A stretch of 58,317 bases of DNA from the IMG/VR virus record IMGVR_UViG_3300045051_000401, positions 1 to 58,317 of that record, one strand, 5' to 3'. The DNA comes from a virus. The number at the start of each line of letters is the position of its first letter. The stretch's first letter is position 1. Below are positions 1 to 58,317 of the stretch, piece after piece. Position numbers and translations under genes: made by a program. A model generated the notes under the pieces. It made no database searches. It was not told the origin of the DNA and saw nothing but the letters and a program-made list of their open reading frames with translations.

Positions 1-127
1 GCCCGGCGGTATGCGTACTGCTACCGCTCGTTTTGCGGGGAAGAGGGGCCGCTTTCCGATGCGTCCAATATCGTATCGGTTGATGATGGTGTGGGCTCGG
101 TTACGCTGTCGAACTTCAATGCGGTTA
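1..127. repeat. Terminal direct repeat (circular assembly overlap)
   Basis: The first 127 bases are identical to bases 58191-58317. The reading frame of the tail gene that starts at 57741 continues without a break across the junction into position 1. A 127-base exact overlap is the size expected from a k=127 de Bruijn assembler closing a circle, so this is most likely an assembly overlap and not a biological terminal repeat. The unit genome would be 58,190 bp. Confidence 0.9.
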
Positions 128-1215
128 CGCCAACCGGCTATTACATTACCCATAAGCTCATCTACCGGGCCAATACCGGGTCAAGCAGTACCGGTTGGCA
201 GCTGGTGGCCACTGTTCCGATCGGTGATGCAACCTATGTCGATACCAAGCTGGCCAGCGCACTATCAGAGATCTGCCCGTCTGAGGATTGGATTGCACCA
301 AACGCGGGGCTCAAGGGGTTAATCTCTCACCCTGGCGGCTTTCTGGTCGGTTTCTATGACAACGTGCTCTGTTTCTCCGAGGCATATCTGCCGCACGCCT
401 GGCCGGCCGCGTATCAGAAGGTTGTGGACAGCACCATCGTTGCGATCGGGGTCTTTGGCAATACTATTCTGGTGACAACCACCGGTATGCCCTACCTGCT
501 GACCGGGGAGAACCCGGCCAGCATGACGCAGCCGGAGAAGCTGGAGCGGGGTGAGGCGAGTATCAGTAAGCGGAGTTTTGTGGATCTGGGGTATGCCTGC
601 GCCTGGGCCGGTCCATCCGGCTTATGGCTGGCCTCAACCGGATCCGTGGTGATGGTGACGGAAGGGATAATGAAACCGGCGAACTGGCAGGCGCTGCTCA
701 CTTCGATCGGAGCCAACAGCGGCAATCTGCTCGGGACGCGCTACGGGACAACCTATATCGGTTTCGGTACCACCGGCTGCTTTATCTTTGATGCAGCTAC
801 CGGCGATTACTCTACGTCCGATATCGTGGCCACGGCCGCGCATTACGACAAGGCTACCGGCAAGCTGTATCTGGTGGTGAACGGGGCGATCGTTGAATGG
901 AACGCCGGCGCCACGAAAAAGACAATGGTGTGGAAGTCCCGGCCGGAACGGCTGCAATCCCCTGACAATATGGGGGTGCTGCAGCTCTTCGCCGGCTCGT
1001 ACTCGCCGGCACCGACAGTCAAGGTGTACGCTGATGGCGTCCAGATAAAGCACAAGGGGGTACCGTACACGGTTACCGTAACCAGTGACGATCCGGTCAA
1101 GCTGCCCGGAGGCTATACGGCGGATGCCACCTATGAGGTTGAAGTCACCAGCACGGTGGAGATCGTGCCGCCGATCCTGCTGGCCACCTGTATGCTGGAG
1201 CTGGGGAATGAGTAA
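1..1215 (+). CDS. Tail hub-like structural protein, 3' part
   Basis: This is the C-terminal 404 residues of a 554-residue protein that begins at 57741 and crosses the circular junction in frame. The join lies in a segment rich in aromatics and Cys (YAYCYRSFCGEEGPLSD, near residue 155). This Y-x-Y-x-x-R-x-x-x-GEEG-x-S pattern resembles beta-rich virion proteins found after the head-tail adaptors in podoviruses. It is followed with an 8-base overlap by the host-specificity gene, which supports a tail role. The exact function (tail tube, hub or nozzle) is inferred from position only. Confidence 0.7.
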   Translation, partial: ARRYAYCYRSFCGEEGPLSDASNIVSVDDGVGSVTLSNFNAVTPTGYYITHKLIYRANTGSSSTGWQLVATVPIGDATYVDTKLASALSEICPSEDWIAPNAGLKGLISHPGGFLVGFYDNVLCFSEAYLPHAWPAAYQKVVDSTIVAIGVFGNTILVTTTGMPYLLTGENPASMTQPEKLERGEASISKRSFVDLGYACAWAGPSGLWLASTGSVVMVTEGIMKPANWQALLTSIGANSGNLLGTRYGTTYIGFGTTGCFIFDAATGDYSTSDIVATAAHYDKATGKLYLVVNGAIVEWNAGATKKTMVWKSRPERLQSPDNMGVLQLFAGSYSPAPTVKVYADGVQIKHKGVPYTVTVTSDDPVKLPGGYTADATYEVEVTSTVEIVPPILLATCMLELGNE

Positions 1216-4093
1216 CCTGCCCATTATACCCTCACCGCCGAATTCGGAAGGGCCGTATATAACGCGGCTGGTCAATTCGTTGCGGGATTGGGCCTCAAAG
1301 ATAGCGGCCGAGGGTGGTTATGTCACGCGCACGTCTGTCGGGCAAGATGTGGAAAGCGCTTTGAGTGACGGCGCTGCCGGGTACCTGTTTGATTCAACCA
1401 TACCGCCCCAGCTGGAAAACCTCGTCGTGACCGGGGCGTTTCGCGTCATCATCCTGGAGTGGGATGCGCCGCGCTCCCGAATCGGTTACGTGGAGATCTG
1501 GCGGGCCGAGGTTGATGATCTGGGTATGGCGGTGAAGATCGATACCACCGAGGCGGGGATGTACGCGGACACGCCCGAGTATGCTACCCTGTCGAAGAAT
1601 TACTATTACTGGATCCGGGCCGTCAGTCGCGCCGAGATAAGCGGACCGTACAACGCCACGGCCGGCACGGTTGGCCATACCGCCAATGATCCGGCCTACA
1701 TGATCGATCTGCTCTCCAAGTCTCTCGATACGGTTACGCCTACCGTTAATGCGGTGGATCTGGTGTTTGCAGCCGAGCGCTTTGCGCTGAGAATGTCCAG
1801 CAGCACGCCCGGTACCTATGAGTACCCCTTTATCGTGGCGCAGGTACCGGGGCAGCCGGCCGGAACAAATGCCGTCTTTATGAACACGGCCTACATCAAA
1901 GAGGGAACAATTACCAATTTAATGGTGCAGAGCCTGGCGGTTGACAAGATTACCGCCGGTAACCTTTCTGTAGCCATGAACTTTACCACCGGCGGCCTGG
2001 CCAAGAGCAACAATTACAGTGCGGGCATTGCCGGGTGGCAGATAAAAGCCGATGGTACGTTTCAGTTCAACAAAGATGTGAACACCTATTTTAAATACGA
2101 TGGGACAAACTTCGCGTTTAAAGGGGTTGTCATCTTTACAAGTGGGTCGGGCGGGTATGCAAATCTGTCGGATCGTCCTACGTCATTGAACGGGATCTCA
2201 AGCGGGGAGTACAATACCCTGATAGCGGCGTCCACCAACGCGGCCAATGCCATTACCGCAGCATCAGACGCCCAGACGGCCGCCAATGCTGCCAACGCCG
2301 CGCTGACGGATATCGCCTCGGATAGTCTGCTGACTCCGGATGAAAAGCCGCGCGTCATTCAGGACCGGGACGTAATTGTTGCCGAGCAAACCGGCATTGA
2401 TACGCAAGCCTCAGCCTATTCGATCACGTCAGAAAAAACCGCCTATGACAATGCGGTTGCGGCGCTGGTAGCCTATCTGGCCACGCTGACAACGCCGGTG
2501 TCCTGGTATGCACTGAACGGAAACACCACCATTGTCGGAGCTACCTTCCGGCAAAAGTTCGCAGATGTTTACGCGACCAGGCAGACCTTGCTCAATGCGA
2601 TCGCGGCCAAGGCCAAGGCACTGGCCGATGCCGCACAGAGCACCGCCAATACTGCGGCAAGCAACGCCTCAACCGCCATAACCAATGCGGCCACGGCCAA
2701 CGCCCTGCTGGCTGATATCGCCTCTGATGCCAAACTGACCGCCGTGGAAAAGCAGGCGGTGCAAACCGAGTGGAATGTAATCGTCGCGGAGAAAGCGGGG
2801 ATCGATACTCAGGCGGATGATTTCGGGATAACGCGGACCACTTACGACGCCAACTATACGACTCTAAGCAATTATTTATCGCCGCTGCTGGCCAACCTCA
2901 CCACAACCTCAGATATCACCGCTGCGACGTTCCGGGACAATTTCAAGAACTATTACACGGAGCGGACCGCGATTCTTAATGCGATCGCGCAGGCTTCCAG
3001 CAATACCCGGAAGAACCTGGTGCAAAACGCCGGCTTCTCGGTCATGGATTGGGAGATCAACACTGTTGGCGGTACCACGGTTACGTGGGGTTTGAATTAT
3101 ACCTCGTGGTGTGTGCCTGGGTATGGCTGCGTGTACTGTCAGGAAATGACGCGGGTGGCCGGATCCTACAGCGAAATCAAGAGCCGGCTGATCGCGGTGC
3201 GGGGTGGTACCCGGTATGAATTCTATGCCTACATAGGCGCTCACCGGACCACCGCACAGGTGTTTGTCTATTTCTATGATGCTGCCGGCGCCGTCATTAC
3301 AAATTCGACGCTGTACGATAACGCCTCGTATGTTGGCGGTGTGACGGTCGGGACATTCAAGCAGGCCGGCGGATTTGTGACGAGCCCGGCTAATGCTGTC
3401 GGAGCCCGGCTGATTATCCGGAAAAATGCCACCGATTCCGGCCAGACTAACTCATTCCTGTTTGGGCTGATGCCGTATTTTGGCTTGGCGCTGGCGTCTC
3501 AAACGGTGCTTTCGACGTGGGATCTGGGGCCGGCCTCGTTTTTGAGCATGGCGGAGCAGTGGGTCCGGCCGGGGCAGACAACAATTGATGGCAATAAGAT
3601 CTACACCGGTGATGCGTATGTCGATACGCTGCAGATCAAAGGACAGGCTGTTACGTTTCCGATGCAGGCGAGCCGGTATACTCAGCAGAGTGCTACGGGA
3701 GGGTCATCTAGTTCCGGGAGTCTGTCTATAACATCGACAGCCAGTGTTTCGAATATGGCACTTAGCGGAGCGAGTACTCTTATTCAAGCAAATATGAGTG
3801 GCTCTGCGCAAGTCTGGACACATAACTATTCTGGCTGCACTTGGTCAGTTAGGTTTGTTATTCTTGATGGAAGTACTGAAGTTTATAGTTTTTATCCTCA
3901 GCCGACGACTGCAAAGAATGATGGGAATTACACCAGCTATGTGTATAGCATAGCTAGGAATATCATGATAACTCCTTCAGCGGGTACGCACAGTTTCTCT
4001 TTGAAACTAGTGTTGGTATCCACAGAGACTGATGGTGATTCAACTATATATATTGATGAAGTTTCTCTGTTAGTAATGGAGGTCAAGCGATGA
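1208..4093 (+). CDS. Host-specificity / tail fibre protein (gpJ C-terminal-like)
   Basis: A 961-residue protein. The ATG at 1208 is chosen over an upstream in-frame ATG at 1085 because it overlaps the preceding stop and has GGAG eight bases upstream. Residues 60-170 resemble a fibronectin type III-like domain (the WDAPRSRIGYVEIWRA segment). The middle has an Ala-rich coiled-coil stretch and two copies of a roughly 130-residue repeat beginning L-x-DIASDxxLTxxEK, encoded near 2290 and 2700, followed by GIDTQA and TTYxxx segments; such repeats are common in phage tip proteins with DUF1983-like regions. The last 130 or so residues are encoded by clearly AT-richer DNA from about 3690, suggesting a swapped receptor-binding tip. 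Receptor recognition is inferred. Confidence 0.75.
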   Translation: MSNLPIIPSPPNSEGPYITRLVNSLRDWASKIAAEGGYVTRTSVGQDVESALSDGAAGYLFDSTIPPQLENLVVTGAFRVIILEWDAPRSRIGYVEIWRAEVDDLGMAVKIDTTEAGMYADTPEYATLSKNYYYWIRAVSRAEISGPYNATAGTVGHTANDPAYMIDLLSKSLDTVTPTVNAVDLVFAAERFALRMSSSTPGTYEYPFIVAQVPGQPAGTNAVFMNTAYIKEGTITNLMVQSLAVDKITAGNLSVAMNFTTGGLAKSNNYSAGIAGWQIKADGTFQFNKDVNTYFKYDGTNFAFKGVVIFTSGSGGYANLSDRPTSLNGISSGEYNTLIAASTNAANAITAASDAQTAANAANAALTDIASDSLLTPDEKPRVIQDRDVIVAEQTGIDTQASAYSITSEKTAYDNAVAALVAYLATLTTPVSWYALNGNTTIVGATFRQKFADVYATRQTLLNAIAAKAKALADAAQSTANTAASNASTAITNAATANALLADIASDAKLTAVEKQAVQTEWNVIVAEKAGIDTQADDFGITRTTYDANYTTLSNYLSPLLANLTTTSDITAATFRDNFKNYYTERTAILNAIAQASSNTRKNLVQNAGFSVMDWEINTVGGTTVTWGLNYTSWCVPGYGCVYCQEMTRVAGSYSEIKSRLIAVRGGTRYEFYAYIGAHRTTAQVFVYFYDAAGAVITNSTLYDNASYVGGVTVGTFKQAGGFVTSPANAVGARLIIRKNATDSGQTNSFLFGLMPYFGLALASQTVLSTWDLGPASFLSMAEQWVRPGQTTIDGNKIYTGDAYVDTLQIKGQAVTFPMQASRYTQQSATGGSSSSGSLSITSTASVSNMALSGASTLIQANMSGSAQVWTHNYSGCTWSVRFVILDGSTEVYSFYPQPTTAKNDGNYTSYVYSIARNIMITPSAGTHSFSLKLVLVSTETDGDSTIYIDEVSLLVMEVKR

Positions 4094-4458
4094 AATTCGC
4101 AGTTTATGATAAAGCTACTGGTGAGATTCTTAAGCATGTCAGTGGGCCTCCAGATCATGTGGCTGAACAGGTTGGGGATAACGAAGAGTTCTATTTGAAC
4201 TGCCCAGAGTCTGCGACACGGATTGTAGATAATGAACCAGTCGCGGAGATCCAGATAAAGCATGAAGTTTCAGATCGCCTTCGAATTATGCGAAATCAGG
4301 CTCTTACGAACTGCGATTGGACGCAGCTGCTCGATGCGCCTCTATCTCCTGAAAAGCGGAAAGAGTGGGCAACCTATCGGCAAAGGCTCCGGGATATGGA
4401 TGTTACTGTTGCATTTGATAAAGCGGTTTGGCCACCGGTACCGATTTTGGTTGAGTAA
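4090..4458 (+). CDS. Tail assembly chaperone-like protein
   Basis: 122 residues, with its start overlapping the stop of the fibre gene (ATGA). The segment MRNQALTNCDWTQLLDAPLS followed by WATYRQRLRDM closely resembles the phage tail assembly chaperone family (PF16778-like), which has a conserved SDWTQ-x-x-D-x-P and WA-x-YRQ-x-LRD core. Such genes normally lie directly after a fibre or tip gene and help fold or attach it. The gene shares the low GC content of the fibre 3' end, so tip and chaperone probably moved together. Confidence 0.75.
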   Translation: MKFAVYDKATGEILKHVSGPPDHVAEQVGDNEEFYLNCPESATRIVDNEPVAEIQIKHEVSDRLRIMRNQALTNCDWTQLLDAPLSPEKRKEWATYRQRLRDMDVTVAFDKAVWPPVPILVE

Positions 4459-4502
4459 TTACTTTTGTTGCGGTAGCTGTTCAATATCATATTGAACGAG
4501 GG
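4451..4502 (+). promoter_or_regulatory. Repeated intergenic element, copy 1
   Basis: About 50 bp starting TTGAGTAATTAC, then TTTTGTTGCGGTAGCTGT, then a near-perfect 17-bp palindrome TTCAATATCATATTGAA at 4480-4496. It is almost identical to copy 2 at 26360 and partly conserved at 47080. Each copy lies just upstream of a structural gene, and this one spans the stop of the previous gene. It is probably a late promoter or operator. No clean sigma-70 -35/-10 pair with normal spacing is visible. Confidence 0.6.
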
Positions 4503-4512
4503 CAACGGCAGC

Positions 4513-4932
4513 ATGACGGAGCTGGAGATTGTAGAGGTATTGAAGTTCTTTCGCAGTTGCGGCGGGGTGTATAAGCGCTACCGGCCGTCAGTGGCGTACC
4601 GAATAATAGATTGCCTGGAGCGGGGCCAGTATCTGCTGGAACGTGACCAGGATGGCAGAATAGTTCAGGCGTGTTGTTACTGGAAGATCCGGGAGAGTGA
4701 TTTTGAAGCAGCAAAATTATACATCCACCCGGAGCAGCCATACAGCGGGCCTGTTTTCTATTTGACCGATTTCGCTTCAAAGAGCGGAGTCAAGCTGATG
4801 GCCGAGATAACGGCGCTGATCGAGGCAAAGGAACCGGGTACCAGCGTTTTCTGCTTTGAGCGAAAGGGGCGCTTTGTTGTCTGGGACAAGTTCAATAATG
4901 CCCTGCGACCGTGGATGGTACGGAGGGTTTAA
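4513..4932 (+). CDS. Hypothetical protein, possible acyltransferase-like fold
   Basis: 139 residues from ATG 4513, preceded by GAGGG; an in-frame ATG at 4492 lies inside the repeated element and is less likely. The pattern CCYWKIRESDFE and FYLTDFASKSGVKLMAEI is faintly like the GNAT or HlyC-type acyltransferase proteins found among phage virion genes, but I see no decisive motif. It stands first in the run of internal virion protein genes. Its last 20 codons are duplicated in degenerate form just downstream. Confidence 0.5.
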   Translation: MTELEIVEVLKFFRSCGGVYKRYRPSVAYRIIDCLERGQYLLERDQDGRIVQACCYWKIRESDFEAAKLYIHPEQPYSGPVFYLTDFASKSGVKLMAEITALIEAKEPGTSVFCFERKGRFVVWDKFNNALRPWMVRRV

Positions 4933-5004
4933 GTAAAAGAGGCGCTTTGTCGTCTCAGGTGAGTTCAAAAATACACTACGGCCGTGATGGCACGGAGGTT
5001 GATT
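4862..5004. repeat. Degenerate tandem duplication, unit about 70 bp
   Basis: The 3' end of the preceding gene (4862-4930) recurs in diverged form at 4936-5003: both have GGCGCTTTGT, AGTTCAA, CCGTG and ATGG followed by ACGGAGG. The second copy is noncoding for the original frame but supplies the GGAGG ribosome-binding site of the next gene, which in copy one encoded Arg codons. Confidence 0.6.
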
Positions 5005-5538
5005 ATGGGTGGCGGTGGTCCGGATCCGGAAGATTTTAACAAGCCGAACGAGGTTGAGAAAGCCAATACACAGATAGCGGTGAGGAACTTCAACGAATAT
5101 CTGAAAGACAAACCGGTAATCACCGGTTACCTGGAAGATATCAGCCGGGATCCTGCGGAAACAGCCAAGGCGGTACAAGGCGAGGCTGCTGCTGATCTGG
5201 CACAAAAGAACAAGTTTGTCCCAGGCAATCCTAATGCCGGTATGGGGCCGGATGTAGCAAAAGGGGCCACGCTCAACGCAAAGGTTATGAACGATCTCAC
5301 GGCGGACAGCGTTATGCAGCAAGCGGCCGCCAAGAAGTCCTATGTTGAGAACGCCATGGGGATCCAGAGCAGCGTGAATACCGCGCAGCAGGGCATGGCC
5401 AGGGACGCGGTTTCTCGCAATATTGCGGATGCCGAGGGTGATTATCAGTCACATGCGGCCACGCTGGGGGCGGTTTCGTCACTGGCGGGAGCTGCAAGCG
5501 GCATGGCCTACAACAACGCGACAGCGAAAAAGAAATAG
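5005..5538 (+). CDS. Putative internal virion protein
   Basis: 177 residues from ATG 5005, with GGAGG at 4994-4998. The protein is hydrophilic at its N-terminus (GGGGPDPEDFNKPNEVEKAN) and becomes Ala- and Gly-rich at its C-terminus. It is the first of four small-to-medium genes (5005-8241) of similar composition that precede the giant gene. In podoviruses this position holds proteins ejected with the DNA, hence the call. No known domain was recognised. Confidence 0.55.
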   Translation: MGGGGPDPEDFNKPNEVEKANTQIAVRNFNEYLKDKPVITGYLEDISRDPAETAKAVQGEAAADLAQKNKFVPGNPNAGMGPDVAKGATLNAKVMNDLTADSVMQQAAAKKSYVENAMGIQSSVNTAQQGMARDAVSRNIADAEGDYQSHAATLGAVSSLAGAASGMAYNNATAKKK

Positions 5539-5547
5539 AGGTGTGTG

Positions 5548-6192
5548 ATGGGATGGCAAGCGACAGGTAGGACAGGCACGCTACCGGGCTCTCCGGGTAA
5601 TCCGTATATGCCGGGACAACCAGAACGCCACGGCACTGAAATGATCAATACCGATACCGGTGAGATCCGCTGGGATTATCCCGGCCTGCGCGTGAACCCG
5701 GTACCACCGAGCATAAGCGGCACGTACAACGCTCAATATTCTCAAGCCCTGCAGAACATATCGAACAGCCAGCCGGGCGGCATACCGGGGCAGCTGAGTG
5801 AAGATGCCGCTCAGTCGGATCCGCGCGGCACCATGTCAAACGTCCTGCTCGGGATGAGTAATGACTTCTTCAGTACGGCGGTACCGATCAAGGACGATCT
5901 GATCAGTATGACCACCTATGACGGCAACAAGGGTATTGTTGGCGATTTGAAGAACCAGGGGCGGGCACAGGTTAAACAGGCGTTCAGCAATGCCGTGGAT
6001 CAGGCGGACCGGAGCGAGAAGCGCTACGGGATGCAGCTGACCAAGGAGCAACATGAGGCACAAAATAGCGCTCTGTCGAGCGGCCGGGCACTGGCTGAGG
6101 TCGATATGTCGAACCGGGCCACGCAGGTACAGCAGGATCTGAATAAACAGCTGGTGTCCGGTATGGGTAGCCCTACCGGGATAACCAAGTAA
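5548..6192 (+). CDS. Putative internal virion protein
   Basis: 214 residues from ATG 5548, preceded by AGAGGT; an in-frame GTG lies three bases upstream. The N-terminal half is rich in Gly, Pro and Ser. The C-terminal half (from about residue 130) is charged and helical with Gln-rich heptads. No known domain is visible. The ejection-protein role is inferred from its place between two similar genes. Confidence 0.5.
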   Translation: MGWQATGRTGTLPGSPGNPYMPGQPERHGTEMINTDTGEIRWDYPGLRVNPVPPSISGTYNAQYSQALQNISNSQPGGIPGQLSEDAAQSDPRGTMSNVLLGMSNDFFSTAVPIKDDLISMTTYDGNKGIVGDLKNQGRAQVKQAFSNAVDQADRSEKRYGMQLTKEQHEAQNSALSSGRALAEVDMSNRATQVQQDLNKQLVSGMGSPTGITK

Positions 6193-6204
6193 CAGGAGTC
6201 GATA

Positions 6205-6591
6205 ATGTCCAGCTTGATGGGTATGAATCGGTACTTTGCGGATGAGGGGTTGAAAGGGTTGGGCGAATCGTCCCGGCTGCAAACCACTCGGGAAAATACC
6301 AAAACACAGTTGGAAGCAGCACATGACGCCACGGTGAAGAGCACGACCGCCAGCATGGCCGGCAGCGGCGCTATGTTGGGTTATGCTGCGGCGCCAACGA
6401 TTGCCGGGATGATGGCCCCGGCAGCGTCAACGACAGCGGCAGCGGCAACCACAACGGCCGTGGCCGGCGGTACGACAGCTACCGCAGCAACGACCGGTAC
6501 CGAAGTAGGTTCTACGCTCGGTCCGGTTGGGGCGGTGGCTGGTTTGGCGATCGGTGCGCTGGCTGGTTGGCTATTCTCTGAATACAGTTAA
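6205..6591 (+). CDS. Putative internal virion protein with glycine-zipper helices
   Basis: 128 residues with a good ribosome-binding site (CAGGAG, nine bases before ATG). Residues 50-95 are dominated by Ala, Thr and Gly. The C-terminus, GPVGAVAGLAIGALAGWLF, is a Gly-zipper transmembrane-type helix. Hydrophobic proteins of this kind among ejection genes may help DNA cross the host membrane; that is inference. Confidence 0.55.
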   Translation: MSSLMGMNRYFADEGLKGLGESSRLQTTRENTKTQLEAAHDATVKSTTASMAGSGAMLGYAAAPTIAGMMAPAASTTAAAATTTAVAGGTTATAATTGTEVGSTLGPVGAVAGLAIGALAGWLFSEYS

Positions 6592-6603
6592 AGGGGTGAT
6601 GTG

Positions 6604-8241
6604 ATGGGATTCCAGGCGCAAAACTACGGCCGTGATTTCAATGAGGCGTTTACCGGGATGGGCAATTTTCTGACCGGTCAGCAGAAAGCGGCCGATGATC
6701 GGGAGCAGCGTCTGGTCGAAAACGACCGGGCGGAACGGACATTGAAGTCGCACGAGGCACAATCAGCGGCAGCGGTCGAGCATAGTAACGCCCAGACCAA
6801 CAAGATCAAGCGGGAAGAGGCTGCGGCCACGCTGCTGCAGGAAGCGGTCCCGGTGTATAGCAAGATCGCCAACGGTGAGGAAGTCAACGATGACGATGTG
6901 AAGGTGATGGCAAAGATGCGGGTCAATTACCCGTCTCTGACCAATAACCCGGACAACGCTACTCAGGAGATCCAGGATCACCAGCGGCTGATCAAGGCGG
7001 CGGAGTGGGCCAAGAGTATGCCGGCCAGTGATAAGCCGTTTTCCTTTGAGTACGGGGAAAACCCGGAGACAGATGCGGTCCTCGATGCGCTGAACCGGGT
7101 CAATTCTCCGGCCCGCTTCAAGACCTTTGTGGACAAGGACGGCTCGGTTACCGGAATTCCCGGATCCGAATACGCTACCGATCGTGTCCAGGCCGGCGCC
7201 GTTATCTCCGGTGATGGTCAGGCGTCAACGGCGGTGCGCTTCTCGATCGTGGACGGTAACGGCAATCCGATTTATGAGAAGGATCAGGCCGGCAATCCGG
7301 TCTATAAGACTGATGCCGCCGGCAAGCCGGTACTGGATGCCAACGGTAACCCGGTACCGAAGCTGAAACTGGTGGCGTCCAGTATTGGCGAAACCAATGA
7401 TCCGAATTCTCGGGTGAATTTTGTGCCGGCCGATGCCCAGATTATGAAATCGAAGCTGGCCCTGGAGCAGCTGCAGGCGGAAACCAAACTTACTCCGGAT
7501 CAGCGGGCGAAACTCAAGAAGGAGATCGAGACGGGCATGTATGGCCTGATACCGAATGGCGCCGAGAAGTTGCTGGCGTCACAGGTGAAGGATAATACAC
7601 CGATCGCGCTTGCTGATGGCGGGATGCTGGTGGGGCGTGACGGCAAGATCCTCGTGGAGAATCCCAAGGCGCCAGCCAGGGGTGAGCACATGAAATCTGA
7701 GGAAGGTGTCAAGGGGCGGCCCGGTTGGGTGCAGGATGTGTATACCGATGGCAACGGCAAGGAGATCCGCCGTGGTGAGCCCCGGCTGCAGTTCAATCCA
7801 CGTCAGGAACGGACCGGGAAAAGCGATAAGGAAATGGAGCGGGAGTCTCGCGCGGATATCGATAAATCGGTGGCCGAATACAACAAACGGCGCGCTGATG
7901 TCAATAAACGCCTCCGGGAAGCAAAGTCGGCTGGTGAAACGGACTTCAGCCAGATAAAGGAAGATCTGGAACAATTAAAGTCTGAATCAGAGGCGATCAC
8001 GGTCAAGATGGCCAACCATAAGAAAGACTTTGGCCGGGACTACACGCCAACCGCTGCCACAGCTCCGGCACCGAAACAGGGTGGCGGCATGGCCACGCCG
8101 CCGGCAGCGAATCAGCCGGCAGTAAAGCAGGCGGCAGCGCCGCAACCAAAAGCACCGGCCGGAATGTACGCGCGTAATCCGCAAACAAAGCAGCGGATAG
8201 TGTCGTATGACGGCGGCAAGTCGTGGCAACCAGCACAATAA
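6604..8241 (+). CDS. Putative internal virion protein
   Basis: 545 residues from ATG 6604, with AAGGGG upstream; an in-frame GTG sits three bases earlier. It is highly charged with long predicted helices. Residues 220-255 contain short tandem repeats of the D-x-AGNPVY-x-TDA type. A Pro/Ala/Gln-rich linker leads to a C-terminal ARNPQTKQRIVSYDGGKSW segment; I have the impression that similar endings occur in other phage virion proteins. It lies directly upstream of the giant gene with a 16-base gap. Ejection is inferred from context. Confidence 0.55.
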   Translation: MGFQAQNYGRDFNEAFTGMGNFLTGQQKAADDREQRLVENDRAERTLKSHEAQSAAAVEHSNAQTNKIKREEAAATLLQEAVPVYSKIANGEEVNDDDVKVMAKMRVNYPSLTNNPDNATQEIQDHQRLIKAAEWAKSMPASDKPFSFEYGENPETDAVLDALNRVNSPARFKTFVDKDGSVTGIPGSEYATDRVQAGAVISGDGQASTAVRFSIVDGNGNPIYEKDQAGNPVYKTDAAGKPVLDANGNPVPKLKLVASSIGETNDPNSRVNFVPADAQIMKSKLALEQLQAETKLTPDQRAKLKKEIETGMYGLIPNGAEKLLASQVKDNTPIALADGGMLVGRDGKILVENPKAPARGEHMKSEEGVKGRPGWVQDVYTDGNGKEIRRGEPRLQFNPRQERTGKSDKEMERESRADIDKSVAEYNKRRADVNKRLREAKSAGETDFSQIKEDLEQLKSESEAITVKMANHKKDFGRDYTPTAATAPAPKQGGGMATPPAANQPAVKQAAAPQPKAPAGMYARNPQTKQRIVSYDGGKSWQPAQ

Positions 8242-8257
8242 TAGATAAAGGGGTTGA

Positions 8258-11200
8258 ATGATGCCGTTACCTGAAGGCTTCCAACTGGAAAATACACAAG
8301 ACGCGCAGCGTCTCACCGTACCCGAGGGGTTTGTGCTGGAGTCCGCAGCCCCTGCCCCGTCAGGCATGGCACCGGAATCGTCTGACGGCTGGCTGACCCG
8401 TGCCGTTAAGCAGATCCCGGCCGTGGTAGCAGGGATTGCGCGCTCCGGTTACGATATGGGCAAGGAGATCGTAACTCATCCGATCGATACGGCCGTGGAC
8501 GTTGGCCATGGTATGCAGAGCGTTGCCAGGCGAGCCCCGGACACGTTCAAACAGATCGGCGCCGGCGTCTGGCAGGCAATGAATGAGGCGCCAGAGTATG
8601 ATCCGAGTGCTACGGATGCCGAAGGGTATAACCCAACCGCCGGTTTCTTCAACCGTGACGGGGTGACGCTGGCAGAGAGTAACCGGGAGGCGGCACAAAA
8701 GGCGGCTGCGTTTGGCCGGGAAGTTACGGAAAACATCCAAATCGACAAGACGGCTCATCCACGTACCACCAAAACCGGGACCATGCTGGAGAATACCGCC
8801 GAGAGTCTGCTGCAGCAGGCGCCGGGCGTGGCGTTATCCATTGCCGGTTTCCCTGGTGTCGGTTTGCCAATGATGGGTATTCAGACGTTCGGCCAGAAGT
8901 ATGCGGAGAACCGGGCCGCCGGCATGAGTATCGCGGATGCTACCCATAACTCCGCTTTCCAGGGAGGCGTTGAGATCGGTACGGAGCTGATGCCGTTCGT
9001 GGCCATGGCCAAGTTTATGAAACCGGGCAAGTTCAGTACAAAAGTGGTTGATTACATGCTTTCCGAAATTCCGGGTGAGCATATCGCTACGGCGCTGCAG
9101 AATTCTTCTGATGCGTATTTTGACGAGAAGGATCCGGCCAAGCGTATGGCCCAGGTCAAGGAGTACCTGGGGAGTCACAAGTTTACCGAGGATCAGGTTG
9201 ACACGTTCTGGACGACTATTCTGCAGGGGGGGATTATATCCGCTGCGGGGCGGAGTGCGAAAGGGGTTGCTGACCATATCGGCGGCATGGCTCCGGAGGC
9301 TGGTGTCCAGCCGGCTGCAGCTGCAGCTCCGGCGCCGGTGGTCGCACAGAATGAATCCTATGAAGATATCACCGATATGCCGGCACCGAAGGGACCGCTG
9401 GAAAGTGCGGCCGCTCAGGCTCCGGTGGTGGCGCCGGTCGTTGAACCGGCTGCTGCTGTTCCGGAGCGTCAGATTACGGAAGCTGACCAGGTTGATTTTG
9501 AGAACGCGGTGGCGTGGGAGAATAACCTGCGCACGCAGGGGCGGAGCGCTGTCACGGAAATGGAAGGTGAGACGGATCGTGATTATGCGTGGCGGCTGCT
9601 GGATGCGTACCGCGCGGCGATTACTCCGACTGTTGCCGCGTATGACGGCCCGGCTGTTCAACCTGATAGTGAACAAGTAAAGGGAGGGATGGAAAGTGGC
9701 GCTACAGATACAGTGCCCGTTCTGCAAGGCCCGGCCAAAGTGGACGGGATGGAAATGGAAGTGTCCGGGATGCAAAGCGGAGTTCCCGGACGAACAGGTA
9801 ATATATCTGAACCCGGAGGAAAAGTAGATGATTTGTCCCGAGTGCGGCAAGAAACAAGCCCCGAGGCGGAAGTGTCACAACTGCGGGGAAAAACTATAAG
9901 CCAGGCGGAAATGGATGCTGCGGTGCAGCATCTGATCGCTGAAACCAAGACTCGCCCCAAAATGGCGCTTCATGCCGTGAAGTGGTTTCTGGAAAAGGGC
10001 AACAGCGGTATGCCTGAATCATTCGCTACCGTGCTGACTGATTATTTCAAGGCAAACCCGGTCAAAGGGGAAGAGGCGGCGCCGGCCACGGCAGCGGCTG
10101 CCGCTCCGGATTACAGTGATGTATCGTATCTGGTAGATGGTAAGACCCCGGCCGAGATCCAGAAAGCGGCGGATATTGCGCGGGGCGTGGGCAATGATGA
10201 ACGGGCGGACCGGATCCTTGCCTATGCCAAGAGCAAGAGCGATCTTGACGCGGCCGCGCATGAGGCTGCGACCTCGCCTCATAATGATATCCCGGAACCG
10301 TCACAGGCGCAGATCGAGGCGGGCAATTACAAGAAGGGGCATATCAACCTGCAGGGGCTCGATATCTCCATCGAGAACCCGGCAGGATCCCTGCGTAAAG
10401 GTGTCGATGACAGCGGCAAGGCGTGGGAGACCAAGCTGGCCCATCATTACGGCTATATCAAGGGAACCGTGGGAAAGGACAAGGATCATGTCGATGTGTT
10501 CATCGGACCGAATCCTGAAAGCGATCGTGTATTTGTTGTTGATCAGATCGACCCGAAAACCGGCAAGCTCGATGAGCATAAGGTCATGCTCGGCTTTACT
10601 TCCGAGGAAGAGGCGCGCTCCGGGTACCTGGCCAACTATGACCAGAGCGGACCGGGCCGGATCGGCGCACTGGCGGCAACGTCAATCGGTCAGTTCCATC
10701 GATGGCTGAAACATGGCGATACCAAAAAAGCCTTTGCCGGCAGTAATTGGGCCGAAGATGCCCCCTCCCCTACCCCTGCGGCTGCTGACGAAAGCCAGGC
10801 AGAAACGAAATCTGAAAGCCGGCCGGAAGTGGCAGCGTATGAAAAACGGCTGAAAGCGGCCTTTAACACGCTGGAGCTGGGAAAGGTCACTGATGAATTC
10901 CATAACGATGATTCCCTGACGGATGACGAGTGGCGTTATCTGGAAGGTGTCTCGCTGGATCTGGAGCAGCAGCTGGGGAAAAAGCCGCACGTAAAAGACG
11001 GCGAGATCGATCTGGATGAGCTGGAGCATGTGGTTGATTTTGATGATCTGCCCCGCAAGCTGGATGCGTTCCCGGAGGTGGCCAAGACTCAGCAGGCCAG
11101 CAAGCTGCCCGGTGCTGACGTGGTGTTGTCACAGGCTGATGCTGACAAGATCGTGGCCGGCTGGAAACAGGAAGCGCTCCGGATCGGCGCGGAAGAGGAT

Positions 11201-14200
11201 AATAGCAAGAAGGTGGTCCTCAGTTTCTTCGACCGTACCGGCCATTGGTCAAAGCCATGGAAAGACGCCGGTTATCAGGTGTTGTCGTATGATATCCAGA
11301 CCGGTGATGATCTGATGGAGTTTTTCCCGCTCAATGACATTATGCAGGTCCGGGAGGCTGGGCTGGATATCGTCGGTGTCCTGGCGGCGCCGCCCTGTAC
11401 CTCTTTTGCCGTGTCCGGTGCCCGCTGGTGGCAGGATCAGCACGACAAGGCCGATAATGACATGGTGGAAAAGAAATACGGCTGGCAGGCGGCCCGCTAT
11501 TTCGATACGCCGCTGGAATATGCCAAGACGCTGGTGAAGCTCTCTGAATTGGCGATCGAGATGGCTGATCCGGCATGGTATGCCATGGAGAACCCGGTTG
11601 GTCGTTTTGCCGAGCAGAATGATCTGCCAAAGGCGGCCCTGTCTTTTGATCCGGCCAATTTTGGCAATCCATACACCAAGAAAACGATGATCTGGGGGGA
11701 GTTTAACACCGTTCTGCCTACCGCAAATGTGGCGCCTACCCAGGGGAGTCTGATCCATACGCTCCGGGGTGATGTTCCTGAACAGAAGCAGCTCCGTTCG
11801 GAAACGCCGGATGGTTTTGCCTATGCGTTTTTTATGGCCAATCACAAAACTGCAGCGGCAAGTGCGACCGCAAATGCTGACGCAAATGCTGACGCTGTTG
11901 CCGCAGCTCCGCGCGCTGACGGGAGTAAATCAAAGCATCGGCAGAACCTTGAAAAGCTGCTGCGTAATGCAAAGACTGAGGCGGGCCGGGCAAAGTTTTT
12001 GAAGAAGCTGGAGGCGTTGAAGCAGAAGGAATCTGCCGCAAGTGATGCCGCAACTGCGAGCGCAAACGATGCCGCAACTGCGACCGCAGATGCCCCGGCG
12101 CAAAAGCCGGCGGAGCGGCTGCCGCTGCCGGCAAAAAGGGATGATCGTGGGCCGGAAGGGCAAAAGGCGTACCTTGCCATGCTTGACCGTTACGACCTTT
12201 ATCAAGATTCTCCATCGGACCGTCGGGACTTTGATAACTTCTTTTACAGCCATTACTATGCCGGGTGGAAAGATTACGGCCAGCCGGTTATTGAACTTGA
12301 GATGCACCGGGAAACCGGCAATGAGGCGTATGCTGCCGGGTTGGCTGATGGCGTCAAGGTCGAAGCAAAACCGGACAAAGCGAAACCGGACAAAGCAAAG
12401 CCGGCCAAGAAGGTTGTCTTTGCCACGGAAGAGCAGGAAATGCAGCGCTTCCGGCTCTATCAGCAGCTGAACGCACTCAAGGACGCCCCTAAGTCGAAAT
12501 ATAAGACGATGAACGACAAGCGGTTTGCGGAAAAGCAGATCAAGGAACTGGAAAAGCAGCTGAAAAAACTGCCGATCGGTATGCTGACCGCGTTCGGTGT
12601 CAAAGAGTTGAGTTATGGCCGGCCGCAATCGCTGGCTGATCTGGGGGTACTGGTTCACTGGAAAACCGGTATGGACTTCAATATCCTGCATAACGATACG
12701 CTGGAAGAAGCCTATGCCGACTTTTCCGAAGGACGGGGCAAGGTCTTTACCAAGGAGTATTTTGATGCCCGCTGGCATGAACTGTGGCCGGCCAAGGCGC
12801 CAAAGGATGCTGATCTGGAAACGCGGACCCGGATCGAGGCCCGTGCGGCCGGATTCAGGTATTATTCCACGAATTTTGCTCCGGATCATCCTGGCGCGGT
12901 AACGTGGCGCCGGCCTGATGGGAAGGGCGAGGTTGTGCTGCGGGATGGTGAGTTTTCAGTGGTACCGGGATATAGGGAACCGGCGGTACCGTTCAAGACG
13001 TTCAAAGAGGCGGCGGAGTTTCTGGATAACCCGGCAGTGCCGCCGGCCGTTTCCGCTCCAATGAAAAACCGTCTCAAGCTGGCGCATGAGAATTTCAAGG
13101 CGCGTAAAGCTGCTGAACGGCAAGGGGCTTTCTCTGCCAAGCGGTTCGGTAATGCACTGGCCCTGCTGAAAGCCAAGAACGAGGCACGCAAAACCAAGGT
13201 GGCCGAGCACCAGGCCCGGAAACGGGTGGCAGAGGCCGCCGTGTTTTCGGCAATGGTCAACCATGATGTGATCGGCAACCTCTCCCTGCAGGCGAAGAGC
13301 ACGGCCGAAATCGCTACGTTCAACAAAGAGGCGGCCGAGATCGTGGCCGAACATATCCAGGCGCTGATCGACAAGGCCGAGACGCCGCAGGAAATGCTGG
13401 TGTATTCGGAAATGCTGGTTGATGGTAAACCGGTCCTGCCTGAGTCCTTCTTTACCGCGCTCCGGAAGGATGCGGCCAAGGCGTTCCAGCAGAACGAAAA
13501 AGAGAAGAACCGGGATCCGGAAGTGTACCGCTCCGCGCTGGCGTCAAATCTGGTGGCCCGGAGTATTGCCGAGGGTACCGAAGAGGCCCGGCGCTACAAG
13601 GAAGGGTTTGATCATGCCTTGAAGGGCAAGACGAAATCGACGCTGCCGAGTGATGACAGTCGTTATTTCGATGGCTACAAGGATGCCCAGGCGTGGATCG
13701 ATACCGCCGAGGGGAAAGCGTGGTACGAGGGGAAACGGACCGCCAAGGAGAAATCTACCGGGGATGCGTTAAAGCGGGCATGGGATCGCCAGAAAAAGGA
13801 TCTGGCCAGTATCGACAGCGAGGATATGAAAAAAGCCTGGACCCGGCTGTTAAAGGCCACGGCCCGCGCGGATCATTTCCCGATCATGCTGGCCGAGGAT
13901 GCCACGCCGGGCGCTCGGGAGTGGCTGGAAAAGTTCCGCAGCAAGGTCGCTACCTTCTCGGATTTCTATATGTGGGAGGCGGTAAACTCTGCGACCGGGA
14001 AATACACCCGGCCGGAAACGGCTTTTGAGGGGCGCTATAACAGCGACAAGGGGCGGATCCGTGATGCCCGCAACAAGAAGATCGAGAAGAATGTTACCCC
14101 GGAGTATTACGATGTGCTCCGGCGTGATGGCTACCTGGTCGGCAAGCGCTTTGAAACCGAGGCGGAGGCACAGGCGCTGATCGATAGCGGTGAGGATCTC

Positions 14201-17200
14201 TTTAAGGGTGGCACGGTCTGGCCCGGCCGGGTGCAGCATACCGGTGTGAATGATCAGCATTTCTCTCTGACCAAAGCGGAATTGCTGGAGGTTAGCAAGG
14301 AGATCGCGGCTGATTACCAGACGCGCGTTCATGGCTTGGCGGAGCGGTTCAAGGGGGTGAAGGATCTCACCGGCATTAAAGAGGTTGTCGAGGGGATGTT
14401 TAATGCCCATCCGATCGAAAAGACTGACGAGTACGAAGCAAACAAATCCCTGTATCGTGACGAGCGGATGGATATCGTTCGGATGCTGCCGGATGATGAC
14501 AAATACAGTTACTGGACCCGGTTGGCCCGGATCGAGACGGTTGAGAATACCAAAACCAAACGGGATTCACTGGTGCGGCCACGCCTGGACAAGATTATCC
14601 GCAAGGGGGTGGTCAATGCGCGCAATGGTAGGGATATCTCTGCTGATCAGCTGAAAAAAACCTTTGGCTTTGCCGATATCACCATCGGCCAGTATGTGAC
14701 CGCGCAGCAGGCGCAGGATCATATCAACTACACCTATGATGCCCTGATGACGCTGGTGGATCTGCTCAAGAATAAGCCAAAGGATCTCTCTTTTGGCGGC
14801 AAGTTGCACTATGCGATCGGCGCGCTGGGCTCCGGGAAGTACGCGGCCCACTTCCAGCCGAAACAGGCCCATCCGTCAGGCGGTACCGTACCGGTTATCA
14901 ATGTCACCAATACCAAGGGTGACGGTGCGTTTCTTCGCGAGTTCTTTCATGCGATCGATTTCCTGACCACGGATCCCCGCTTGAAGCAGGTGATCAGCAG
15001 CGTCAAGTCGTTGCTGGTTGATGTGCCGTACAGTGCCGAGGAAGTGCTGAAGGATGTGGAAGGATTCCTTGACGGCCGGCGGAGTTTTACCCGGATGCCG
15101 CGCAATTCGACGCCAAAGGATCATGCACTCTATCTGCTGAATCACTATTACAGCCGGGCCGGCAAGTCGGGCCGCCAGACTGATTTTTACCGGGAAGCGC
15201 AGAAACTTGACGCCGGCCGGGGTAATGATCCGTACTGGTCAAACCAGTATGAACCGTTTGCCCGGATGGCTGAGGCGTGGGGATATGATGCGCTGCGGGA
15301 TCAGTCGGCGCAGGATGATTACCTGGTGGCGAATTGGGCCGAGGACGGCAAGGTAACGAGTCCTCAGTACAAGGGTACGCCGTACCCTCGTGGTGAAGAG
15401 CGCGGCCGTCTGGTCAAGGTGTTTGGTGAGCTGATCGATGCAATGGCGTGGGGTGATGACGGCCCGGTGCTGAAAGAGGGGCACAAGTGGCATGACACGC
15501 TTCCGTATGAAGATGCGGCAGCACCATTCAGAAAGGCGCGGCAGGATGCGCTCGATAACCTTGACAAGATCGCGGCCAATCTGAAAGCGCGCAAGGCCGA
15601 AGAGGCGGCCGAGCGGGAGCGGAAGAGACAAGAGGCGATCTGGGGAACCGTGCCGGTGGAAGAGCCGGCGCCGGCGCCGGTACCACCGGCTGAAACGGTT
15701 GCGTCCGAGGATCCCGCTGTCGGTACCTCCATCGATGAACTGTCGGCGCTGTTTGATGAAGTGGCTGATAGCATGGCGGCCGAGGCCCAGGAAGAGCCCA
15801 AGGCCGAGGCACCGGGTACGGCTGTTGAGCGGCAGGGGTGGACGGTCGAGGATGTGAAGTTTCTGCGGGATCTGGTTGAAGAGGGTACGATGGTGCTGCT
15901 GGCCAGTGATGAATTTGCGACCGCACACCAGATCCCCACGATCCACTCTTTTTCGGGTAAGGCTACCGTGGCGCACATGGGGTACGGTGTCTTTAAGGCC
16001 AAGAATGACACGTATGAGGTTACCTGGACCGGTGGCGGCGCTATGTCGAGCACTCCGGGCGGGCACCCGTACACGACCGTTTCTGTTGTGGATGGCCTGT
16101 TTGTCTATCCGAAAAACGAAATAATGGCCACGTTGACGGGCGTGCTGGAAGAGTCCCGCAAGGCCAACACCAAGAGCCTGTTGCAGAACGGCAGAAGCGG
16201 CAAGCTGCAGACGGCGGCCGAGCAGACGGTTGCGCCGGTCGCACCGAAAAGCAACGATGTGGCGCCTCCCCTCCCCTCCCTCTCTGTGGAACAGGATAAG
16301 ACCGCTGCAGCACTGGCCAAGGAATTCGCCAAGCATGGCGTCGAAGGGATAGACGAAGCACTCAAGGGGCTCGTCGGGATCTTTGGCGGTGGCCCCAACA
16401 AGCTGTTGTCGTTCCCGGCCGGGTTTGACGAGGAAGCCTACAAGCTGGCCAAGCCTCATTTTGAGGCGTCGGCCAAGGCGTTCCATAAGGCGGGCATGAC
16501 CTTCAAGGAGTTTGTGGCCACGTTCTTCCGCTCGATCATCCAGAGTTTCGGTGTCGGGGTCAAGCCGTATGCGGTGCAGTTTGCCAAGGATTACGAGGCT
16601 ACCTATAACGAGCTGCAGAAAGAGCAGGCGGCGCCGGCCACGCAAGAGGCTGTTGTAGCTGACAATTCACCGGCTGCAGGGCTGGCCGATTGGGTCCACT
16701 TCAATCTGAACAAGAATAAGGCGATTAGCTGGCAAGAGCTGTTCAGCAAAGCCGATCAGTTCTACGGCGGCACTCAGGCCGATGGTACCTACTCGGTGAA
16801 GGATGCCTATGATGCTGTGGAGCTGGGGATCAATCAGGCACTGCTTGAAAAAGAGCGGCTCGGTAGTTTCCCGTCAAGCGCGGCCATAGCTGCGGATGTA
16901 ATGAAGTCCCTGGAATCGCTGCTTGATCTTGTGCCGACTCAAACCAAGCGGACCGCTGAAATGGACGAATTCCAGCAGTTCAGCACGCCGCCTCATTTTG
17001 CGTGGCTGGCCAACTGGACGGCGAACCTCCGCCCGGAAGATACCTATCTGGAGCCGTCCGCCGGTGTCGGTGGCCTGGCTACCTTTGGCAAGCTGGCCGG
17101 CGTGAAACAGGTTGTCGTCAACGAGCTGTCAGCGCGGCGCCTGGCACTGCTGCGGTTGCTACCCTTCGACCGTTTCTTTTCGGAGAACGCGGAGCAGCTG

Positions 17201-20200
17201 GACAACATCCTGCCGGATGACGTTAAGCCAACCGTGATCGTGATGAACCCGCCATTTTCGAGCACGGCCGGCCGGGTGGAGGGGCAGCGCAAAACCATCA
17301 ACGGTGCCAAGCATATCGAGCAGGCGCTGGCGCGTCTCGCTCCGGGTGGCCGTCTGGTTGCGATCGTCGGTGAGGGGATGGCTCACAACAAGCCGAATTT
17401 CCGCGATTGGTGGAAAAATATCGAGAAAAAATACGCAGTTCGTGCTAATATTGGTATAGATGGAACCAGTTATTCCAAGTACGGCACTACCTTTGACAAC
17501 CAGATCCTCGTGATCGATAAAGTGGCACCAACCGGGGCGGAGATCCTGACCGGGAAGGTGGCACATCCGAATGAGGCGTTTGCCCTCCTGGAAGGAATCA
17601 GAAATGACAGACCAACTACAGAGACAGCTGGATCAGGTAGCAGCGTGGCCAGCCAGCAAGGAAGCGGAACGGCTGTGCAAAGTGGCACAGGCAACCAGAT
17701 TGCCGTGGATGCAGCCGGCGATTCTGGATCTCCTGTCGTGGGCAGTGGAAGACGCGGCGCCGAAGTACAAGCTGGAAACCGGCCGGGCACTGCAGATGCT
17801 GGAAGAGCTGCAGGGGATGGCAAACCCGGTAGCAGCAGCACGGATTCTGTTCGATCTGGACGGACAGGAGCAGACGGACATACCGGCGGAACTGACCAGA
17901 GCGGTAACGCGACCGGAAATAGCTCAAACAGTGATAACCTTGGCGATAAACTCGGCAGCGAAGTAGAACTAAAAGCCGATGCTGCCAGTGAGCTAGGCGA
18001 AATCAATAACTCCGTATTTGAGCAGTACGTCCCCAAGAAGGTCCGGATCGAGGGAAGTGTCCCGCACAATACTCCCCTCGTTGAATCGGCGGCACTCGCT
18101 GCCGTAAGCGGTCCGGATCCAACCTATACGCCCAATCTCCCCAAAGAAGTCATTACAAAAGGGTTGCTCTCCGATGCGCAGCTTGAATCGGTTGTGTATG
18201 CCGGCCAGGCACACCAGCAATGGCTGGTTAATGGCCAGCGCCGTGGTTTCTTCCTCGGTGATGGTACCGGTGTCGGCAAGGGGCGCCAGATCTCCGGCAT
18301 TATCCTGGACAACATGCGCCAGGGGCAGAAAAAAGCCGTCTGGATCTCCAAGAAAACACCGCTGATCGAAGATGCCAAGCGGGACTTTGCCGATATCGGT
18401 GGCGATCCCAAGCTGATTTTTGCGCAGGACAAGACTAAGGCGGCGGAGGATATCAAGGCGGAACAGGGGATCATGTTCGCCGGATATGCGCTGTTGCGTG
18501 GCCAGACGAGCGCGGCCCGTGATGCAATCAAGGCAAACGGCAGGGTTAAGATCTCTGATAAGCGCGGCCTGTCATACGTCCGGACTCAGCAGATCGCTAA
18601 CTGGCTCGGGGCGGATTTCGACGGCGTAATCGTTTTTGACGAGGCGCACGAGATGGGTAATGCGGTACCGGTGAAGGGTACGCGCGGCACCAAAAAACCG
18701 TCTGATCAGGCGTTGGCTGCGCTGGAGCTGCAGCGGGCACTGCCACGGGCCAAGGTTGTCTATGTTTCCGCGACCGGCGCCACGGAAGTTGCCAACCTCG
18801 CCTATGCTGATCGGCTCGGCTTGTGGGGTGAGGGTACGCCCTTTACCGATGTTCATGCGTTTGTTGGCAGCTTGAGCCAGAGCGTCTCAGCCATGGAGCT
18901 GGTGGCGCAGAACCTGAAACAGATGGGGCTCTATCTGGCCCGCTCCCTCTCCTTTGACGGGATCGTCTACAACAAGATCGAGCATGACCTGACCGATTAC
19001 CAGCGGGAAACCTACGATCTGCTGGCAACGGCCTGGCAGGGCGTGCTGCAGAATATCAATGAAGCACTCCAGGACACCGGCGTTATGGATCCGCATACCG
19101 GGAAGTCTACCGGCAAGGAATCCGGCAAGATAAAATCAGCGATCATGTCCGCGTTCTGGGGCTCTCACCAGCGCTTTTTCAACCAGATCATTACGGCGGG
19201 CGCCATGCCCTCCGTGTTGGAGCAGATTGAGAAAGATCTGAGCGAGAATAAGAGTGTCGTGCTGCAGCTGGTTAATACCAACGAGGCGGATCAGGAGCGG
19301 GCACTGGCCAAGATGGCCGGCCAGACCATCAAGGAGGGGGAAGAGGACAGCGTTGAAGAGCTGGATCTTACCCCGCGTGAGCAGCTGATCAACTTCATCG
19401 AGCGCGCTTTCCCGGTACGCCAGATGGAGCAGTACACCGATGGCATTGACGAGAAGGGTAATCCGATCATCCGCCTCCGGCCCGTACTGGATTCGGCCGG
19501 CAAGCCGGTCCTGAACCGTGACGCGGTGGCCAAGCGTGACCAGCTGATTGAACGGATCCGGGGGATCCGGATCCCGGACTCGGCCATGCAGATGCTGATC
19601 AATCACTTTGGCCCCGAGAAGGTTGCGGAAATAACCGGCCGTACCCAGCGCGTTATCTATGACGAGAAGGGGAAGATGAAGATCGAGAAGCGCGGCCCGT
19701 CTGCCGTGGCTGCTGACTCCAATAACTTCAAGGACGGCAAGAAGAAGATCCTGATCTTCTCTCAGGCCGGCGGTACCGGTTTCTCGTTTCACGCGGACAA
19801 GCGTTACAAGAATCAGGATCAGCGCAGCCATTACATCCTGCAACCGGGGTGGAGTGCTGACCGGGCCATACAGGGACTTGGCCGTTCTCACCGTACCAAT
19901 CAGAGCAGCACGCCGATCTATCGGCTGGTGACCACCGATATCCCGGCGCAAAAGCGCTTTATCTCTTCGATTGCCCGGCGCCTGGAGCAGCTCGGGGCAC
20001 TCACGTCCGGGCAGCGTGACACGGCCGGGGGATCCCTCTTTTCCGCGACGGATAACCTGGAGTCGATCTATTCGACCCGCGCGGTCAAGCAGTTCTTTAC
20101 AAACGCCTTTGGTACCGGACAGACGCGGACCGGTTACGACCAGCTGCCGGATGATCTGTTGGAGCAGATGGGGCTGCAGGGAATCATCGACCCGGACACC

Positions 20201-23200
20201 GGCCAGATTTCCGAGGATAAGATCCCGGCGGTAACGCAGTTCCTGAACCGTTTGCTGTCGCTGCGGCTCGATACTCAGAGCACGGTCTTTGATCTGTTCC
20301 TTGCGGAGCTGGAGCAGCAGATTGAAGCTGCCAAGCAGATGGGGACTTTTGATGACGGGATGCAGACGGTTCGCCACGTAGGCGCCACGATCAACCAGGA
20401 GGAAGAGGTTTATCGTGATGAACTGACCAATGCCTCAACCAAGTATCTGGCGATCGAGTACAAAACACCGCTGCCGATCTACGATTTTGATGAAACAAAC
20501 ACGTTCATTCAGGGGCGGCGGAGAGCCGGCGGCAATGCCGGCTGGTTCAAGAACAAGCACTCCGGGAAAATTGCCGGGATCTATCTGACCACCGGTACCC
20601 GTACCGAAACTGACGGCCGTATTGTCTCGGTGTATGGCGTGTGGCGGACCAGCGGCAATTCCTTTGAGACAGCAACCAAGATCGGAGATCTCAATAGCAA
20701 GTGGGAGCGGATCGATGACGTGGAAGCTGCCCGTGGTTTATGGGAAGGGGAGAACAAGGCCCGGCCCAAGACTGCCACGCACAAGCTGAATATGGTTGTC
20801 GGGGGGATCCTGCCGATCTGGAACCGCTTTAACAACGACAGTATAAGGGTGGTCCGGATCGGGACCGATGACGGCCGGCGTTTCCTGGGGCGCCAGATTG
20901 CTCCGGTGGATCTGGCTGAAACCATGAGGAAGCTGAACGTCACGAGCCCAACCGCCAAAATGACCGGCGCCGATCTGGCCAAGGAGATCATGAACGGTCA
21001 GCGGGTGGAAATGTCGAACGGCTGGAAGTTCAAGCGCGTCAAGGTGTCGAATGATACCAGGATCGAGATCGCACCGAAGGGGTACCTGACCCGCATGGCC
21101 GAGGATTACATGCGGCGGGCCGGCGTGCTCTTTGAAACGATCCAGTATCAGCCGCGCTATTTTGTGCCAACCGGGGAAAAGGCCGGGGGTACGATCGATG
21201 CCCTGATGCGCTCGCTCGGGATGAACGCTACCGATATCGGTGATGCGAACAGCGGAAGTGACGCCAATTTTGCACTGTCGGAGGATCTGCTTGACCCGGC
21301 AATTCCCGGTAACCTCTCCGGCACTTCTAAAACCACGCGGGCACTGGCCAATTCGTACATAGGGTATCTGGGTGCCCGTCTCAAGGCGGCGGGCTTTGAT
21401 GTTACCTTTGTGGCGCATGGCCGGGTGGATCATCCGAAAGAGGTGATGATCAAGATATCGGCCAAGAAGGATGGCGTCCCGGATGTTATTATTAACCGTT
21501 TCATCGGTGGTACCCATCTCCACCTTGATGAAGTGCGCTCGTTGGATGAAAAAGTACATACCGGTATACTGCGGCCACTGTATAAAGCTGAAAGCGATAT
21601 TGCCAAGCGTTATGGCTTGACTGTTTCCAGCGATTTGATAAACTCAAATAAGGGGAATACTCTTGAGAAGTACCGGGAGTTCTACCCGCAATACCAGAAC
21701 AAAGAAGGGGAATACTATCATGTTGCCACGCACGAGAAGCCCGCAACGTACAGTTTCTACCCCGGAGACGTCCTCTCTGCAGCCTTCGACAACCGGGGGC
21801 TCTCGCTCTCCGGTGAAAGACTCCTCTACCAGTACGCTACCGATGCGGCTCGCGGGCTTGAGGAAATTCAGCGAAGCGGTAGAAAAGGATCCTCTGGCGT
21901 AAATCTTAAACTGACTGACCGAACCTCCACCGGAATTCAGGCGGCCGAAGCACGCGCCTGGGTGTCCACCCTCCCCTTCGCGCAGCACGTCAATGTTGTT
22001 CAGGCTGTTGACGATCTGCCGACAAACGCCCGTAACGAAATAACCATCTCAAAGGTCAACCCTTCGCGCGTGCAAGCCATGGAGCTACACGGCACGATCC
22101 ATGTCATTGCCGATAATGTCACGGACATGCAGCGCGTCCGTGCGCTCGTTATCGGGCACGAGCTGGCACACGCCGGCCAGACAGACAAGATCGTGGATCT
22201 GGCGGTGGATTGGTTCAAGCGGACCGCTGACAAGGACTCGGAGCAGGCCCGCAACGCACATGCCACGCTGGAGCAGATTGCCGGCCGGTACGGGTATGAT
22301 CTGAAAAACGCCAAGCAGTACCGCCGGGCAGTACAGGAAGCAACGGCAGCCATTGCCGAGCAGGCCGCTACCGAGGGGTGGAAGCCGGCCGGGGTGCTGC
22401 AGCGGATCTTTATGTATGTCAAACACTGGCTCCGGCAGCAGGGGTTGATCAAGCATGTGTCTGACAGTGAGTTGTCGCTGGCCGTGGCGGAAATGCTCCG
22501 GATTGGTGAAAAGCGCTTATCGGTTGGCCAGGGTGGCAGTGAGGCGCAGCTGGCAGCGGCGTGGCATGGTAGCCCGTATGATCATGATGGTTTTAGCTCG
22601 GAGTATATTGGCGAGGGTGAAGGCCACCAATCATACGGGTACGGACTCTATTTTGCTGAATCAAAAGAAATCGCGGACTATTACCGCGAAGTGCTTTCCA
22701 AGGGTAATGCCCTTAGTATGGAAGAGCTGGAAAACTATTTCCAGCCCGGCCGGATCGTGCCGTCATACGCTGGCCAGGACCGGGTTGTTTCTTTTAATCG
22801 TGGTGATGATAACCATGGCTGGAGTGTGACGGTTCATCATGTTGACAGGAATGGCGAGAAGGTGTCAGGCCCGGAGGGGCGCAACCGTACCCATTTCACC
22901 ATGCCGAGCGCGAAAGACTACGAAAAGGTGACCGGGGAAAAGCCGAAGTTGGGTACGTTGTACCAGGTGGAGCTGGTGCCGAAAGAAGATGAATACCTGT
23001 TGTGGGATAAGCCGCTGAGTGAGCAGAGCGAGAAGGTGCAGGCGGCGCTTGCAAACATTCCTACTGAAGTCAACATGAAGCAAACGGGGGAGCAGTTTTA
23101 TACTGGTGATGAAATGTCCTGGGCTACTCTAAAGGCGAGACATTTGGATGATACCTCGACCGATAAGGCTGCCTCCGACTATCTTCACTCCCTCGGGATC

Positions 23201-26200
23201 CGGGGAATCAAATACCTCAATGGTAGTAGCCGCAACAATATGGAGCAGATGCAGAGTGTGCTCCAGAATTCGCTGAATTTTTACCGGAGTGCCAGAAAGG
23301 GCGGCAATACGGAGCAGGCGGAACGCTGGAAGGAGCGGTATAAAGAGGCCCGGAAAAAGCTGAATGATGCGTATAACTATGTCATTTTCAACGATGCCGA
23401 TGTGGAAATCAAAGCCAAGTTTGCCCTCTCCGAAGAAGAGCAGCAGCAGGCGATCCACAAGATATCCGAAGCAGCCACGCTGGAGAACCTGAAAGAGATC
23501 CTGAACCCGCTCGATTACTCCCGCTTCCGGGACTTTGCCGGCGATCGGCTCTCGCATAACGCGAATACCTGGCTGGCTGACAACCTCGGCAATCCGTTCT
23601 GGGTGAAAGAGAATAACCCGGCGGCCCGGCCGTTTTATGATGAGGCCAAGGATCGGGAAGTTACCCGGATGGATAATAACATCCGGATGTTTGGCGGCCT
23701 GCTGGACCGGGACGGCAAGCGGATCGGCTGGGACAAGGTAAAGGGACTGTTTAACTGGTCTGATAAGATTACGGCCTGGGGCAAGATCCGGCAGGAGCAG
23801 TACAACAACCTCACCGACAAGCAGAAAGCGGCCTATGACGTGATCCGCTTTGAAGGTGATGCCTATAACAAGGTGTATGCGACACTGGACAATGCGCTCC
23901 ATAACCACCGGATCCGCGCGGCCGGTCTGGATGCCCAGACTTTTGCGTTCTACCAGGCAGCCATGGCCGAAGAGGCTAAGGCGTTTGAGGTAAAGCTGGC
24001 GATCGCGCAGGAAAATATGGCGGAAGCCGGCATGACTCCGGAGGATATCGAGGGGCACATTGCCGAATACCGGGCCAAGTACAAGGATATCGAGGGGTGG
24101 GTCCACCGGGACCATGGCGAAGGTGAATATCAGGTGCGGGTCTATCAGGATATTACCGAGCTGGATCTGGAGACTGATGTTGTGCAGCACCGGGACGAGA
24201 CAACGGACCGGATCCGTCTCGCCACGTTCCCCGGTGTGGAAGTGTCCCGCAAGATCGAGGCGATCGTGGACCGTCTCGGGGGGAGTTTCAAGCAGCTGCG
24301 GAATGGTGCGATCGTGGTGCTGATGCCGGAGGGACGTGGCCAGCAGGCACTGAAAGAGTTTCAGGAGATCGAGCTGCTGGACAAGGAAGGAAAGCCGAAA
24401 TACAAGGTGCTGGTGTATTCCCGCTTTGTTGCCTCCAAGGCCCGCGCCAGAAGTCTGGCCCGTGAAGTAAGGGGGAATTACAAGGCGGCCATGCCCCGGA
24501 ATTATCGCCCTGGTGGCAGCTATGAAACCTCGTGGAGTTTTTCGGCCAAGCTGAATGAAGAGGATTACCAGGTACTGAAAACCTCTGATATGAAGCTGGA
24601 GCTGATCCTGCGCAATGCGATCGACAAGGCAAAGGCCCGCAGCGAGATCAGTGCGGCGGATGCGACCGGAGTACAGGAGGCGTTGGTGCAGAGTGTGGCA
24701 GAGATCCTGCTGGGACGTGGCGCCGGCCTCTACCAGATCCGCCGGGCTCAGTATCTGATCGAGGGGTACGATACCAGTAACGCCGTCAAGAAGTACGAGG
24801 ATTACATCAACGGTACCGCCGGCCTCTTCTCCAAGGCCCGGTATGCCCTGCGCCAGTTCAAGAACATGAAGAGCGCGCCGCCAACGATCCGGGCGTGGGC
24901 TACCAAGTATGTCAGCGATTCCCTGCGCAATATGGGGCGGGCTGATATGGTCTCGGGCAATGCCCGCGCGCTGGTGTCGCTCTGGTACCTTGGTTTCAAT
25001 GCGTCGTGGATGCTGGTAAACTCCACGCAGCCGTATGTGCTGGGGCAGGCGGAATTGTCACGGTATACCAAAGGAGCGACCGGGAAGATTGCCCGCGCGG
25101 AAAAGGATGTTATCACCGGGAAACTGACTGATGAAGAGAAGTCGCTGTTTGAGGAAATGGCGGTACGGAGTCAGGACCATGATTCGATGATGGCGGAAAT
25201 GACCGGGATGAATGAGGGGGTCGGCGGCGCCGCGTCCAAGGCGTTGCATGGTGCTACTCAGGTTGCCATGGCACTCGGGCAGCGGGTGGAAGTAATGAAC
25301 CGCCATACCATGATCGTGGCGGCGTACCGGGTATTCCGGAAAGAGCAGCGGCTGGATCATGCCACCGCTCTTGATAAAGCGCTCCAGGTCAACAGCATGG
25401 TCAATATCGATATGGGCCGCTACAACCTGCCGGGGTGGGCTCGTGGCCCGGTCGGCCGTACCTTCTATGCGCTGCAGTCGTATATTCAGCACATGCTCAA
25501 CTATCTGTATAACCGGAGCAGCAGCGGCGATCGTGCTGATCAGAAAGCGGTATTGCGGTTGCTGTTCGCCATGTTCCTGATCGGTGGACTCCCTGCAGGA
25601 GCACCGGGAAGTGACGAGCTGGACAAACTGATTCAGCAGCTGTTTGGCTATTCGCCAAAACTGGCCCTGAAATCATGGGCACGGAAGCAGGCCAAGGAGT
25701 ACGGTACTCTGGGGGAAATGCTGGAGGGGTTTGTCTGGCATGGTGTGCCGGGTGCGTTCAAGCCGTTCGGGGTTGGCGTCTCGCTGACCGGCGCCACGCA
25801 GATCCGGCTGCCGGTGATCTCCAGTGTGATCGGCGGGGATGATATGTTTAAGGCGGTCGGCGGCCCGGTGGCTGGTCTGGGGGTCAAGGGGATCATGTCC
25901 TTTAAGGCTGCGGTCCGGGGCGATTGGGGGCGTGCGGTTGAGTACATGCTGCCCACGGCGGCCTCAAACATTGCCAGCGGGATCCGGCAGGCTACTGACG
26001 GCGTAAAAACCGCCGGCGGCAAGCGGGTTGATTACAAGGGCAAGCAGCTGAAAATGGAACCGCACGAGGCGGTTATCCGGGCGGTTGGTCTGCAGCCGGT
26101 CCGTACCGCTGATATTTCAGAGACGCGCGGGTATGAAAAGAGCCTGGTAACCGAGTGGAATGATCGCCGCAAGGATGCCCTGGACAGCTACCGCATGAGC

Positions 26201-26356
26201 CGTAAGCTGAAATATATTCAGCAGTTTAACCGGAGCCTGCGCGATAGTCAGGCGCAGGGTTTGGTCCCGGCGATCTCTGCTGAATCGTTGTCAAACGTCT
26301 GGGGCCGCCAGAATAAAAAGAAAGGGAGCTGGGAGCGGGAGCATGGTGCAGATTAG
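8258..26356 (+). CDS. Giant polyvalent (DarB-like) virion protein, 6,032 residues
   Basis: One uninterrupted frame of 18.1 kb; ATG 8258 or 8261 both follow AAAGGGG. Domains, with rough residues: PEGF-x-LE N-terminus; inorganic pyrophosphatase-like domain 690-835; C5-cytosine methyltransferase-like domain 985-1150 with Pro-Cys at 1046-1047 and a later MENP; LPD1-type domain 2130-2400, whose expected HExxH is REFFH at 2227; N6-adenine methyltransferase 2810-3100 with EPSAG at 2932 and NPPF at 2997; Strawberry-notch-type helicase 3285-4150 with GDGTGVGKG at 3334, DEAH at 3461 and QGLGRSHRTNQ at 3872; zincin with HELAH at 4634; ADP-ribosyltransferase-like 4767-5055; and a long PLxRFG/LPD38-type C-terminus. 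Methylase plus this helicase is the layout of phage P1 DarB, which enters with the DNA and blocks restriction. A similar entry role is inferred. Confidence 0.88.
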   Translation: MMPLPEGFQLENTQDAQRLTVPEGFVLESAAPAPSGMAPESSDGWLTRAVKQIPAVVAGIARSGYDMGKEIVTHPIDTAVDVGHGMQSVARRAPDTFKQIGAGVWQAMNEAPEYDPSATDAEGYNPTAGFFNRDGVTLAESNREAAQKAAAFGREVTENIQIDKTAHPRTTKTGTMLENTAESLLQQAPGVALSIAGFPGVGLPMMGIQTFGQKYAENRAAGMSIADATHNSAFQGGVEIGTELMPFVAMAKFMKPGKFSTKVVDYMLSEIPGEHIATALQNSSDAYFDEKDPAKRMAQVKEYLGSHKFTEDQVDTFWTTILQGGIISAAGRSAKGVADHIGGMAPEAGVQPAAAAAPAPVVAQNESYEDITDMPAPKGPLESAAAQAPVVAPVVEPAAAVPERQITEADQVDFENAVAWENNLRTQGRSAVTEMEGETDRDYAWRLLDAYRAAITPTVAAYDGPAVQPDSEQVKGGMESGATDTVPVLQGPAKVDGMEMEVSGMQSGVPGRTGNISEPGGKVDDLSRVRQETSPEAEVSQLRGKTISQAEMDAAVQHLIAETKTRPKMALHAVKWFLEKGNSGMPESFATVLTDYFKANPVKGEEAAPATAAAAAPDYSDVSYLVDGKTPAEIQKAADIARGVGNDERADRILAYAKSKSDLDAAAHEAATSPHNDIPEPSQAQIEAGNYKKGHINLQGLDISIENPAGSLRKGVDDSGKAWETKLAHHYGYIKGTVGKDKDHVDVFIGPNPESDRVFVVDQIDPKTGKLDEHKVMLGFTSEEEARSGYLANYDQSGPGRIGALAATSIGQFHRWLKHGDTKKAFAGSNWAEDAPSPTPAAADESQAETKSESRPEVAAYEKRLKAAFNTLELGKVTDEFHNDDSLTDDEWRYLEGVSLDLEQQLGKKPHVKDGEIDLDELEHVVDFDDLPRKLDAFPEVAKTQQASKLPGADVVLSQADADKIVAGWKQEALRIGAEEDNSKKVVLSFFDRTGHWSKPWKDAGYQVLSYDIQTGDDLMEFFPLNDIMQVREAGLDIVGVLAAPPCTSFAVSGARWWQDQHDKADNDMVEKKYGWQAARYFDTPLEYAKTLVKLSELAIEMADPAWYAMENPVGRFAEQNDLPKAALSFDPANFGNPYTKKTMIWGEFNTVLPTANVAPTQGSLIHTLRGDVPEQKQLRSETPDGFAYAFFMANHKTAAASATANADANADAVAAAPRADGSKSKHRQNLEKLLRNAKTEAGRAKFLKKLEALKQKESAASDAATASANDAATATADAPAQKPAERLPLPAKRDDRGPEGQKAYLAMLDRYDLYQDSPSDRRDFDNFFYSHYYAGWKDYGQPVIELEMHRETGNEAYAAGLADGVKVEAKPDKAKPDKAKPAKKVVFATEEQEMQRFRLYQQLNALKDAPKSKYKTMNDKRFAEKQIKELEKQLKKLPIGMLTAFGVKELSYGRPQSLADLGVLVHWKTGMDFNILHNDTLEEAYADFSEGRGKVFTKEYFDARWHELWPAKAPKDADLETRTRIEARAAGFRYYSTNFAPDHPGAVTWRRPDGKGEVVLRDGEFSVVPGYREPAVPFKTFKEAAEFLDNPAVPPAVSAPMKNRLKLAHENFKARKAAERQGAFSAKRFGNALALLKAKNEARKTKVAEHQARKRVAEAAVFSAMVNHDVIGNLSLQAKSTAEIATFNKEAAEIVAEHIQALIDKAETPQEMLVYSEMLVDGKPVLPESFFTALRKDAAKAFQQNEKEKNRDPEVYRSALASNLVARSIAEGTEEARRYKEGFDHALKGKTKSTLPSDDSRYFDGYKDAQAWIDTAEGKAWYEGKRTAKEKSTGDALKRAWDRQKKDLASIDSEDMKKAWTRLLKATARADHFPIMLAEDATPGAREWLEKFRSKVATFSDFYMWEAVNSATGKYTRPETAFEGRYNSDKGRIRDARNKKIEKNVTPEYYDVLRRDGYLVGKRFETEAEAQALIDSGEDLFKGGTVWPGRVQHTGVNDQHFSLTKAELLEVSKEIAADYQTRVHGLAERFKGVKDLTGIKEVVEGMFNAHPIEKTDEYEANKSLYRDERMDIVRMLPDDDKYSYWTRLARIETVENTKTKRDSLVRPRLDKIIRKGVVNARNGRDISADQLKKTFGFADITIGQYVTAQQAQDHINYTYDALMTLVDLLKNKPKDLSFGGKLHYAIGALGSGKYAAHFQPKQAHPSGGTVPVINVTNTKGDGAFLREFFHAIDFLTTDPRLKQVISSVKSLLVDVPYSAEEVLKDVEGFLDGRRSFTRMPRNSTPKDHALYLLNHYYSRAGKSGRQTDFYREAQKLDAGRGNDPYWSNQYEPFARMAEAWGYDALRDQSAQDDYLVANWAEDGKVTSPQYKGTPYPRGEERGRLVKVFGELIDAMAWGDDGPVLKEGHKWHDTLPYEDAAAPFRKARQDALDNLDKIAANLKARKAEEAAERERKRQEAIWGTVPVEEPAPAPVPPAETVASEDPAVGTSIDELSALFDEVADSMAAEAQEEPKAEAPGTAVERQGWTVEDVKFLRDLVEEGTMVLLASDEFATAHQIPTIHSFSGKATVAHMGYGVFKAKNDTYEVTWTGGGAMSSTPGGHPYTTVSVVDGLFVYPKNEIMATLTGVLEESRKANTKSLLQNGRSGKLQTAAEQTVAPVAPKSNDVAPPLPSLSVEQDKTAAALAKEFAKHGVEGIDEALKGLVGIFGGGPNKLLSFPAGFDEEAYKLAKPHFEASAKAFHKAGMTFKEFVATFFRSIIQSFGVGVKPYAVQFAKDYEATYNELQKEQAAPATQEAVVADNSPAAGLADWVHFNLNKNKAISWQELFSKADQFYGGTQADGTYSVKDAYDAVELGINQALLEKERLGSFPSSAAIAADVMKSLESLLDLVPTQTKRTAEMDEFQQFSTPPHFAWLANWTANLRPEDTYLEPSAGVGGLATFGKLAGVKQVVVNELSARRLALLRLLPFDRFFSENAEQLDNILPDDVKPTVIVMNPPFSSTAGRVEGQRKTINGAKHIEQALARLAPGGRLVAIVGEGMAHNKPNFRDWWKNIEKKYAVRANIGIDGTSYSKYGTTFDNQILVIDKVAPTGAEILTGKVAHPNEAFALLEGIRNDRPTTETAGSGSSVASQQGSGTAVQSGTGNQIAVDAAGDSGSPVVGSGRRGAEVQAGNRPGTADAGRAAGDGKPGSSSTDSVRSGRTGADGHTGGTDQSGNATGNSSNSDNLGDKLGSEVELKADAASELGEINNSVFEQYVPKKVRIEGSVPHNTPLVESAALAAVSGPDPTYTPNLPKEVITKGLLSDAQLESVVYAGQAHQQWLVNGQRRGFFLGDGTGVGKGRQISGIILDNMRQGQKKAVWISKKTPLIEDAKRDFADIGGDPKLIFAQDKTKAAEDIKAEQGIMFAGYALLRGQTSAARDAIKANGRVKISDKRGLSYVRTQQIANWLGADFDGVIVFDEAHEMGNAVPVKGTRGTKKPSDQALAALELQRALPRAKVVYVSATGATEVANLAYADRLGLWGEGTPFTDVHAFVGSLSQSVSAMELVAQNLKQMGLYLARSLSFDGIVYNKIEHDLTDYQRETYDLLATAWQGVLQNINEALQDTGVMDPHTGKSTGKESGKIKSAIMSAFWGSHQRFFNQIITAGAMPSVLEQIEKDLSENKSVVLQLVNTNEADQERALAKMAGQTIKEGEEDSVEELDLTPREQLINFIERAFPVRQMEQYTDGIDEKGNPIIRLRPVLDSAGKPVLNRDAVAKRDQLIERIRGIRIPDSAMQMLINHFGPEKVAEITGRTQRVIYDEKGKMKIEKRGPSAVAADSNNFKDGKKKILIFSQAGGTGFSFHADKRYKNQDQRSHYILQPGWSADRAIQGLGRSHRTNQSSTPIYRLVTTDIPAQKRFISSIARRLEQLGALTSGQRDTAGGSLFSATDNLESIYSTRAVKQFFTNAFGTGQTRTGYDQLPDDLLEQMGLQGIIDPDTGQISEDKIPAVTQFLNRLLSLRLDTQSTVFDLFLAELEQQIEAAKQMGTFDDGMQTVRHVGATINQEEEVYRDELTNASTKYLAIEYKTPLPIYDFDETNTFIQGRRRAGGNAGWFKNKHSGKIAGIYLTTGTRTETDGRIVSVYGVWRTSGNSFETATKIGDLNSKWERIDDVEAARGLWEGENKARPKTATHKLNMVVGGILPIWNRFNNDSIRVVRIGTDDGRRFLGRQIAPVDLAETMRKLNVTSPTAKMTGADLAKEIMNGQRVEMSNGWKFKRVKVSNDTRIEIAPKGYLTRMAEDYMRRAGVLFETIQYQPRYFVPTGEKAGGTIDALMRSLGMNATDIGDANSGSDANFALSEDLLDPAIPGNLSGTSKTTRALANSYIGYLGARLKAAGFDVTFVAHGRVDHPKEVMIKISAKKDGVPDVIINRFIGGTHLHLDEVRSLDEKVHTGILRPLYKAESDIAKRYGLTVSSDLINSNKGNTLEKYREFYPQYQNKEGEYYHVATHEKPATYSFYPGDVLSAAFDNRGLSLSGERLLYQYATDAARGLEEIQRSGRKGSSGVNLKLTDRTSTGIQAAEARAWVSTLPFAQHVNVVQAVDDLPTNARNEITISKVNPSRVQAMELHGTIHVIADNVTDMQRVRALVIGHELAHAGQTDKIVDLAVDWFKRTADKDSEQARNAHATLEQIAGRYGYDLKNAKQYRRAVQEATAAIAEQAATEGWKPAGVLQRIFMYVKHWLRQQGLIKHVSDSELSLAVAEMLRIGEKRLSVGQGGSEAQLAAAWHGSPYDHDGFSSEYIGEGEGHQSYGYGLYFAESKEIADYYREVLSKGNALSMEELENYFQPGRIVPSYAGQDRVVSFNRGDDNHGWSVTVHHVDRNGEKVSGPEGRNRTHFTMPSAKDYEKVTGEKPKLGTLYQVELVPKEDEYLLWDKPLSEQSEKVQAALANIPTEVNMKQTGEQFYTGDEMSWATLKARHLDDTSTDKAASDYLHSLGIRGIKYLNGSSRNNMEQMQSVLQNSLNFYRSARKGGNTEQAERWKERYKEARKKLNDAYNYVIFNDADVEIKAKFALSEEEQQQAIHKISEAATLENLKEILNPLDYSRFRDFAGDRLSHNANTWLADNLGNPFWVKENNPAARPFYDEAKDREVTRMDNNIRMFGGLLDRDGKRIGWDKVKGLFNWSDKITAWGKIRQEQYNNLTDKQKAAYDVIRFEGDAYNKVYATLDNALHNHRIRAAGLDAQTFAFYQAAMAEEAKAFEVKLAIAQENMAEAGMTPEDIEGHIAEYRAKYKDIEGWVHRDHGEGEYQVRVYQDITELDLETDVVQHRDETTDRIRLATFPGVEVSRKIEAIVDRLGGSFKQLRNGAIVVLMPEGRGQQALKEFQEIELLDKEGKPKYKVLVYSRFVASKARARSLAREVRGNYKAAMPRNYRPGGSYETSWSFSAKLNEEDYQVLKTSDMKLELILRNAIDKAKARSEISAADATGVQEALVQSVAEILLGRGAGLYQIRRAQYLIEGYDTSNAVKKYEDYINGTAGLFSKARYALRQFKNMKSAPPTIRAWATKYVSDSLRNMGRADMVSGNARALVSLWYLGFNASWMLVNSTQPYVLGQAELSRYTKGATGKIARAEKDVITGKLTDEEKSLFEEMAVRSQDHDSMMAEMTGMNEGVGGAASKALHGATQVAMALGQRVEVMNRHTMIVAAYRVFRKEQRLDHATALDKALQVNSMVNIDMGRYNLPGWARGPVGRTFYALQSYIQHMLNYLYNRSSSGDRADQKAVLRLLFAMFLIGGLPAGAPGSDELDKLIQQLFGYSPKLALKSWARKQAKEYGTLGEMLEGFVWHGVPGAFKPFGVGVSLTGATQIRLPVISSVIGGDDMFKAVGGPVAGLGVKGIMSFKAAVRGDWGRAVEYMLPTAASNIASGIRQATDGVKTAGGKRVDYKGKQLKMEPHEAVIRAVGLQPVRTADISETRGYEKSLVTEWNDRRKDALDSYRMSRKLKYIQQFNRSLRDSQAQGLVPAISAESLSNVWGRQNKKKGSWEREHGAD
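9696..9827 (+). CDS. Overprinted zinc-ribbon microprotein A
   Basis: A 43-codon frame in the +1 register of the giant gene, starting GTG at 9696 after an AGGGAGG ribosome-binding site (9681-9687) and ending TAG 9825-9827. It encodes CPFC, twelve residues, then CPGC, a textbook Zn-ribbon, with four Trp and Lys residues between the Cys pairs. The frame is closed by a stop at 9678-9680, so this is not a long shadow frame. In the main frame the same bases encode low-complexity Gly/Ser/Glu-rich linker (residues 480-523). Two CxxC pairs, an SD and coupling to the next microgene make chance unlikely. Confidence 0.7.
   Translation: MALQIQCPFCKARPKWTGWKWKCPGCKAEFPDEQVIYLNPEEK
9828..9899 (+). CDS. Overprinted zinc-ribbon microprotein B
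   Basis: A 23-codon frame whose ATG directly abuts the stop of microprotein A, with GGAGG at 9816-9820. It encodes MICPECGKKQ then a basic turn and CHNCGEKL: a complete minimal CxxC...CxxC zinc ribbon. It uses the same +1 register within the giant gene's linker (residues 524-547). Similar short Zn ribbons occur as free-standing genes elsewhere in this phage, for example the start of the gene at 37577 (MICPKCK). Confidence 0.68.
   Translation: MICPECGKKQAPRRKCHNCGEKL
17604..17966 (+). CDS. Overprinted 120-residue helical protein
   Basis: In the +1 register of the giant gene, ATG 17604 follows GGAAGGA (17590-17596) by seven bases, and the frame runs 120 codons to TAG. The protein (MTDQLQRQLDQVAAWPASKE and on) has ordinary globular composition, with amphipathic helices and regularly spaced Leu and Trp. 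The main frame over the same bases (residues 3116-3237, between methylase and helicase) is almost entirely Gly, Ser, Thr, Asp and Asn, as expected when a disordered linker is constrained by another frame. I do not recognise the family. Confidence 0.7.
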   Translation: MTDQLQRQLDQVAAWPASKEAERLCKVAQATRLPWMQPAILDLLSWAVEDAAPKYKLETGRALQMLEELQGMANPVAAARILFDLDGQEQTDIPAELTRAVTRPEIAQTVITLAINSAAK

Positions 26357-26359
26357 TGC

Positions 26360-26410
26360 TTGAGTAATTACTTTTGTTGCGGTAGCTGTTCAATATCATA
26401 GTGAACGGGG
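26360..26410 (+). promoter_or_regulatory. Repeated intergenic element, copy 2
   Basis: Matches copy 1 (4451) almost base for base: TTGAGTAATTAC, TTTTGTTGCGGTAGCTGT and TTCAATATCATAGTGAA, the palindrome carrying one mismatch. It lies in the 60-bp gap between the giant gene and the fibre gene, outside any coding region, which argues that the sequence is kept for regulation and not for protein. Confidence 0.6.
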
Positions 26411-26416
26411 TTGAGT

Positions 26417-27316
26417 ATGGCAGATGTAACTTTGGTGACACTTACAAACGATGGTGATCCGATTACTCGCGGGGATGGTACCCCGCTGGCAAACACGGAA
26501 ATCAGGTTTGAGCTGGTTGATGCCCGGCGCAAAAAGCCGGTTTCGCTCTTTGATGCGGTGTCGGGTGAATATATCTGTGCCGGGGTGGTTACTGCGACCA
26601 CGGATGTAAACGGTGAATTCACCAAACCGTTATGGCCGAACCTGCGCGGTGAGTCTGCTACGCTCTGGAAGGTTACTGTGGCGGGCCTGACTACGGATCC
26701 CTTCTATATCCAGGTGCAGGAAGGAAGCGCGTCAATGACGCTGGCGGCTGCCAAGGCGGCGCTGGCGGTGTTGACGCCGCAAGAGACGGCCCAGGTGTCG
26801 AATCAGGTGAGTCTGGCCACAACAGCGGCGAGCGAGGCGGGGGCGAGCGCTGTTGCTGCGGCTGCTTCTGCTGTTAGCGCGGCCAATCAGGTGGGGCTGG
26901 CCACGACGCAGGCGGGTGATGCGGCAGCTTCTGCAGTTAATGCCGCTGATCAGGTTACTCTGGCCACGACACAGGCAAACAATGCGGCAAGCAGTGCGGC
27001 TGCGGCGGCCGGATCTGCTGCTGCGGCCGGATCGGCCAGCAGTGCGCTGGTAAATGCGCAGGCCGGGAGCTACACGCTGCAGGTGTCTGACCTCGGGAAA
27101 GTGATCGAGTTTACCGCTGTGGCTACCTTGTCGTTGCCGGCGGCCAGCGGTTTCCCGGAGAACTTTCAGTGTCTGGTGTGGAATATGGCCGGCACGGCTG
27201 TTGACGTGACGCTCTCGGGTACCGTGATCGCGGTCGGTACCAAGATCGCCCAGAAGAAAAGCGCCATGTTGCTGGTTAAAGGTGCGACGTGGTACGCGGC
27301 CGGAGGGTTGTCGTGA
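26417..27316 (+). CDS. Tail fibre-like protein with Ala-rich coiled coil
   Basis: 299 residues from ATG 26417. Residues 1-110 form a beta-rich head-binding-type region (WKVTVAGLTTDPFYIQV). Residues 115-210 carry repeats of the type NQVxLATTQAxxAAxSAxxA, typical of trimeric fibre coiled coils. Residues 215-299 are again beta-rich. The stop overlaps the start of the lectin-like gene, so the two may form one appendage. Placement just before the lysis genes suits a second fibre. Confidence 0.65.
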   Translation: MADVTLVTLTNDGDPITRGDGTPLANTEIRFELVDARRKKPVSLFDAVSGEYICAGVVTATTDVNGEFTKPLWPNLRGESATLWKVTVAGLTTDPFYIQVQEGSASMTLAAAKAALAVLTPQETAQVSNQVSLATTAASEAGASAVAAAASAVSAANQVGLATTQAGDAAASAVNAADQVTLATTQANNAASSAAAAAGSAAAAGSASSALVNAQAGSYTLQVSDLGKVIEFTAVATLSLPAASGFPENFQCLVWNMAGTAVDVTLSGTVIAVGTKIAQKKSAMLLVKGATWYAAGGLS

Positions 27317-27996
27317 TATTTGGCGCCGGCATATTGGGTGGTGGCCTGGATAGTAATGATCCGCTGATTGGCAGCGTCAAGCTGCTGCTCAAGGGGGAAG
27401 GCGCCACTATTACCGATGATATGGGGCATGTGGTGACAGCGCAGGGGGCAACGGTCCCGGTGGTGTCCTCGGCGCAAGCCAAGTTTGGGGCGTCGTCCAT
27501 CTATTTTGCCGGGACGCTGGCGGATCTGAGTATCGCAAATGCGGCTGAGTTCAATCTGGGTAGCGCGGATTTTACGATCGACTTCTGGTACTTGTCTAAT
27601 GCTACCGGCTACCAGACACTTGTGTATAAGGGAAATGACAACGGATCTGATTACAGCCTGTCGCTACAGGTCAATACCGGCAGCAAGACGCTTGCGCTGA
27701 TGATCAACGCCAGTGTGATAACGACCACGGCGGTCAGTGTTATTACCGGAGCCTGGAACCATATCGCTGTTGTCCGAAGTGGTAACTCGTTCCAGATCTA
27801 CCTGAACGGGGTGGCTACCGGTACGCCGGGATCATTCAGCGGATCGGTGAATACCAATACCTATCCATTGAGCATCGGCGCCATGCCGCCAACGACCTAT
27901 TACAACAAGTGCACCGGTTATCTGGATAACTTCCGCTGGACGCTGGCGGCACGCTGGACGGCCAACTTCACGCCGCCGGTTGCCAGCGATTACTAA
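27313..27996 (+). CDS. LamG / concanavalin A-like lectin domain protein
   Basis: 227 residues starting with GTG 27313 (GTGA overlap with the upstream stop; GGAGGG six bases before). Residues 70-215 fit a LamG/ConA-like jelly roll: FGASSIYFAG, the strand SADFTIDFWYLSN, then AWNHIAVVRSGN and FQIYLNGV, and a closing GYLDNFRWT. These domains bind glycans. As an accessory of the fibre gene next to it, it may bind host surface sugars. Confidence 0.75.
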   Translation: MIFGAGILGGGLDSNDPLIGSVKLLLKGEGATITDDMGHVVTAQGATVPVVSSAQAKFGASSIYFAGTLADLSIANAAEFNLGSADFTIDFWYLSNATGYQTLVYKGNDNGSDYSLSLQVNTGSKTLALMINASVITTTAVSVITGAWNHIAVVRSGNSFQIYLNGVATGTPGSFSGSVNTNTYPLSIGAMPPTTYYNKCTGYLDNFRWTLAARWTANFTPPVASDY

Positions 27997-28008
27997 CAAG
28001 GGGTTTGT

Positions 28009-28449
28009 ATGTACCGTCATCGAGAAACAGGAAGAATGTTTGCTGATCTGGCGGCCGTGTGTCTCTGGCTTGTTCAGAATCACAATATCGCCCGGCCACA
28101 AGATGCTCCGGATCTCCCGGAGATCATGGCAGAAAAGGGCATTGAGTCGTTCTCCCCTCCCCTGCTGCCTGGTGAGGATCCGGCTGAGATTGAAAAGCAG
28201 CGGGTGGCGCAGTTGTGGCAAGGTGCCCATAACTACGAGTATGCGGAGATCAGCGGCAGCGCGGTCGGGATGCTGGCCATGGGGGTCATGCTGGGCAAGC
28301 CGAAATGTGTTGCCGTGCAGAACTGGATTAAATCGATCTGGACGCAATACTACATCCGCAAGGCCGGTACCTCCACGGATTATAATTATGATTTTGCCGG
28401 GCCGTGTCCGTTTTCGTGCCCCGAGCTGATGGAGGAGCTGGGACTGTGA
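28009..28449 (+). CDS. Hypothetical protein
   Basis: 146 residues, ATG preceded by AAGGGG. It has a short hydrophobic stretch (SGSAVGMLAMGVMLG, residues 84-98) and a C-terminus with CPFSCPELM. I recognise no family. It overlaps the start of the next gene by four bases and so is part of the fibre-lysis transcript. Confidence 0.55.
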   Translation: MYRHRETGRMFADLAAVCLWLVQNHNIARPQDAPDLPEIMAEKGIESFSPPLLPGEDPAEIEKQRVAQLWQGAHNYEYAEISGSAVGMLAMGVMLGKPKCVAVQNWIKSIWTQYYIRKAGTSTDYNYDFAGPCPFSCPELMEELGL

Positions 28450-28877
28450 ACGTACAACTTTGGTTTTACAAAGGTCGGGGCAAGTTCTTTGACAAGATAA
28501 TCCGCTGGTGGACCGGCGGGCCGTATAGCCATGTTGAAATTGTTATCGATGGTACCGCGTATTCAGCTGATGCCTGGAACAATGTTGTCCGGGCCAAGAG
28601 CGTCAACGAGTTTAACCGTGATAATTGGGACCGGTTTGAAGTGGTTGGCCAGAACCGGCAGGAACGGTTGAATATGTGTATCAGGTTGTGCAAGCAGCTC
28701 GGGAAACAATACGATTGGTTGGGGATCTTAGGGTTTGCCTTTGGTGGGGTGCAGGATCCGGATCGCTGGTATTGCTCGGAATTATGCGCGTGGTTGCTTG
28801 GTATCGAGGGATCGCGCATGGATCCGAATAGATTATTTTCTGTAGTTACATCGTTGACGATCGGAGGAAATGACTGA
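28446..28877 (+). CDS. Permuted papain-like (YiiX/NlpC-P60) amidase or protease
   Basis: 143 residues from GTG 28446 (GTGA overlap; GGAGG upstream). The motif GPYSHVEIVI supplies His29 and Glu31, and WYCSEL supplies Cys110. His first and Cys later is the circularly permuted order of the YaeF/YiiX branch of the NlpC/P60 fold. Members cleave peptide or amide bonds in the cell envelope or act as lipid-directed enzymes. It precedes the endolysin and may aid wall degradation at entry or lysis; substrate unknown. Confidence 0.7.
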   Translation: MNVQLWFYKGRGKFFDKIIRWWTGGPYSHVEIVIDGTAYSADAWNNVVRAKSVNEFNRDNWDRFEVVGQNRQERLNMCIRLCKQLGKQYDWLGILGFAFGGVQDPDRWYCSELCAWLLGIEGSRMDPNRLFSVVTSLTIGGND

Positions 28878-29197
28878 TGCCGGAGCCATGCAAACAAGAG
28901 GGGCCGATCGCCGCGCTAAAGGCTGATAACAATAATCTGTCTGCGGCACTGTTGGAGATCCGGGAAGGTCAGCGGGAGTTTATTGCCCTGCTGAAAGATA
29001 TCTCCGCGCAGGGTGAACAGATCCGGACCTTGTTCCAGCGGATGACCAAGAGTGAAAACGATATCAACATTATTTATGGCCGGGTGCGAGAGGTTGAACT
29101 GGCTCCGGGAAAACAGGCGTCGTCACTGCAGGTATATGGTGTTTCAACCATAATCGCGGCGGTGGTCGGGTACGCTTCAAAAAAACTAGGAGGGTGA
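28877..29197 (+). CDS. XhlA-like coiled-coil membrane protein
   Basis: 106 residues; the start overlaps the previous stop. Residues 15-75 form a charged coiled coil and residues 84-103 a membrane helix (VYGVSTIIAAVVGYASKKLGG). A soluble coil followed by a C-terminal membrane helix next to an endolysin resembles haemolysin XhlA-type lysis accessories. It may be a holin or holin partner; no other gene here is a better holin candidate. Confidence 0.55.
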   Translation: MPEPCKQEGPIAALKADNNNLSAALLEIREGQREFIALLKDISAQGEQIRTLFQRMTKSENDINIIYGRVREVELAPGKQASSLQVYGVSTIIAAVVGYASKKLGG

Positions 29198-29200
29198 AAG

Positions 29201-29497
29201 ATGGGATGTGAGAAATGTTCGGATAAGGGTGGTTCGGGTCTGTTTGCTACTGCGGATTTTAAACTTGCGGCGGCGATTGTAACGGCAACTAAAACCCCGC
29301 AGCTTGGGGTGGCTGCGCTTGAAGGTGAAAACAAGCTACAGGTTATTTTTCCAAAAACGCCGGAGGTTTTGACGGCTGTTGACCAGTATAACAACAACAC
29401 GCTTGTTTCAGATCTTAGTCTTTTCTCCAGGAATGTACAGCGGCTTGAACTCTGCAGGGTTAGGGCGATAGCTATTATATTGGCACCGCCGGCGTGA
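29201..29497 (+). CDS. Hypothetical protein in lysis module
   Basis: 98 residues, with a ribosome-binding site AGGAGG before ATG 29201. It starts MGCEKCSDKGGSG, with one CxxC pair, then a mixed alpha/beta segment ending in hydrophobic AIAIILAPPA. The stop overlaps the endolysin start (TGATG). Family not recognised. Confidence 0.5.
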   Translation: MGCEKCSDKGGSGLFATADFKLAAAIVTATKTPQLGVAALEGENKLQVIFPKTPEVLTAVDQYNNNTLVSDLSLFSRNVQRLELCRVRAIAIILAPPA

Positions 29498-30096
29498 TGA
29501 TTATCAAGCTGATCATTCAGATAATGCTTTGTTGTCTGGTGGCCCCTCCGGCCCTGGCGGCGGATATTCAATCGTCGCTGGCGGTCGTGTTTGGCCATGA
29601 AGGTGGTTTGCAGTGTGACGCCGGGGATCCGGGTAACTGGACCGGCGGCCGGGTGGGTTTGGGGAGGCATGGTTGTACCAAGTATGGCATTGCCGCCAAC
29701 ACCTACCCTAACCTTGATATCAGGAATATCACTATCGCGCAGGCCAGTAAACTTTATGAACGTGATTTCTGGAATCCGATTCACTTGTCCGAGTTTGAAA
29801 AGCAGGATATCGCCACGGAAATATTCGATACGGCGGTGAACTGTGGCGTCGGGGTGGGCGGCAATATCGTGATCCGCCTCGTCAATATTTTTGGCCCCGC
29901 GCATTACAAGCTCAATGGCAAGGTGAATTCTGAACAGGTTGAATGGATCAACAAGTTTACACGCAAAAAGGCTAACCGGATTACCTTTTACCGGGCGTTG
30001 AATGTGCTGCAGGGGGAGCGGTACCTGCTGATCATCGAGCGCAATCCAAAAATGGCGAAGTATTCAAACAGCTGGTTTAGTCGGGTGAATCAATAA
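29497..30096 (+). CDS. Exported GH108 endolysin
   Basis: 199 residues from ATG 29497. Residues 1-21 are a Sec-type signal peptide ending ALA, with Lys at position 4 and a long hydrophobic core, so export does not need a holin. The mature part opens with the GH108 pattern: FGHEGGL (probable catalytic Glu35), DPGNWTGG, then TKYGIAA, and ERDFWNP near residue 88. GH108 enzymes cut peptidoglycan glycan strands. The C-terminal region (FDTAVNCGVG and on) fits the peptidoglycan-binding half of the family. Confidence 0.9.
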   Translation: MIIKLIIQIMLCCLVAPPALAADIQSSLAVVFGHEGGLQCDAGDPGNWTGGRVGLGRHGCTKYGIAANTYPNLDIRNITIAQASKLYERDFWNPIHLSEFEKQDIATEIFDTAVNCGVGVGGNIVIRLVNIFGPAHYKLNGKVNSEQVEWINKFTRKKANRITFYRALNVLQGERYLLIIERNPKMAKYSNSWFSRVNQ

Positions 30097-30167
30097 TGTC
30101 AGAACAGGAACTGCGAGCGACCTTGAATATCGATAACCTGGTGTGGTGGATCCTGTACGGTGACTAG
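30096..30167 (+). CDS. Possible 23-residue peptide
   Basis: An ATG overlapping the endolysin stop (TAATG) opens 23 codons (MSEQELRATLNIDNLVWWIL and three more) before TAG. It has no clear SD of its own and no membrane helix. It may be a real coupled leader or chance; there is no known family. Confidence 0.3.
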   Translation: MSEQELRATLNIDNLVWWILYGD

Positions 30168-30184
30168 AACAAGGCAGGTTAAAG

Positions 30185-30589
30185 ATGCTGACAAAGGTAA
30201 GTGATGTTGTTGCCCCGTACCTGATCTGGATTAAGATTGTGGCGGTGGCCGCTGTTGTTGGTGGCCTGGTCTGGTTTGGCTACAATGAGAAAGCGATCCG
30301 GGACGATCGGGAGAAGTTCAAGACTGAGGCAAAGCAGCAGAAAGAGACGGCCGAGCAGTATGCGCGGCAGATCAGCAGTAATATTCAGTTCACCAGGGAG
30401 GTTGTCGATGCGGTTAAGAGTCTCAAGGTTCAGTCAAATACATACATCGATTCGATCGAAGTGTCCCCTCCCCCTGGTGATGATGGTGATACTGTTGTGC
30501 TTGTCGCTGCAGGGGTGCCCAAAGCCGTGCCCCGTCTGCCCGGTTACAACAACTATTCTGCCAATAGAACAACCGCCGGTACTCCGTGA
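30185..30589 (+). CDS. Rz: Inner-membrane spanin (Rz-like)
   Basis: 134 residues. An N-terminal membrane anchor (about residues 12-33, YLIWIKIVAVAAVVGGLVWF) is followed by a charged periplasmic coiled coil (residues 40-85) and a Pro/Gly-rich tail. That is the i-spanin layout: it joins the outer-membrane lipoprotein to fuse the membranes at lysis. The Rz1-type gene is embedded in the +1 frame, as in lambda. Confidence 0.82.
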   Translation: MLTKVSDVVAPYLIWIKIVAVAAVVGGLVWFGYNEKAIRDDREKFKTEAKQQKETAEQYARQISSNIQFTREVVDAVKSLKVQSNTYIDSIEVSPPPGDDGDTVVLVAAGVPKAVPRLPGYNNYSANRTTAGTP

Positions 30590-30731
30590 AGTGCCGGCGG
30601 TCAGAAGAGGATCTGAGTATTGTTTGACCGATCGAGGCCGTAAGGATTGGTTGACTAATATGGAACTACTGCGGATCTGGGGTGCAGTGAATTACAACAC
30701 GCTTGAACTGTTTAACAAGAAACGGCTATAA
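30408..30731 (+). CDS. Rz1: Outer-membrane spanin lipoprotein (Rz1-like), embedded
   Basis: Overlaps the Rz gene in another frame. ATG 30408 follows AGGGAGG by six bases and gives 107 residues: a basic n-region (MRLRVSR), a hydrophobic core, then the lipobox LSLQGC. After the Cys comes a Pro-rich region typical of Rz1. A shorter start at 30480 has no SD. The C-terminal 50 residues extend past Rz. It ends opposite the minus-strand gene at 30726. Confidence 0.8.
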   Translation: MRLRVSRFSQIHTSIRSKCPLPLVMMVILLCLSLQGCPKPCPVCPVTTTILPIEQPPVLREVPAVRRGSEYCLTDRGRKDWLTNMELLRIWGAVNYNTLELFNKKRL

Positions 30732-30911
30732 CTTCTTTATATCTTCGATTAGCTCCACGGTCTTTATCCGGATCCCCAGCGCCTTGTTGTAGCGGTACCG
30801 GACACAGAATAAATTATCTCCATATTTTTCGTACATTTTGATAGTGCCTTTTTGGCCCGGTGCCAAAGAGGCTTGTGCGCGGTAATCACCCTTTTTTCTG
30901 AGCAGTGCCAT
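30726..30911 (-). CDS. Small basic protein, beta-barrel-like
   Basis: 61 residues with a clear minus-strand ribosome-binding site (GAGGAGAAAAC before ATG). The order LRKKGDYRAQASLAPGQKGT and FCVRYRYNKALGIRIK alternates basic and hydrophobic residues, as in small SH3-like folds. It is the last gene of the minus-strand maintenance operon and overlaps the gene upstream by 26 bases. Function unknown. Confidence 0.55.
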   Translation of the reverse strand: MALLRKKGDYRAQASLAPGQKGTIKMYEKYGDNLFCVRYRYNKALGIRIKTVELIEDIKKL

Positions 30912-31410
30912 TGTTTTCTCCTCGCTGCCAGCGCTGCGGATCCCGGTGGATGGATAACGTGTAGAGCCCTACCCTGTGCTCCATGACGAGTGTTAAAAAG
31001 TTGCTGTAGTTTCGGCCGCCCCTCTCAAGCATTTCGCCGGCGTTACCGATATGGGCAAGATGCGGGGGAAGATCCCGAAACACATCCCGGCCGTAGTGCT
31101 CGTTCTTTTCCAGGAACACCCGAAGTTGTTCTTCCGCTTGTTCCATGGCGTAGGCCATGGCGCTGATGTTCTCGCGGAGGATCGAGGCGTTGATCTTGTC
31201 GATGATGGCGTCTTTTACTTTTGACGGCCGGATCCTTTTTATATCGGTTTTGCGTTTGAAGAGGTATGTGTTTTCCCGGTATTCATCGATACAGGTATCG
31301 TTACAGGTGTAATGGTAAGTCAGGTAACCCCATGCGCCTTTTGATACGGCGAGCAATTCACCTTCCGGATTCCTTACCAGATCGATGATGGTAAAGGCGT
31401 AATCTCTCAT
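30886..31410 (-). CDS. Hypothetical protein
   Basis: 174 residues; GGGGAGGGG lies four bases before ATG on the minus strand. It is mixed alpha/beta, with a long central helix (residues 70-115) and charged ends. No motif was recognised. It is the fourth gene of the parA operon, separated from the third by 14 bases. Confidence 0.6.
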   Translation of the reverse strand: MRDYAFTIIDLVRNPEGELLAVSKGAWGYLTYHYTCNDTCIDEYRENTYLFKRKTDIKRIRPSKVKDAIIDKINASILRENISAMAYAMEQAEEQLRVFLEKNEHYGRDVFRDLPPHLAHIGNAGEMLERGGRNYSNFLTLVMEHRVGLYTLSIHRDPQRWQRGENNGTAQKKG

Positions 31411-31424
31411 GATCCCCTCCCCTT

Positions 31425-31613
31425 TTAGTCGTGTATTCGTCCCGTTAATCGTTTACCAAAGCAGCTTGACAGGCACGCGGTTGTGATCTCTGCCGGCGGA
31501 AAGCCGGTTCCTTCTTCCAAGACAATTATTCTCCGGCGTTTTTCGTCTCTGTTGTAAAGAGCGGTGTGTTGATCAACAGATTCCTGCAGGGTTATTTCTT
31601 GCCGTGTTTCCAT
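31425..31613 (-). CDS. Small hypothetical protein
   Basis: 62 residues with GGAGGG before ATG on the minus strand. It is charged, with a C-terminal CLSSCFGKRL. It lies 20 bases downstream of the Rep-like gene in the same operon. Family unknown. Confidence 0.5.
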   Translation of the reverse strand: METRQEITLQESVDQHTALYNRDEKRRRIIVLEEGTGFPPAEITTACLSSCFGKRLTGRIHD

Positions 31614-31633
31614 GTTCCCTCCGGTGGTTGTGT

Positions 31634-32836
31634 TTACTGCGTTTGGCGTTCTTTTTCCTCTAACATTTTCAGGATATCGCCGGCGCCGTCTATGGTGCTC
31701 TGCGCTGATAGATCCTTGCTCTGCTGTTCCCTTAATGCTGCAGCACGAAGTTCTGCGGCTGATTGGTAGTTTTTGGGGCGTGGTGAGTAAATTCCGCCAT
31801 TATTGACAAGGACTCCATAAAACCAGCCAACTGCGCTTGGATCTCTTACCACTTTGCGTTTGCCGTTTACCTCCAGGTCAAAACGTGCCCAATCCAGCAT
31901 CAAGCGCATTTCGGGTGCTGGTATGTCAAACTTTTTCAGCCATATCTGGCACTGTCTTTCGTCCAGTCCTTCGTTCTCCCAAAACAAGCCAACCGGGCCG
32001 ATAAGAACAAAATTGTTTTGAGTGTCAGGTGTGACGGTCTCCCCTGGTTGTGGGGTGACCGTTGCCCCTGGCAGAGTAGTAGGTTTTAAAGGTTTTAAAG
32101 GCTCTGAAAAACCTAAAAGACTACAACCTTGTTCGGGTAAACCGTCACCCTGGCCACCGTGGGTACCGTCACCGTTACCGCTGGGGTTACCGTCTACCCT
32201 TTCAATGGGGTGACCGTCGCCCCGGTGGGCAATATAATGGGATTGTTGGATGCCGCCGATCGCTTTGAAATAATCGCACATGGTCTGGTTGATGACATAG
32301 GAGAAGCCTTGAAAGTCTGCCCGTCGGATCGTGCCGGTTATTACGATGAAACCTTTTGCTGTTAGTGAGTCGCGGCACTTCTCGACTGATTTCTGCGATA
32401 TTGCTGTCTGGACCGCAATTGTGCGGTTACTGGACACGCGGAGATCATTGAGAACTGCCTTGTTGGTGATCAGGTAATCAAGCACAAATGCCTGGTTGGG
32501 TGTCAACGTGCGCACGGATAAGGGGATGGTTTCCCCTATGTACGGGGTGGCCGTTACCTGTGGTGTGTCGGTTACCGTTGCACCTGTTGAAACGGTAACC
32601 GTTTCCGCTGGGTGGTCGGTGACCGTTTCCCTGTATTGTGGGGTTACCGTCTCCCCTTGGGGTGGGGTGACCTCTGTTGAATGGTTTTTGTGGAGTTGCT
32701 TGAATGTCTCGTTGATCCCGAAGTCTCCGGCCAGTGCCTCACCAAAATCGACTCCTTTGCGCTTGGCCGGTTTGGCCTCGGCGCTGCTTGCGGATAAGAG
32801 CGCGGTGAAACGATTTGCTTCTTGCCGGCCACTCAT
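31634..32836 (-). CDS. Rep-like or ParB-like winged-helix protein with internal iterons
   Basis: 400 residues; its ATG overlaps the parA stop. Residues 109-190 look like a winged helix-turn-helix (TPNQAFVLDYLITNK, then ISQKSVEKCRDSLTAKGFIV). Flanking it are eight-residue tandem repeats: V-T-P-type units at residues 55-105 and D-G-x-P-type units at 207-234, both encoded by one 24-bp DNA repeat in different frames. The C-terminal 110 residues contain a helical QIWLKKFDIPAPEMRLMLDWA domain of the kind seen in replication initiators. Like lambda O, it may bind iterons lying in its own gene. A ParB-type partition role is the main alternative. Confidence 0.65.
   Translation of the reverse strand: MSGRQEANRFTALLSASSAEAKPAKRKGVDFGEALAGDFGINETFKQLHKNHSTEVTPPQGETVTPQYRETVTDHPAETVTVSTGATVTDTPQVTATPYIGETIPLSVRTLTPNQAFVLDYLITNKAVLNDLRVSSNRTIAVQTAISQKSVEKCRDSLTAKGFIVITGTIRRADFQGFSYVINQTMCDYFKAIGGIQQSHYIAHRGDGHPIERVDGNPSGNGDGTHGGQGDGLPEQGCSLLGFSEPLKPLKPTTLPGATVTPQPGETVTPDTQNNFVLIGPVGLFWENEGLDERQCQIWLKKFDIPAPEMRLMLDWARFDLEVNGKRKVVRDPSAVGWFYGVLVNNGGIYSPRPKNYQSAAELRAAALREQQSKDLSAQSTIDGAGDILKMLEEKERQTQ
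32030..32062. repeat. 24-bp iterons, cluster C (2 copies)
   Basis: Cores TGTGACGGT at 32030-32038 and GGTGACCGT at 32054-32062, exactly 24 bp apart. These belong to the same family as clusters A and B (plus-strand consensus GGTNACCGT). Confidence 0.7.
32075..32128. other. AT-rich tract between iteron clusters (candidate unwinding element)
   Basis: Between clusters C and B the DNA is AT-rich, with a direct repeat of GGTTTTAAA and runs of A. In a GC-rich phage this is unusual. An AT-rich stretch next to iterons is typical of a duplex-unwinding element of a replication origin. Confidence 0.5.
32137..32217. repeat. 24-bp iterons, cluster B (4 copies)
   Basis: Cores begin at 32137, 32161, 32185 and 32209, each 24 bp apart; the last two are GGTTACCGT and GGTGACCGT. 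Read in the Rep frame they give the peptide repeat GDGHPIER, VDGNPSGN, GDGTHGGQ, GDGLPEQG. Confidence 0.8.
32522..32674. repeat. 24-bp iterons, cluster A (6 clear copies, 1 decayed)
   Basis: Cores start at 32546, 32570, 32594, 32618, 32642 and 32666, in perfect 24-bp register; a degenerate unit sits at 32522. The plus-strand consensus is GGTNACCGT. In the Rep frame they encode VTxxxxxT-type octapeptides. The near two-helical-turn period (24 bp) and in-phase array fit plasmid-type iterons bound by Rep. Confidence 0.85.
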
Positions 32837-33594
32837 GGCAGTATGCCCAGCAGTTCATCGGCCAGCAGCTTGAAACGCTTGGCGCCGCTGGAGTGCGGAG
32901 CAAAGCGCATGACCGTGGCCCGGTTTGATTCTGCTTTCTGGATATCAGTATTCAGGGGAATGGTGGTGGCGCAGATCTTATCGCCGAACTGCCGGCGGAG
33001 GTATTCTACGGATGACTTGGAGATACTGGCCCGCATGTCAACCTTGTTAATGACGGCCCGGAGAAACTTCAAGCCGTGCTGTGCTGATGCGGCGCAACCA
33101 ATTATGGCCTCATAGGCGGAGCGAAAACCGTCAACAGAGTAGCGGCTGCCGGCCTCGATCGGAATGATTGCGCAATCGCTGCAGACGAGAGACATTAACA
33201 CGAACATGCCGAGGTTGGGCGGACAATCAATCAGGGTGTAATCGTAGTTTTTCTCTGCATACTCTTTCACGTTGTCCCGGAGCAGGAAGTAGCTGGAGTG
33301 TACGTCTTTGTATAGTTCGACTTCGATAGTATCGGTTTTGTTGGTGTTGGCGAGAATATCAACATTGTCATACGGGGTAGGGTGGATGCACTTCTCGATC
33401 GCCAGGCCGTCCCGGTAAAAATCGAAGAGGTTGGGAGAATCAAGCGGTGGTGTGAACACGCTTGAAGTGTTTGCCTGGGGATCCTGATCGATGATGAGGA
33501 TCCGTTTGCCACGATTGGCCATTGCGTGTGCCAGGTTCTGCGTGATCGTGGATTTGCCAACGCCGCCCTTGTTATTAAGTATGCTGATGATCAT
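32833..33594 (-). CDS. parA: ParA-family partition ATPase
   Basis: 253 residues from the ATG at 33594 (GGAGG five bases upstream); a longer frame to 33639 adds an unsupported leader. It opens MIISILNNKGGVGKST, the deviant Walker A motif of ParA/MinD ATPases. IIDQDPQANTS and YTLIDCPPNLG are the Walker A' and B regions. ParA positions low-copy replicons by ATP-driven movement on the nucleoid. It heads the minus-strand operon and is coupled to the Rep-like gene (ATGA overlap). There is no long N-terminal HTH, so autoregulation would depend on a partner. Confidence 0.9.
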   Translation of the reverse strand: MIISILNNKGGVGKSTITQNLAHAMANRGKRILIIDQDPQANTSSVFTPPLDSPNLFDFYRDGLAIEKCIHPTPYDNVDILANTNKTDTIEVELYKDVHSSYFLLRDNVKEYAEKNYDYTLIDCPPNLGMFVLMSLVCSDCAIIPIEAGSRYSVDGFRSAYEAIIGCAASAQHGLKFLRAVINKVDMRASISKSSVEYLRRQFGDKICATTIPLNTDIQKAESNRATVMRFAPHSSGAKRFKLLADELLGILP

Positions 33595-33615
33595 CGGCCA
33601 CCTCCCTTGATTTAA

Positions 33616-33668
33616 GACTGTTATAGTCACACGTAGCACATATATAACGCAAAGCTAGTGTTAGTCAA
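33616..33668 (-). promoter_or_regulatory. parA promoter with palindromic operator
   Basis: Read on the minus strand, TTGACT (33668-33663), a 16-bp spacer and TATATA (33646-33641) form a good sigma-70 promoter. Just downstream is the palindrome GACT-gttat-AGTC (33616-33628), well placed for a repressor. Confidence 0.6.
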
Positions 33669-33745
33669 TCTTTTTTGTGGAATATACCGTTGTATGTTGG
33701 TGGTCGAGGTCCGGGCCCGGAGAAAATGCTGCTGGCCCGGCGATA

Positions 33746-33837
33746 CCCCCACTATATAATTTCATGTGGTGGGGTGGATAATTAGAGTAGGCAATAACGG
33801 ACTAGCCAAGATACATTGTATAAGTTATTATTGGCTA
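33746..33837. promoter_or_regulatory. Inverted repeats between parA and resolvase (candidate res or operator)
   Basis: Two inverted repeats lie in the 296-bp intergenic gap: CCCCCAC at 33746 with GTGGTGGGG at 33766, and TAGCCAA (33803-33809) with TTGGCTA (33831-33837) around a 21-bp AT-rich centre. The second has the size and AT-rich core of a serine-resolvase crossover subsite. The rest of the gap holds the two divergent promoters. Confidence 0.45.
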
Positions 33838-33841
33838 CCTT

Positions 33842-33870
33842 TTGAGGGTGGTGGCCACAAAAGGTATACT
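33842..33870 (+). promoter_or_regulatory. Sigma-70 promoter of the resolvase gene
   Basis: TTGAGG (33842-33847), exactly 17 bp, then TATACT (33865-33870). The resolvase GTG start lies 21 bases downstream with GGAGG between. Confidence 0.65.
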
Positions 33871-33890
33871 CTATTGGGCTGGAGGTCGTT

Positions 33891-34520
33891 GTGAAGGTTG
33901 CCAGAATATATCTCAGGGTTAGCACCGAAGAGCAGGATCTTACCCGGCAGGAAGAAATTGAGCGGACGACGCGGGCGGCCGGCTTCTATATTGCCGGCGT
34001 CTACCGGGAAAAAGCGTCAGGGGCTCGGGCCGATCGGCCGGAACTGCTGCGGATGATTGCGGATCTGCAGACGGGGGAGGTAGTGGTGGCGGAGCGGATC
34101 GACCGGATCAGCCGGTTGCCGCTGGCCGAGGCCGAACAGCTGATTGCATCGATCCGGGCCAAGGGTGCCCGGCTGGCGGTACCCGGTATTGTGGATCTGT
34201 CGGATCTGGCGGCCGAGGCGGATGGTGTGACGCGGATCGTACTGGAAGCGGTGCAGGATATGCTGCTGAAGCTGGCTCTGCAGATGGCGCGGGATGATTA
34301 CGAGACGCGGCGGGAACGGCAGCGGCAAGGGGTGCAGCTGGCCAAGGCGGATGGCAAGTACCAGGGGCGAAAAGCGGACAGTGTTGTCCATGACCGGATA
34401 GTCGCGCTCCGGACCGGCAAGCACTCGATCAGGGAAACGGCGTTGCTGGCCGGCTGTTCTGAAAGCCAGGTGAAACGGATCTGGAAAATTCATCAAAACC
34501 AGATCCGCGTTGAGGGGTGA
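33891..34520 (+). CDS. Serine resolvase/invertase
   Basis: 209 residues from GTG 33891. The N-terminus ARIYLRVSTEEQDLTRQ carries the catalytic Ser11 and Arg9 of small serine recombinases; ERIDRISRLP (near residue 66) supplies further active-site Arg residues. The C-terminal DRIVALRTGKHSIRETALLAGCSESQVKRIW is a HTH binding domain. At this size it fits the resolvase/invertase group and not large serine integrases. Beside parA and an iteron gene, multimer resolution of a plasmid prophage is the likely job; fibre inversion is less likely because no inverted fibre segment is seen. Confidence 0.88.
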   Translation: MKVARIYLRVSTEEQDLTRQEEIERTTRAAGFYIAGVYREKASGARADRPELLRMIADLQTGEVVVAERIDRISRLPLAEAEQLIASIRAKGARLAVPGIVDLSDLAAEADGVTRIVLEAVQDMLLKLALQMARDDYETRRERQRQGVQLAKADGKYQGRKADSVVHDRIVALRTGKHSIRETALLAGCSESQVKRIWKIHQNQIRVEG

Positions 34521-34826
34521 TTATAGGGGGATGCGGAGAGCGCTGGCCAGTTCTCTTTTTTTGTTGTCGGGCAGGGTGCGGATAACCGTAATCAGTTCAG
34601 AGGTCAGATCGTCGTCTTTTGAAAACATGCTGGAGATCGACTCGTTGAAATAGGCGGCGATCTTCTCGATGTTCTCGATGCGGGGCAGGGTGTCAAATTG
34701 CACGTAGTTGTGCACGCTCGGTACCGGGATGCTGAGTGCGCGGGCTAGCTCCCGGAGTTGCATCGGTTTTTTCCGTTTATCGCTTGGATCCAGTTTTTCC
34801 AGTAGCAGGCGTTTGTATCGGAGCAT
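34521..34826 (-). CDS. Xre-family HTH regulator
   Basis: 101 residues, convergent with the resolvase and abutting its stop. LRELARALSIPVPSVHNYVQ followed by FDTLPRIENIEKIAAYFN matches a Cro/CI-type HTH with its usual supporting helix. A short C-terminal helical tail follows. It probably regulates a promoter in the control region. There is only a 3-base gap to the lipoprotein gene upstream of it on the same strand. Confidence 0.75.
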   Translation of the reverse strand: MLRYKRLLLEKLDPSDKRKKPMQLRELARALSIPVPSVHNYVQFDTLPRIENIEKIAAYFNESISSMFSKDDDLTSELITVIRTLPDNKKRELASALRIPL

Positions 34827-34829
34827 GGT

Positions 34830-35075
34830 CTATTCCTTTGCTGAGATTTCGATCAGATCCGGGCAGGCGGATCGGCAGGCATACGTGGCATTTACGCAAC
34901 TATCCCGGCAGGGGATCGCGGAGCCGCACTGGCTGAAACATTGGTGAAGTTCTTTTTCACAGGTATAGAAGCAGGTTTTTCCCTGCTGGCTTGACCACTG
35001 GTATTGTCTGGCCGGGTACCCGGCGCAGCCGGCCAGGGTGGAGAGTGCGCAGAGTGTCAGTATTGTTTTGAGCAT
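34830..35075 (-). CDS. Cysteine-rich phage lipoprotein
   Basis: 81 residues from the ATG at 35075; a longer frame to 35216 overlaps the upstream gene. Residues 1-17 are a lipoprotein signal (MLKTILTLCALSTLAGC) with lipobox STLAGC. The mature part has eight further Cys in pairs (CFYTCEKELHQCFSQC), suggesting disulfides in the periplasm. Small lipoproteins made from prophage control regions, such as T5 Llp or Cor-type proteins, often block receptor use by other phages. Superinfection exclusion is inferred. Confidence 0.65.
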   Translation of the reverse strand: MLKTILTLCALSTLAGCAGYPARQYQWSSQQGKTCFYTCEKELHQCFSQCGSAIPCRDSCVNATYACRSACPDLIEISAKE

Positions 35076-35091
35076 AATAGTATACCTCGCT

Positions 35092-35469
35092 TTATCCCCG
35101 TAATTTAGTGCGGAAACTCCCCAGGTACTCGACCAGATCGTTGACAATCCGGACTTTATCAGGGTCTGACGAGATCCTGCGGAACTTGTCCAGGAACTTC
35201 TCTTCGGTGGGGCCAACCGACTGCGGGGTGATCAGGTTGGCAATAATTTTTTCGTTGCGCATTATAAGCAACGAGCGCAGCACCTGTGCAGAAATTTGCA
35301 GCTCTGCTGCCATAATCAGGAGCGAGCGCGTTTCGATCTGTTCGTCAAGAACGATGACCTTGCGCCACGCTTCCCTTGATAAACAAGAGTTTATGGTTTT
35401 GATGAATGAAGAAATGTTCTTGGGATTATATTCTGTGTATTTTGCCCGGATCAGATCATTTTCATTCAT
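35092..35469 (-). CDS. Hypothetical helical protein
   Basis: 125 residues, nearly all helical (AAELQISAQVLRSLLIMRNE, then DPDKVRIVNDLVEYLGSF). No motif was recognised. It is the first gene of a three-gene minus-strand set with the lipoprotein and the Xre regulator. Upstream SD is weak. Confidence 0.55.
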   Translation of the reverse strand: MNENDLIRAKYTEYNPKNISSFIKTINSCLSREAWRKVIVLDEQIETRSLLIMAAELQISAQVLRSLLIMRNEKIIANLITPQSVGPTEEKFLDKFRRISSDPDKVRIVNDLVEYLGSFRTKLRG

Positions 35470-35535
35470 ATTTGCATACCCTTTGCAATATAGTGCAGCG
35501 TAGCTGCTGTGTAACTAATTGTTTGATATATTATA

Positions 35536-35565
35536 TTGACACCCGGCTCGATATTTATTTATAAA
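35536..35565 (+). promoter_or_regulatory. Sigma-70 promoter
   Basis: TTGACA (35536-35541), an 18-bp spacer, and TATAAA (35560-35565), in an AT-rich gap between divergent genes. It would drive the small gene at 35603. Confidence 0.55.
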
Positions 35566-35602
35566 GCTGAACACGTCGCTTGTATGTAGAGAGGGGTCGG
35601 TG

Positions 35603-35761
35603 GTGAAAGATATCGATTATGCTAAGTTGTATCGCAAAGAATGTCGGATCAGAAAAGTGCAAGAAGCTCGTTTGTGCAAAATCAATAAAATAGTTGCGGC
35701 AGGGTTTCTGCCTGCAGCGCTGAAGCTGCTGATGTTGACGCTGGTACTGCGCAAGGTTTAG
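35603..35761 (+). CDS. Small basic protein with hydrophobic C-terminal helix
   Basis: 52 codons from GTG 35603 (GAGGGG six bases upstream) to TAG. The first 30 residues are rich in Lys and Arg with two Cys; residues 32-52 (AAGFLPAALKLLMLTLVLRKV) form a hydrophobic helix. It has its own promoter and converges on the CI gene, overlapping its 3' end by four bases. Function unknown; it could be a membrane peptide or a regulator of CI expression. Confidence 0.5.
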   Translation: MKDIDYAKLYRKECRIRKVQEARLCKINKIVAAGFLPAALKLLMLTLVLRKV

Positions 35762-36255
35762 AACCGGCCTCTTTCAAGGTTTTGCATACAGATCCGTTTC
35801 AGTTCCTCGTCTTTTTCCTCGTCGGAAAGTTTGGCCCATTCCTGTATTTGCCGTATATCCTTTGAATTGAAACCAAGTAACGCCAGTTGCTGCTCCAGTG
35901 TCTGCGCTGTCGCTGTGGCGGCTGTGTGGTTGAATAGATCCTCCGCCAGTAGCGGGTGATCATGTTTGAGTTCCTGGGCGGAGTTTACCGGGACCGCGCT
36001 GGCCAGTTGCTGAAATTTATCCACTCTTGCACTCCCTTCCCCTGACATTACCCACTCGTACCGCCAACCATTGTTGAGGCACGCCAGCTTGATCTCTTTC
36101 TCCGGGATGCTCCCGCGTGATTTGCGCGCGGCAAAGCTATCCTTGTCAAAGCCAAGCAGGGCGGCGATCTCATACTGTTTACCCTTCCCTGAAACTTTTT
36201 TAAGGCGTTGTAGAATGTCATCAAAATGATTTATGTAATCTTTATCAATTGACAT
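35758..36255 (-). CDS. cI: CI-type phage repressor
   Basis: 165 residues. Residues 8-75 (DILQRLKKVSGKGKQYEIAA, then FAARKSRGSIPEKEI and WRYEWVMSGEG) match the phage CI repressor HTH family (Phage_CI_repr). The C-terminal half is a short helical region, not a LexA-type protease, so induction would need an antirepressor or other signal. It is divergent from the ribbon-helix-helix gene at 36322, the classic repressor/Cro arrangement, and marks the phage as temperate. Confidence 0.82.
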   Translation of the reverse strand: MSIDKDYINHFDDILQRLKKVSGKGKQYEIAALLGFDKDSFAARKSRGSIPEKEIKLACLNNGWRYEWVMSGEGSARVDKFQQLASAVPVNSAQELKHDHPLLAEDLFNHTAATATAQTLEQQLALLGFNSKDIRQIQEWAKLSDEEKDEELKRICMQNLERGRF

Positions 36256-36331
36256 TTGTAATCTTTCGCGCTAATTGTCATTATATATCTTATTTATAAC
36301 ACCTTACAGGAGAAGTTGCAAATGTCAAGAG
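36249..36331. promoter_or_regulatory. Divergent cI/RHH operator-promoter region
   Basis: A 66-bp AT-rich gap with TTGACA at 36249, TTGTCA in TAATTGTCATTATATATC (36272-36289) and AAATGTCAA at 36320. The TGACA/TGTCA half-sites recur in both orientations, as for a dimeric repressor controlling both genes. The exact start points are not clear. Confidence 0.45.
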
Positions 36332-36486
36332 GTCCGCGTGTATACGATAGAAAGATTACTTTTCCCGTTACAAGTACGCAGGATGATGTTATCCGGCGCG
36401 CTGCTGGACCGGGCCGGGGCGCAATGACCAGTTTCGTGCGTAAAGCCGTACTTAAAGAGGCATTAATTGCTAATCGTTCAGATTGA
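36322..36486 (+). CDS. Ribbon-helix-helix regulator (Cro position)
   Basis: 54 residues from ATG 36322 (AGGAGA upstream) to TGA 36484-36486. KITFPVTSTQDDVIRRAA, then MTSFVRKAVLKEAL, is the beta-strand, helix, helix of an Arc/CopG-type repressor. Its place directly opposite cI makes it the likely Cro-like early switch. Confidence 0.72.
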   Translation: MSRGPRVYDRKITFPVTSTQDDVIRRAAGPGRGAMTSFVRKAVLKEALIANRSD

Positions 36487-36550
36487 TGAACACAGTATAG
36501 CGGATATTTGATCGAGGCAATGAAATAAACTTTACGGTAGGGGAGGGGCA

Positions 36551-37030
36551 ATGATTCGACGGGTGGAGGTACCGGATAGTTACATTATGGAATGTGGCAC
36601 GGCCAAGGCGGCCATGCGGTTGACGTGGGAGCACTCGGGGCGGAGCCTGTACTCGGTGGCGAGTGAGTGCGGGATTTCCGATACCTACTTGTCCCGCTGC
36701 CTGAATGTGCATGATTCGGCCAACCTGCCGCATGACAAGGTGGCACAGTTCCTGGCCAGCTGCGGTAATGCCACGTATCTGCGCTGGCTGCATCTGACCA
36801 CGGTGAAGCTGATGCCGGAGCTGGATAATGACGACGGTGCCTGTATCGCCTCGGAGATCGATACGCTGCGCCTGCTGTTGACAGAAACGATTGACCAGAT
36901 CAAGGAGGCGGCCCAGCCGCCGACACAATGCAAGGAGTGCGGGGCGCACTTTGCGTTGTCGGGATTGGTGGTGCCCCGCTGGCTGCTGGCTGAGGTTGCT
37001 CTGATCGAGCAGGAAATTGGGAGGTTGTGA
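36551..37030 (+). CDS. HTH regulator in CII position
   Basis: 159 residues with GGGGAGGGGC before ATG. Residues 30-55 (GRSLYSVASECGISDTYLSR) look like a HTH. A helical middle leads to one CKEC pair at residue 124. It is the first long gene rightward of the cI/RHH switch, where CII-like activators sit in lambdoid phages. Role inferred. Confidence 0.6.
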   Translation: MIRRVEVPDSYIMECGTAKAAMRLTWEHSGRSLYSVASECGISDTYLSRCLNVHDSANLPHDKVAQFLASCGNATYLRWLHLTTVKLMPELDNDDGACIASEIDTLRLLLTETIDQIKEAAQPPTQCKECGAHFALSGLVVPRWLLAEVALIEQEIGRL

Positions 37031-37257
37031 TGGGATCGAGTCAGGCTTTAATCGATAGCGCAAACGCCAAGAACCGGAAAGTTAATCAGCAGGTGTTTAA
37101 AAAGAAGTCATCGGATCTTCAAATGGCCGCGTTTCTGACGAAGCATGTTGATGTGTACCTCGATGCGCTGGCCAAGGATCCGGCCGGCAATGATGCACGA
37201 GCGGCGCTGTTTGAATTGAAGGGAATTATGCCGATGGCCCGCAAGAGGTTTTTGTAA
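37030..37257 (+). CDS. Hypothetical protein
   Basis: 75 residues from ATG 37030, overlapping the previous stop. It is basic and helical (KNRKVNQQVFKKKSSDLQMA). Family unknown; it overlaps the next start by one base. Confidence 0.5.
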   Translation: MGSSQALIDSANAKNRKVNQQVFKKKSSDLQMAAFLTKHVDVYLDALAKDPAGNDARAALFELKGIMPMARKRFL

Positions 37258-37403
37258 TGGCTGCCCCGGAACAGAGCCCGGTTCTGGAGGTAGTGGCCAG
37301 GTATCTCTATTACGTGGATCAGGCTGGCGAAAGTATCGAGCCGGTAGAAGTAAAGGGGCTGCTGCAGATCGTTGAACAGGTCATTATCGACGGGAGGAAA
37401 TGA
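37257..37403 (+). CDS. Small hypothetical protein
   Basis: 48 codons opening with TAATG coupling at 37257. It encodes an acidic helical peptide (VLEVVARYLYYVDQAGESIE). It is kept in an unbroken chain of overlapping genes, which supports translation. Unknown function. Confidence 0.45.
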   Translation: MAAPEQSPVLEVVARYLYYVDQAGESIEPVEVKGLLQIVEQVIIDGRK

Positions 37404-37406
37404 CGT

Positions 37407-37580
37407 ATGGACAGAAATGAAAAGCGGTACGCGGTGCTGGTTTGTCTGTTTATCGTGTTAGCGCTCGGGATCAGCGGCTGGTACCAGAATCACGAGCCAA
37501 TTCCCCAGCCGGATGTTGGGCAGGTTATGCGGTTGTGTGATCAGGAAGTGGCCCGGAATGTCGGGGTCGTTGGCCGGTGA
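37407..37580 (+). CDS. Small membrane protein
   Basis: 57 codons from ATG 37407 with GGAGG upstream. Residues 8-25 (AVLVCLFIVLALGISGWY) form one membrane helix. The C-terminal part is soluble. The stop overlaps the next GTG start. Confidence 0.5.
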   Translation: MDRNEKRYAVLVCLFIVLALGISGWYQNHEPIPQPDVGQVMRLCDQEVARNVGVVGR

Positions 37581-37972
37581 TTTGTCCCAAGTGCAAGCAA
37601 AATACCATGTGGGCCGAGCGCGGTTTTTCACAGGGCTCAAGCCTGGATCGAGATTCCGGCCCGGCAGATCCGCAAGCCTATGCGGGCCTGTCGTGCTGGA
37701 ACTGCGGCGAATGGCGCTCGCGGGCGGCACATACCAGGATTCAAATGGTCGGCCGGGAGCTGGAGCGGTTGGACAAGTTCCATACTCAGAGATTAGTGGC
37801 TGAATTCTATGATCTGATTGCGGATCAGCGGCGGAAAAAGGTGGCTTTTGAGACGATTGCCCGGCAACTGACCCAGGCGGGGCACCGGTGCAATGACAAG
37901 ACTCTGCAGAAATACTTTCTGTTGGAGCGGATCAAGCGGGGCGGGGATGGCGAGACGAGCAAGACAACTTAA
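37577..37972 (+). CDS. Zinc-ribbon DNA-binding protein
   Basis: 131 residues from GTG 37577 (GTGA overlap). CPKC at residues 3-6 and CWNC near residue 40 form a Zn ribbon. The C-terminal half has FETIARQLTQAGHRCNDKTL, a HTH-like segment as in recombinase or regulator tails. It is probably an early transcription regulator. Its opening (MICPKCK) resembles the overprinted microprotein at 9828 (MICPECGKK). Confidence 0.6.
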   Translation: MICPKCKQNTMWAERGFSQGSSLDRDSGPADPQAYAGLSCWNCGEWRSRAAHTRIQMVGRELERLDKFHTQRLVAEFYDLIADQRRKKVAFETIARQLTQAGHRCNDKTLQKYFLLERIKRGGDGETSKTT

Positions 37973-38165
37973 ACAGGTACGGGTGGCGGAGTGGGACGAG
38001 AGCAGGCACAAGGATCCGCTGCAGTGCCAATCGTGCCAGGTGACCTATTGCCGGGACTCCCGGAAGCGGGACTTTGCAAAATTGCTGTTCGATGCGATCA
38101 GCCGGGGCACTACCTGCGACTGTGACGAGCGCGTTCCACCGTATGAAGAATTACTGTGCGCGTAA
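37947..38165 (+). CDS. Cysteine-rich small protein
   Basis: 72 residues from ATG 37947, overlapping the upstream gene by 26 bases. CQSCQVTYC near residue 28 and CDCDE near residue 58 suggest metal binding. The N-terminus is basic. Possibly another zinc-ribbon regulator. Confidence 0.5.
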   Translation: MARRARQLKQVRVAEWDESRHKDPLQCQSCQVTYCRDSRKRDFAKLLFDAISRGTTCDCDERVPPYEELLCA

Positions 38166-38196
38166 GCGCCAGATACCATGAAGGGGAGGTGAGACT

Positions 38197-38565
38197 ATGG
38201 GGCAGAACGAGGTTGCTGATGTTGGGTTGGTGAACCTGATGGGCGGTTTGGCTGTGGAGCGGTTTAACGATGAATTTGCGCGGGTACTGGCAAATATCGT
38301 TGATCCGAATACCACTCTGAAAGAGCGGTCGATTACGCTCAAGGTGAAAATCAAACCGGATTCAGCGCGGGATCTGGGGCGGGTGGTGATTGATTGCGAT
38401 TCCAAGATGGCGCCGGTCAGGCCGATGGAGAGCAAAGTGTTTATCGCCATAACCACAAAGGGGCCGGTTGCTACGGAAAGTAATCCGAATCAACCGATTT
38501 TGCCGGGCGTAGCGGCGGCCGGCGGCAGCGTAACACAACTAAGATCAGTGGGAGGTGTCAGTTGA
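38197..38565 (+). CDS. Conserved phage protein paired with DUF2303-like gene
   Basis: 122 residues with GGGGAGG before ATG. It contains ERSITLKVKIKPDSARD and a beta-rich core ending KVFIAITTKG. Its place directly before the DUF2303-like gene, overlapping that gene's start, suggests the two work together. Biochemical role unknown. Confidence 0.55.
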   Translation: MGQNEVADVGLVNLMGGLAVERFNDEFARVLANIVDPNTTLKERSITLKVKIKPDSARDLGRVVIDCDSKMAPVRPMESKVFIAITTKGPVATESNPNQPILPGVAAAGGSVTQLRSVGGVS

Positions 38566-39272
38566 TTCAGGCGGCTATTAACAAGATTTTGAGTCTGGCG
38601 AAACCGGAAGAGCTAACGATTGACGGCCGGCGGTATACTTCGGGCGGGATTGTCCCGGTGTTGAACCCCGAGCCTAAAGTAATGACAGTACATACATTGA
38701 CCGGGTTGCGGGATTATATCGATAATAATCCGGACCGGCTTGATTATCAGCAGCTGGTGCTGCGGGTTTATTCTCCGATAAAGGTCGCCTTGTTCTCTTC
38801 GCTGCAGGGTGATTTTGCGCAGCGCTACGCTTATCTGTCGGCCGAGCACGATACTCCGGAATTCGCTTTTGGCGGGTATCTGGATGTTGAGACGTTCATT
38901 ATTGGCCTGCAGGCGCAGTTTGTTCCGGATGAAATGACCGGGAAGCTGCTCCAGCTGGTCGGTAACCTGACGGATAGCGATATCCGGACGTTTGCCGATG
39001 ATGGTGTGACACAGCAGGTAACGGCAAAGAATGGCGTCGGCCGGCTGGAGAATGTGGCGGTACCGAACCCTGTTGTATTGCGGCCCCGGCGCACGTTCTG
39101 TGAAATTGAACAGCCGGAAGGGCGGTTTGTCCTGAGAATGAAGTCAAACGGCGAGCGGCCATGTATCAAGCTGGTCGAGGCTGATGGTGGTGCGTGGCGC
39201 CTAGTGGCGATCAATACGATCCGGGAGTGGCTGCAGAAGAATATTACTGCGAAGGTTGTGATTATTGCCTGA
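38562..39272 (+). CDS. DUF2303-like protein
   Basis: 236 residues from a TTG start at 38562 preceded by GGAGGTG. The C-terminal pattern PVVLRPRRTFCEIEQPEGRF, then KLVEADGGAWRLVAINTIREW, is the DUF2303 signature (RTF-x-E-x-EQP and EADGG-W-L). DUF2303 proteins are common in the early regions of temperate phages. No enzymatic function is established that I know of. Confidence 0.7.
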   Translation: MIQAAINKILSLAKPEELTIDGRRYTSGGIVPVLNPEPKVMTVHTLTGLRDYIDNNPDRLDYQQLVLRVYSPIKVALFSSLQGDFAQRYAYLSAEHDTPEFAFGGYLDVETFIIGLQAQFVPDEMTGKLLQLVGNLTDSDIRTFADDGVTQQVTAKNGVGRLENVAVPNPVVLRPRRTFCEIEQPEGRFVLRMKSNGERPCIKLVEADGGAWRLVAINTIREWLQKNITAKVVIIA

Positions 39273-39343
39273 TGTGATGGCTTGCAAAGCGGCTGCGGAA
39301 GATCGTGGCCGTTTTGCAGGCTATTTCTATTTTGGAGGAAGTA

Positions 39344-39718
39344 ATGAAAGCCCGTTGTGTGTGCGGATTTGATTTTTATGCAGAATTCAGCCGGGGGATC
39401 TGCCCGAAGTGTAAGCGGCCAATCATGTTTATAAGTAATGGCATGGTGATGACCAATCTTGAGCTGGAGATAAAGCGTTTTGCTGACCAGCAATGGCCAG
39501 GGCGTGACGTTGCCGATCGGATCCGTAAGCTGGGGGAAGAATTCGGTGAACTGGCTGAGGCGTTGCTCCGGGGAGATCAGGAGGCGGCGTTCCTGGAAGC
39601 GGGGGATTGCGGCATTGTGCTCACGGATCTGCTGGCGCTGCTAGGTAAAAGTTTAACCGTGGCCATGATGGTCAAGCTGGATATCAATGTTGGGAGAATT
39701 TCTGATGCGAACGATTGA
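39344..39718 (+). CDS. MazG-like NTP pyrophosphohydrolase with N-terminal zinc ribbon
   Basis: 124 residues from ATG 39344 (GGAGGAA upstream). Residues 1-28 hold CVCGF and CPKC, a Zn ribbon. Residues 60-115 (KLGEEFGELAEALLRGD, then EAGDCGIVLTDLLALLG) match the MazG helix pair with its Glu/Asp metal ligands. Such enzymes hydrolyse NTPs or alarmones. A Zn ribbon fused to MazG is uncommon. Confidence 0.7.
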   Translation: MKARCVCGFDFYAEFSRGICPKCKRPIMFISNGMVMTNLELEIKRFADQQWPGRDVADRIRKLGEEFGELAEALLRGDQEAAFLEAGDCGIVLTDLLALLGKSLTVAMMVKLDINVGRISDAND

Positions 39719-39920
39719 GGAACTTGAGGCGTACTTGAAAGAGTGTGAGTCATTATCTGTATATCGTCCGTTGTTGGCTGAGGCCGTGGATGAATTGATC
39801 CGGGTGGCGAAGTTCTACCGGGACGGCCAGCGGCATAACGGGAAAATTGTCGAAATGATGCGCCGGGATTTTGCCCGGACCGTGAAGATCTGCAGGGGGG
39901 TAAAGTGTTCAGGTATCTGA
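39705..39920 (+). CDS. Hypothetical protein
   Basis: 71 residues from ATG 39705, overlapping the MazG-like gene by 14 bases. It is a helical, charged protein (ELEAYLKECESLSVYRPLLA). Family unknown. Confidence 0.45.
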   Translation: MRTIEELEAYLKECESLSVYRPLLAEAVDELIRVAKFYRDGQRHNGKIVEMMRRDFARTVKICRGVKCSGI

Positions 39921-40081
39921 TTGGAGTGCTCCGGGATCCACGGCTGTTTTCCTTCGTCATTATGACGCTGTACTGCTGCAATGTGCTCCGGTGGGCCTAT
40001 GAAAGAAAGTGGGTAGATGTTTGCTACTGGTTGTCGGCGTTGGCGATCACGGCCACGGTTACGTTCGGTTACAAGCATTAA
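39905..40081 (+). CDS. Small membrane protein
   Basis: 58 codons from GTG 39905 after AGGGGGG. It has two hydrophobic segments (LFSFVIMTLYCCNVL and YWLSALAITATVTFGY). It overlaps the upstream gene by 16 bases. Confidence 0.45.
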   Translation: MFRYLIGVLRDPRLFSFVIMTLYCCNVLRWAYERKWVDVCYWLSALAITATVTFGYKH

Positions 40082-40085
40082 ACGT

Positions 40086-40295
40086 ATGCTGATCCCGGTA
40101 AGCGATACGGCATTTATCTATAATGATCAGCTGGTAGATGTGCTGCAGATGAAGTATGCCAGCCGGAACTGTGGCGGCGCGAAGATCCACGAGCGCGGCC
40201 GGCTGCTGACCATGTTGATGGCGGTGGCCGATGAAGTCAGGCGCGGTATAGCGGTGGATGAGGCTGAGGTTGCCGGGATGCTGGCCAGGCTGTAA
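40086..40295 (+). CDS. Hypothetical protein
   Basis: 69 residues from ATG 40086. A mixed alpha/beta N-terminus is followed by a helical tail (RRGIAVDEAEVAGMLARL). No motif was recognised. The SD is weak. Confidence 0.45.
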   Translation: MLIPVSDTAFIYNDQLVDVLQMKYASRNCGGAKIHERGRLLTMLMAVADEVRRGIAVDEAEVAGMLARL

Positions 40296-40306
40296 GGGGA
40301 GGGGTG

Positions 40307-40786
40307 ATGTTGGCGTTTGTAATTATACTGTCGTGGTGTTTTGTGGTCGCTTGCGGCTGTGCTCTCGGGTTTGACAAGGAGTTGCTGGCAGAGCAGGTAA
40401 CGACTAAGCAGCTGCGGATCCGGTTGGGTTTTGCACAGCAGGAAAAGGAACTTGCCCGAGCAAAAGCAAAAATGCTGCTGGAGTATGTGGATTCGGACAG
40501 GGAGTATCGGGCGTTTGACGATGTTCTTAAAGATCTGCCGCGCGGTTGCTATCGCGGCCAGCCTAAGCAGCATCAAATCATGGAAGCGAAAAAGTTTGAC
40601 CTCGCTGCCTATAATGCAGTGTCGGAGCCTTGTCTTGATTCCATGACAATAACGGTTCTCGCGTTCGATGCTGTGTCGCTCTATTTACACGGCATGGAAT
40701 ACACTGGTTGGGAAAGGGGCGGGTGGGTGATGGTGCCAAGAGAGGCGTTGTTCAGGGGAGAAAATAATGCGGGTTTTTATAGATGA
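40307..40786 (+). CDS. Hypothetical protein with N-terminal membrane helix
   Basis: 159 residues from ATG 40307 (GGGGAGGGG upstream). Residues 1-21 (MLAFVIILSWCFVVACGCAL) are a signal anchor; a lipobox-like LSWC and VACGC are present but not ideal. A coiled coil follows at 25-60. It may be exported or membrane-bound. Confidence 0.5.
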   Translation: MLAFVIILSWCFVVACGCALGFDKELLAEQVTTKQLRIRLGFAQQEKELARAKAKMLLEYVDSDREYRAFDDVLKDLPRGCYRGQPKQHQIMEAKKFDLAAYNAVSEPCLDSMTITVLAFDAVSLYLHGMEYTGWERGGWVMVPREALFRGENNAGFYR

Positions 40787-41147
40787 TTGTGCCTACCCCG
40801 AATATGTTTATCGAGTGCCGGTGATGGTTGAGCTTGTTGTGCCGCGATTCCGGACAGAAAAGCAAAAACTCTTAGATGCTTATTTGGACGCCATTATCCC
40901 GGCCAGCTTTAAAAAAAAGTCCCTTGATGTAGATATGCCGATGGATTCTGTTGTCGATATTGGGTGGGATAAGTGGCCGGATCCGGACTACGGAACCGAA
41001 AGATTCAGAGCGTGGTTGCTGCCAAACGATTTTTGTGAAGCAAAAGAGAAGAGACTGATCATGGATGTAACAATTTCGCTCTTGGTGGATGATTGCGAAG
41101 GCTTTTTGAAAGATTCACTCGCTGCTGCGCTGCGGCGGAGAAAATAA
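40767..41147 (+). CDS. Hypothetical protein
   Basis: 126 residues, overlapping the previous gene by 20 bases. It contains EYVYRVPVMVELVVPRF and a central acidic segment. I recognise no family. AT content rises from here rightward. Confidence 0.45.
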   Translation: MRVFIDDCAYPEYVYRVPVMVELVVPRFRTEKQKLLDAYLDAIIPASFKKKSLDVDMPMDSVVDIGWDKWPDPDYGTERFRAWLLPNDFCEAKEKRLIMDVTISLLVDDCEGFLKDSLAAALRRRK

Positions 41148-41169
41148 CAATATTTTTAAGGAGGCGGTT

Positions 41170-41454
41170 TTGGAGGCGAAAGAAATTGCACGTCGGCTGT
41201 TGGAAATAGATCGCAAGTTGGACACGTTTGAAGATCGGTTGCTGGAAATCGGCATTAATATTGATTCTTCCGTTTTGAGCGAAATCGATATGCTGAGTCT
41301 TGTGATGGACCTCTTTGGAATAACCTCGGAAGAAGATCGTGAGGCTTTTGTGTGCGAATACATGAGTATGGATGGAACACCTGAACTGGTGGAGCAATTC
41401 ATTGATTGTCTTTCGGCCGGGGGGGGGAGTGAGTGGGTGAGGGTGCCGGAATAG
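41170..41454 (+). CDS. Hypothetical protein
   Basis: 94 residues from a TTG start after AAGGAGG. It is an acidic helical protein (EIARRLLEIDRKLDTFEDRL). It is the last ordinary early gene before the cassette-like array. Confidence 0.45.
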   Translation: MEAKEIARRLLEIDRKLDTFEDRLLEIGINIDSSVLSEIDMLSLVMDLFGITSEEDREAFVCEYMSMDGTPELVEQFIDCLSAGGGSEWVRVPE

Positions 41455-41482
41455 GCGTTATTCAGGTGATGGGTAGTAAATT

Positions 41483-41630
41483 ATGCCGGATATCTTATCG
41501 CCGCTGCCCCTGAACACTTCTGGATGCGCTTCAACAGATTCACGACGCATTTGCAGAAGATGGCCGCTTTCCCAGTGTGTTGCCAGAAATAGCGGCTGTT
41601 ATCGCCAAGGCAAGAGGCAGAGTAATCTAA
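41483..41630 (+). pseudogene. Frameshifted small gene ending in attC-like site 1
   Basis: ATG 41483 opens MPDILSPLPLNT; a one-base shift near 41518 is needed to continue as LDALQQIHDAFAEDGRFPSV and on to RVI and TAA. The stop lies within the left box of attC-like site 1, as for the genes ending at 42074, 42379, 42983, 43497 and 43826. It appears to be a decayed first cassette. A sequencing error is the alternative. Confidence 0.45.
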
Positions 41631-41675
41631 CGGGTTGCCGGTGTGCGGCCTGACCGCACCACAGGCGGGTTATGC
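41625..41675 (+). repeat. attC-like site 1
   Basis: The left box ATCTAAC (41625-41631) fits RYYYAAC; the right box is GTTATGC (41669-41675). Between them, GCC/GGC and GTGCGG/CCGCAC arms pair around the loop CTGA. This has the folded layout of an integron recombination site. The upstream stop codon lies in the left box. Confidence 0.6.
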
Positions 41676-41706
41676 CCGTCTCTGGTGCCATGAAAGGAGT
41701 TCAAGG

Positions 41707-41895
41707 ATGGAAGAAACAGCGTGGTTGATTGAGTTGGAAGGACCGAAATGGGCGGGATTCGTGGACGGAAAACCGGAATGGACTACTGACCCGAACAGGG
41801 CGCTCCGGTTCGCTCGTAAAGAGGATGCCGACAATTTCAAGGCTTTCTGGTGCGAAACGGCTACCAGCACTAGCCATATGTGGTTGCCGGTATGA
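41707..41895 (+). CDS. Cassette gene: small hypothetical protein
   Basis: 62 residues from ATG 41707 with AAGGAG upstream, 31 bases after the right box of attC-like site 1. The order is WLIELEGPKWAGFVDGKPEW then DPNRALRFARKEDADNF, a compact alpha/beta protein. Similar short proteins are frequent in phages and cassettes. Its stop overlaps the next start (ATGA). Confidence 0.55.
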   Translation: MEETAWLIELEGPKWAGFVDGKPEWTTDPNRALRFARKEDADNFKAFWCETATSTSHMWLPV

Positions 41896-42074
41896 GCAAG
41901 ACAATGAAGGATATTACCGAGGCTGATTGCGCGTGTTGTGGCAAACATTACGACTTTGAAACTCCGGTCAAATCTTTCATCTGCCAACAGTGCGGAGTAG
42001 CACAAAGCGTAACAACGCCAAAGGCGATCGGCTATTCCCGTAAAAGAAATTACCCAGAAGGGTTCTGGGCATAA
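41892..42074 (+). CDS. Cassette gene: small zinc-ribbon protein
   Basis: 60 residues from ATG 41892. CACC near residue 13 and CQQC near residue 31 make a Zn ribbon. The TAA stop is part of the left box of attC-like site 2. It probably binds nucleic acid or a protein partner. Confidence 0.55.
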   Translation: MSKTMKDITEADCACCGKHYDFETPVKSFICQQCGVAQSVTTPKAIGYSRKRNYPEGFWA

Positions 42075-42182
42075 CGGCTCTGTGAATGACCGGGGAGGAA
42101 AAGGGTATGGATAACGAAAGACACGCAATAGAGGTAGGAAGCCGACCGGAGGCGGTGGCACCGGTCGATTCACTGGTTAGCC
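42071..42182 (+). repeat. attC-like site 2 (long form, 112 bp)
   Basis: ATAAC (42071-42075) and GTTAGCC (42176-42182) bracket the arms GTGAATGACCGG (42082-42093) and CCGGTCGATTCAC (42161-42173), which pair with a single extra G, like the extrahelical base of attC sites. The 67-base terminal loop contains an SD (GGGGAGG) and the ATG of the following gene. Site 5 at 43494 has the same 112-bp length and layout with no indels. Confidence 0.55.
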
Positions 42183-42379
42183 ATTTCTCCCGCAGTGACA
42201 TATTTGCCGTATCTCAATTATTATCAGCGGCTACCGCCATTGAGATTGCCTACACTCAGCTTGAGCGGTTGCCGAACCGCTCTGTTCTGGCGCTCAAGCT
42301 AGAGCTTGGAAAAGAGATTAGCACCCTACGGCGCTTGCACGAAACGGCTATTAACTTGGCCGTAGAACTTAATGGATAA
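42107..42379 (+). CDS. Cassette gene translated from within attC-like site 2
   Basis: 90 residues. The ATG and the first 24 codons (MDNERHAIEVGSRPEAVAPV and on) lie inside the repeat and are shared with the gene at 43530. From codon 26 on the sequence is unique: a helical protein (AVSQLLSAATAIEIAYTQLE). Thus a repeat supplies the start and N-terminus of an otherwise startless cassette. Function unknown. Confidence 0.55.
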   Translation: MDNERHAIEVGSRPEAVAPVDSLVSHFSRSDIFAVSQLLSAATAIEIAYTQLERLPNRSVLALKLELGKEISTLRRLHETAINLAVELNG

Positions 42380-42424
42380 CGATCAGCGTTCAGCGCCTTG
42401 TGCGCTGGAATAAGCTGGTTAGAT
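42376..42424 (+). repeat. attC-like site 3
   Basis: The best-formed site. AAC/GTT ends, CAGC (42384-42387)/GCTG (42414-42417), and TTCAGCGC (42389-42396)/GCGCTGGAA (42402-42410) pair with one bulged G and a 5-base loop CTTGT. The right box GTTAGAT fits GTTRRRY exactly. It begins at the stop codon of the upstream gene. Confidence 0.7.
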
Positions 42425-42479
42425 TACGAAAGACCGCTACGGGAATTCCCGCAACGGAACAAAATCAAGGAGTTATACC

Positions 42480-42668
42480 ATGAGTATAAGCCAAAATTTA
42501 AAACTGTTGCAGGACGTTTTCCTTCGTTGCCCTGTTACTGGCGAACGTCAAGCAATACAGCAGGTACGTTCAGCCGATGATGGGATAGTTGGACTAGAAA
42601 TCACAACTCGCGGAAAATCTACAGCTTGGATACATCGGATTACCACAGAAGAAACCAGAGTAATCTAA
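42480..42668 (+). CDS. Cassette gene: small hypothetical protein
   Basis: 62 residues with CAAGGAG upstream. LQDVFLRCPVTGERQAIQQV then GLEITTRGKSTAWIHR suggests a small beta-rich fold. Its end (CAGAGTAATCTAACGGG) is identical over 17 bases to the end of the pseudogene at 41630, as if it once had the same attC type, now truncated. Confidence 0.5.
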   Translation: MSISQNLKLLQDVFLRCPVTGERQAIQQVRSADDGIVGLEITTRGKSTAWIHRITTEETRVI

Positions 42669-42695
42669 CGGGCTATCAGATCAGGGGAGGCAGTA

Positions 42696-42983
42696 ATGGA
42701 CGAGAGAGATTTTGCTGACATGGAAATATTTGATTTACACGGAAATATTGAGGAAGAAGAACCTTCCCCTGCATCTTCTGGTTATAGCCCTTGGGTGCCT
42801 CCATTTCATTTTGACACGGTTGCAATCTTCGACAGTAAGGGTCATCGGGTCTGTGATATGCGGGGATGGGGATTTCTCACTGGCGGCGGTTCTCTGAATC
42901 TTCCAGAGGATGAAGCGGCCAAAATTCAGGACGCAATGGGCGAAAAAATAGCGGCTCTGATGAATAAGGATGCAGGGCTATAA
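42696..42983 (+). CDS. Cassette gene: hypothetical acidic protein
   Basis: 95 residues with GGGGAGG upstream. An acidic N-terminus is followed by HFDTVAIFDSKGHRVCDMRG and a helical tail. It resembles small phage-encoded proteins but no family was recognised. Its TAA is part of attC-like site 4. Confidence 0.5.
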   Translation: MDERDFADMEIFDLHGNIEEEEPSPASSGYSPWVPPFHFDTVAIFDSKGHRVCDMRGWGFLTGGGSLNLPEDEAAKIQDAMGEKIAALMNKDAGL

Positions 42984-43028
42984 CGGCTTGAACACAGCGG
43001 CTTGACCGCTGCTGTGTCGTGGTTATGA
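42980..43028 (+). repeat. attC-like site 4
   Basis: TAAC (42981-42984) and GTTATGA (43022-43028) enclose ACACAGCGG and CCGCTGCTGTGT arms around the loop CTTGA, with a three-base bulge. The right half CGTGGTTATGAT is identical in site 6. Confidence 0.65.
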
Positions 43029-43051
43029 TCCGTTTGCCACCGTCGGGAAAA

Positions 43052-43102
43052 TACGCAATGCACATTATTTTGTGTTGACATGGTACGCAATGCGTGTATA
43101 AT
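43052..43102 (+). promoter_or_regulatory. Consensus promoter with direct-repeat operator
   Basis: TTGACA (43075-43080), 16 bp, TATAAT (43097-43102): both boxes are perfect sigma-70 consensus. The direct repeat TACGCAATGC occurs at 43052-43061 and 43083-43092, the second between the boxes, as for an autorepressed promoter. The Xre gene two positions downstream is the likely repressor. Confidence 0.75.
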
Positions 43103-43138
43103 TGGAGTCAAGATGAAGCAAATTCAAGGGGGTTCCAA

Positions 43139-43321
43139 ATGGCACACAAATTAGCAAACGGAAATTATCGGCACAATGGAACGGATATAATCAAGGAGCA
43201 AGTGGCAACCAGTTATGGATTCGGTTTCGTCTGGTACGTGAGGACTCGGAAAGGTCGCAAATTCGACACACTGAAGCTGGCAGTAGATTTTATTGATAGC
43301 TGGTCGGATGATGGGCAATGA
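43139..43321 (+). CDS. Cassette gene: possible toxin of an Xre pair
   Basis: 60 residues from ATG 43139 (AAGGGGG upstream). Contains SYGFGFVWYVRTRKGRKFDT. It is basic and compact, and overlaps the Xre gene (ATGA). A small protein followed by an Xre gene under an operator-bearing promoter is the layout of toxin-antitoxin cassettes, but I do not recognise a toxin family, so this is inference. Confidence 0.5.
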   Translation: MAHKLANGNYRHNGTDIIKEQVATSYGFGFVWYVRTRKGRKFDTLKLAVDFIDSWSDDGQ

Positions 43322-43497
43322 CCGGCGATGAACTCCGAGAGAAACGAAAAGCCGCAGGATTGTCGATGTCAAAAGCGGCAGACCTTACTGGCACACCGTA
43401 TCGAACATGGCAGGATTGGGAAGGTGGAAAACGCAGGGTGCCGGGGTTGGCCTTTGCGTGGCTGGAATTGTATCAGAAGCAACATCAAGGATCATAA
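43318..43497 (+). CDS. Cassette gene: Xre-family HTH protein
   Basis: 59 residues. MTGDELREKRKAAGLSMSKA then LTGTPYRTWQDWEGGKR is a clear Cro/CI-type HTH followed by a short helix. It could be an antitoxin and autorepressor for the gene before it. Its TAA lies in attC-like site 5. Confidence 0.72.
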   Translation: MTGDELREKRKAAGLSMSKAADLTGTPYRTWQDWEGGKRRVPGLAFAWLELYQKQHQGS

Positions 43498-43605
43498 CGG
43501 GTCTGTGAATGACCGGGGAGGGAAAGCAAATGGACAACGAAAGACACGCAATTGAAGCAGAAAGCCGACCGGAGAGTAAAACACCGGTCGATTCACTAGT
43601 TAGCT
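43494..43605 (+). repeat. attC-like site 5 (long form, 112 bp)
   Basis: ATAAC (43494-43498) and GTTAGCT (43599-43605) with arms GTGAATGACCGG (43505-43516) and CCGGTCGATTCAC (43584-43596). It aligns to site 2 over 112 bases with no indels and scattered substitutions. The loop again holds GGGGAGG and an ATG. Confidence 0.55.
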
Positions 43606-43826
43606 TGCCTCGGTCGCTTACCGCTGAGAATGGTGCAAAAGCGTTACTAATTGGAGAGTTCCACGAAATAGTTACAATGTCATGCCCTGAATGTGGTGGT
43701 GATGACGAATATCTTGAAGATTGTGATACCTGCTTCGGCCAGGGATATATCAACAAAAAAGTGGCCGTTGAATGGGATACGATCAAGCGTATTTACGCCA
43801 AGGTAGTGGAACATTTTACAAGCTAA
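43530..43826 (+). CDS. Cassette gene translated from within attC-like site 5
   Basis: 98 residues. The first 25 codons (MDNERHAIEAESRPESKTPV and on) come from the repeat; the rest is unrelated to the gene at 42107. The unique part has CPECGG and CDTCFGQGY, a DnaJ-type zinc-ribbon half. It ends in attC-like site 6. Confidence 0.58.
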   Translation: MDNERHAIEAESRPESKTPVDSLVSLPRSLTAENGAKALLIGEFHEIVTMSCPECGGDDEYLEDCDTCFGQGYINKKVAVEWDTIKRIYAKVVEHFTS

Positions 43827-43885
43827 CGACTAAGCGCACCAGCCGGGGGCCGTTTCCCGGCCTGTGTGCCGCGTCGTGGTTATGA
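43824..43885 (+). repeat. attC-like site 6
   Basis: TAAC (43824-43827) and GTTATGA (43879-43885). GCGCAC pairs with GTGTGC and GCCGGG (43842-43847) with CCCGGC (43856-43861), with bulges, around an eight-base loop. It shares CGTGGTTATGAT with site 4. Confidence 0.65.
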
Positions 43886-43906
43886 TGCACTGTTGGAGAT
43901 GATCAA

Positions 43907-44374
43907 ATGGGGTTAAAAAGAGAATTGGCGGGCATACGCTTTGGAAAGCTCATAGCCATAGAGTCAGTTAAAAAAATAGAACGGCCAAAAGAAACATATT
44001 GGAAATGTTTGTGTGATTGCGGAAACGAATCAATCGTAGCAACGAAATCGCTTGTATGCGGAAATACTAAATCTTGCGGGTGCGGAATGCCCAGAAATAA
44101 GGACTTTTGCAAAAACGGTCACCCGCTTGATGGAAAATCAAATAAACAACGCTTTTGCACAATTTGCCATGCACTCTCAAGAAAGAAATACCATGATTCT
44201 GAGCGTGGAGAAAAAGCCAAAAAAAGATGGAAAAGAAATAAGAAAGAAAACATATCAAATTCTTACATAGCCGACATTGTGAAATTAAAAATAAAAGAGA
44301 TGCCGAAAGAGTTTTTAGAGATTTACCGTTTAAAAATAACACTACAAAGGGAGGCTCGGAATGCAAGGAATTAA
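43907..44374 (+). CDS. Cassette gene: Cys-rich DNA-binding protein of homing-endonuclease type
   Basis: 155 residues with GGAGAT upstream. WKCLCDCGNESIVATKSLVC then KSCGCG is the zinc-binding segment often seen in phage AP2/HNH-associated proteins. FCKNGHPLDG and FCTICHALSRKK provide a second metal site. The C-terminus is Lys-rich. No intact HNH catalytic motif is seen. The gene is clearly AT-rich, so probably recently acquired. Confidence 0.6.
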   Translation: MGLKRELAGIRFGKLIAIESVKKIERPKETYWKCLCDCGNESIVATKSLVCGNTKSCGCGMPRNKDFCKNGHPLDGKSNKQRFCTICHALSRKKYHDSERGEKAKKRWKRNKKENISNSYIADIVKLKIKEMPKEFLEIYRLKITLQREARNARN

Positions 44375-44594
44375 CACAGTCAACGACCTGAGAACCATTC
44401 TTGCCGAAGAAATCCAGAATATCCGCGACGGCAAAACAACCGCTGCAAATGTCAACGCCATTGTCAACGCGACCGGCAAAATTTTGACGACCGTAAAAAT
44501 GGAGATCGAATACAACAAACTCATCGGCAAAACTCCGCGCATTGATTTTATCAGTGGGCCTGCTACTCCGCCGGAGTTGCCACAAGCATCATAA
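44361..44594 (+). CDS. Cassette gene: hypothetical helical protein
   Basis: 77 residues, overlapping the previous gene by 14 bases. IRDGKTTAANVNAIVNATGK, then EIEYNKLIGKTPRIDF, is a pattern I associate with small phage proteins next to HNH-type genes. Function unknown. It ends with CATAACGGCTTG, a left attC-like box. Confidence 0.5.
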   Translation: MQGINTVNDLRTILAEEIQNIRDGKTTAANVNAIVNATGKILTTVKMEIEYNKLIGKTPRIDFISGPATPPELPQAS

Positions 44595-44625
44595 CGGCTT
44601 GAGGGTGACTTGTCCGCCCTCGCAA
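44591..44625 (+). repeat. Partial attC-like site 7
   Basis: ATAACGGCTTG as in site 4, then GAGGG (44601-44605) and CCCTC (44617-44621) arms, but no GTT right box. It may be a truncated site marking the right end of the array, or a plain hairpin. Confidence 0.35.
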
Positions 44626-44640
44626 AAGGAAAGGGAAATT

Positions 44641-45192
44641 ATGAGCGAAACAGCCACAAACACCACTGGAACGGGCGGTCAAGTCCACCCGATGGTTATG
44701 CAGCAATCCTTGCAAGCGCGGGAGTTCGCTGCTGTAGCCCATGTCGGCCAAACCTACGGCCCCGGTGAACCTTACACGGCACACCTCGACGCTGTTGCAT
44801 CTCTTGTCGGCGATGATGATACGACGCAGGCCATAGCCTATTTGCACGATGTTGTTGAAGATACGCCCGTCCCACTGGCAATAATTAAAGAGACGTTTGG
44901 CCCCTTCGTAGCTGAGTGCGTTGCTCTGCTGACTGACGAGCCAGGGATTAACCGGAAAGAGCGTAAAGCCAAGTCTCACGCGAAACTAGCAAAAGTGGAA
45001 ATTAGCCACTGTGCAGCGTTGGTGGTAAAAGCGGCGGATCGTTGTGCCAATGTTGAAGCCTGTGTGCGGAAGGGTAATAAGGGGCTTTGGGAGATGTACC
45101 GGAGGGAGCAGGAGGCTTTTAGGGCGGCGGCATATCGTCCCGGCCTCTGCGACAACCTCTGGAATCGTATCGACGCAGCTCTTGCTGCATAA
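44641..45192 (+). CDS. HD-domain phosphohydrolase (SpoT/Mesh1-like)
   Basis: 183 residues with GGAAAGGG before ATG. His34 (AVAHVGQTYG), the HLDAV segment, His69-Asp70 (YLHDVVEDT), and a later VKAADRCANVE reproduce the HD ligands of the small ppGpp hydrolase family. Substrate may be (p)ppGpp or another nucleotide. In a phage it may counter stringent or alarmone defence. It lies at the right end of the cassette-like array. Confidence 0.75.
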   Translation: MSETATNTTGTGGQVHPMVMQQSLQAREFAAVAHVGQTYGPGEPYTAHLDAVASLVGDDDTTQAIAYLHDVVEDTPVPLAIIKETFGPFVAECVALLTDEPGINRKERKAKSHAKLAKVEISHCAALVVKAADRCANVEACVRKGNKGLWEMYRREQEAFRAAAYRPGLCDNLWNRIDAALAA

Positions 45193-45248
45193 CTTATGAT
45201 TATACCGACCATGCAAGGTATACTAACCTTTTTGCATAGGAGGTATTT

Positions 45249-45560
45249 ATGTACCGATTCCGCAATAAAGGTAGTCGAAAGTTTAATCACAGAATGGAAA
45301 GATGGTGGGTGGAGGTGCCGGAGGGGCCGCCTCCAAAATACCCGTATGAGCCTCCAGATATTCGCCGGCGGATTATAGTTGAAGATTACGATTACGGCAG
45401 GATGGTGCGGCATGAGTTTGTGCTACTGAAATCGGGCCGTATTGATTGTTATCGAGTGGCTGTTGACGGCAAATTATTGCCTGGCCGTATCGGTTGGTCA
45501 AAGATTTTAGAGTTAGTCAGAAAAGCATTTGTAAGAGCGACAACGAGAGTGTTTGACTGA
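45249..45560 (+). CDS. Hypothetical basic protein
   Basis: 103 residues; TAGGAGG lies seven bases before ATG. It is rich in Arg, Pro and Tyr at the N-terminus, then a beta-rich middle (GRMVRHEFVLLKSGRIDCYR). Function unknown. A TATACT at 45219-45224 could be a -10 box for this gene; no good -35 is seen. Confidence 0.5.
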   Translation: MYRFRNKGSRKFNHRMERWWVEVPEGPPPKYPYEPPDIRRRIIVEDYDYGRMVRHEFVLLKSGRIDCYRVAVDGKLLPGRIGWSKILELVRKAFVRATTRVFD

Positions 45561-45592
45561 AGGTGAAATGAATTCAAGGGCGAGGTTTTTGA

Positions 45593-46534
45593 ATGGCTGT
45601 TGATATCAGAATTTGCACGTCTTTCCCTGGCCATCGGAAAACGCTGAAGCTGATCCGGAGGTTGGGAGCTGAGGCGGTACTTTGTTTATTGCGTCTCTGG
45701 ACATATACGCGGGAATACCGTTTCGACGGCGTGCTGTCAGGAATGGATATTGAGGATATCGAGATCGCTGCAGGGTGGAACGGAGAACCCGGCCGATTCG
45801 TTGTGGAGTGTAAAGATATCGGGTGGCTGGATCTGCGTGATGATGGGGCGTATGAGTGCCATGATTGGATTGATCATCAGCCGTGGGCTATTGGTGAGGA
45901 TATCCGGGCGGATGAGGCCCGTTTCAAGCGCCTGGCTCAAGTTGTGCCGGCCGAGTATAAACGCCTGAAAGATCTGGGCGTTACCCGGATATCTAAACTC
46001 GATTACGAAGCGGCCCGGAGATCTTCCGGGCTGTTCGCCAGCGAGCAGCCGGCAGGCAGCCGGCACACAGCCGGCTCCAATCCTTCCCCTTCCTCTCCAG
46101 AACCAGAAATCAAAGACCAGCAGCAAAGCACGGCCGAGCAGCTGGCGGAAACGCTGGAAGAGCACCAGGAGGATATGCTGCGCTTGTTCCCGGATATCGA
46201 TATCCCGGTGGCCCGTGAGAAATTGCTGCATCATTTCCGGAATAAAGATCGGTTGCTGGATCCCTGGATGACAGCGATCAAGTGGTTTCAGCGGGAGTTT
46301 AAAAAGACGTACCCGAAGGTTTCTCGGGCTTCTCCAGACGACAAGCGGCAGAGCAAAGGCGTGTTGAAGGAAAAAGCGGCGATTGAGGCGGCGCAGGAAG
46401 CGCTCCAGCTCGTAAGGGGGGAAAATGGCTTGGGACGAGGAGGTGCTGCTGGCTCTTCTGGAGTTGACGATTACGCTGGGAATAGATCCCCTTCCGCCAA
46501 AAAGGCAAGCGTTGTACCTGCGTGCGTTGTCTAG
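45593..46534 (+). CDS. Phage replisome organiser-like protein
   Basis: 313 residues. The N-terminal 110 residues (MAVDIRICTSFPGHRKTLKL, then CLLRLWTYTREYRFDG and YECHDWIDHQPW) resemble the winged-helix domain of phage replisome organisers. A Ser/Pro/Glu linker follows, then a helical domain with LRLFPDIDIPVAREKLLHHF and WMTAIKWFQREFKK, seen in DnaD or initiator-type C-termini. The last 37 residues are low complexity, where the gene overlaps the loader-like gene by 110 bases. Confidence 0.68.
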   Translation: MAVDIRICTSFPGHRKTLKLIRRLGAEAVLCLLRLWTYTREYRFDGVLSGMDIEDIEIAAGWNGEPGRFVVECKDIGWLDLRDDGAYECHDWIDHQPWAIGEDIRADEARFKRLAQVVPAEYKRLKDLGVTRISKLDYEAARRSSGLFASEQPAGSRHTAGSNPSPSSPEPEIKDQQQSTAEQLAETLEEHQEDMLRLFPDIDIPVAREKLLHHFRNKDRLLDPWMTAIKWFQREFKKTYPKVSRASPDDKRQSKGVLKEKAAIEAAQEALQLVRGENGLGRGGAAGSSGVDDYAGNRSPSAKKASVVPACVV

Positions 46535-47018
46535 GTGGCCAGCGGAAGAGTTGCGCTTTGCGTGTGTCAGGGCAGCGGAAGAGACGGTTTATACGAAAAT
46601 GCCATTGCCGGCCGAGCTGATCAATTATGCCCGGCAGTATCGCCGGCCGGCGGTGCGTGTGGAACTTTCCCGGACCGCTCTGGATCATACCACCAGTTAC
46701 AACAGCGAGCTGGGTAACCAGGCGGTTGCGAAGGTGATGGCAATGTTCAGCGATTGGGGAGATCTGCCGGATAAGAACCGGGGCAAGATCCCGAGCAAGA
46801 GCGCAGCGCAGCAGCGGGCAGAGTTCTATCAGAGTGAGAGTAGTGAGGATGTGGAAGAAAAGAAATGTCCGTACTGCTACACGGTGCTGGTGCAGCGGGA
46901 AGATGAACCGGATGGCAATTTTAAAGCCCGGAGGTATTGCAACAAGCGTTGCAAGAGTCTGCATCAAAGCGAGCGGCAGCATCGTTTAAAGCGAAAACAG
47001 CGGGTAGATACCGTGTAA
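46425..47018 (+). CDS. Helicase loader-like protein with zinc finger
   Basis: 197 residues from ATG 46425 (AAGGGGGG upstream), overlapping the organiser gene. LPPKRQALYLRALSRWPAEE and KMPLPAELINYARQYRR look like the P-type or DnaC-like loader helical domain. The C-terminus has CPYC and, 24 residues later, CNKRC, a Zn finger. Its order directly after an organiser mirrors lambda O-P. Terminators follow it. Confidence 0.6.
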   Translation: MAWDEEVLLALLELTITLGIDPLPPKRQALYLRALSRWPAEELRFACVRAAEETVYTKMPLPAELINYARQYRRPAVRVELSRTALDHTTSYNSELGNQAVAKVMAMFSDWGDLPDKNRGKIPSKSAAQQRAEFYQSESSEDVEEKKCPYCYTVLVQREDEPDGNFKARRYCNKRCKSLHQSERQHRLKRKQRVDTV

Positions 47019-47025
47019 AAGAGAG

Positions 47026-47078
47026 AGGCCGGGGAAACCTGGCCTTTTTTGTTGTTCAATAAGATATTGAATTTTTTT
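47026..47078 (+). terminator. Tandem terminator at the end of the early region
   Basis: AGGCC (47026-47030)/GGCCT (47041-47045) with inner GG/CC pairs and a T-run to 47050 is a canonical intrinsic terminator. Directly after it, TTCAATA-AGA-TATTGAA (47055-47071) followed by seven T makes a second, AT-rich one. They separate early from late transcription. Confidence 0.75.
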
Positions 47079-47079
47079 C

Positions 47080-47109
47080 TTGAGTAATAGTTTTTGTTGC
47101 GGTAGCTGT
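47080..47109 (+). promoter_or_regulatory. Repeated intergenic element, copy 3
   Basis: TTGAGTAAT, then TTTTTGTTGCGGTAGCTGT, as in copies 1 and 2, but the following palindrome is lost because the terminase start lies there; a related palindrome lies just upstream at 47055. Position right after a terminator and before the first late gene strongly suggests a late promoter. Confidence 0.62.
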
Positions 47110-47114
47110 CAGAT

Positions 47115-47720
47115 ATGGAAGCTGCTACCTCAACAAATTTCGATCGGACCGTGCCGTCTGGCCAGCTCGTGCTGCATGATTTCACCGAGATCATCGGTTA
47201 TGAATCGTCTACGCTGAAAAAGCCACGTAATGAATTGTTCTGTGTGGCGTTTGTTGAGAACGGTGGCCACGCTGCCAAAGCATATCAGAAAGCGATAAAT
47301 CCGGAGTCATCTGATGAACAGGCCCGGAAAAACGCACATAAATTGCTGAAAAAAGACGACATTCGGAGACGAATCACCGAATTGTCAGCAGTGATACGCA
47401 ATCGCACTATCAATGATCTGATTGACTTCCGTTTGCGCGGCATGAAATTCGATCCGGCAAAGTATCTGAGCAATAAAGGAGCGATCAAGATCCATACGCT
47501 CCAGGAAGAGGACCGGATTGGTATTGGATTGGAATCAAAGCTCGTGGACGGGACGCTCTATTATCTCCCGGTGTTCCCTTCCCCGGAGAAGTCGGCCGAT
47601 GCCCTGCAAAAGATGATGGGCCTCGATAAGACCATGATGGAGCACTCGGGCAAGAACGGCGGGCCGATCCAGACCGAGGATGTTATCAAGATCTACATTC
47701 CGGACAATGGCAGAGATTAA
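47115..47720 (+). CDS. terS: Terminase small subunit
   Basis: 201 residues. RNELFCVAFVENGGHAAKAY, then ARKNAHKLLKKDDIRRRITE, is the HTH and helix pattern of the Terminase_2 family, which binds the packaging site. The C-terminal part contacts the large subunit. It overlaps the terL start by 14 bases. The start is not preceded by a strong SD; the ATG lies only 6 bases after the repeated element, so leader is very short. Confidence 0.82.
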   Translation: MEAATSTNFDRTVPSGQLVLHDFTEIIGYESSTLKKPRNELFCVAFVENGGHAAKAYQKAINPESSDEQARKNAHKLLKKDDIRRRITELSAVIRNRTINDLIDFRLRGMKFDPAKYLSNKGAIKIHTLQEEDRIGIGLESKLVDGTLYYLPVFPSPEKSADALQKMMGLDKTMMEHSGKNGGPIQTEDVIKIYIPDNGRD

Positions 47721-49206
47721 GCCTCAGCCGGGACCGCAAGAGAAGTTTCTCGCTACACCGGCGGACATTGCAATTTACGGCGGCGCCGCTGGTGGCGGCA
47801 AGAGTTGGGCGTTGTTGCTGGAACCGCTCCGGCACGTCACGCGGAATCCCGAGTTTACCGCCATGTTCTTTCGGCGCAATGCCGTACAGGTTAAGAACCC
47901 CGGCGGCTTGTGGGATGAAAGCGTTAAGCTCTATCCGCTGGTTGGCTCACAGCCGGTAGCCAATACGATGTTGTGGGATTTTCCGGGCGGTGGCTTTGTC
48001 CGGTTCGGTCATCTGGAAAACGAATCAAGTGTGTTCAACTGGCAGGGGGCGCAGATCCCGCTGATCTGTTTCGACGAGTTGACGCACTTCAGCAGCGCAC
48101 AGTTCTTTTACATGCTCTCTCGTAACCGAAGTACCTGCGGTGTCCGTCCTTATGTCCGGGCCACGACGAACCCGGATGTTGATAGTTGGGTGGCGGAGTT
48201 TATCGCGTGGTGGATAGACCAGGCCACGGGGTTTCCTATCCCGGAGCGTGCCGGCAAGATCCGGTGGTTTATCAGGATCAACGATAAACTGATCTGGGCC
48301 GATACGGCCGAGGAACTGATAGCTACCTACGGATCCGAATCGAGCCCGGTCTTTCCCAAGTCGGTCACGTTCATTCCGGCCTCGATCTATGACAACAAGA
48401 AGCTGATGGAGGCGGACCCCGGTTATCTGGCCAACCTGATGGCGCAGGATGATGTGCAGCGCTCCCGGTTGCTGGATGGCAACTGGAAGATCCGCAAGGC
48501 AGTAAACGGAATCTTCCGCAAGGAATGGCTGCGGTTTACCGATATCCGCCCCGGTACCCTGAACGTGTATATCATGGGGGATCCGGCCGGCAGCAAGAAA
48601 AAGACGAGCGACAATACGGCCATGGCGGTGATCGGCGTCGATGCTGCCCGTAACAAGTTCCTGCTCGACGGGTATTGTCACAAGATGGACCTCAAGGAGC
48701 GTTGGGACGGGATCCGGAAGTTGCGGCGCAAGTGGATGAATCAGCCAGGTGTGCAGCGGGTGGAAGTCGGGTATGAGAAGTACGGGATGCAGTCGGACCT
48801 TGAGTATTTTGAGGAGAAGATGCGGGAAGAGCTGGATTACTTCTCGATCAAGGAGCTGAACTGGTCGCAAAACTCGGGGCAGAGCAAAGAGGACCGGGTG
48901 CAGCGGTTGGTCCCTGATTTCAAGACCGGAAAGTTTTACCTGGCTGCGGTGGTTGAAGGTGAGACGCGCAATCAGCGAACCGTGCGGGAATCAGGGGAAG
49001 CATACCGGATCATGCAGCCGGTGAAGCAGCGGGACCATGAAGGTAATTTGTATGCGCTCAATCAGCGCTTTCTCAATGAGTACCTGAATTTTCCGACAAC
49101 CGGCGTACCTGACGACCTGATCGACGCCTGCAGCCGGTTATATGACATGGAGTACACAGTACCATCCTTTGTTGATGAGGGGATGCTGGTACCGGAAGCG
49201 GCATAG
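47707..49206 (+). CDS. terL: Terminase large subunit
   Basis: 499 residues from ATG 47707. Walker A GGAAGGGKS at 25-33, Walker B LICFDE near residue 123, and a C-terminal RNase H-like nuclease beginning GDPAGSKKKTSDNTAMAVIG near residue 291. This is the Terminase_6-type packaging motor: it translocates DNA into the prohead and cuts it. Length is normal. The family does not by itself show whether packaging is by cos or headful. Confidence 0.93.
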   Translation: MAEIKPQPGPQEKFLATPADIAIYGGAAGGGKSWALLLEPLRHVTRNPEFTAMFFRRNAVQVKNPGGLWDESVKLYPLVGSQPVANTMLWDFPGGGFVRFGHLENESSVFNWQGAQIPLICFDELTHFSSAQFFYMLSRNRSTCGVRPYVRATTNPDVDSWVAEFIAWWIDQATGFPIPERAGKIRWFIRINDKLIWADTAEELIATYGSESSPVFPKSVTFIPASIYDNKKLMEADPGYLANLMAQDDVQRSRLLDGNWKIRKAVNGIFRKEWLRFTDIRPGTLNVYIMGDPAGSKKKTSDNTAMAVIGVDAARNKFLLDGYCHKMDLKERWDGIRKLRRKWMNQPGVQRVEVGYEKYGMQSDLEYFEEKMREELDYFSIKELNWSQNSGQSKEDRVQRLVPDFKTGKFYLAAVVEGETRNQRTVRESGEAYRIMQPVKQRDHEGNLYALNQRFLNEYLNFPTTGVPDDLIDACSRLYDMEYTVPSFVDEGMLVPEAA

Positions 49207-49217
49207 GGGATTGAATC

Positions 49218-49391
49218 ATGGCAGAGCAACAGGAACCGAGACAAGAAACCAGATCCAGTACGGTAACATGGGGGCAGCTGCTTGACGCGGCGGATCCCTC
49301 CCGCAACAAACGACCGCTGCCGGCGTACCGTTTCAGCAATGGCCGGATGTTTGAGCAGCGTAACGATCCATATTCAGGGGAGAATGGTTGA
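49218..49391 (+). CDS. Small conserved-position protein
   Basis: 57 codons from ATG 49218 (AGGGG upstream). It is polar (VTWGQLLDAADPSRNKRPLP) and disordered-looking. The stop overlaps the next start. It lies between terL and portal, where short head genes are common. Confidence 0.5.
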   Translation: MAEQQEPRQETRSSTVTWGQLLDAADPSRNKRPLPAYRFSNGRMFEQRNDPYSGENG

Positions 49392-49777
49392 TGCCGATTA
49401 AATGTGACAATGCTGAAATGCTGATGATTGCTGGTCTGGATTCAGAGTTTGAAGTGGTGGATCCGGCGGATCAGCATATTTGTGAAGTAGTCGGCGCCGT
49501 ACTGGCAAAGCATTACCCGCTGTATGACTGGCTGGTAAGGGCTGATCGCAAACAGGGCGTGATTGATATTATCAATGTGTCACTGGATGGCGCTCTCGGC
49601 TGCCGGATCCATATCAAGGGGCAGGCGTCGGTGTCAGAGTTGGAGCATAAGGCAATGATGTTCGGCGGCGAGATCCTGGAGCGCTTCAACGTGACGCGCG
49701 GAGCAATGAAAATGGAAGAGATGTTGTCGCTGCCAACAGATTTCGCGGGGAGGAAAACAAATGTCGATCGCAGCTGA
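49391..49777 (+). CDS. Hypothetical protein
   Basis: 128 residues from ATG 49391. Mixed alpha/beta (YDWLVRADRKQGVIDIINVS, then CRIHIKGQASVSELEHKAMM). It overlaps the portal start by 17 bases. No family was recognised. Confidence 0.5.
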   Translation: MPIKCDNAEMLMIAGLDSEFEVVDPADQHICEVVGAVLAKHYPLYDWLVRADRKQGVIDIINVSLDGALGCRIHIKGQASVSELEHKAMMFGGEILERFNVTRGAMKMEEMLSLPTDFAGRKTNVDRS

Positions 49778-51857
49778 AGTACCGGAGGCGGTGGATAACA
49801 CCCCTGATACTGATAAATTCTGGTTACGGCTGGCCAGTGCCGCGCATACTGCTGCAGCTACCTATTTTGATACGGCGATCCGGGATAGGATCGTTCAGGA
49901 TATCCGCCAGTTTCAGGGAATCCATCCGGAGGGGTCAAAGTATTTCACCGATGCGTATGCCCTGCGCTCCAAGTTGTTCCGGCCTAAGACGCGGGCCTCG
50001 ATCCGGAAGAACGAAGCAACGGCGGCCGCTGCCTTTTTCAGTACCGAAGATGTTACCTCGGTTCGCCCGGAGAACGATGATGATGAACTGAACCGGGCCG
50101 GCGCCCAATTCTTTAAGGCGTTGCTGCAGTACCGCCTGACCCGGCCGAAACCGCATGGCATACCGTGGTTTGTCTCCTGTATGGGAGCATTTCAAGAAGC
50201 TGAGACCTGCGGCGTGGTGGCGTCGTTTCAGGATTGGCTGGTAGATAAGGACCGCCCGGAGATCCGCCCGCTGCCGATCGAGAACGTCAAATTTGACCCG
50301 GCTGCTGATTGGCGGGATCCGGTCGAATCCTCGCCGTACCTGATTATCGAATGGCCGATGTATGTCATCGATGTAAAGGCCAAGATGAAGAGCGGCGAGT
50401 GGCGTACCTATGATGATGCCAAGATTTTCGGGGCCAGCAAGGGCACGACAGACACGATCCGCCTGACCAGGGAGAGCCGGGGCATAGATCCGAAGGATCA
50501 GCGTGCAGCGTCAGACGACTATTCAATCGTCTGGGTGCATGAGAACATGGTGAGGATCGACGGGATCGAGGTCCGTTACTGTACGCTCGGTAAAGAGTAT
50601 ATGCTGTCGGATCCGGAGTTTGTGGAAGATCGCTACCCGTGGGGCCGGCCGGTGGTCATCGGCTTTACGATCCTTGAGGCGCACCGTGTCTACAAAACAT
50701 CCAAGCCAAGCCTCACGCGGGATATCCAGCTGGAGATCAACGACGTGGCCAACGAGCGACGTCAAGCGGTACGGCTGGCCAACGAAAAGCGCTATATCGT
50801 CAAGCGTGGCCGCAATGTGGATCTGACCAGCCTGGTCCGTAATATCCCGGCGTCGATTACGCTAGCCGATGACGTTAATGATATAAAGGTGGTTACGACC
50901 GATGATGCTACGGCCTCGGCGTATCAGGAACAGGACCGGCTGAATCTGGATTTTGACGATCTTGCCGGCGCGTTTTCTGGCTCCAGCGTATCGAGCAACC
51001 GGAAGCTGAACGAAACCGTAGGCGGGATGCAGCTGCTGAATGAAAACGCCAATGTCGTATCAGAGTACGATCTGCGTGTCTTTACCGAGACGTGGGTGGA
51101 ACCGGTGCTCCGGCAGGTTATCGTCATGGAGCAGCACCTTGAAACGAACGAGAAGGTACTGCAGATGGCGGCGGCCAAGGCAGGGATCAGTGCCGAAGAG
51201 ATCAAGAGCGAGCTGATCGAGCAGCTGATCAGGCAGGATGTGCTCTTGACCTGCAACGTCGGGATCGGTGCTGTCAATCCTCAGCTGCAGCTGGAGAAGT
51301 TCCTGAAAGCAATGCAATCCATGGCTACAGTAATAGGCCCGGACTTCTTGCACCGGCCGCTGACTGATCAGGAAATGGAAGTTGCCAAGGAGATCTTTGG
51401 CAAGTGCGGCTATAAGGACGGCGCCCGCTTCCTGGTCAAGCGTGCCGAGGGTGAGGATCCGGAGAAAGAAAAGCTGATCAAGCAGCTGCAGGAACTGAAA
51501 CAGGCACTGGATGCCAAACATCCGCCGGAACTGCTGGCGGCCATGGTGGCCGAAAAACAGAGTTCAGCGGCGTTGAAACAGGTTGAAGCTATCGGCAAGC
51601 GGGTTGAGGCACTGTTTGCGGCCATGAATACCGCCCAGACAGCGGTTCAGGTTGCTGGCATTACCCCGGTAGCTGATGCGATCGCCCGGAGTGCCGGCTT
51701 TGTCGATCAGGATCCGGCGCCGATCTATCCAGCCAACGTACCGGTTCAGCAGATCCCGGCCGCTGCCCAGATCCAGGAGAATACCTCGCCAATGTACCCG
51801 GCCAATGCTGCCAATGGAATGATGACCGGCATTGAAAACGCAAATGGTGTTCAATAA
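49761..51857 (+). CDS. Portal protein
   Basis: 698 residues; GGGAGG before ATG. It follows terL, is of the size of podovirus head-tail connectors, and shows the wing and stem pattern: WFVSCMGAFQEAETCGVV, ENVKFDP, EINDVANERRQAVRLANEKR, and a long C-terminal helical barrel with LNENANVVSEYDLRVFTETW. A dodecameric ring at the capsid vertex through which DNA passes is the family role. The last 80 residues are Pro/Ala/Gln-rich. Confidence 0.85.
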   Translation: MSIAAEVPEAVDNTPDTDKFWLRLASAAHTAAATYFDTAIRDRIVQDIRQFQGIHPEGSKYFTDAYALRSKLFRPKTRASIRKNEATAAAAFFSTEDVTSVRPENDDDELNRAGAQFFKALLQYRLTRPKPHGIPWFVSCMGAFQEAETCGVVASFQDWLVDKDRPEIRPLPIENVKFDPAADWRDPVESSPYLIIEWPMYVIDVKAKMKSGEWRTYDDAKIFGASKGTTDTIRLTRESRGIDPKDQRAASDDYSIVWVHENMVRIDGIEVRYCTLGKEYMLSDPEFVEDRYPWGRPVVIGFTILEAHRVYKTSKPSLTRDIQLEINDVANERRQAVRLANEKRYIVKRGRNVDLTSLVRNIPASITLADDVNDIKVVTTDDATASAYQEQDRLNLDFDDLAGAFSGSSVSSNRKLNETVGGMQLLNENANVVSEYDLRVFTETWVEPVLRQVIVMEQHLETNEKVLQMAAAKAGISAEEIKSELIEQLIRQDVLLTCNVGIGAVNPQLQLEKFLKAMQSMATVIGPDFLHRPLTDQEMEVAKEIFGKCGYKDGARFLVKRAEGEDPEKEKLIKQLQELKQALDAKHPPELLAAMVAEKQSSAALKQVEAIGKRVEALFAAMNTAQTAVQVAGITPVADAIARSAGFVDQDPAPIYPANVPVQQIPAAAQIQENTSPMYPANAANGMMTGIENANGVQ

Positions 51858-51866
51858 GATATTGAA
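51850..51866. promoter_or_regulatory. TTCAATA palindrome at portal end
   Basis: TTCAATA-AGA-TATTGAA overlaps the portal stop codon and is identical over 19 bases (51849-51867) to the palindrome at 47054-47072. It has no T-run here, so it is more likely an operator or processing site than a terminator. Confidence 0.45.
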
Positions 51867-51884
51867 TAAAGGAGACCGCACCGT

Positions 51885-52184
51885 ATGACTCAAGCCTTAC
51901 AGGAAGATCTTAATAAAAAGATGGAAACAGCGCAAATCGGTATCGAGGCTGAGGCGTTTCTGAATAGCCCGGTCGGTAAATACCTGCAGAAGCGAGTGAA
52001 ACAAGAGATCGTTGAGGCCGTGAACAAGCTGAAAACGGTTGATCCGTGTAACAGCAAAGAGATCACGACACTGCAGAATGACATATACCGGGCAGAGAGT
52101 TTCAACGTCTGGCTGGCAGAGTTGATCATAACCGGCAGAGAAGCCGAGGAAGAAATAAAACAAGTGGAGGGATGGCATGGATAA
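51885..52184 (+). CDS. Small head-module protein
   Basis: 99 residues; AAAGGAG before ATG. Helical throughout (SPVGKYLQKRVKQEIVEAVN). It overlaps the scaffold start. Probably a minor head or assembly protein; family not recognised. Confidence 0.5.
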   Translation: MTQALQEDLNKKMETAQIGIEAEAFLNSPVGKYLQKRVKQEIVEAVNKLKTVDPCNSKEITTLQNDIYRAESFNVWLAELIITGREAEEEIKQVEGWHG

Positions 52185-53145
52185 ACAGGACACTATCCAG
52201 CAGGACGTGTCGCAGCAGGTGGAGAAGCAAATTGTAGCTTCACCACAAATGCAGCAGCGGGAAAAAACCTTTTCCGCATTGGTGGAACGGGCCGAGGAAG
52301 AAATGGACCGTCAAGCGGCCGGCAATCAGACCACGGAGCAGACTGTAGCACAGGTGATTGATGACCCGTCACAGTACCGCGTCCGCGTCAAGATCGATGG
52401 CCAGGAAAAGGAGTTGGCCGTAGCTGATGTGGTGACCAGCTACCAGAAGAACGAGGTTGCCAGCGAGCGCTTGCGGCAAGCAAGCGAGCGCAACAAGAAG
52501 CTGGATGACCGCGAGCAGTACCTGAATGATTGGGAGCGACAGCTCCAGCAGCAAAGTCTATCAACGGATCCGGCGCAGGACAGCGGGATCGATGACGACC
52601 AGACTGCAATCACTCAGGCGTTGGAACTGGTTGCCGAGGGGGATTTTGAGCAGGCTTCCAAACTGTTGAATGACACGATCAAAAAGGGGCGTTCATCTGC
52701 AACTACCCCGGCCGTGAATATCGAACAGGTAACGAAGCAGGTTGAGGAGAACCTGAGCGGCAAGCAGATATGGGACGATTTCCTCAAGGATAACCCGGTA
52801 TTTCAGATTGATTATGATAATGCCGGCAATCCGATTGTCTCAAAGCAGCGGGAATACGGTGATTTCATTTATCTCCGGGACTTCAAGCCACAGGTTGACA
52901 GCGGAGCGATCAGCTACCAGGAGGCGCTGAACCAGACCGCTGAAAGAGTCCGGAATGTATTTGAGACACCGGAAACCACGCAGCAGCAAGCCACAACCGG
53001 ACAGGAGCAGCGTTTGCTGCGGAAACAGGCGATTGATAATATTCCTGTTGCCGCCGGCGCCCGCTCGGTTGGCCCGGCTGTGCAGCAGGAAGAATCTCGG
53101 GCCGATGTTCTGGCCGGGATGCGCAAGGCAAGAGGTTTGGCATAA
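52177..53145 (+). CDS. Scaffolding protein
   Basis: 322 residues with GGAGGG before ATG. Acidic and Gln-rich, long coiled coil at 85-125 (ERLRQASERNKKLDDREQYL), no Cys, and immediately upstream of the coat gene, all features of phage scaffolds. The C-terminal basic ADVLAGMRKARGLA could be the coat-binding hook. Confidence 0.78.
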   Translation: MDKQDTIQQDVSQQVEKQIVASPQMQQREKTFSALVERAEEEMDRQAAGNQTTEQTVAQVIDDPSQYRVRVKIDGQEKELAVADVVTSYQKNEVASERLRQASERNKKLDDREQYLNDWERQLQQQSLSTDPAQDSGIDDDQTAITQALELVAEGDFEQASKLLNDTIKKGRSSATTPAVNIEQVTKQVEENLSGKQIWDDFLKDNPVFQIDYDNAGNPIVSKQREYGDFIYLRDFKPQVDSGAISYQEALNQTAERVRNVFETPETTQQQATTGQEQRLLRKQAIDNIPVAAGARSVGPAVQQEESRADVLAGMRKARGLA

Positions 53146-53197
53146 GCGCGCGGAACGTCGTGAGACAGTACCGCTAGTAACAACACACACATATTCA

Positions 53198-53214
53198 AAC
53201 GTCGGGATGACGTT
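53198..53214. promoter_or_regulatory. Hairpin before the coat SD
   Basis: AACGTC (53198-53203) and GACGTT (53209-53214) form a perfect inverted repeat with a five-base loop directly before the GGGAGG of the coat gene. In the 80-bp scaffold-coat gap it could tune coat translation or mRNA stability. Confidence 0.4.
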
Positions 53215-53225
53215 GGGAGGTTATT

Positions 53226-54164
53226 ATGGGAGGACAATTGTGGGTAACGAATAGCCTGGGCGGTTATCTGAGTTCCAAGAACCTGAGCAAAGAGCTGCGC
53301 AACCTGGTGCAGCCTATGTGCAAGTTCCGTCAGTTTGCGGATCTGAAAGATGCCGTGGGCAAGAAGAAAGGTAATATCTTTACGTGGGATGTTTTCAGTG
53401 ATGTTGCCACGGCTGGCACGACGCTGGTTGAAACCAGCACCATGCCGGTAACCAATATCACGATCACTCAGGGCACCATGTCAATGGTAGAGGCCGGTAA
53501 CTCGGTGGAATACACCGGCGTACTGGATGATCTGTCGGAGATCCCGGTCAAGGAGCTGATCAACAAGGCGCTCAAAAACGACGCCAAGAAGTATTTTGAC
53601 AATTCGGCAGCTGGAGCGTTCAACTCCACCCTGCTGCGCGTAGTCCCAACCGCCGGCACCGATACCGCTGCCGTGACCTTGTTCAACAACGGCACGGCAA
53701 CCGGTACCAACGGTGTGGCCTACAACAACAACCATGCAAAAGCCATTGTCGATATCATGAAGGAACGCAATATTCCTCCGTACATGGGCGACGATTACAT
53801 GGCGATTGCCTGGCCTACCACGCTGCGCACCTTCAAGAACAATCTGGAAACATTGCACCAGTACACGGCGCAGGGCTTCCAGATGATCATGAACGGTGAG
53901 ATCGGCCGGTATGAAAATACCCGCTACATCGAGCAGACCAACGTGGCCAAGGGTACGTGGGCCGGTAACAAATCCGGCTGGATCTACTTCTTCGGTGAAG
54001 ATGCCATTTCCGAGGGTATCGCTACTCCGGAAGAGATCCGTGGCAAGATCCCCGGCGATTACGGCCGTAACATGGGGGTTGCCTGGTACTACCTGGGCGG
54101 ATTCGCCAAGAACCGTCTGACCGCTGCTGACGAGCGTATCGTCAAGTGGGATTCACAAGGGTAG
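53226..54164 (+). CDS. Major capsid protein
   Basis: 312 residues; GGGAGG before ATG. It starts WVTNSLGGYLSSKNLSKELR and has FTWDVFSDVATAGTTLVETS, ITQGTMSMVEAGNSVEYTG and a late GIATPEEIRGKIPGDYGR. This matches the N4-gp56/P22-type branch of HK97-fold coat proteins. It follows the scaffold and is followed by a strong hairpin, as expected for the most abundant late product. Confidence 0.88.
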   Translation: MGGQLWVTNSLGGYLSSKNLSKELRNLVQPMCKFRQFADLKDAVGKKKGNIFTWDVFSDVATAGTTLVETSTMPVTNITITQGTMSMVEAGNSVEYTGVLDDLSEIPVKELINKALKNDAKKYFDNSAAGAFNSTLLRVVPTAGTDTAAVTLFNNGTATGTNGVAYNNNHAKAIVDIMKERNIPPYMGDDYMAIAWPTTLRTFKNNLETLHQYTAQGFQMIMNGEIGRYENTRYIEQTNVAKGTWAGNKSGWIYFFGEDAISEGIATPEEIRGKIPGDYGRNMGVAWYYLGGFAKNRLTAADERIVKWDSQG

Positions 54165-54184
54165 TAGTAGTCTGACTGCAGTAC

Positions 54185-54211
54185 AAGCCGGGAGTTAATC
54201 GCTCCCGGCTT
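54185..54211 (+). terminator. Hairpin after the coat gene
   Basis: AAGCCGGGAG (54185-54194) and CTCCCGGCTT (54202-54211) form a perfect 10-bp stem with a 7-base loop. Only a short T stretch follows (CCATTT), so it may be a partial terminator that keeps coat mRNA in excess over downstream genes. Confidence 0.65.
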
Positions 54212-54232
54212 CCATTTAGAAAGGAGAACGAT

Positions 54233-54421
54233 ATGAAGGTCAACGATAGCATGATGCCGAGCAAGGAAGTTGCCGGCCGGGATCTGAAAGACGCCGGCCA
54301 CTGTACCGGGTTGAGTGACACCTATGGCGCCTCGTCTGACGCTTTCAGTAGCGGCGTCAATGGCAGAACCTCCATTAGCGGCAGCACCAAAAGCGACAAG
54401 GGGGGCGTGAACAATGGCTAA
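54233..54421 (+). CDS. Small head-module protein
   Basis: 62 residues; AAAGGAG before ATG. Rich in Ser, Gly and Asp, likely disordered. First gene after the coat hairpin; overlaps the next gene. Function unknown; decoration or assembly role possible. Confidence 0.45.
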   Translation: MKVNDSMMPSKEVAGRDLKDAGHCTGLSDTYGASSDAFSSGVNGRTSISGSTKSDKGGVNNG

Positions 54422-54860
54422 ACGCACACTCGATCGACACTCGCCGTATGGGGAAATCTACGGGGCAGCCGGAGCACGTTACGAGCAGCACGGGATTCAG
54501 TTCGATGGTGATGGCGTTGAGCTGCCCGGCTTTGAAAACGTGGTGATCCCGGATCAGAAAACAATCATTATTGTTGATGATGCCAATTTACGGGGAGAAG
54601 TGGACCGTCTGGCTGCGCTCTGCAACAAACAGCGCGCGGAGCTGGAAGAAAAGGATGCCGCGCATGAAGAGGTACAGGGGCAGTTGGACACCGCACGAAT
54701 TCAGATCGGCAGGCTGCAGGACGAGTTGGCACAAACCAAGGCGTTATTGCCGGCCGAAACTGCGGCAGTTGTTGCAGCTGAAACTGCGGGCGTAAACATT
54801 GACGCGCAGCTTGACCTCCAGACAGGCGGAGCACCAGCTGGAAAGAAGGCCGGTAAATGA
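54414..54860 (+). CDS. Coiled-coil head-module protein
   Basis: 148 residues. A coiled coil at 58-110 (EVDRLAALCNKQRAELEEKD) follows a short N-terminal domain with GFENVVIPDQKTIIIV. The tail is Ala-rich. It overlaps the next start (ATGA). Unknown function. Confidence 0.5.
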   Translation: MAKRTLDRHSPYGEIYGAAGARYEQHGIQFDGDGVELPGFENVVIPDQKTIIIVDDANLRGEVDRLAALCNKQRAELEEKDAAHEEVQGQLDTARIQIGRLQDELAQTKALLPAETAAVVAAETAGVNIDAQLDLQTGGAPAGKKAGK

Positions 54861-56416
54861 CGTGGAGCCCTGAAACGAGCTGCGGATTTGAATCGCGCAA
54901 GATCAAGTATCTGTTGCCACGGTATACCCGAGGCCGCGTCCTTGAAATAGGGTGTGGTCAGGAGAAAGCCTATCCTCATTTCATCGGTTATGATTCAGGG
55001 CACCACTTCGGCAAGGGGGCGGCGGATATCATTGGTGACGCCGCCAGCCTTTCGATGTTTGGTGACGGATCGTTTGATGCGGTGTTTTCCTCGCACGTCC
55101 TGGAGCACATGGAGGATATGGGAGCGGCACTGGCCGAATGGGCTCGGGTGATCAGGCCGGGCGGTTATCTCTGTCTGTATGTACCATCCGGGAACCTGTA
55201 CCCGCGCTGCGGGGAGGAAGGGGCTAATCCGGATCATAAGCATGATATCTTTCCCCGTGACATTGAAACCCTGCTGGATGATTCACCCTACTGGTTTAAA
55301 CAGGTGGAGTGCGAAGAGCGCGGGCAGGATGACGAGTACAGCCTGTTTGAAGTCTACCAGAAGCTGAAAAGCGACGATGGCACAGATGCCGATTGCCTGA
55401 CGATCCCGGCCAAATCCTTTGCGCCAAAGAAAAAAACCGCCTGTGTCTGTCGGTTCGGTGGTTTCGGTGACATGATCCAGGCGGCCGTAGTGTTTCCGCG
55501 CCTCAAGGAAATGGGGTACCACGTTACGGTGATGACCACGCCAAAAGGGCAGGACATTATCCGCGAAGATCCGTATGTCGATGATTGGTATATCGTTGAC
55601 AATGATCAGGTGCCAAATCGTGAGCTCTTCTATTTCTGGCAAGAACAGGCCAAGCGCTTTGACAAGTTTGTCAATCTCTCGGAGTCGATCGAGGGGCATT
55701 TGCTGGCGCTGCCGGGGCGGCCCAATCATGGCTGGCCGTATGAGGTCCGCAAGAAGCGGCTGAATATGAACTATCACGAGTGGACCGCAGAACTGGCCGG
55801 CGTACCGTTCAAGGCGTGTCAGCTGTTCTATCCAACCGAAGAGGAAGTGACCAAGGCGCTGGAGTTGATACCGTCGCTGCTGGACGCCCCGAGTTTCAAT
55901 ATTGTCTGGGCTCTGTCCGGATCCTCGCTACACAAGTACACGCCGCACATGGACGCGGTGATCGCCCGGATCCTGCTGGAAATGCCCGAGGCCCGGATCA
56001 TGCTTGTCGGAGATCTTGCCTGCAAGGTGCTTGAACAGGGTTGGGAAAAAGAACCGCGCGTGGTGTGCCTGTCGGATGAGCTGTCAATCCGCGAGACGTT
56101 GACGCTGGCGCAGCAGTCTGATCTGGTGATTGGTCCGGAAACCGGCGTACTGAACGCGGTCGGCTTTGATAGTTCACCGGACAAGGTGCTGCTGTTGTCT
56201 CATTCCTCGGCAAACAACCTGTCGAAGCACTGGAAGAATGTCCAGGCGCTGACGCCGGAAGGGTGCTCGTGTTATCCGTGCCACCGTCTGCATTACAGTC
56301 GGGAGTATTGCGCGGTTGTGGAAGAAACCGGCGCCGCGCTCTGTGCGCAAAACATCGATGCTGCCGTGATCTATGCAGCGGTGGAAAAGGTTTACAAGAA
56401 CTGGAGGCGTAAATGA
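54857..56416 (+). CDS. Fused SAM methyltransferase and GT9 glycosyltransferase
   Basis: 519 residues. Residues 1-175 are a class I SAM methyltransferase: VLEIGCG at 28-34, FDAVFSSHVLEHMED and RVIRPGGYLCLYVPS. Residues 193-519 match family GT9 (ADP-heptose LPS heptosyltransferase): CRFGGFGDMIQ near 198, a Rossmann half with YHVTVMTTPKG, and the donor-site VIGPETGVLNAVG. Both halves have complete motifs. The gene lies in the structural operon, between coat and adaptor genes, with overlaps on both sides, so it is late-expressed. It may modify virion glycans or host LPS; target unknown. Confidence 0.82.
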   Translation: MTWSPETSCGFESRKIKYLLPRYTRGRVLEIGCGQEKAYPHFIGYDSGHHFGKGAADIIGDAASLSMFGDGSFDAVFSSHVLEHMEDMGAALAEWARVIRPGGYLCLYVPSGNLYPRCGEEGANPDHKHDIFPRDIETLLDDSPYWFKQVECEERGQDDEYSLFEVYQKLKSDDGTDADCLTIPAKSFAPKKKTACVCRFGGFGDMIQAAVVFPRLKEMGYHVTVMTTPKGQDIIREDPYVDDWYIVDNDQVPNRELFYFWQEQAKRFDKFVNLSESIEGHLLALPGRPNHGWPYEVRKKRLNMNYHEWTAELAGVPFKACQLFYPTEEEVTKALELIPSLLDAPSFNIVWALSGSSLHKYTPHMDAVIARILLEMPEARIMLVGDLACKVLEQGWEKEPRVVCLSDELSIRETLTLAQQSDLVIGPETGVLNAVGFDSSPDKVLLLSHSSANNLSKHWKNVQALTPEGCSCYPCHRLHYSREYCAVVEETGAALCAQNIDAAVIYAAVEKVYKNWRRK

Positions 56417-57003
56417 CGCTGGATGATTTGCTGGAGATAATTGAACCGTCAATGCCGGGGATGGAACCAACCTGTAGCCTGGTTGAAGCTGTCCGTCTGG
56501 CACACACGGCGATCGTGAATCGATTGGTGCAGATCCGGAGTGATGCGCTGGTGGAAGAGCTGTTGATTGATATCCCTGCCGGGGATGATATCGGTTATCT
56601 CCCGGATGATTTCATTTCACTGTACCGCCGGCCGCAGATCGTAGGCGGTTCATTCCTCAAGTTCTTTGATACCGAACCGGCCACCACGGCCGGCACTCCC
56701 ACGGGGTACAATATCATTGGCAAGCTGATCCAGGTCGATCCGCCAACAGCCGAGGCGATAACGCTGAAGCTGTTGGCCCGGATCCGGCCGGTTGCCCCGG
56801 TGAACATGACGGATGTATTCCCGTTCAACGGTGATTTTGACCAGGTGTATGTTGACGGGGTAATGGCGATCCTCTCGGGAGGCGTGGCCGCAATGAACGC
56901 CAAGCAGTACCTGCCGGGGATCCAGATGCAGGTTGATCAGCTGCTGAGTGGGGCAAACGGTGACAAAGAGCAGAATCTGGCTGATTCAATCAACAACCGC
57001 TAA
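56413..57003 (+). CDS. Head-tail adaptor-like protein
   Basis: 196 residues, ATGA overlap with the fusion gene. A helical N-terminus, then beta strands (EELLIDIPAGDDIGYLPDDF) and a C-terminal helix, are usual for short connector proteins under the portal. It is followed by a second gene of the same style. Confidence 0.6.
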   Translation: MTLDDLLEIIEPSMPGMEPTCSLVEAVRLAHTAIVNRLVQIRSDALVEELLIDIPAGDDIGYLPDDFISLYRRPQIVGGSFLKFFDTEPATTAGTPTGYNIIGKLIQVDPPTAEAITLKLLARIRPVAPVNMTDVFPFNGDFDQVYVDGVMAILSGGVAAMNAKQYLPGIQMQVDQLLSGANGDKEQNLADSINNR

Positions 57004-57024
57004 ATAAAATTCAAGGGGACGGTT

Positions 57025-57741
57025 ATGGCACTCGATGCGTGGGAGCTGGCTCAAAAAGTAGCCAAGATACTGAATGATGATGACAATATCAGGTGTACGG
57101 TTGATGAGCTGGTTATGTGGTTTAACTCGGCCCAGCGTGAGATCGTCAGAATAAAGCCTGATTCGTTGACGGCCAACGGCACGATTGCCCTGGTGGCCGG
57201 TACCAAACAGTCGGCCGCCGTGATTACGGTCGGTGGTGTGCAGAAAACCGGGATCCGGCTGCTGGATATAATCCGGAATGTCGGTACATATACCCGCGCG
57301 GTTACGTTCTGCGATCGCAAGGTACTGGACACCACCATGCCGAACTGGCATACGGCTACCGCCTCGGCGGAAGTAAAGCGGTTCAGTTTTGACGAGCGGG
57401 ATCCGCTGACCTTCTATAACTACCCGCCCCAGCCGGCCAGCAACATGGGTACTGTTGAAGCGCTGGTTTCCATCGTGCCAACACCGGTAACCAAGGCGGC
57501 CAATGGCCTCAGTTTTACCGCCGGCCAAACGCTGTCGCTGTCGGACCTCGATGAAAACAACATGATCGATCTGATGCTGGCCCGTGCCCTGTCGAAAGAC
57601 TCCAAGATCATCGGCAATATGCAGCGTGCTGCGGCTCATTATGCGGCTGCAGCCACGGCGCTGGGGCAGAAGATCCAGACGGACAAGTATTTTGCACCGA
57701 CTGACGGCTTCTCTCAGTATGTTTCCTCGGGGCAGCAGTAA
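57025..57741 (+). CDS. Head-tail adaptor/tail protein (DUF6682-like)
   Basis: 238 residues; AAGGGGAC before ATG. VDELVMWFNSAQREIVRIKP, then DERDPLTFYNYPPQP and LARALSKDSKIIGNMQRAAAHY, fit the DUF6682 group of podovirus tail proteins. Its stop overlaps the tail hub-like gene start. Confidence 0.68.
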   Translation: MALDAWELAQKVAKILNDDDNIRCTVDELVMWFNSAQREIVRIKPDSLTANGTIALVAGTKQSAAVITVGGVQKTGIRLLDIIRNVGTYTRAVTFCDRKVLDTTMPNWHTATASAEVKRFSFDERDPLTFYNYPPQPASNMGTVEALVSIVPTPVTKAANGLSFTAGQTLSLSDLDENNMIDLMLARALSKDSKIIGNMQRAAAHYAAAATALGQKIQTDKYFAPTDGFSQYVSSGQQ

Positions 57742-58317
57742 TGTCAGTCATCAAGATTGAACAGCTGAAAGGGATGGCGCCGAAGTTGAGTGCGCGGTTG
57801 TTGCCGCCGGGATCCGCCCAGGTGGCCACTAACTGCGTATTCGGCTCCGGGTCGCTGGTCCCGCTGGCGGTACCGCTGGAAGTTGTGGCGGCCGGCTCCT
57901 CGGCACTCCGGGTCGGTACGAAAACCGCGATCTTCCCCTATGGTGCGTACTGGCTGAATTGGGTGGATCAGGACGTGGATGTCTGTCGCAGTTCCGTGGC
58001 GCTCGATGCGTTTGACCGGCTCTACTGGACCGGTGACACCGCCTCGCCGGCTGGTCCCAAGATGGGGGATAACAGCAAGATCCTGACCGGGGGGAGTGCC
58101 AAGCCACAAGGAGCGTGGCCGCTCGGGATCCCGAAACCGGTCAACGCTCCGGTTGCTGCCTATTCAGAAACGCCAACCGCCAACGCCCTGGCCCGGCGGT
58201 ATGCGTACTGCTACCGCTCGTTTTGCGGGGAAGAGGGGCCGCTTTCCGATGCGTCCAATATCGTATCGGTTGATGATGGTGTGGGCTCGGTTACGCTGTC
58301 GAACTTCAATGCGGTTA
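57741..58317 (+). CDS. Tail hub-like structural protein, 5' part
   Basis: The ATG at 57741 overlaps the stop of the preceding adaptor gene (TAATG), which indicates translational coupling. The frame stays open to 58190 (150 codons) and continues at base 1 to the stop at 1213-1215, giving 554 residues. It begins MSVIKIEQLKGMAPKL and is rich in Gly, Ala and Pro. No signal peptide or membrane segment is visible. It sits last in the series coat, adaptor, adaptor, tail protein. Confidence 0.7.
   Translation, partial: MSVIKIEQLKGMAPKLSARLLPPGSAQVATNCVFGSGSLVPLAVPLEVVAAGSSALRVGTKTAIFPYGAYWLNWVDQDVDVCRSSVALDAFDRLYWTGDTASPAGPKMGDNSKILTGGSAKPQGAWPLGIPKPVNAPVAAYSETPTANALARRYAYCYRSFCGEEGPLSDASNIVSVDDGVGSVTLSNFNAV
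58191..58317. repeat. Terminal direct repeat, right copy
   Basis: Exact copy of bases 1-127. It should be removed when the genome is circularised. It lies inside the tail hub-like gene, whose coding frame it preserves. Confidence 0.9.

Follow-up and report, generated by a model that had tools for sequence, protein, structure and literature searches.

Evidence for an overprinted gene in the methylase-helicase linker of DarB-type polyvalent protein genes, with a possible partner role for its product

Based on the collective evidence from its homologues, a 120-codon reading frame lying out of frame within the giant polyvalent-protein gene of virus record IMGVR_UViG_3300045051_000401 (58,317 nucleotides, hereafter the window) is almost certainly a real, expressed and so far unannotated overprinted gene. 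As such, it would be a protein-coding gene lodged in another frame of the linker that joins the methylase and helicase domains of a DarB-type polyvalent gene. The overall reading that we favour, and regard as rather probable, is that of a genuine nested gene with its own internal start, in which the main frame serves as a tether and the product is a partner of the methylase-helicase made in cis.

The host gene (8258–26356, plus strand) is a single open reading frame of 6,032 codons encoding a giant large polyvalent protein with Pfam matches to LPD1, InPase, AAA_34 and Helicase_C_4. Its DNA adenine methylase region of 185 amino acids (16970–17524, plus strand), which is conserved in every relative retrieved and contains an NPPF motif, directly precedes a main-frame linker of about 167 residues rich in Gly, Ser, Thr and Asn (17525–18025, plus strand; edges approximate, from profile matches). 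Downstream follow the two halves of a strawberry-notch helicase, the P-loop half (AAA_34, PF13872, E=4e-112; 18062–19018, plus strand) and the C-terminal half (Helicase_C_4, PF13871, E=9e-84; 19583–20365, plus strand). The matches to AAA_34, Helicase_C_4 and LPD1 together with the NPPF motif fit a DarB-like methylase-helicase polyvalent protein, and by this domain content the host gene is assigned to the DarB type, with a putative anti-restriction function. The overprinted gene occupies 17604–17966 on the same plus strand, in the +1 frame relative to the giant frame, with its ATG at 17604–17606 and a TAG stop at 17964–17966. A Shine-Dalgarno-like GGAAGGA (17590–17596, plus strand) is positioned 7 nt 5' of the ATG, where it falls in the main-frame codons L-E-G of a conserved LLEGIRND motif, and homologues have GGAGG/GAGGG-type sites at the matching place. 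The preliminary description of this DNA, made from the sequence of the window, had proposed a 120-residue +1 frame with a well-placed Shine-Dalgarno site over a Gly/Ser/Thr/Asn-rich linker between methylase and helicase, and its coordinates and frame are borne out on each of these points.

Considered by itself, the window does not make the case. On shuffling of synonymous codons within the window, the +1 frame stays open in 14% of shuffles with the gene's own codons and in 62% with flanking codon usage, so that its openness is not beyond chance (P 0.14–0.62). Frame openness was consequently discarded as evidence from single sequences, and the significance of the hidden frame rests entirely on its homologues. 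Direct searches with the 120-residue product (tblastn on phages, a pattern search of viral contigs, Pfam, PHROGs) returned no relatives, and relatives were reached solely via the methylase domain: 37 viral loci in a first round, and in later rounds 65 loci in the genomes of several bacterial phyla along with 80 in viruses, plus conjugative and other plasmids. The +1 frame is open in the linker of all 35 first-round loci with a full linker, and the translations align as one family with the motifs LN..P.N..A...L and L.L..WALE.G, a near-invariant proline and a C-terminal AA..LLE.L. We built a profile from 30 viral copies and searched with it the frames that surround the methylase end in 136 loci. 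With a cut-off of E<1e-3, 114 loci have their match in the +1 frame and a single locus (L098, at a contig end) has one in another frame; genome and plasmid loci held out of the profile score down to 1e-20. After de-duplication, 107 of 143 distinct methylase-helicase loci have a +1 frame that matches the profile, held-out plasmid and chromosomal loci included, and most of the 36 unmatched ones, a mostly planctomycete group among them, keep a +1 open reading frame of divergent sequence at the equivalent place. Three of the viral loci (L153, L156 and L159) have an equivalently placed frame of unrelated-looking sequence, although on the tree they fall within normal carriers; either fast divergence or replacement would account for them. 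Synonymous shuffles over 78 representatives less than 50% identical give a combined log10 P of -98 and -69 under two codon models, each being a plain product over representatives that ignores their remaining relatedness.

The pattern of substitution identifies which of the two frames is under constraint. Across 15 disjoint, hence independent, close pairs, differences in the overlap at main-frame codon positions 1, 2 and 3 number 447, 259 and 198, in contrast to 208, 107 and 715 in the adjacent methylase, a reversal (p=5e-23) in which main-frame position 1 coincides with the hidden frame's wobble position. The preliminary description had called for dN/dS in both frames, and the Nei-Gojobori values for the overlap in the same pairs, standard single-frame estimates rather than products of a joint overlapping-gene model, are 0.33 for the hidden and 1.63 for the main frame, the flanking methylase having a pN/pS of 0.14. 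Main-frame synonymous divergence is 0.121 in the overlap compared to 0.404 in the adjacent methylase. Stops in the +1 frame and ordinary synonymous variation, which that description had named as signs against the gene, were looked for and not found in the carrying lineages. Judged from these substitutions, it is the hidden protein that is conserved, the main-frame sequence over the overlap being mostly its by-product.

Conservation extends to the signals for initiation. Among the 127 loci with the reading frame, the start is an ATG in 123, stands at the identical offset from the methylase in 84 and is preceded by a Shine-Dalgarno-like 4-mer in 115, and a stop codon is present in all. The ATG count is biased by the script, which picked the in-frame ATG closest to the common position, the counts of common offset and Shine-Dalgarno site being less dependent on that choice. 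A conserved start with its Shine-Dalgarno site fits independent internal initiation: ribosomes would start at the internal ATG on the mRNA of the giant gene, and both proteins would thus come from one transcript. A programmed frameshift that joins the hidden frame onto the methylase as an alternative C-terminus, with no separate protein made, would be in keeping with the location of the frame directly 3' of the methylase domain; we consider it highly improbable, given that 103 of the 127 loci have an in-frame stop at most 20 codons upstream of the start, that the ATG and its Shine-Dalgarno site are conserved, and that free-standing copies with their own start exist.

Linker and hidden gene vary together. 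The length of the linker tracks that of the hidden frame (rho 0.855, n=118, linkers below 210 residues), and every linker with a hidden frame has 138 residues or more, as compared to 64–126 residues in ten relatives without a recognisable hidden gene (nine of them 64–112, the tenth 126). Eight of these ten stem from plasmids of alphaproteobacteria and Nostoc, groups in which part of the plasmid relatives have the methylase-helicase but no hidden frame; the other two are an acidobacterial and a planctomycete locus. Locus L089 still contains a 144-codon open +1 stretch, which neither profile matches. The preliminary description had suggested that carrying the gene may be part of the reason for the linker, and the comparison of homologues supports this. 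Presence and absence of the hidden frame require just 3 changes on a host-domain tree with 99 rows, and distances between hidden proteins correlate with those between the methylases (Mantel r 0.38, p 0.001); together, these results indicate inheritance with the host gene, not homing. They bear directly on the idea that the linker is an inserted homing element carrying the hidden gene, to which we assign very little probability. The layout would match, since the ShiLan element (PMC11855218) likewise has an out-of-frame reading frame inside a phage methylase whose main frame is kept open as a loop. However, the distribution observed here is not patchy, the position is constant across phyla, and the hidden frame has no match to an HNH or any other nuclease family in Pfam, PHROGs or NCBIfam.

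AlphaFold predicts the 120-residue product to consist of seven helices and no other secondary structure (pLDDT 88.4, pTM 0.79), in agreement with the helical protein anticipated from the sequence. A fold search with the window's model found no neighbour in PDB or BFVD, nothing being below E 0.5, and no credible family match was found in Pfam, PHROGs, NCBIfam or PADLOC; as far as these collections reach, the hidden protein constitutes a new family. Two sets of hits were judged to be chance: sigma-70 region matches, the only ones returned by a PDB search with the 30-row profile (E 0.16), and NCBIfam matches far under the cut-off (E 0.004–0.013). The hidden proteins are mildly acidic, with a median pI of 4.8 and a median net charge of -6 (range -19 to +2); acidity this mild would not by itself mark an Ocr-like DNA mimic. 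In addition, the methylase-helicase genes of a set of mostly planctomycete loci (L075–L101; e.g., L075:5644–5982) contain a distinct nested +1 protein of 113 residues, ungapped over 13 loci, with a mean column identity of 61% and near-perfect AGGAGG sites. Its AlphaFold model is likewise helical (pLDDT 91.9), and a fold search of PDB with it gave nothing below E 0.5. Comparison with the main family by hhalign yields E 0.16, short of proof by sequence; from motif order, a common origin of the two types is likely.

Whole-genome searches covering about 1,600 genomes show nearly all copies to be nested and two to be free-standing. The free-standing homologues for which the preliminary description had suggested a search in phages do therefore exist, but none was found in the phage collection. 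The copy in Thiocystis violacea encodes 114 residues, has its own Shine-Dalgarno site and is 60% identical to a nested copy from a Thioflavicoccus plasmid (plain tblastn, E=4e-30). Stops break its former main frame, no methylase or helicase is found within the 8 kb examined around it, and it sits among conjugation and plasmid genes, adjoining a KorA/TrfB-like reading frame recognised by eye. The second copy (L230, L237) belongs to another genome, of the Sporomusa phylum, and has stops in both other frames. An independent gene with a homologous product is hard to square with a chance reading frame, and such copies show that the hidden protein need not come from the mRNA of the host gene. Two further candidates were not counted. 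One (L212) was dropped as a remnant locus that has kept the linker and lost methylase and helicase; the other (L231/L238, G1253:C6) contains TAG codons at two in-frame positions, lacks a neighbouring methylase and is either a pseudogene or a TAG-recoded element. A remnant locus (L224, G283:C2; nested frame near 9339–9675, minus strand) preserves a linker with both frames open, methylase and helicase being gone.

From the collective evidence, the possibility of a chance open frame without a product, arising from GC-rich codon bias and Gly/Ser-rich coding, retains hardly any probability. It draws on the unexceptional openness of the window and on the long +1 stretches that GC-rich plasmid copies do contain by chance (181 codons in L195, for example). 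Yet it is at odds with the conserved product, start and Shine-Dalgarno site and with the hidden-frame dN/dS, and in these comparisons the codon-position pattern and the free-standing copies refute it. The main rival accepts a real overprinted gene and has its product act alone against a host system, as an anti-restriction or establishment factor that is delivered or made early, with the linker merely affording shared expression. We consider this less probable than the partner role, though a serious contender. The host genes belong to the DarB-like class of anti-restriction proteins, which phages and conjugative plasmids encode (PMC5512222), the Thiocystis copy lies among conjugation and plasmid genes beside a KorA/TrfB-like regulator, and the products are mostly acidic. 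A putative anti-defence activity of the hidden protein, which the preliminary description had raised, is plausible. Against independent action, the product shows no similarity to known anti-defence or anti-restriction families (Pfam, PHROGs, NCBIfam, PADLOC, PDB, BFVD), nor a sequence or fold match to Ocr or ArdA (PDB), and near-exclusive residence in a single linker suggests dependence on the host protein.

That the hidden protein is instead a partner of its host protein we hold to be about evenly balanced between true and false. A partner made in cis is favoured by the confinement of nearly all copies to one linker, by the mRNA that both genes share and by the price of a methylase-helicase at work in the wrong cell, and the small number of changes on the host-gene tree lends support; absence of the frame from some plasmid relatives implies that the partner is not needed in every lineage. 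In the mechanism proposed, the main frame over the overlap would be a disordered tether, its sequence largely dictated by the hidden gene, and the small helical protein would be a dedicated, cis-made chaperone, inhibitor or accessory subunit that may handle the methylase-helicase before or after delivery with the DNA. Extending the partner reading, we tentatively suggest an ancient two-protein cassette, in which the tether of the methylase-helicase is the largely passive shadow of a second gene and the linker has grown to make room for a partner, encoded in cis, by which the enzyme is controlled or escorted; the unit would have been kept across phages, conjugative plasmids and several bacterial phyla, with the hidden gene occasionally released as a free-standing one.

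The giant gene of the window may hold a second case. Two tiny zinc-ribbon reading frames (9696–9827 and 9828–9899, plus strand) lie over another of its Gly/Ser-rich stretches, in the same +1 register, as had been noted before; the former has a GTG start with a GGGAGGGA-type Shine-Dalgarno site, the latter an ATG right after the stop. Among 80 InPase-domain loci, one (L244) shows a similar MTCPKCGKKQARRKKCHQCG some 146 nt 5' of InPase; it lies in the matching register, and the main frame stays open. More long +1 open stretches of the giant gene are located at 9021–9680, 10137–10709, 12021–12470 and 22449–22829.

Lastly, our study has importance in showing that a disordered linker in a polyvalent protein can double as coding space. 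Nested genes are skipped by annotation pipelines, and a widespread family, housed in anti-restriction genes that are well studied, seems for this reason to have escaped notice. To our knowledge, deeply conserved overprinted genes of prokaryotes are few and usually disputed. The gene described here is backed by dN/dS evidence, a confidently predicted fold and free-standing relatives, and it occurs at the equivalent spot in more than 100 phages, plasmids and bacterial genomes, with the hidden protein preserved while the visible one drifts. Cultured carriers include Methylotuvimicrobium alcaliphilum 20Z (plasmid MEALZ_p) and Sporomusa ovata DSM 2662. The gene also provides a convenient way of asking whether DarB-type enzymes depend on a partner. 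Searches of mainly open-access papers yielded no report of it.

Regarding known systems, small genes nested out of frame in larger phage genes, with functionally linked products, are familiar from the Rz/Rz1 type. The present case differs in that the host gene encodes a DarB-type anti-restriction enzyme and no spanin, the product is a soluble-looking helical protein, and the proteins are unrelated. Cas11, a small helical partner subunit produced by internal initiation within the gene of its large partner (cas8 or cas10d), is proposed as a functional analogy; it is, however, encoded in frame, hence not overprinted, and is unrelated. Phage P1 DarB was considered as a carrier and rejected, as it has no comparable long +1 frame at the matching place and is too distant for the methylase profile. 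The host gene joins an adenine methylase to a strawberry-notch SF2 helicase within one polyvalent protein and represents the DarB-like methylase-helicase dyad that Iyer et al. 2017 describe among the polyvalent proteins of phages and conjugative plasmids, with a Methylomonas strawberry-notch example named (PMC5512222); in a text search of that article, a nested gene did not turn up. The closest layout described is that of the ShiLan insertion in mycobacteriophage methylases, a patchy homing element with an out-of-frame HNH endonuclease that has a GTG start and for which leaderless initiation is proposed (PMC11855218). Both cases share a hidden frame within a phage methylase gene whose main frame is open throughout. 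Unlike ShiLan, the gene reported here would encode a non-nuclease protein from an ATG with a Shine-Dalgarno site, is inherited with its host gene, and spans phages, plasmids and the chromosomes of several bacterial phyla.
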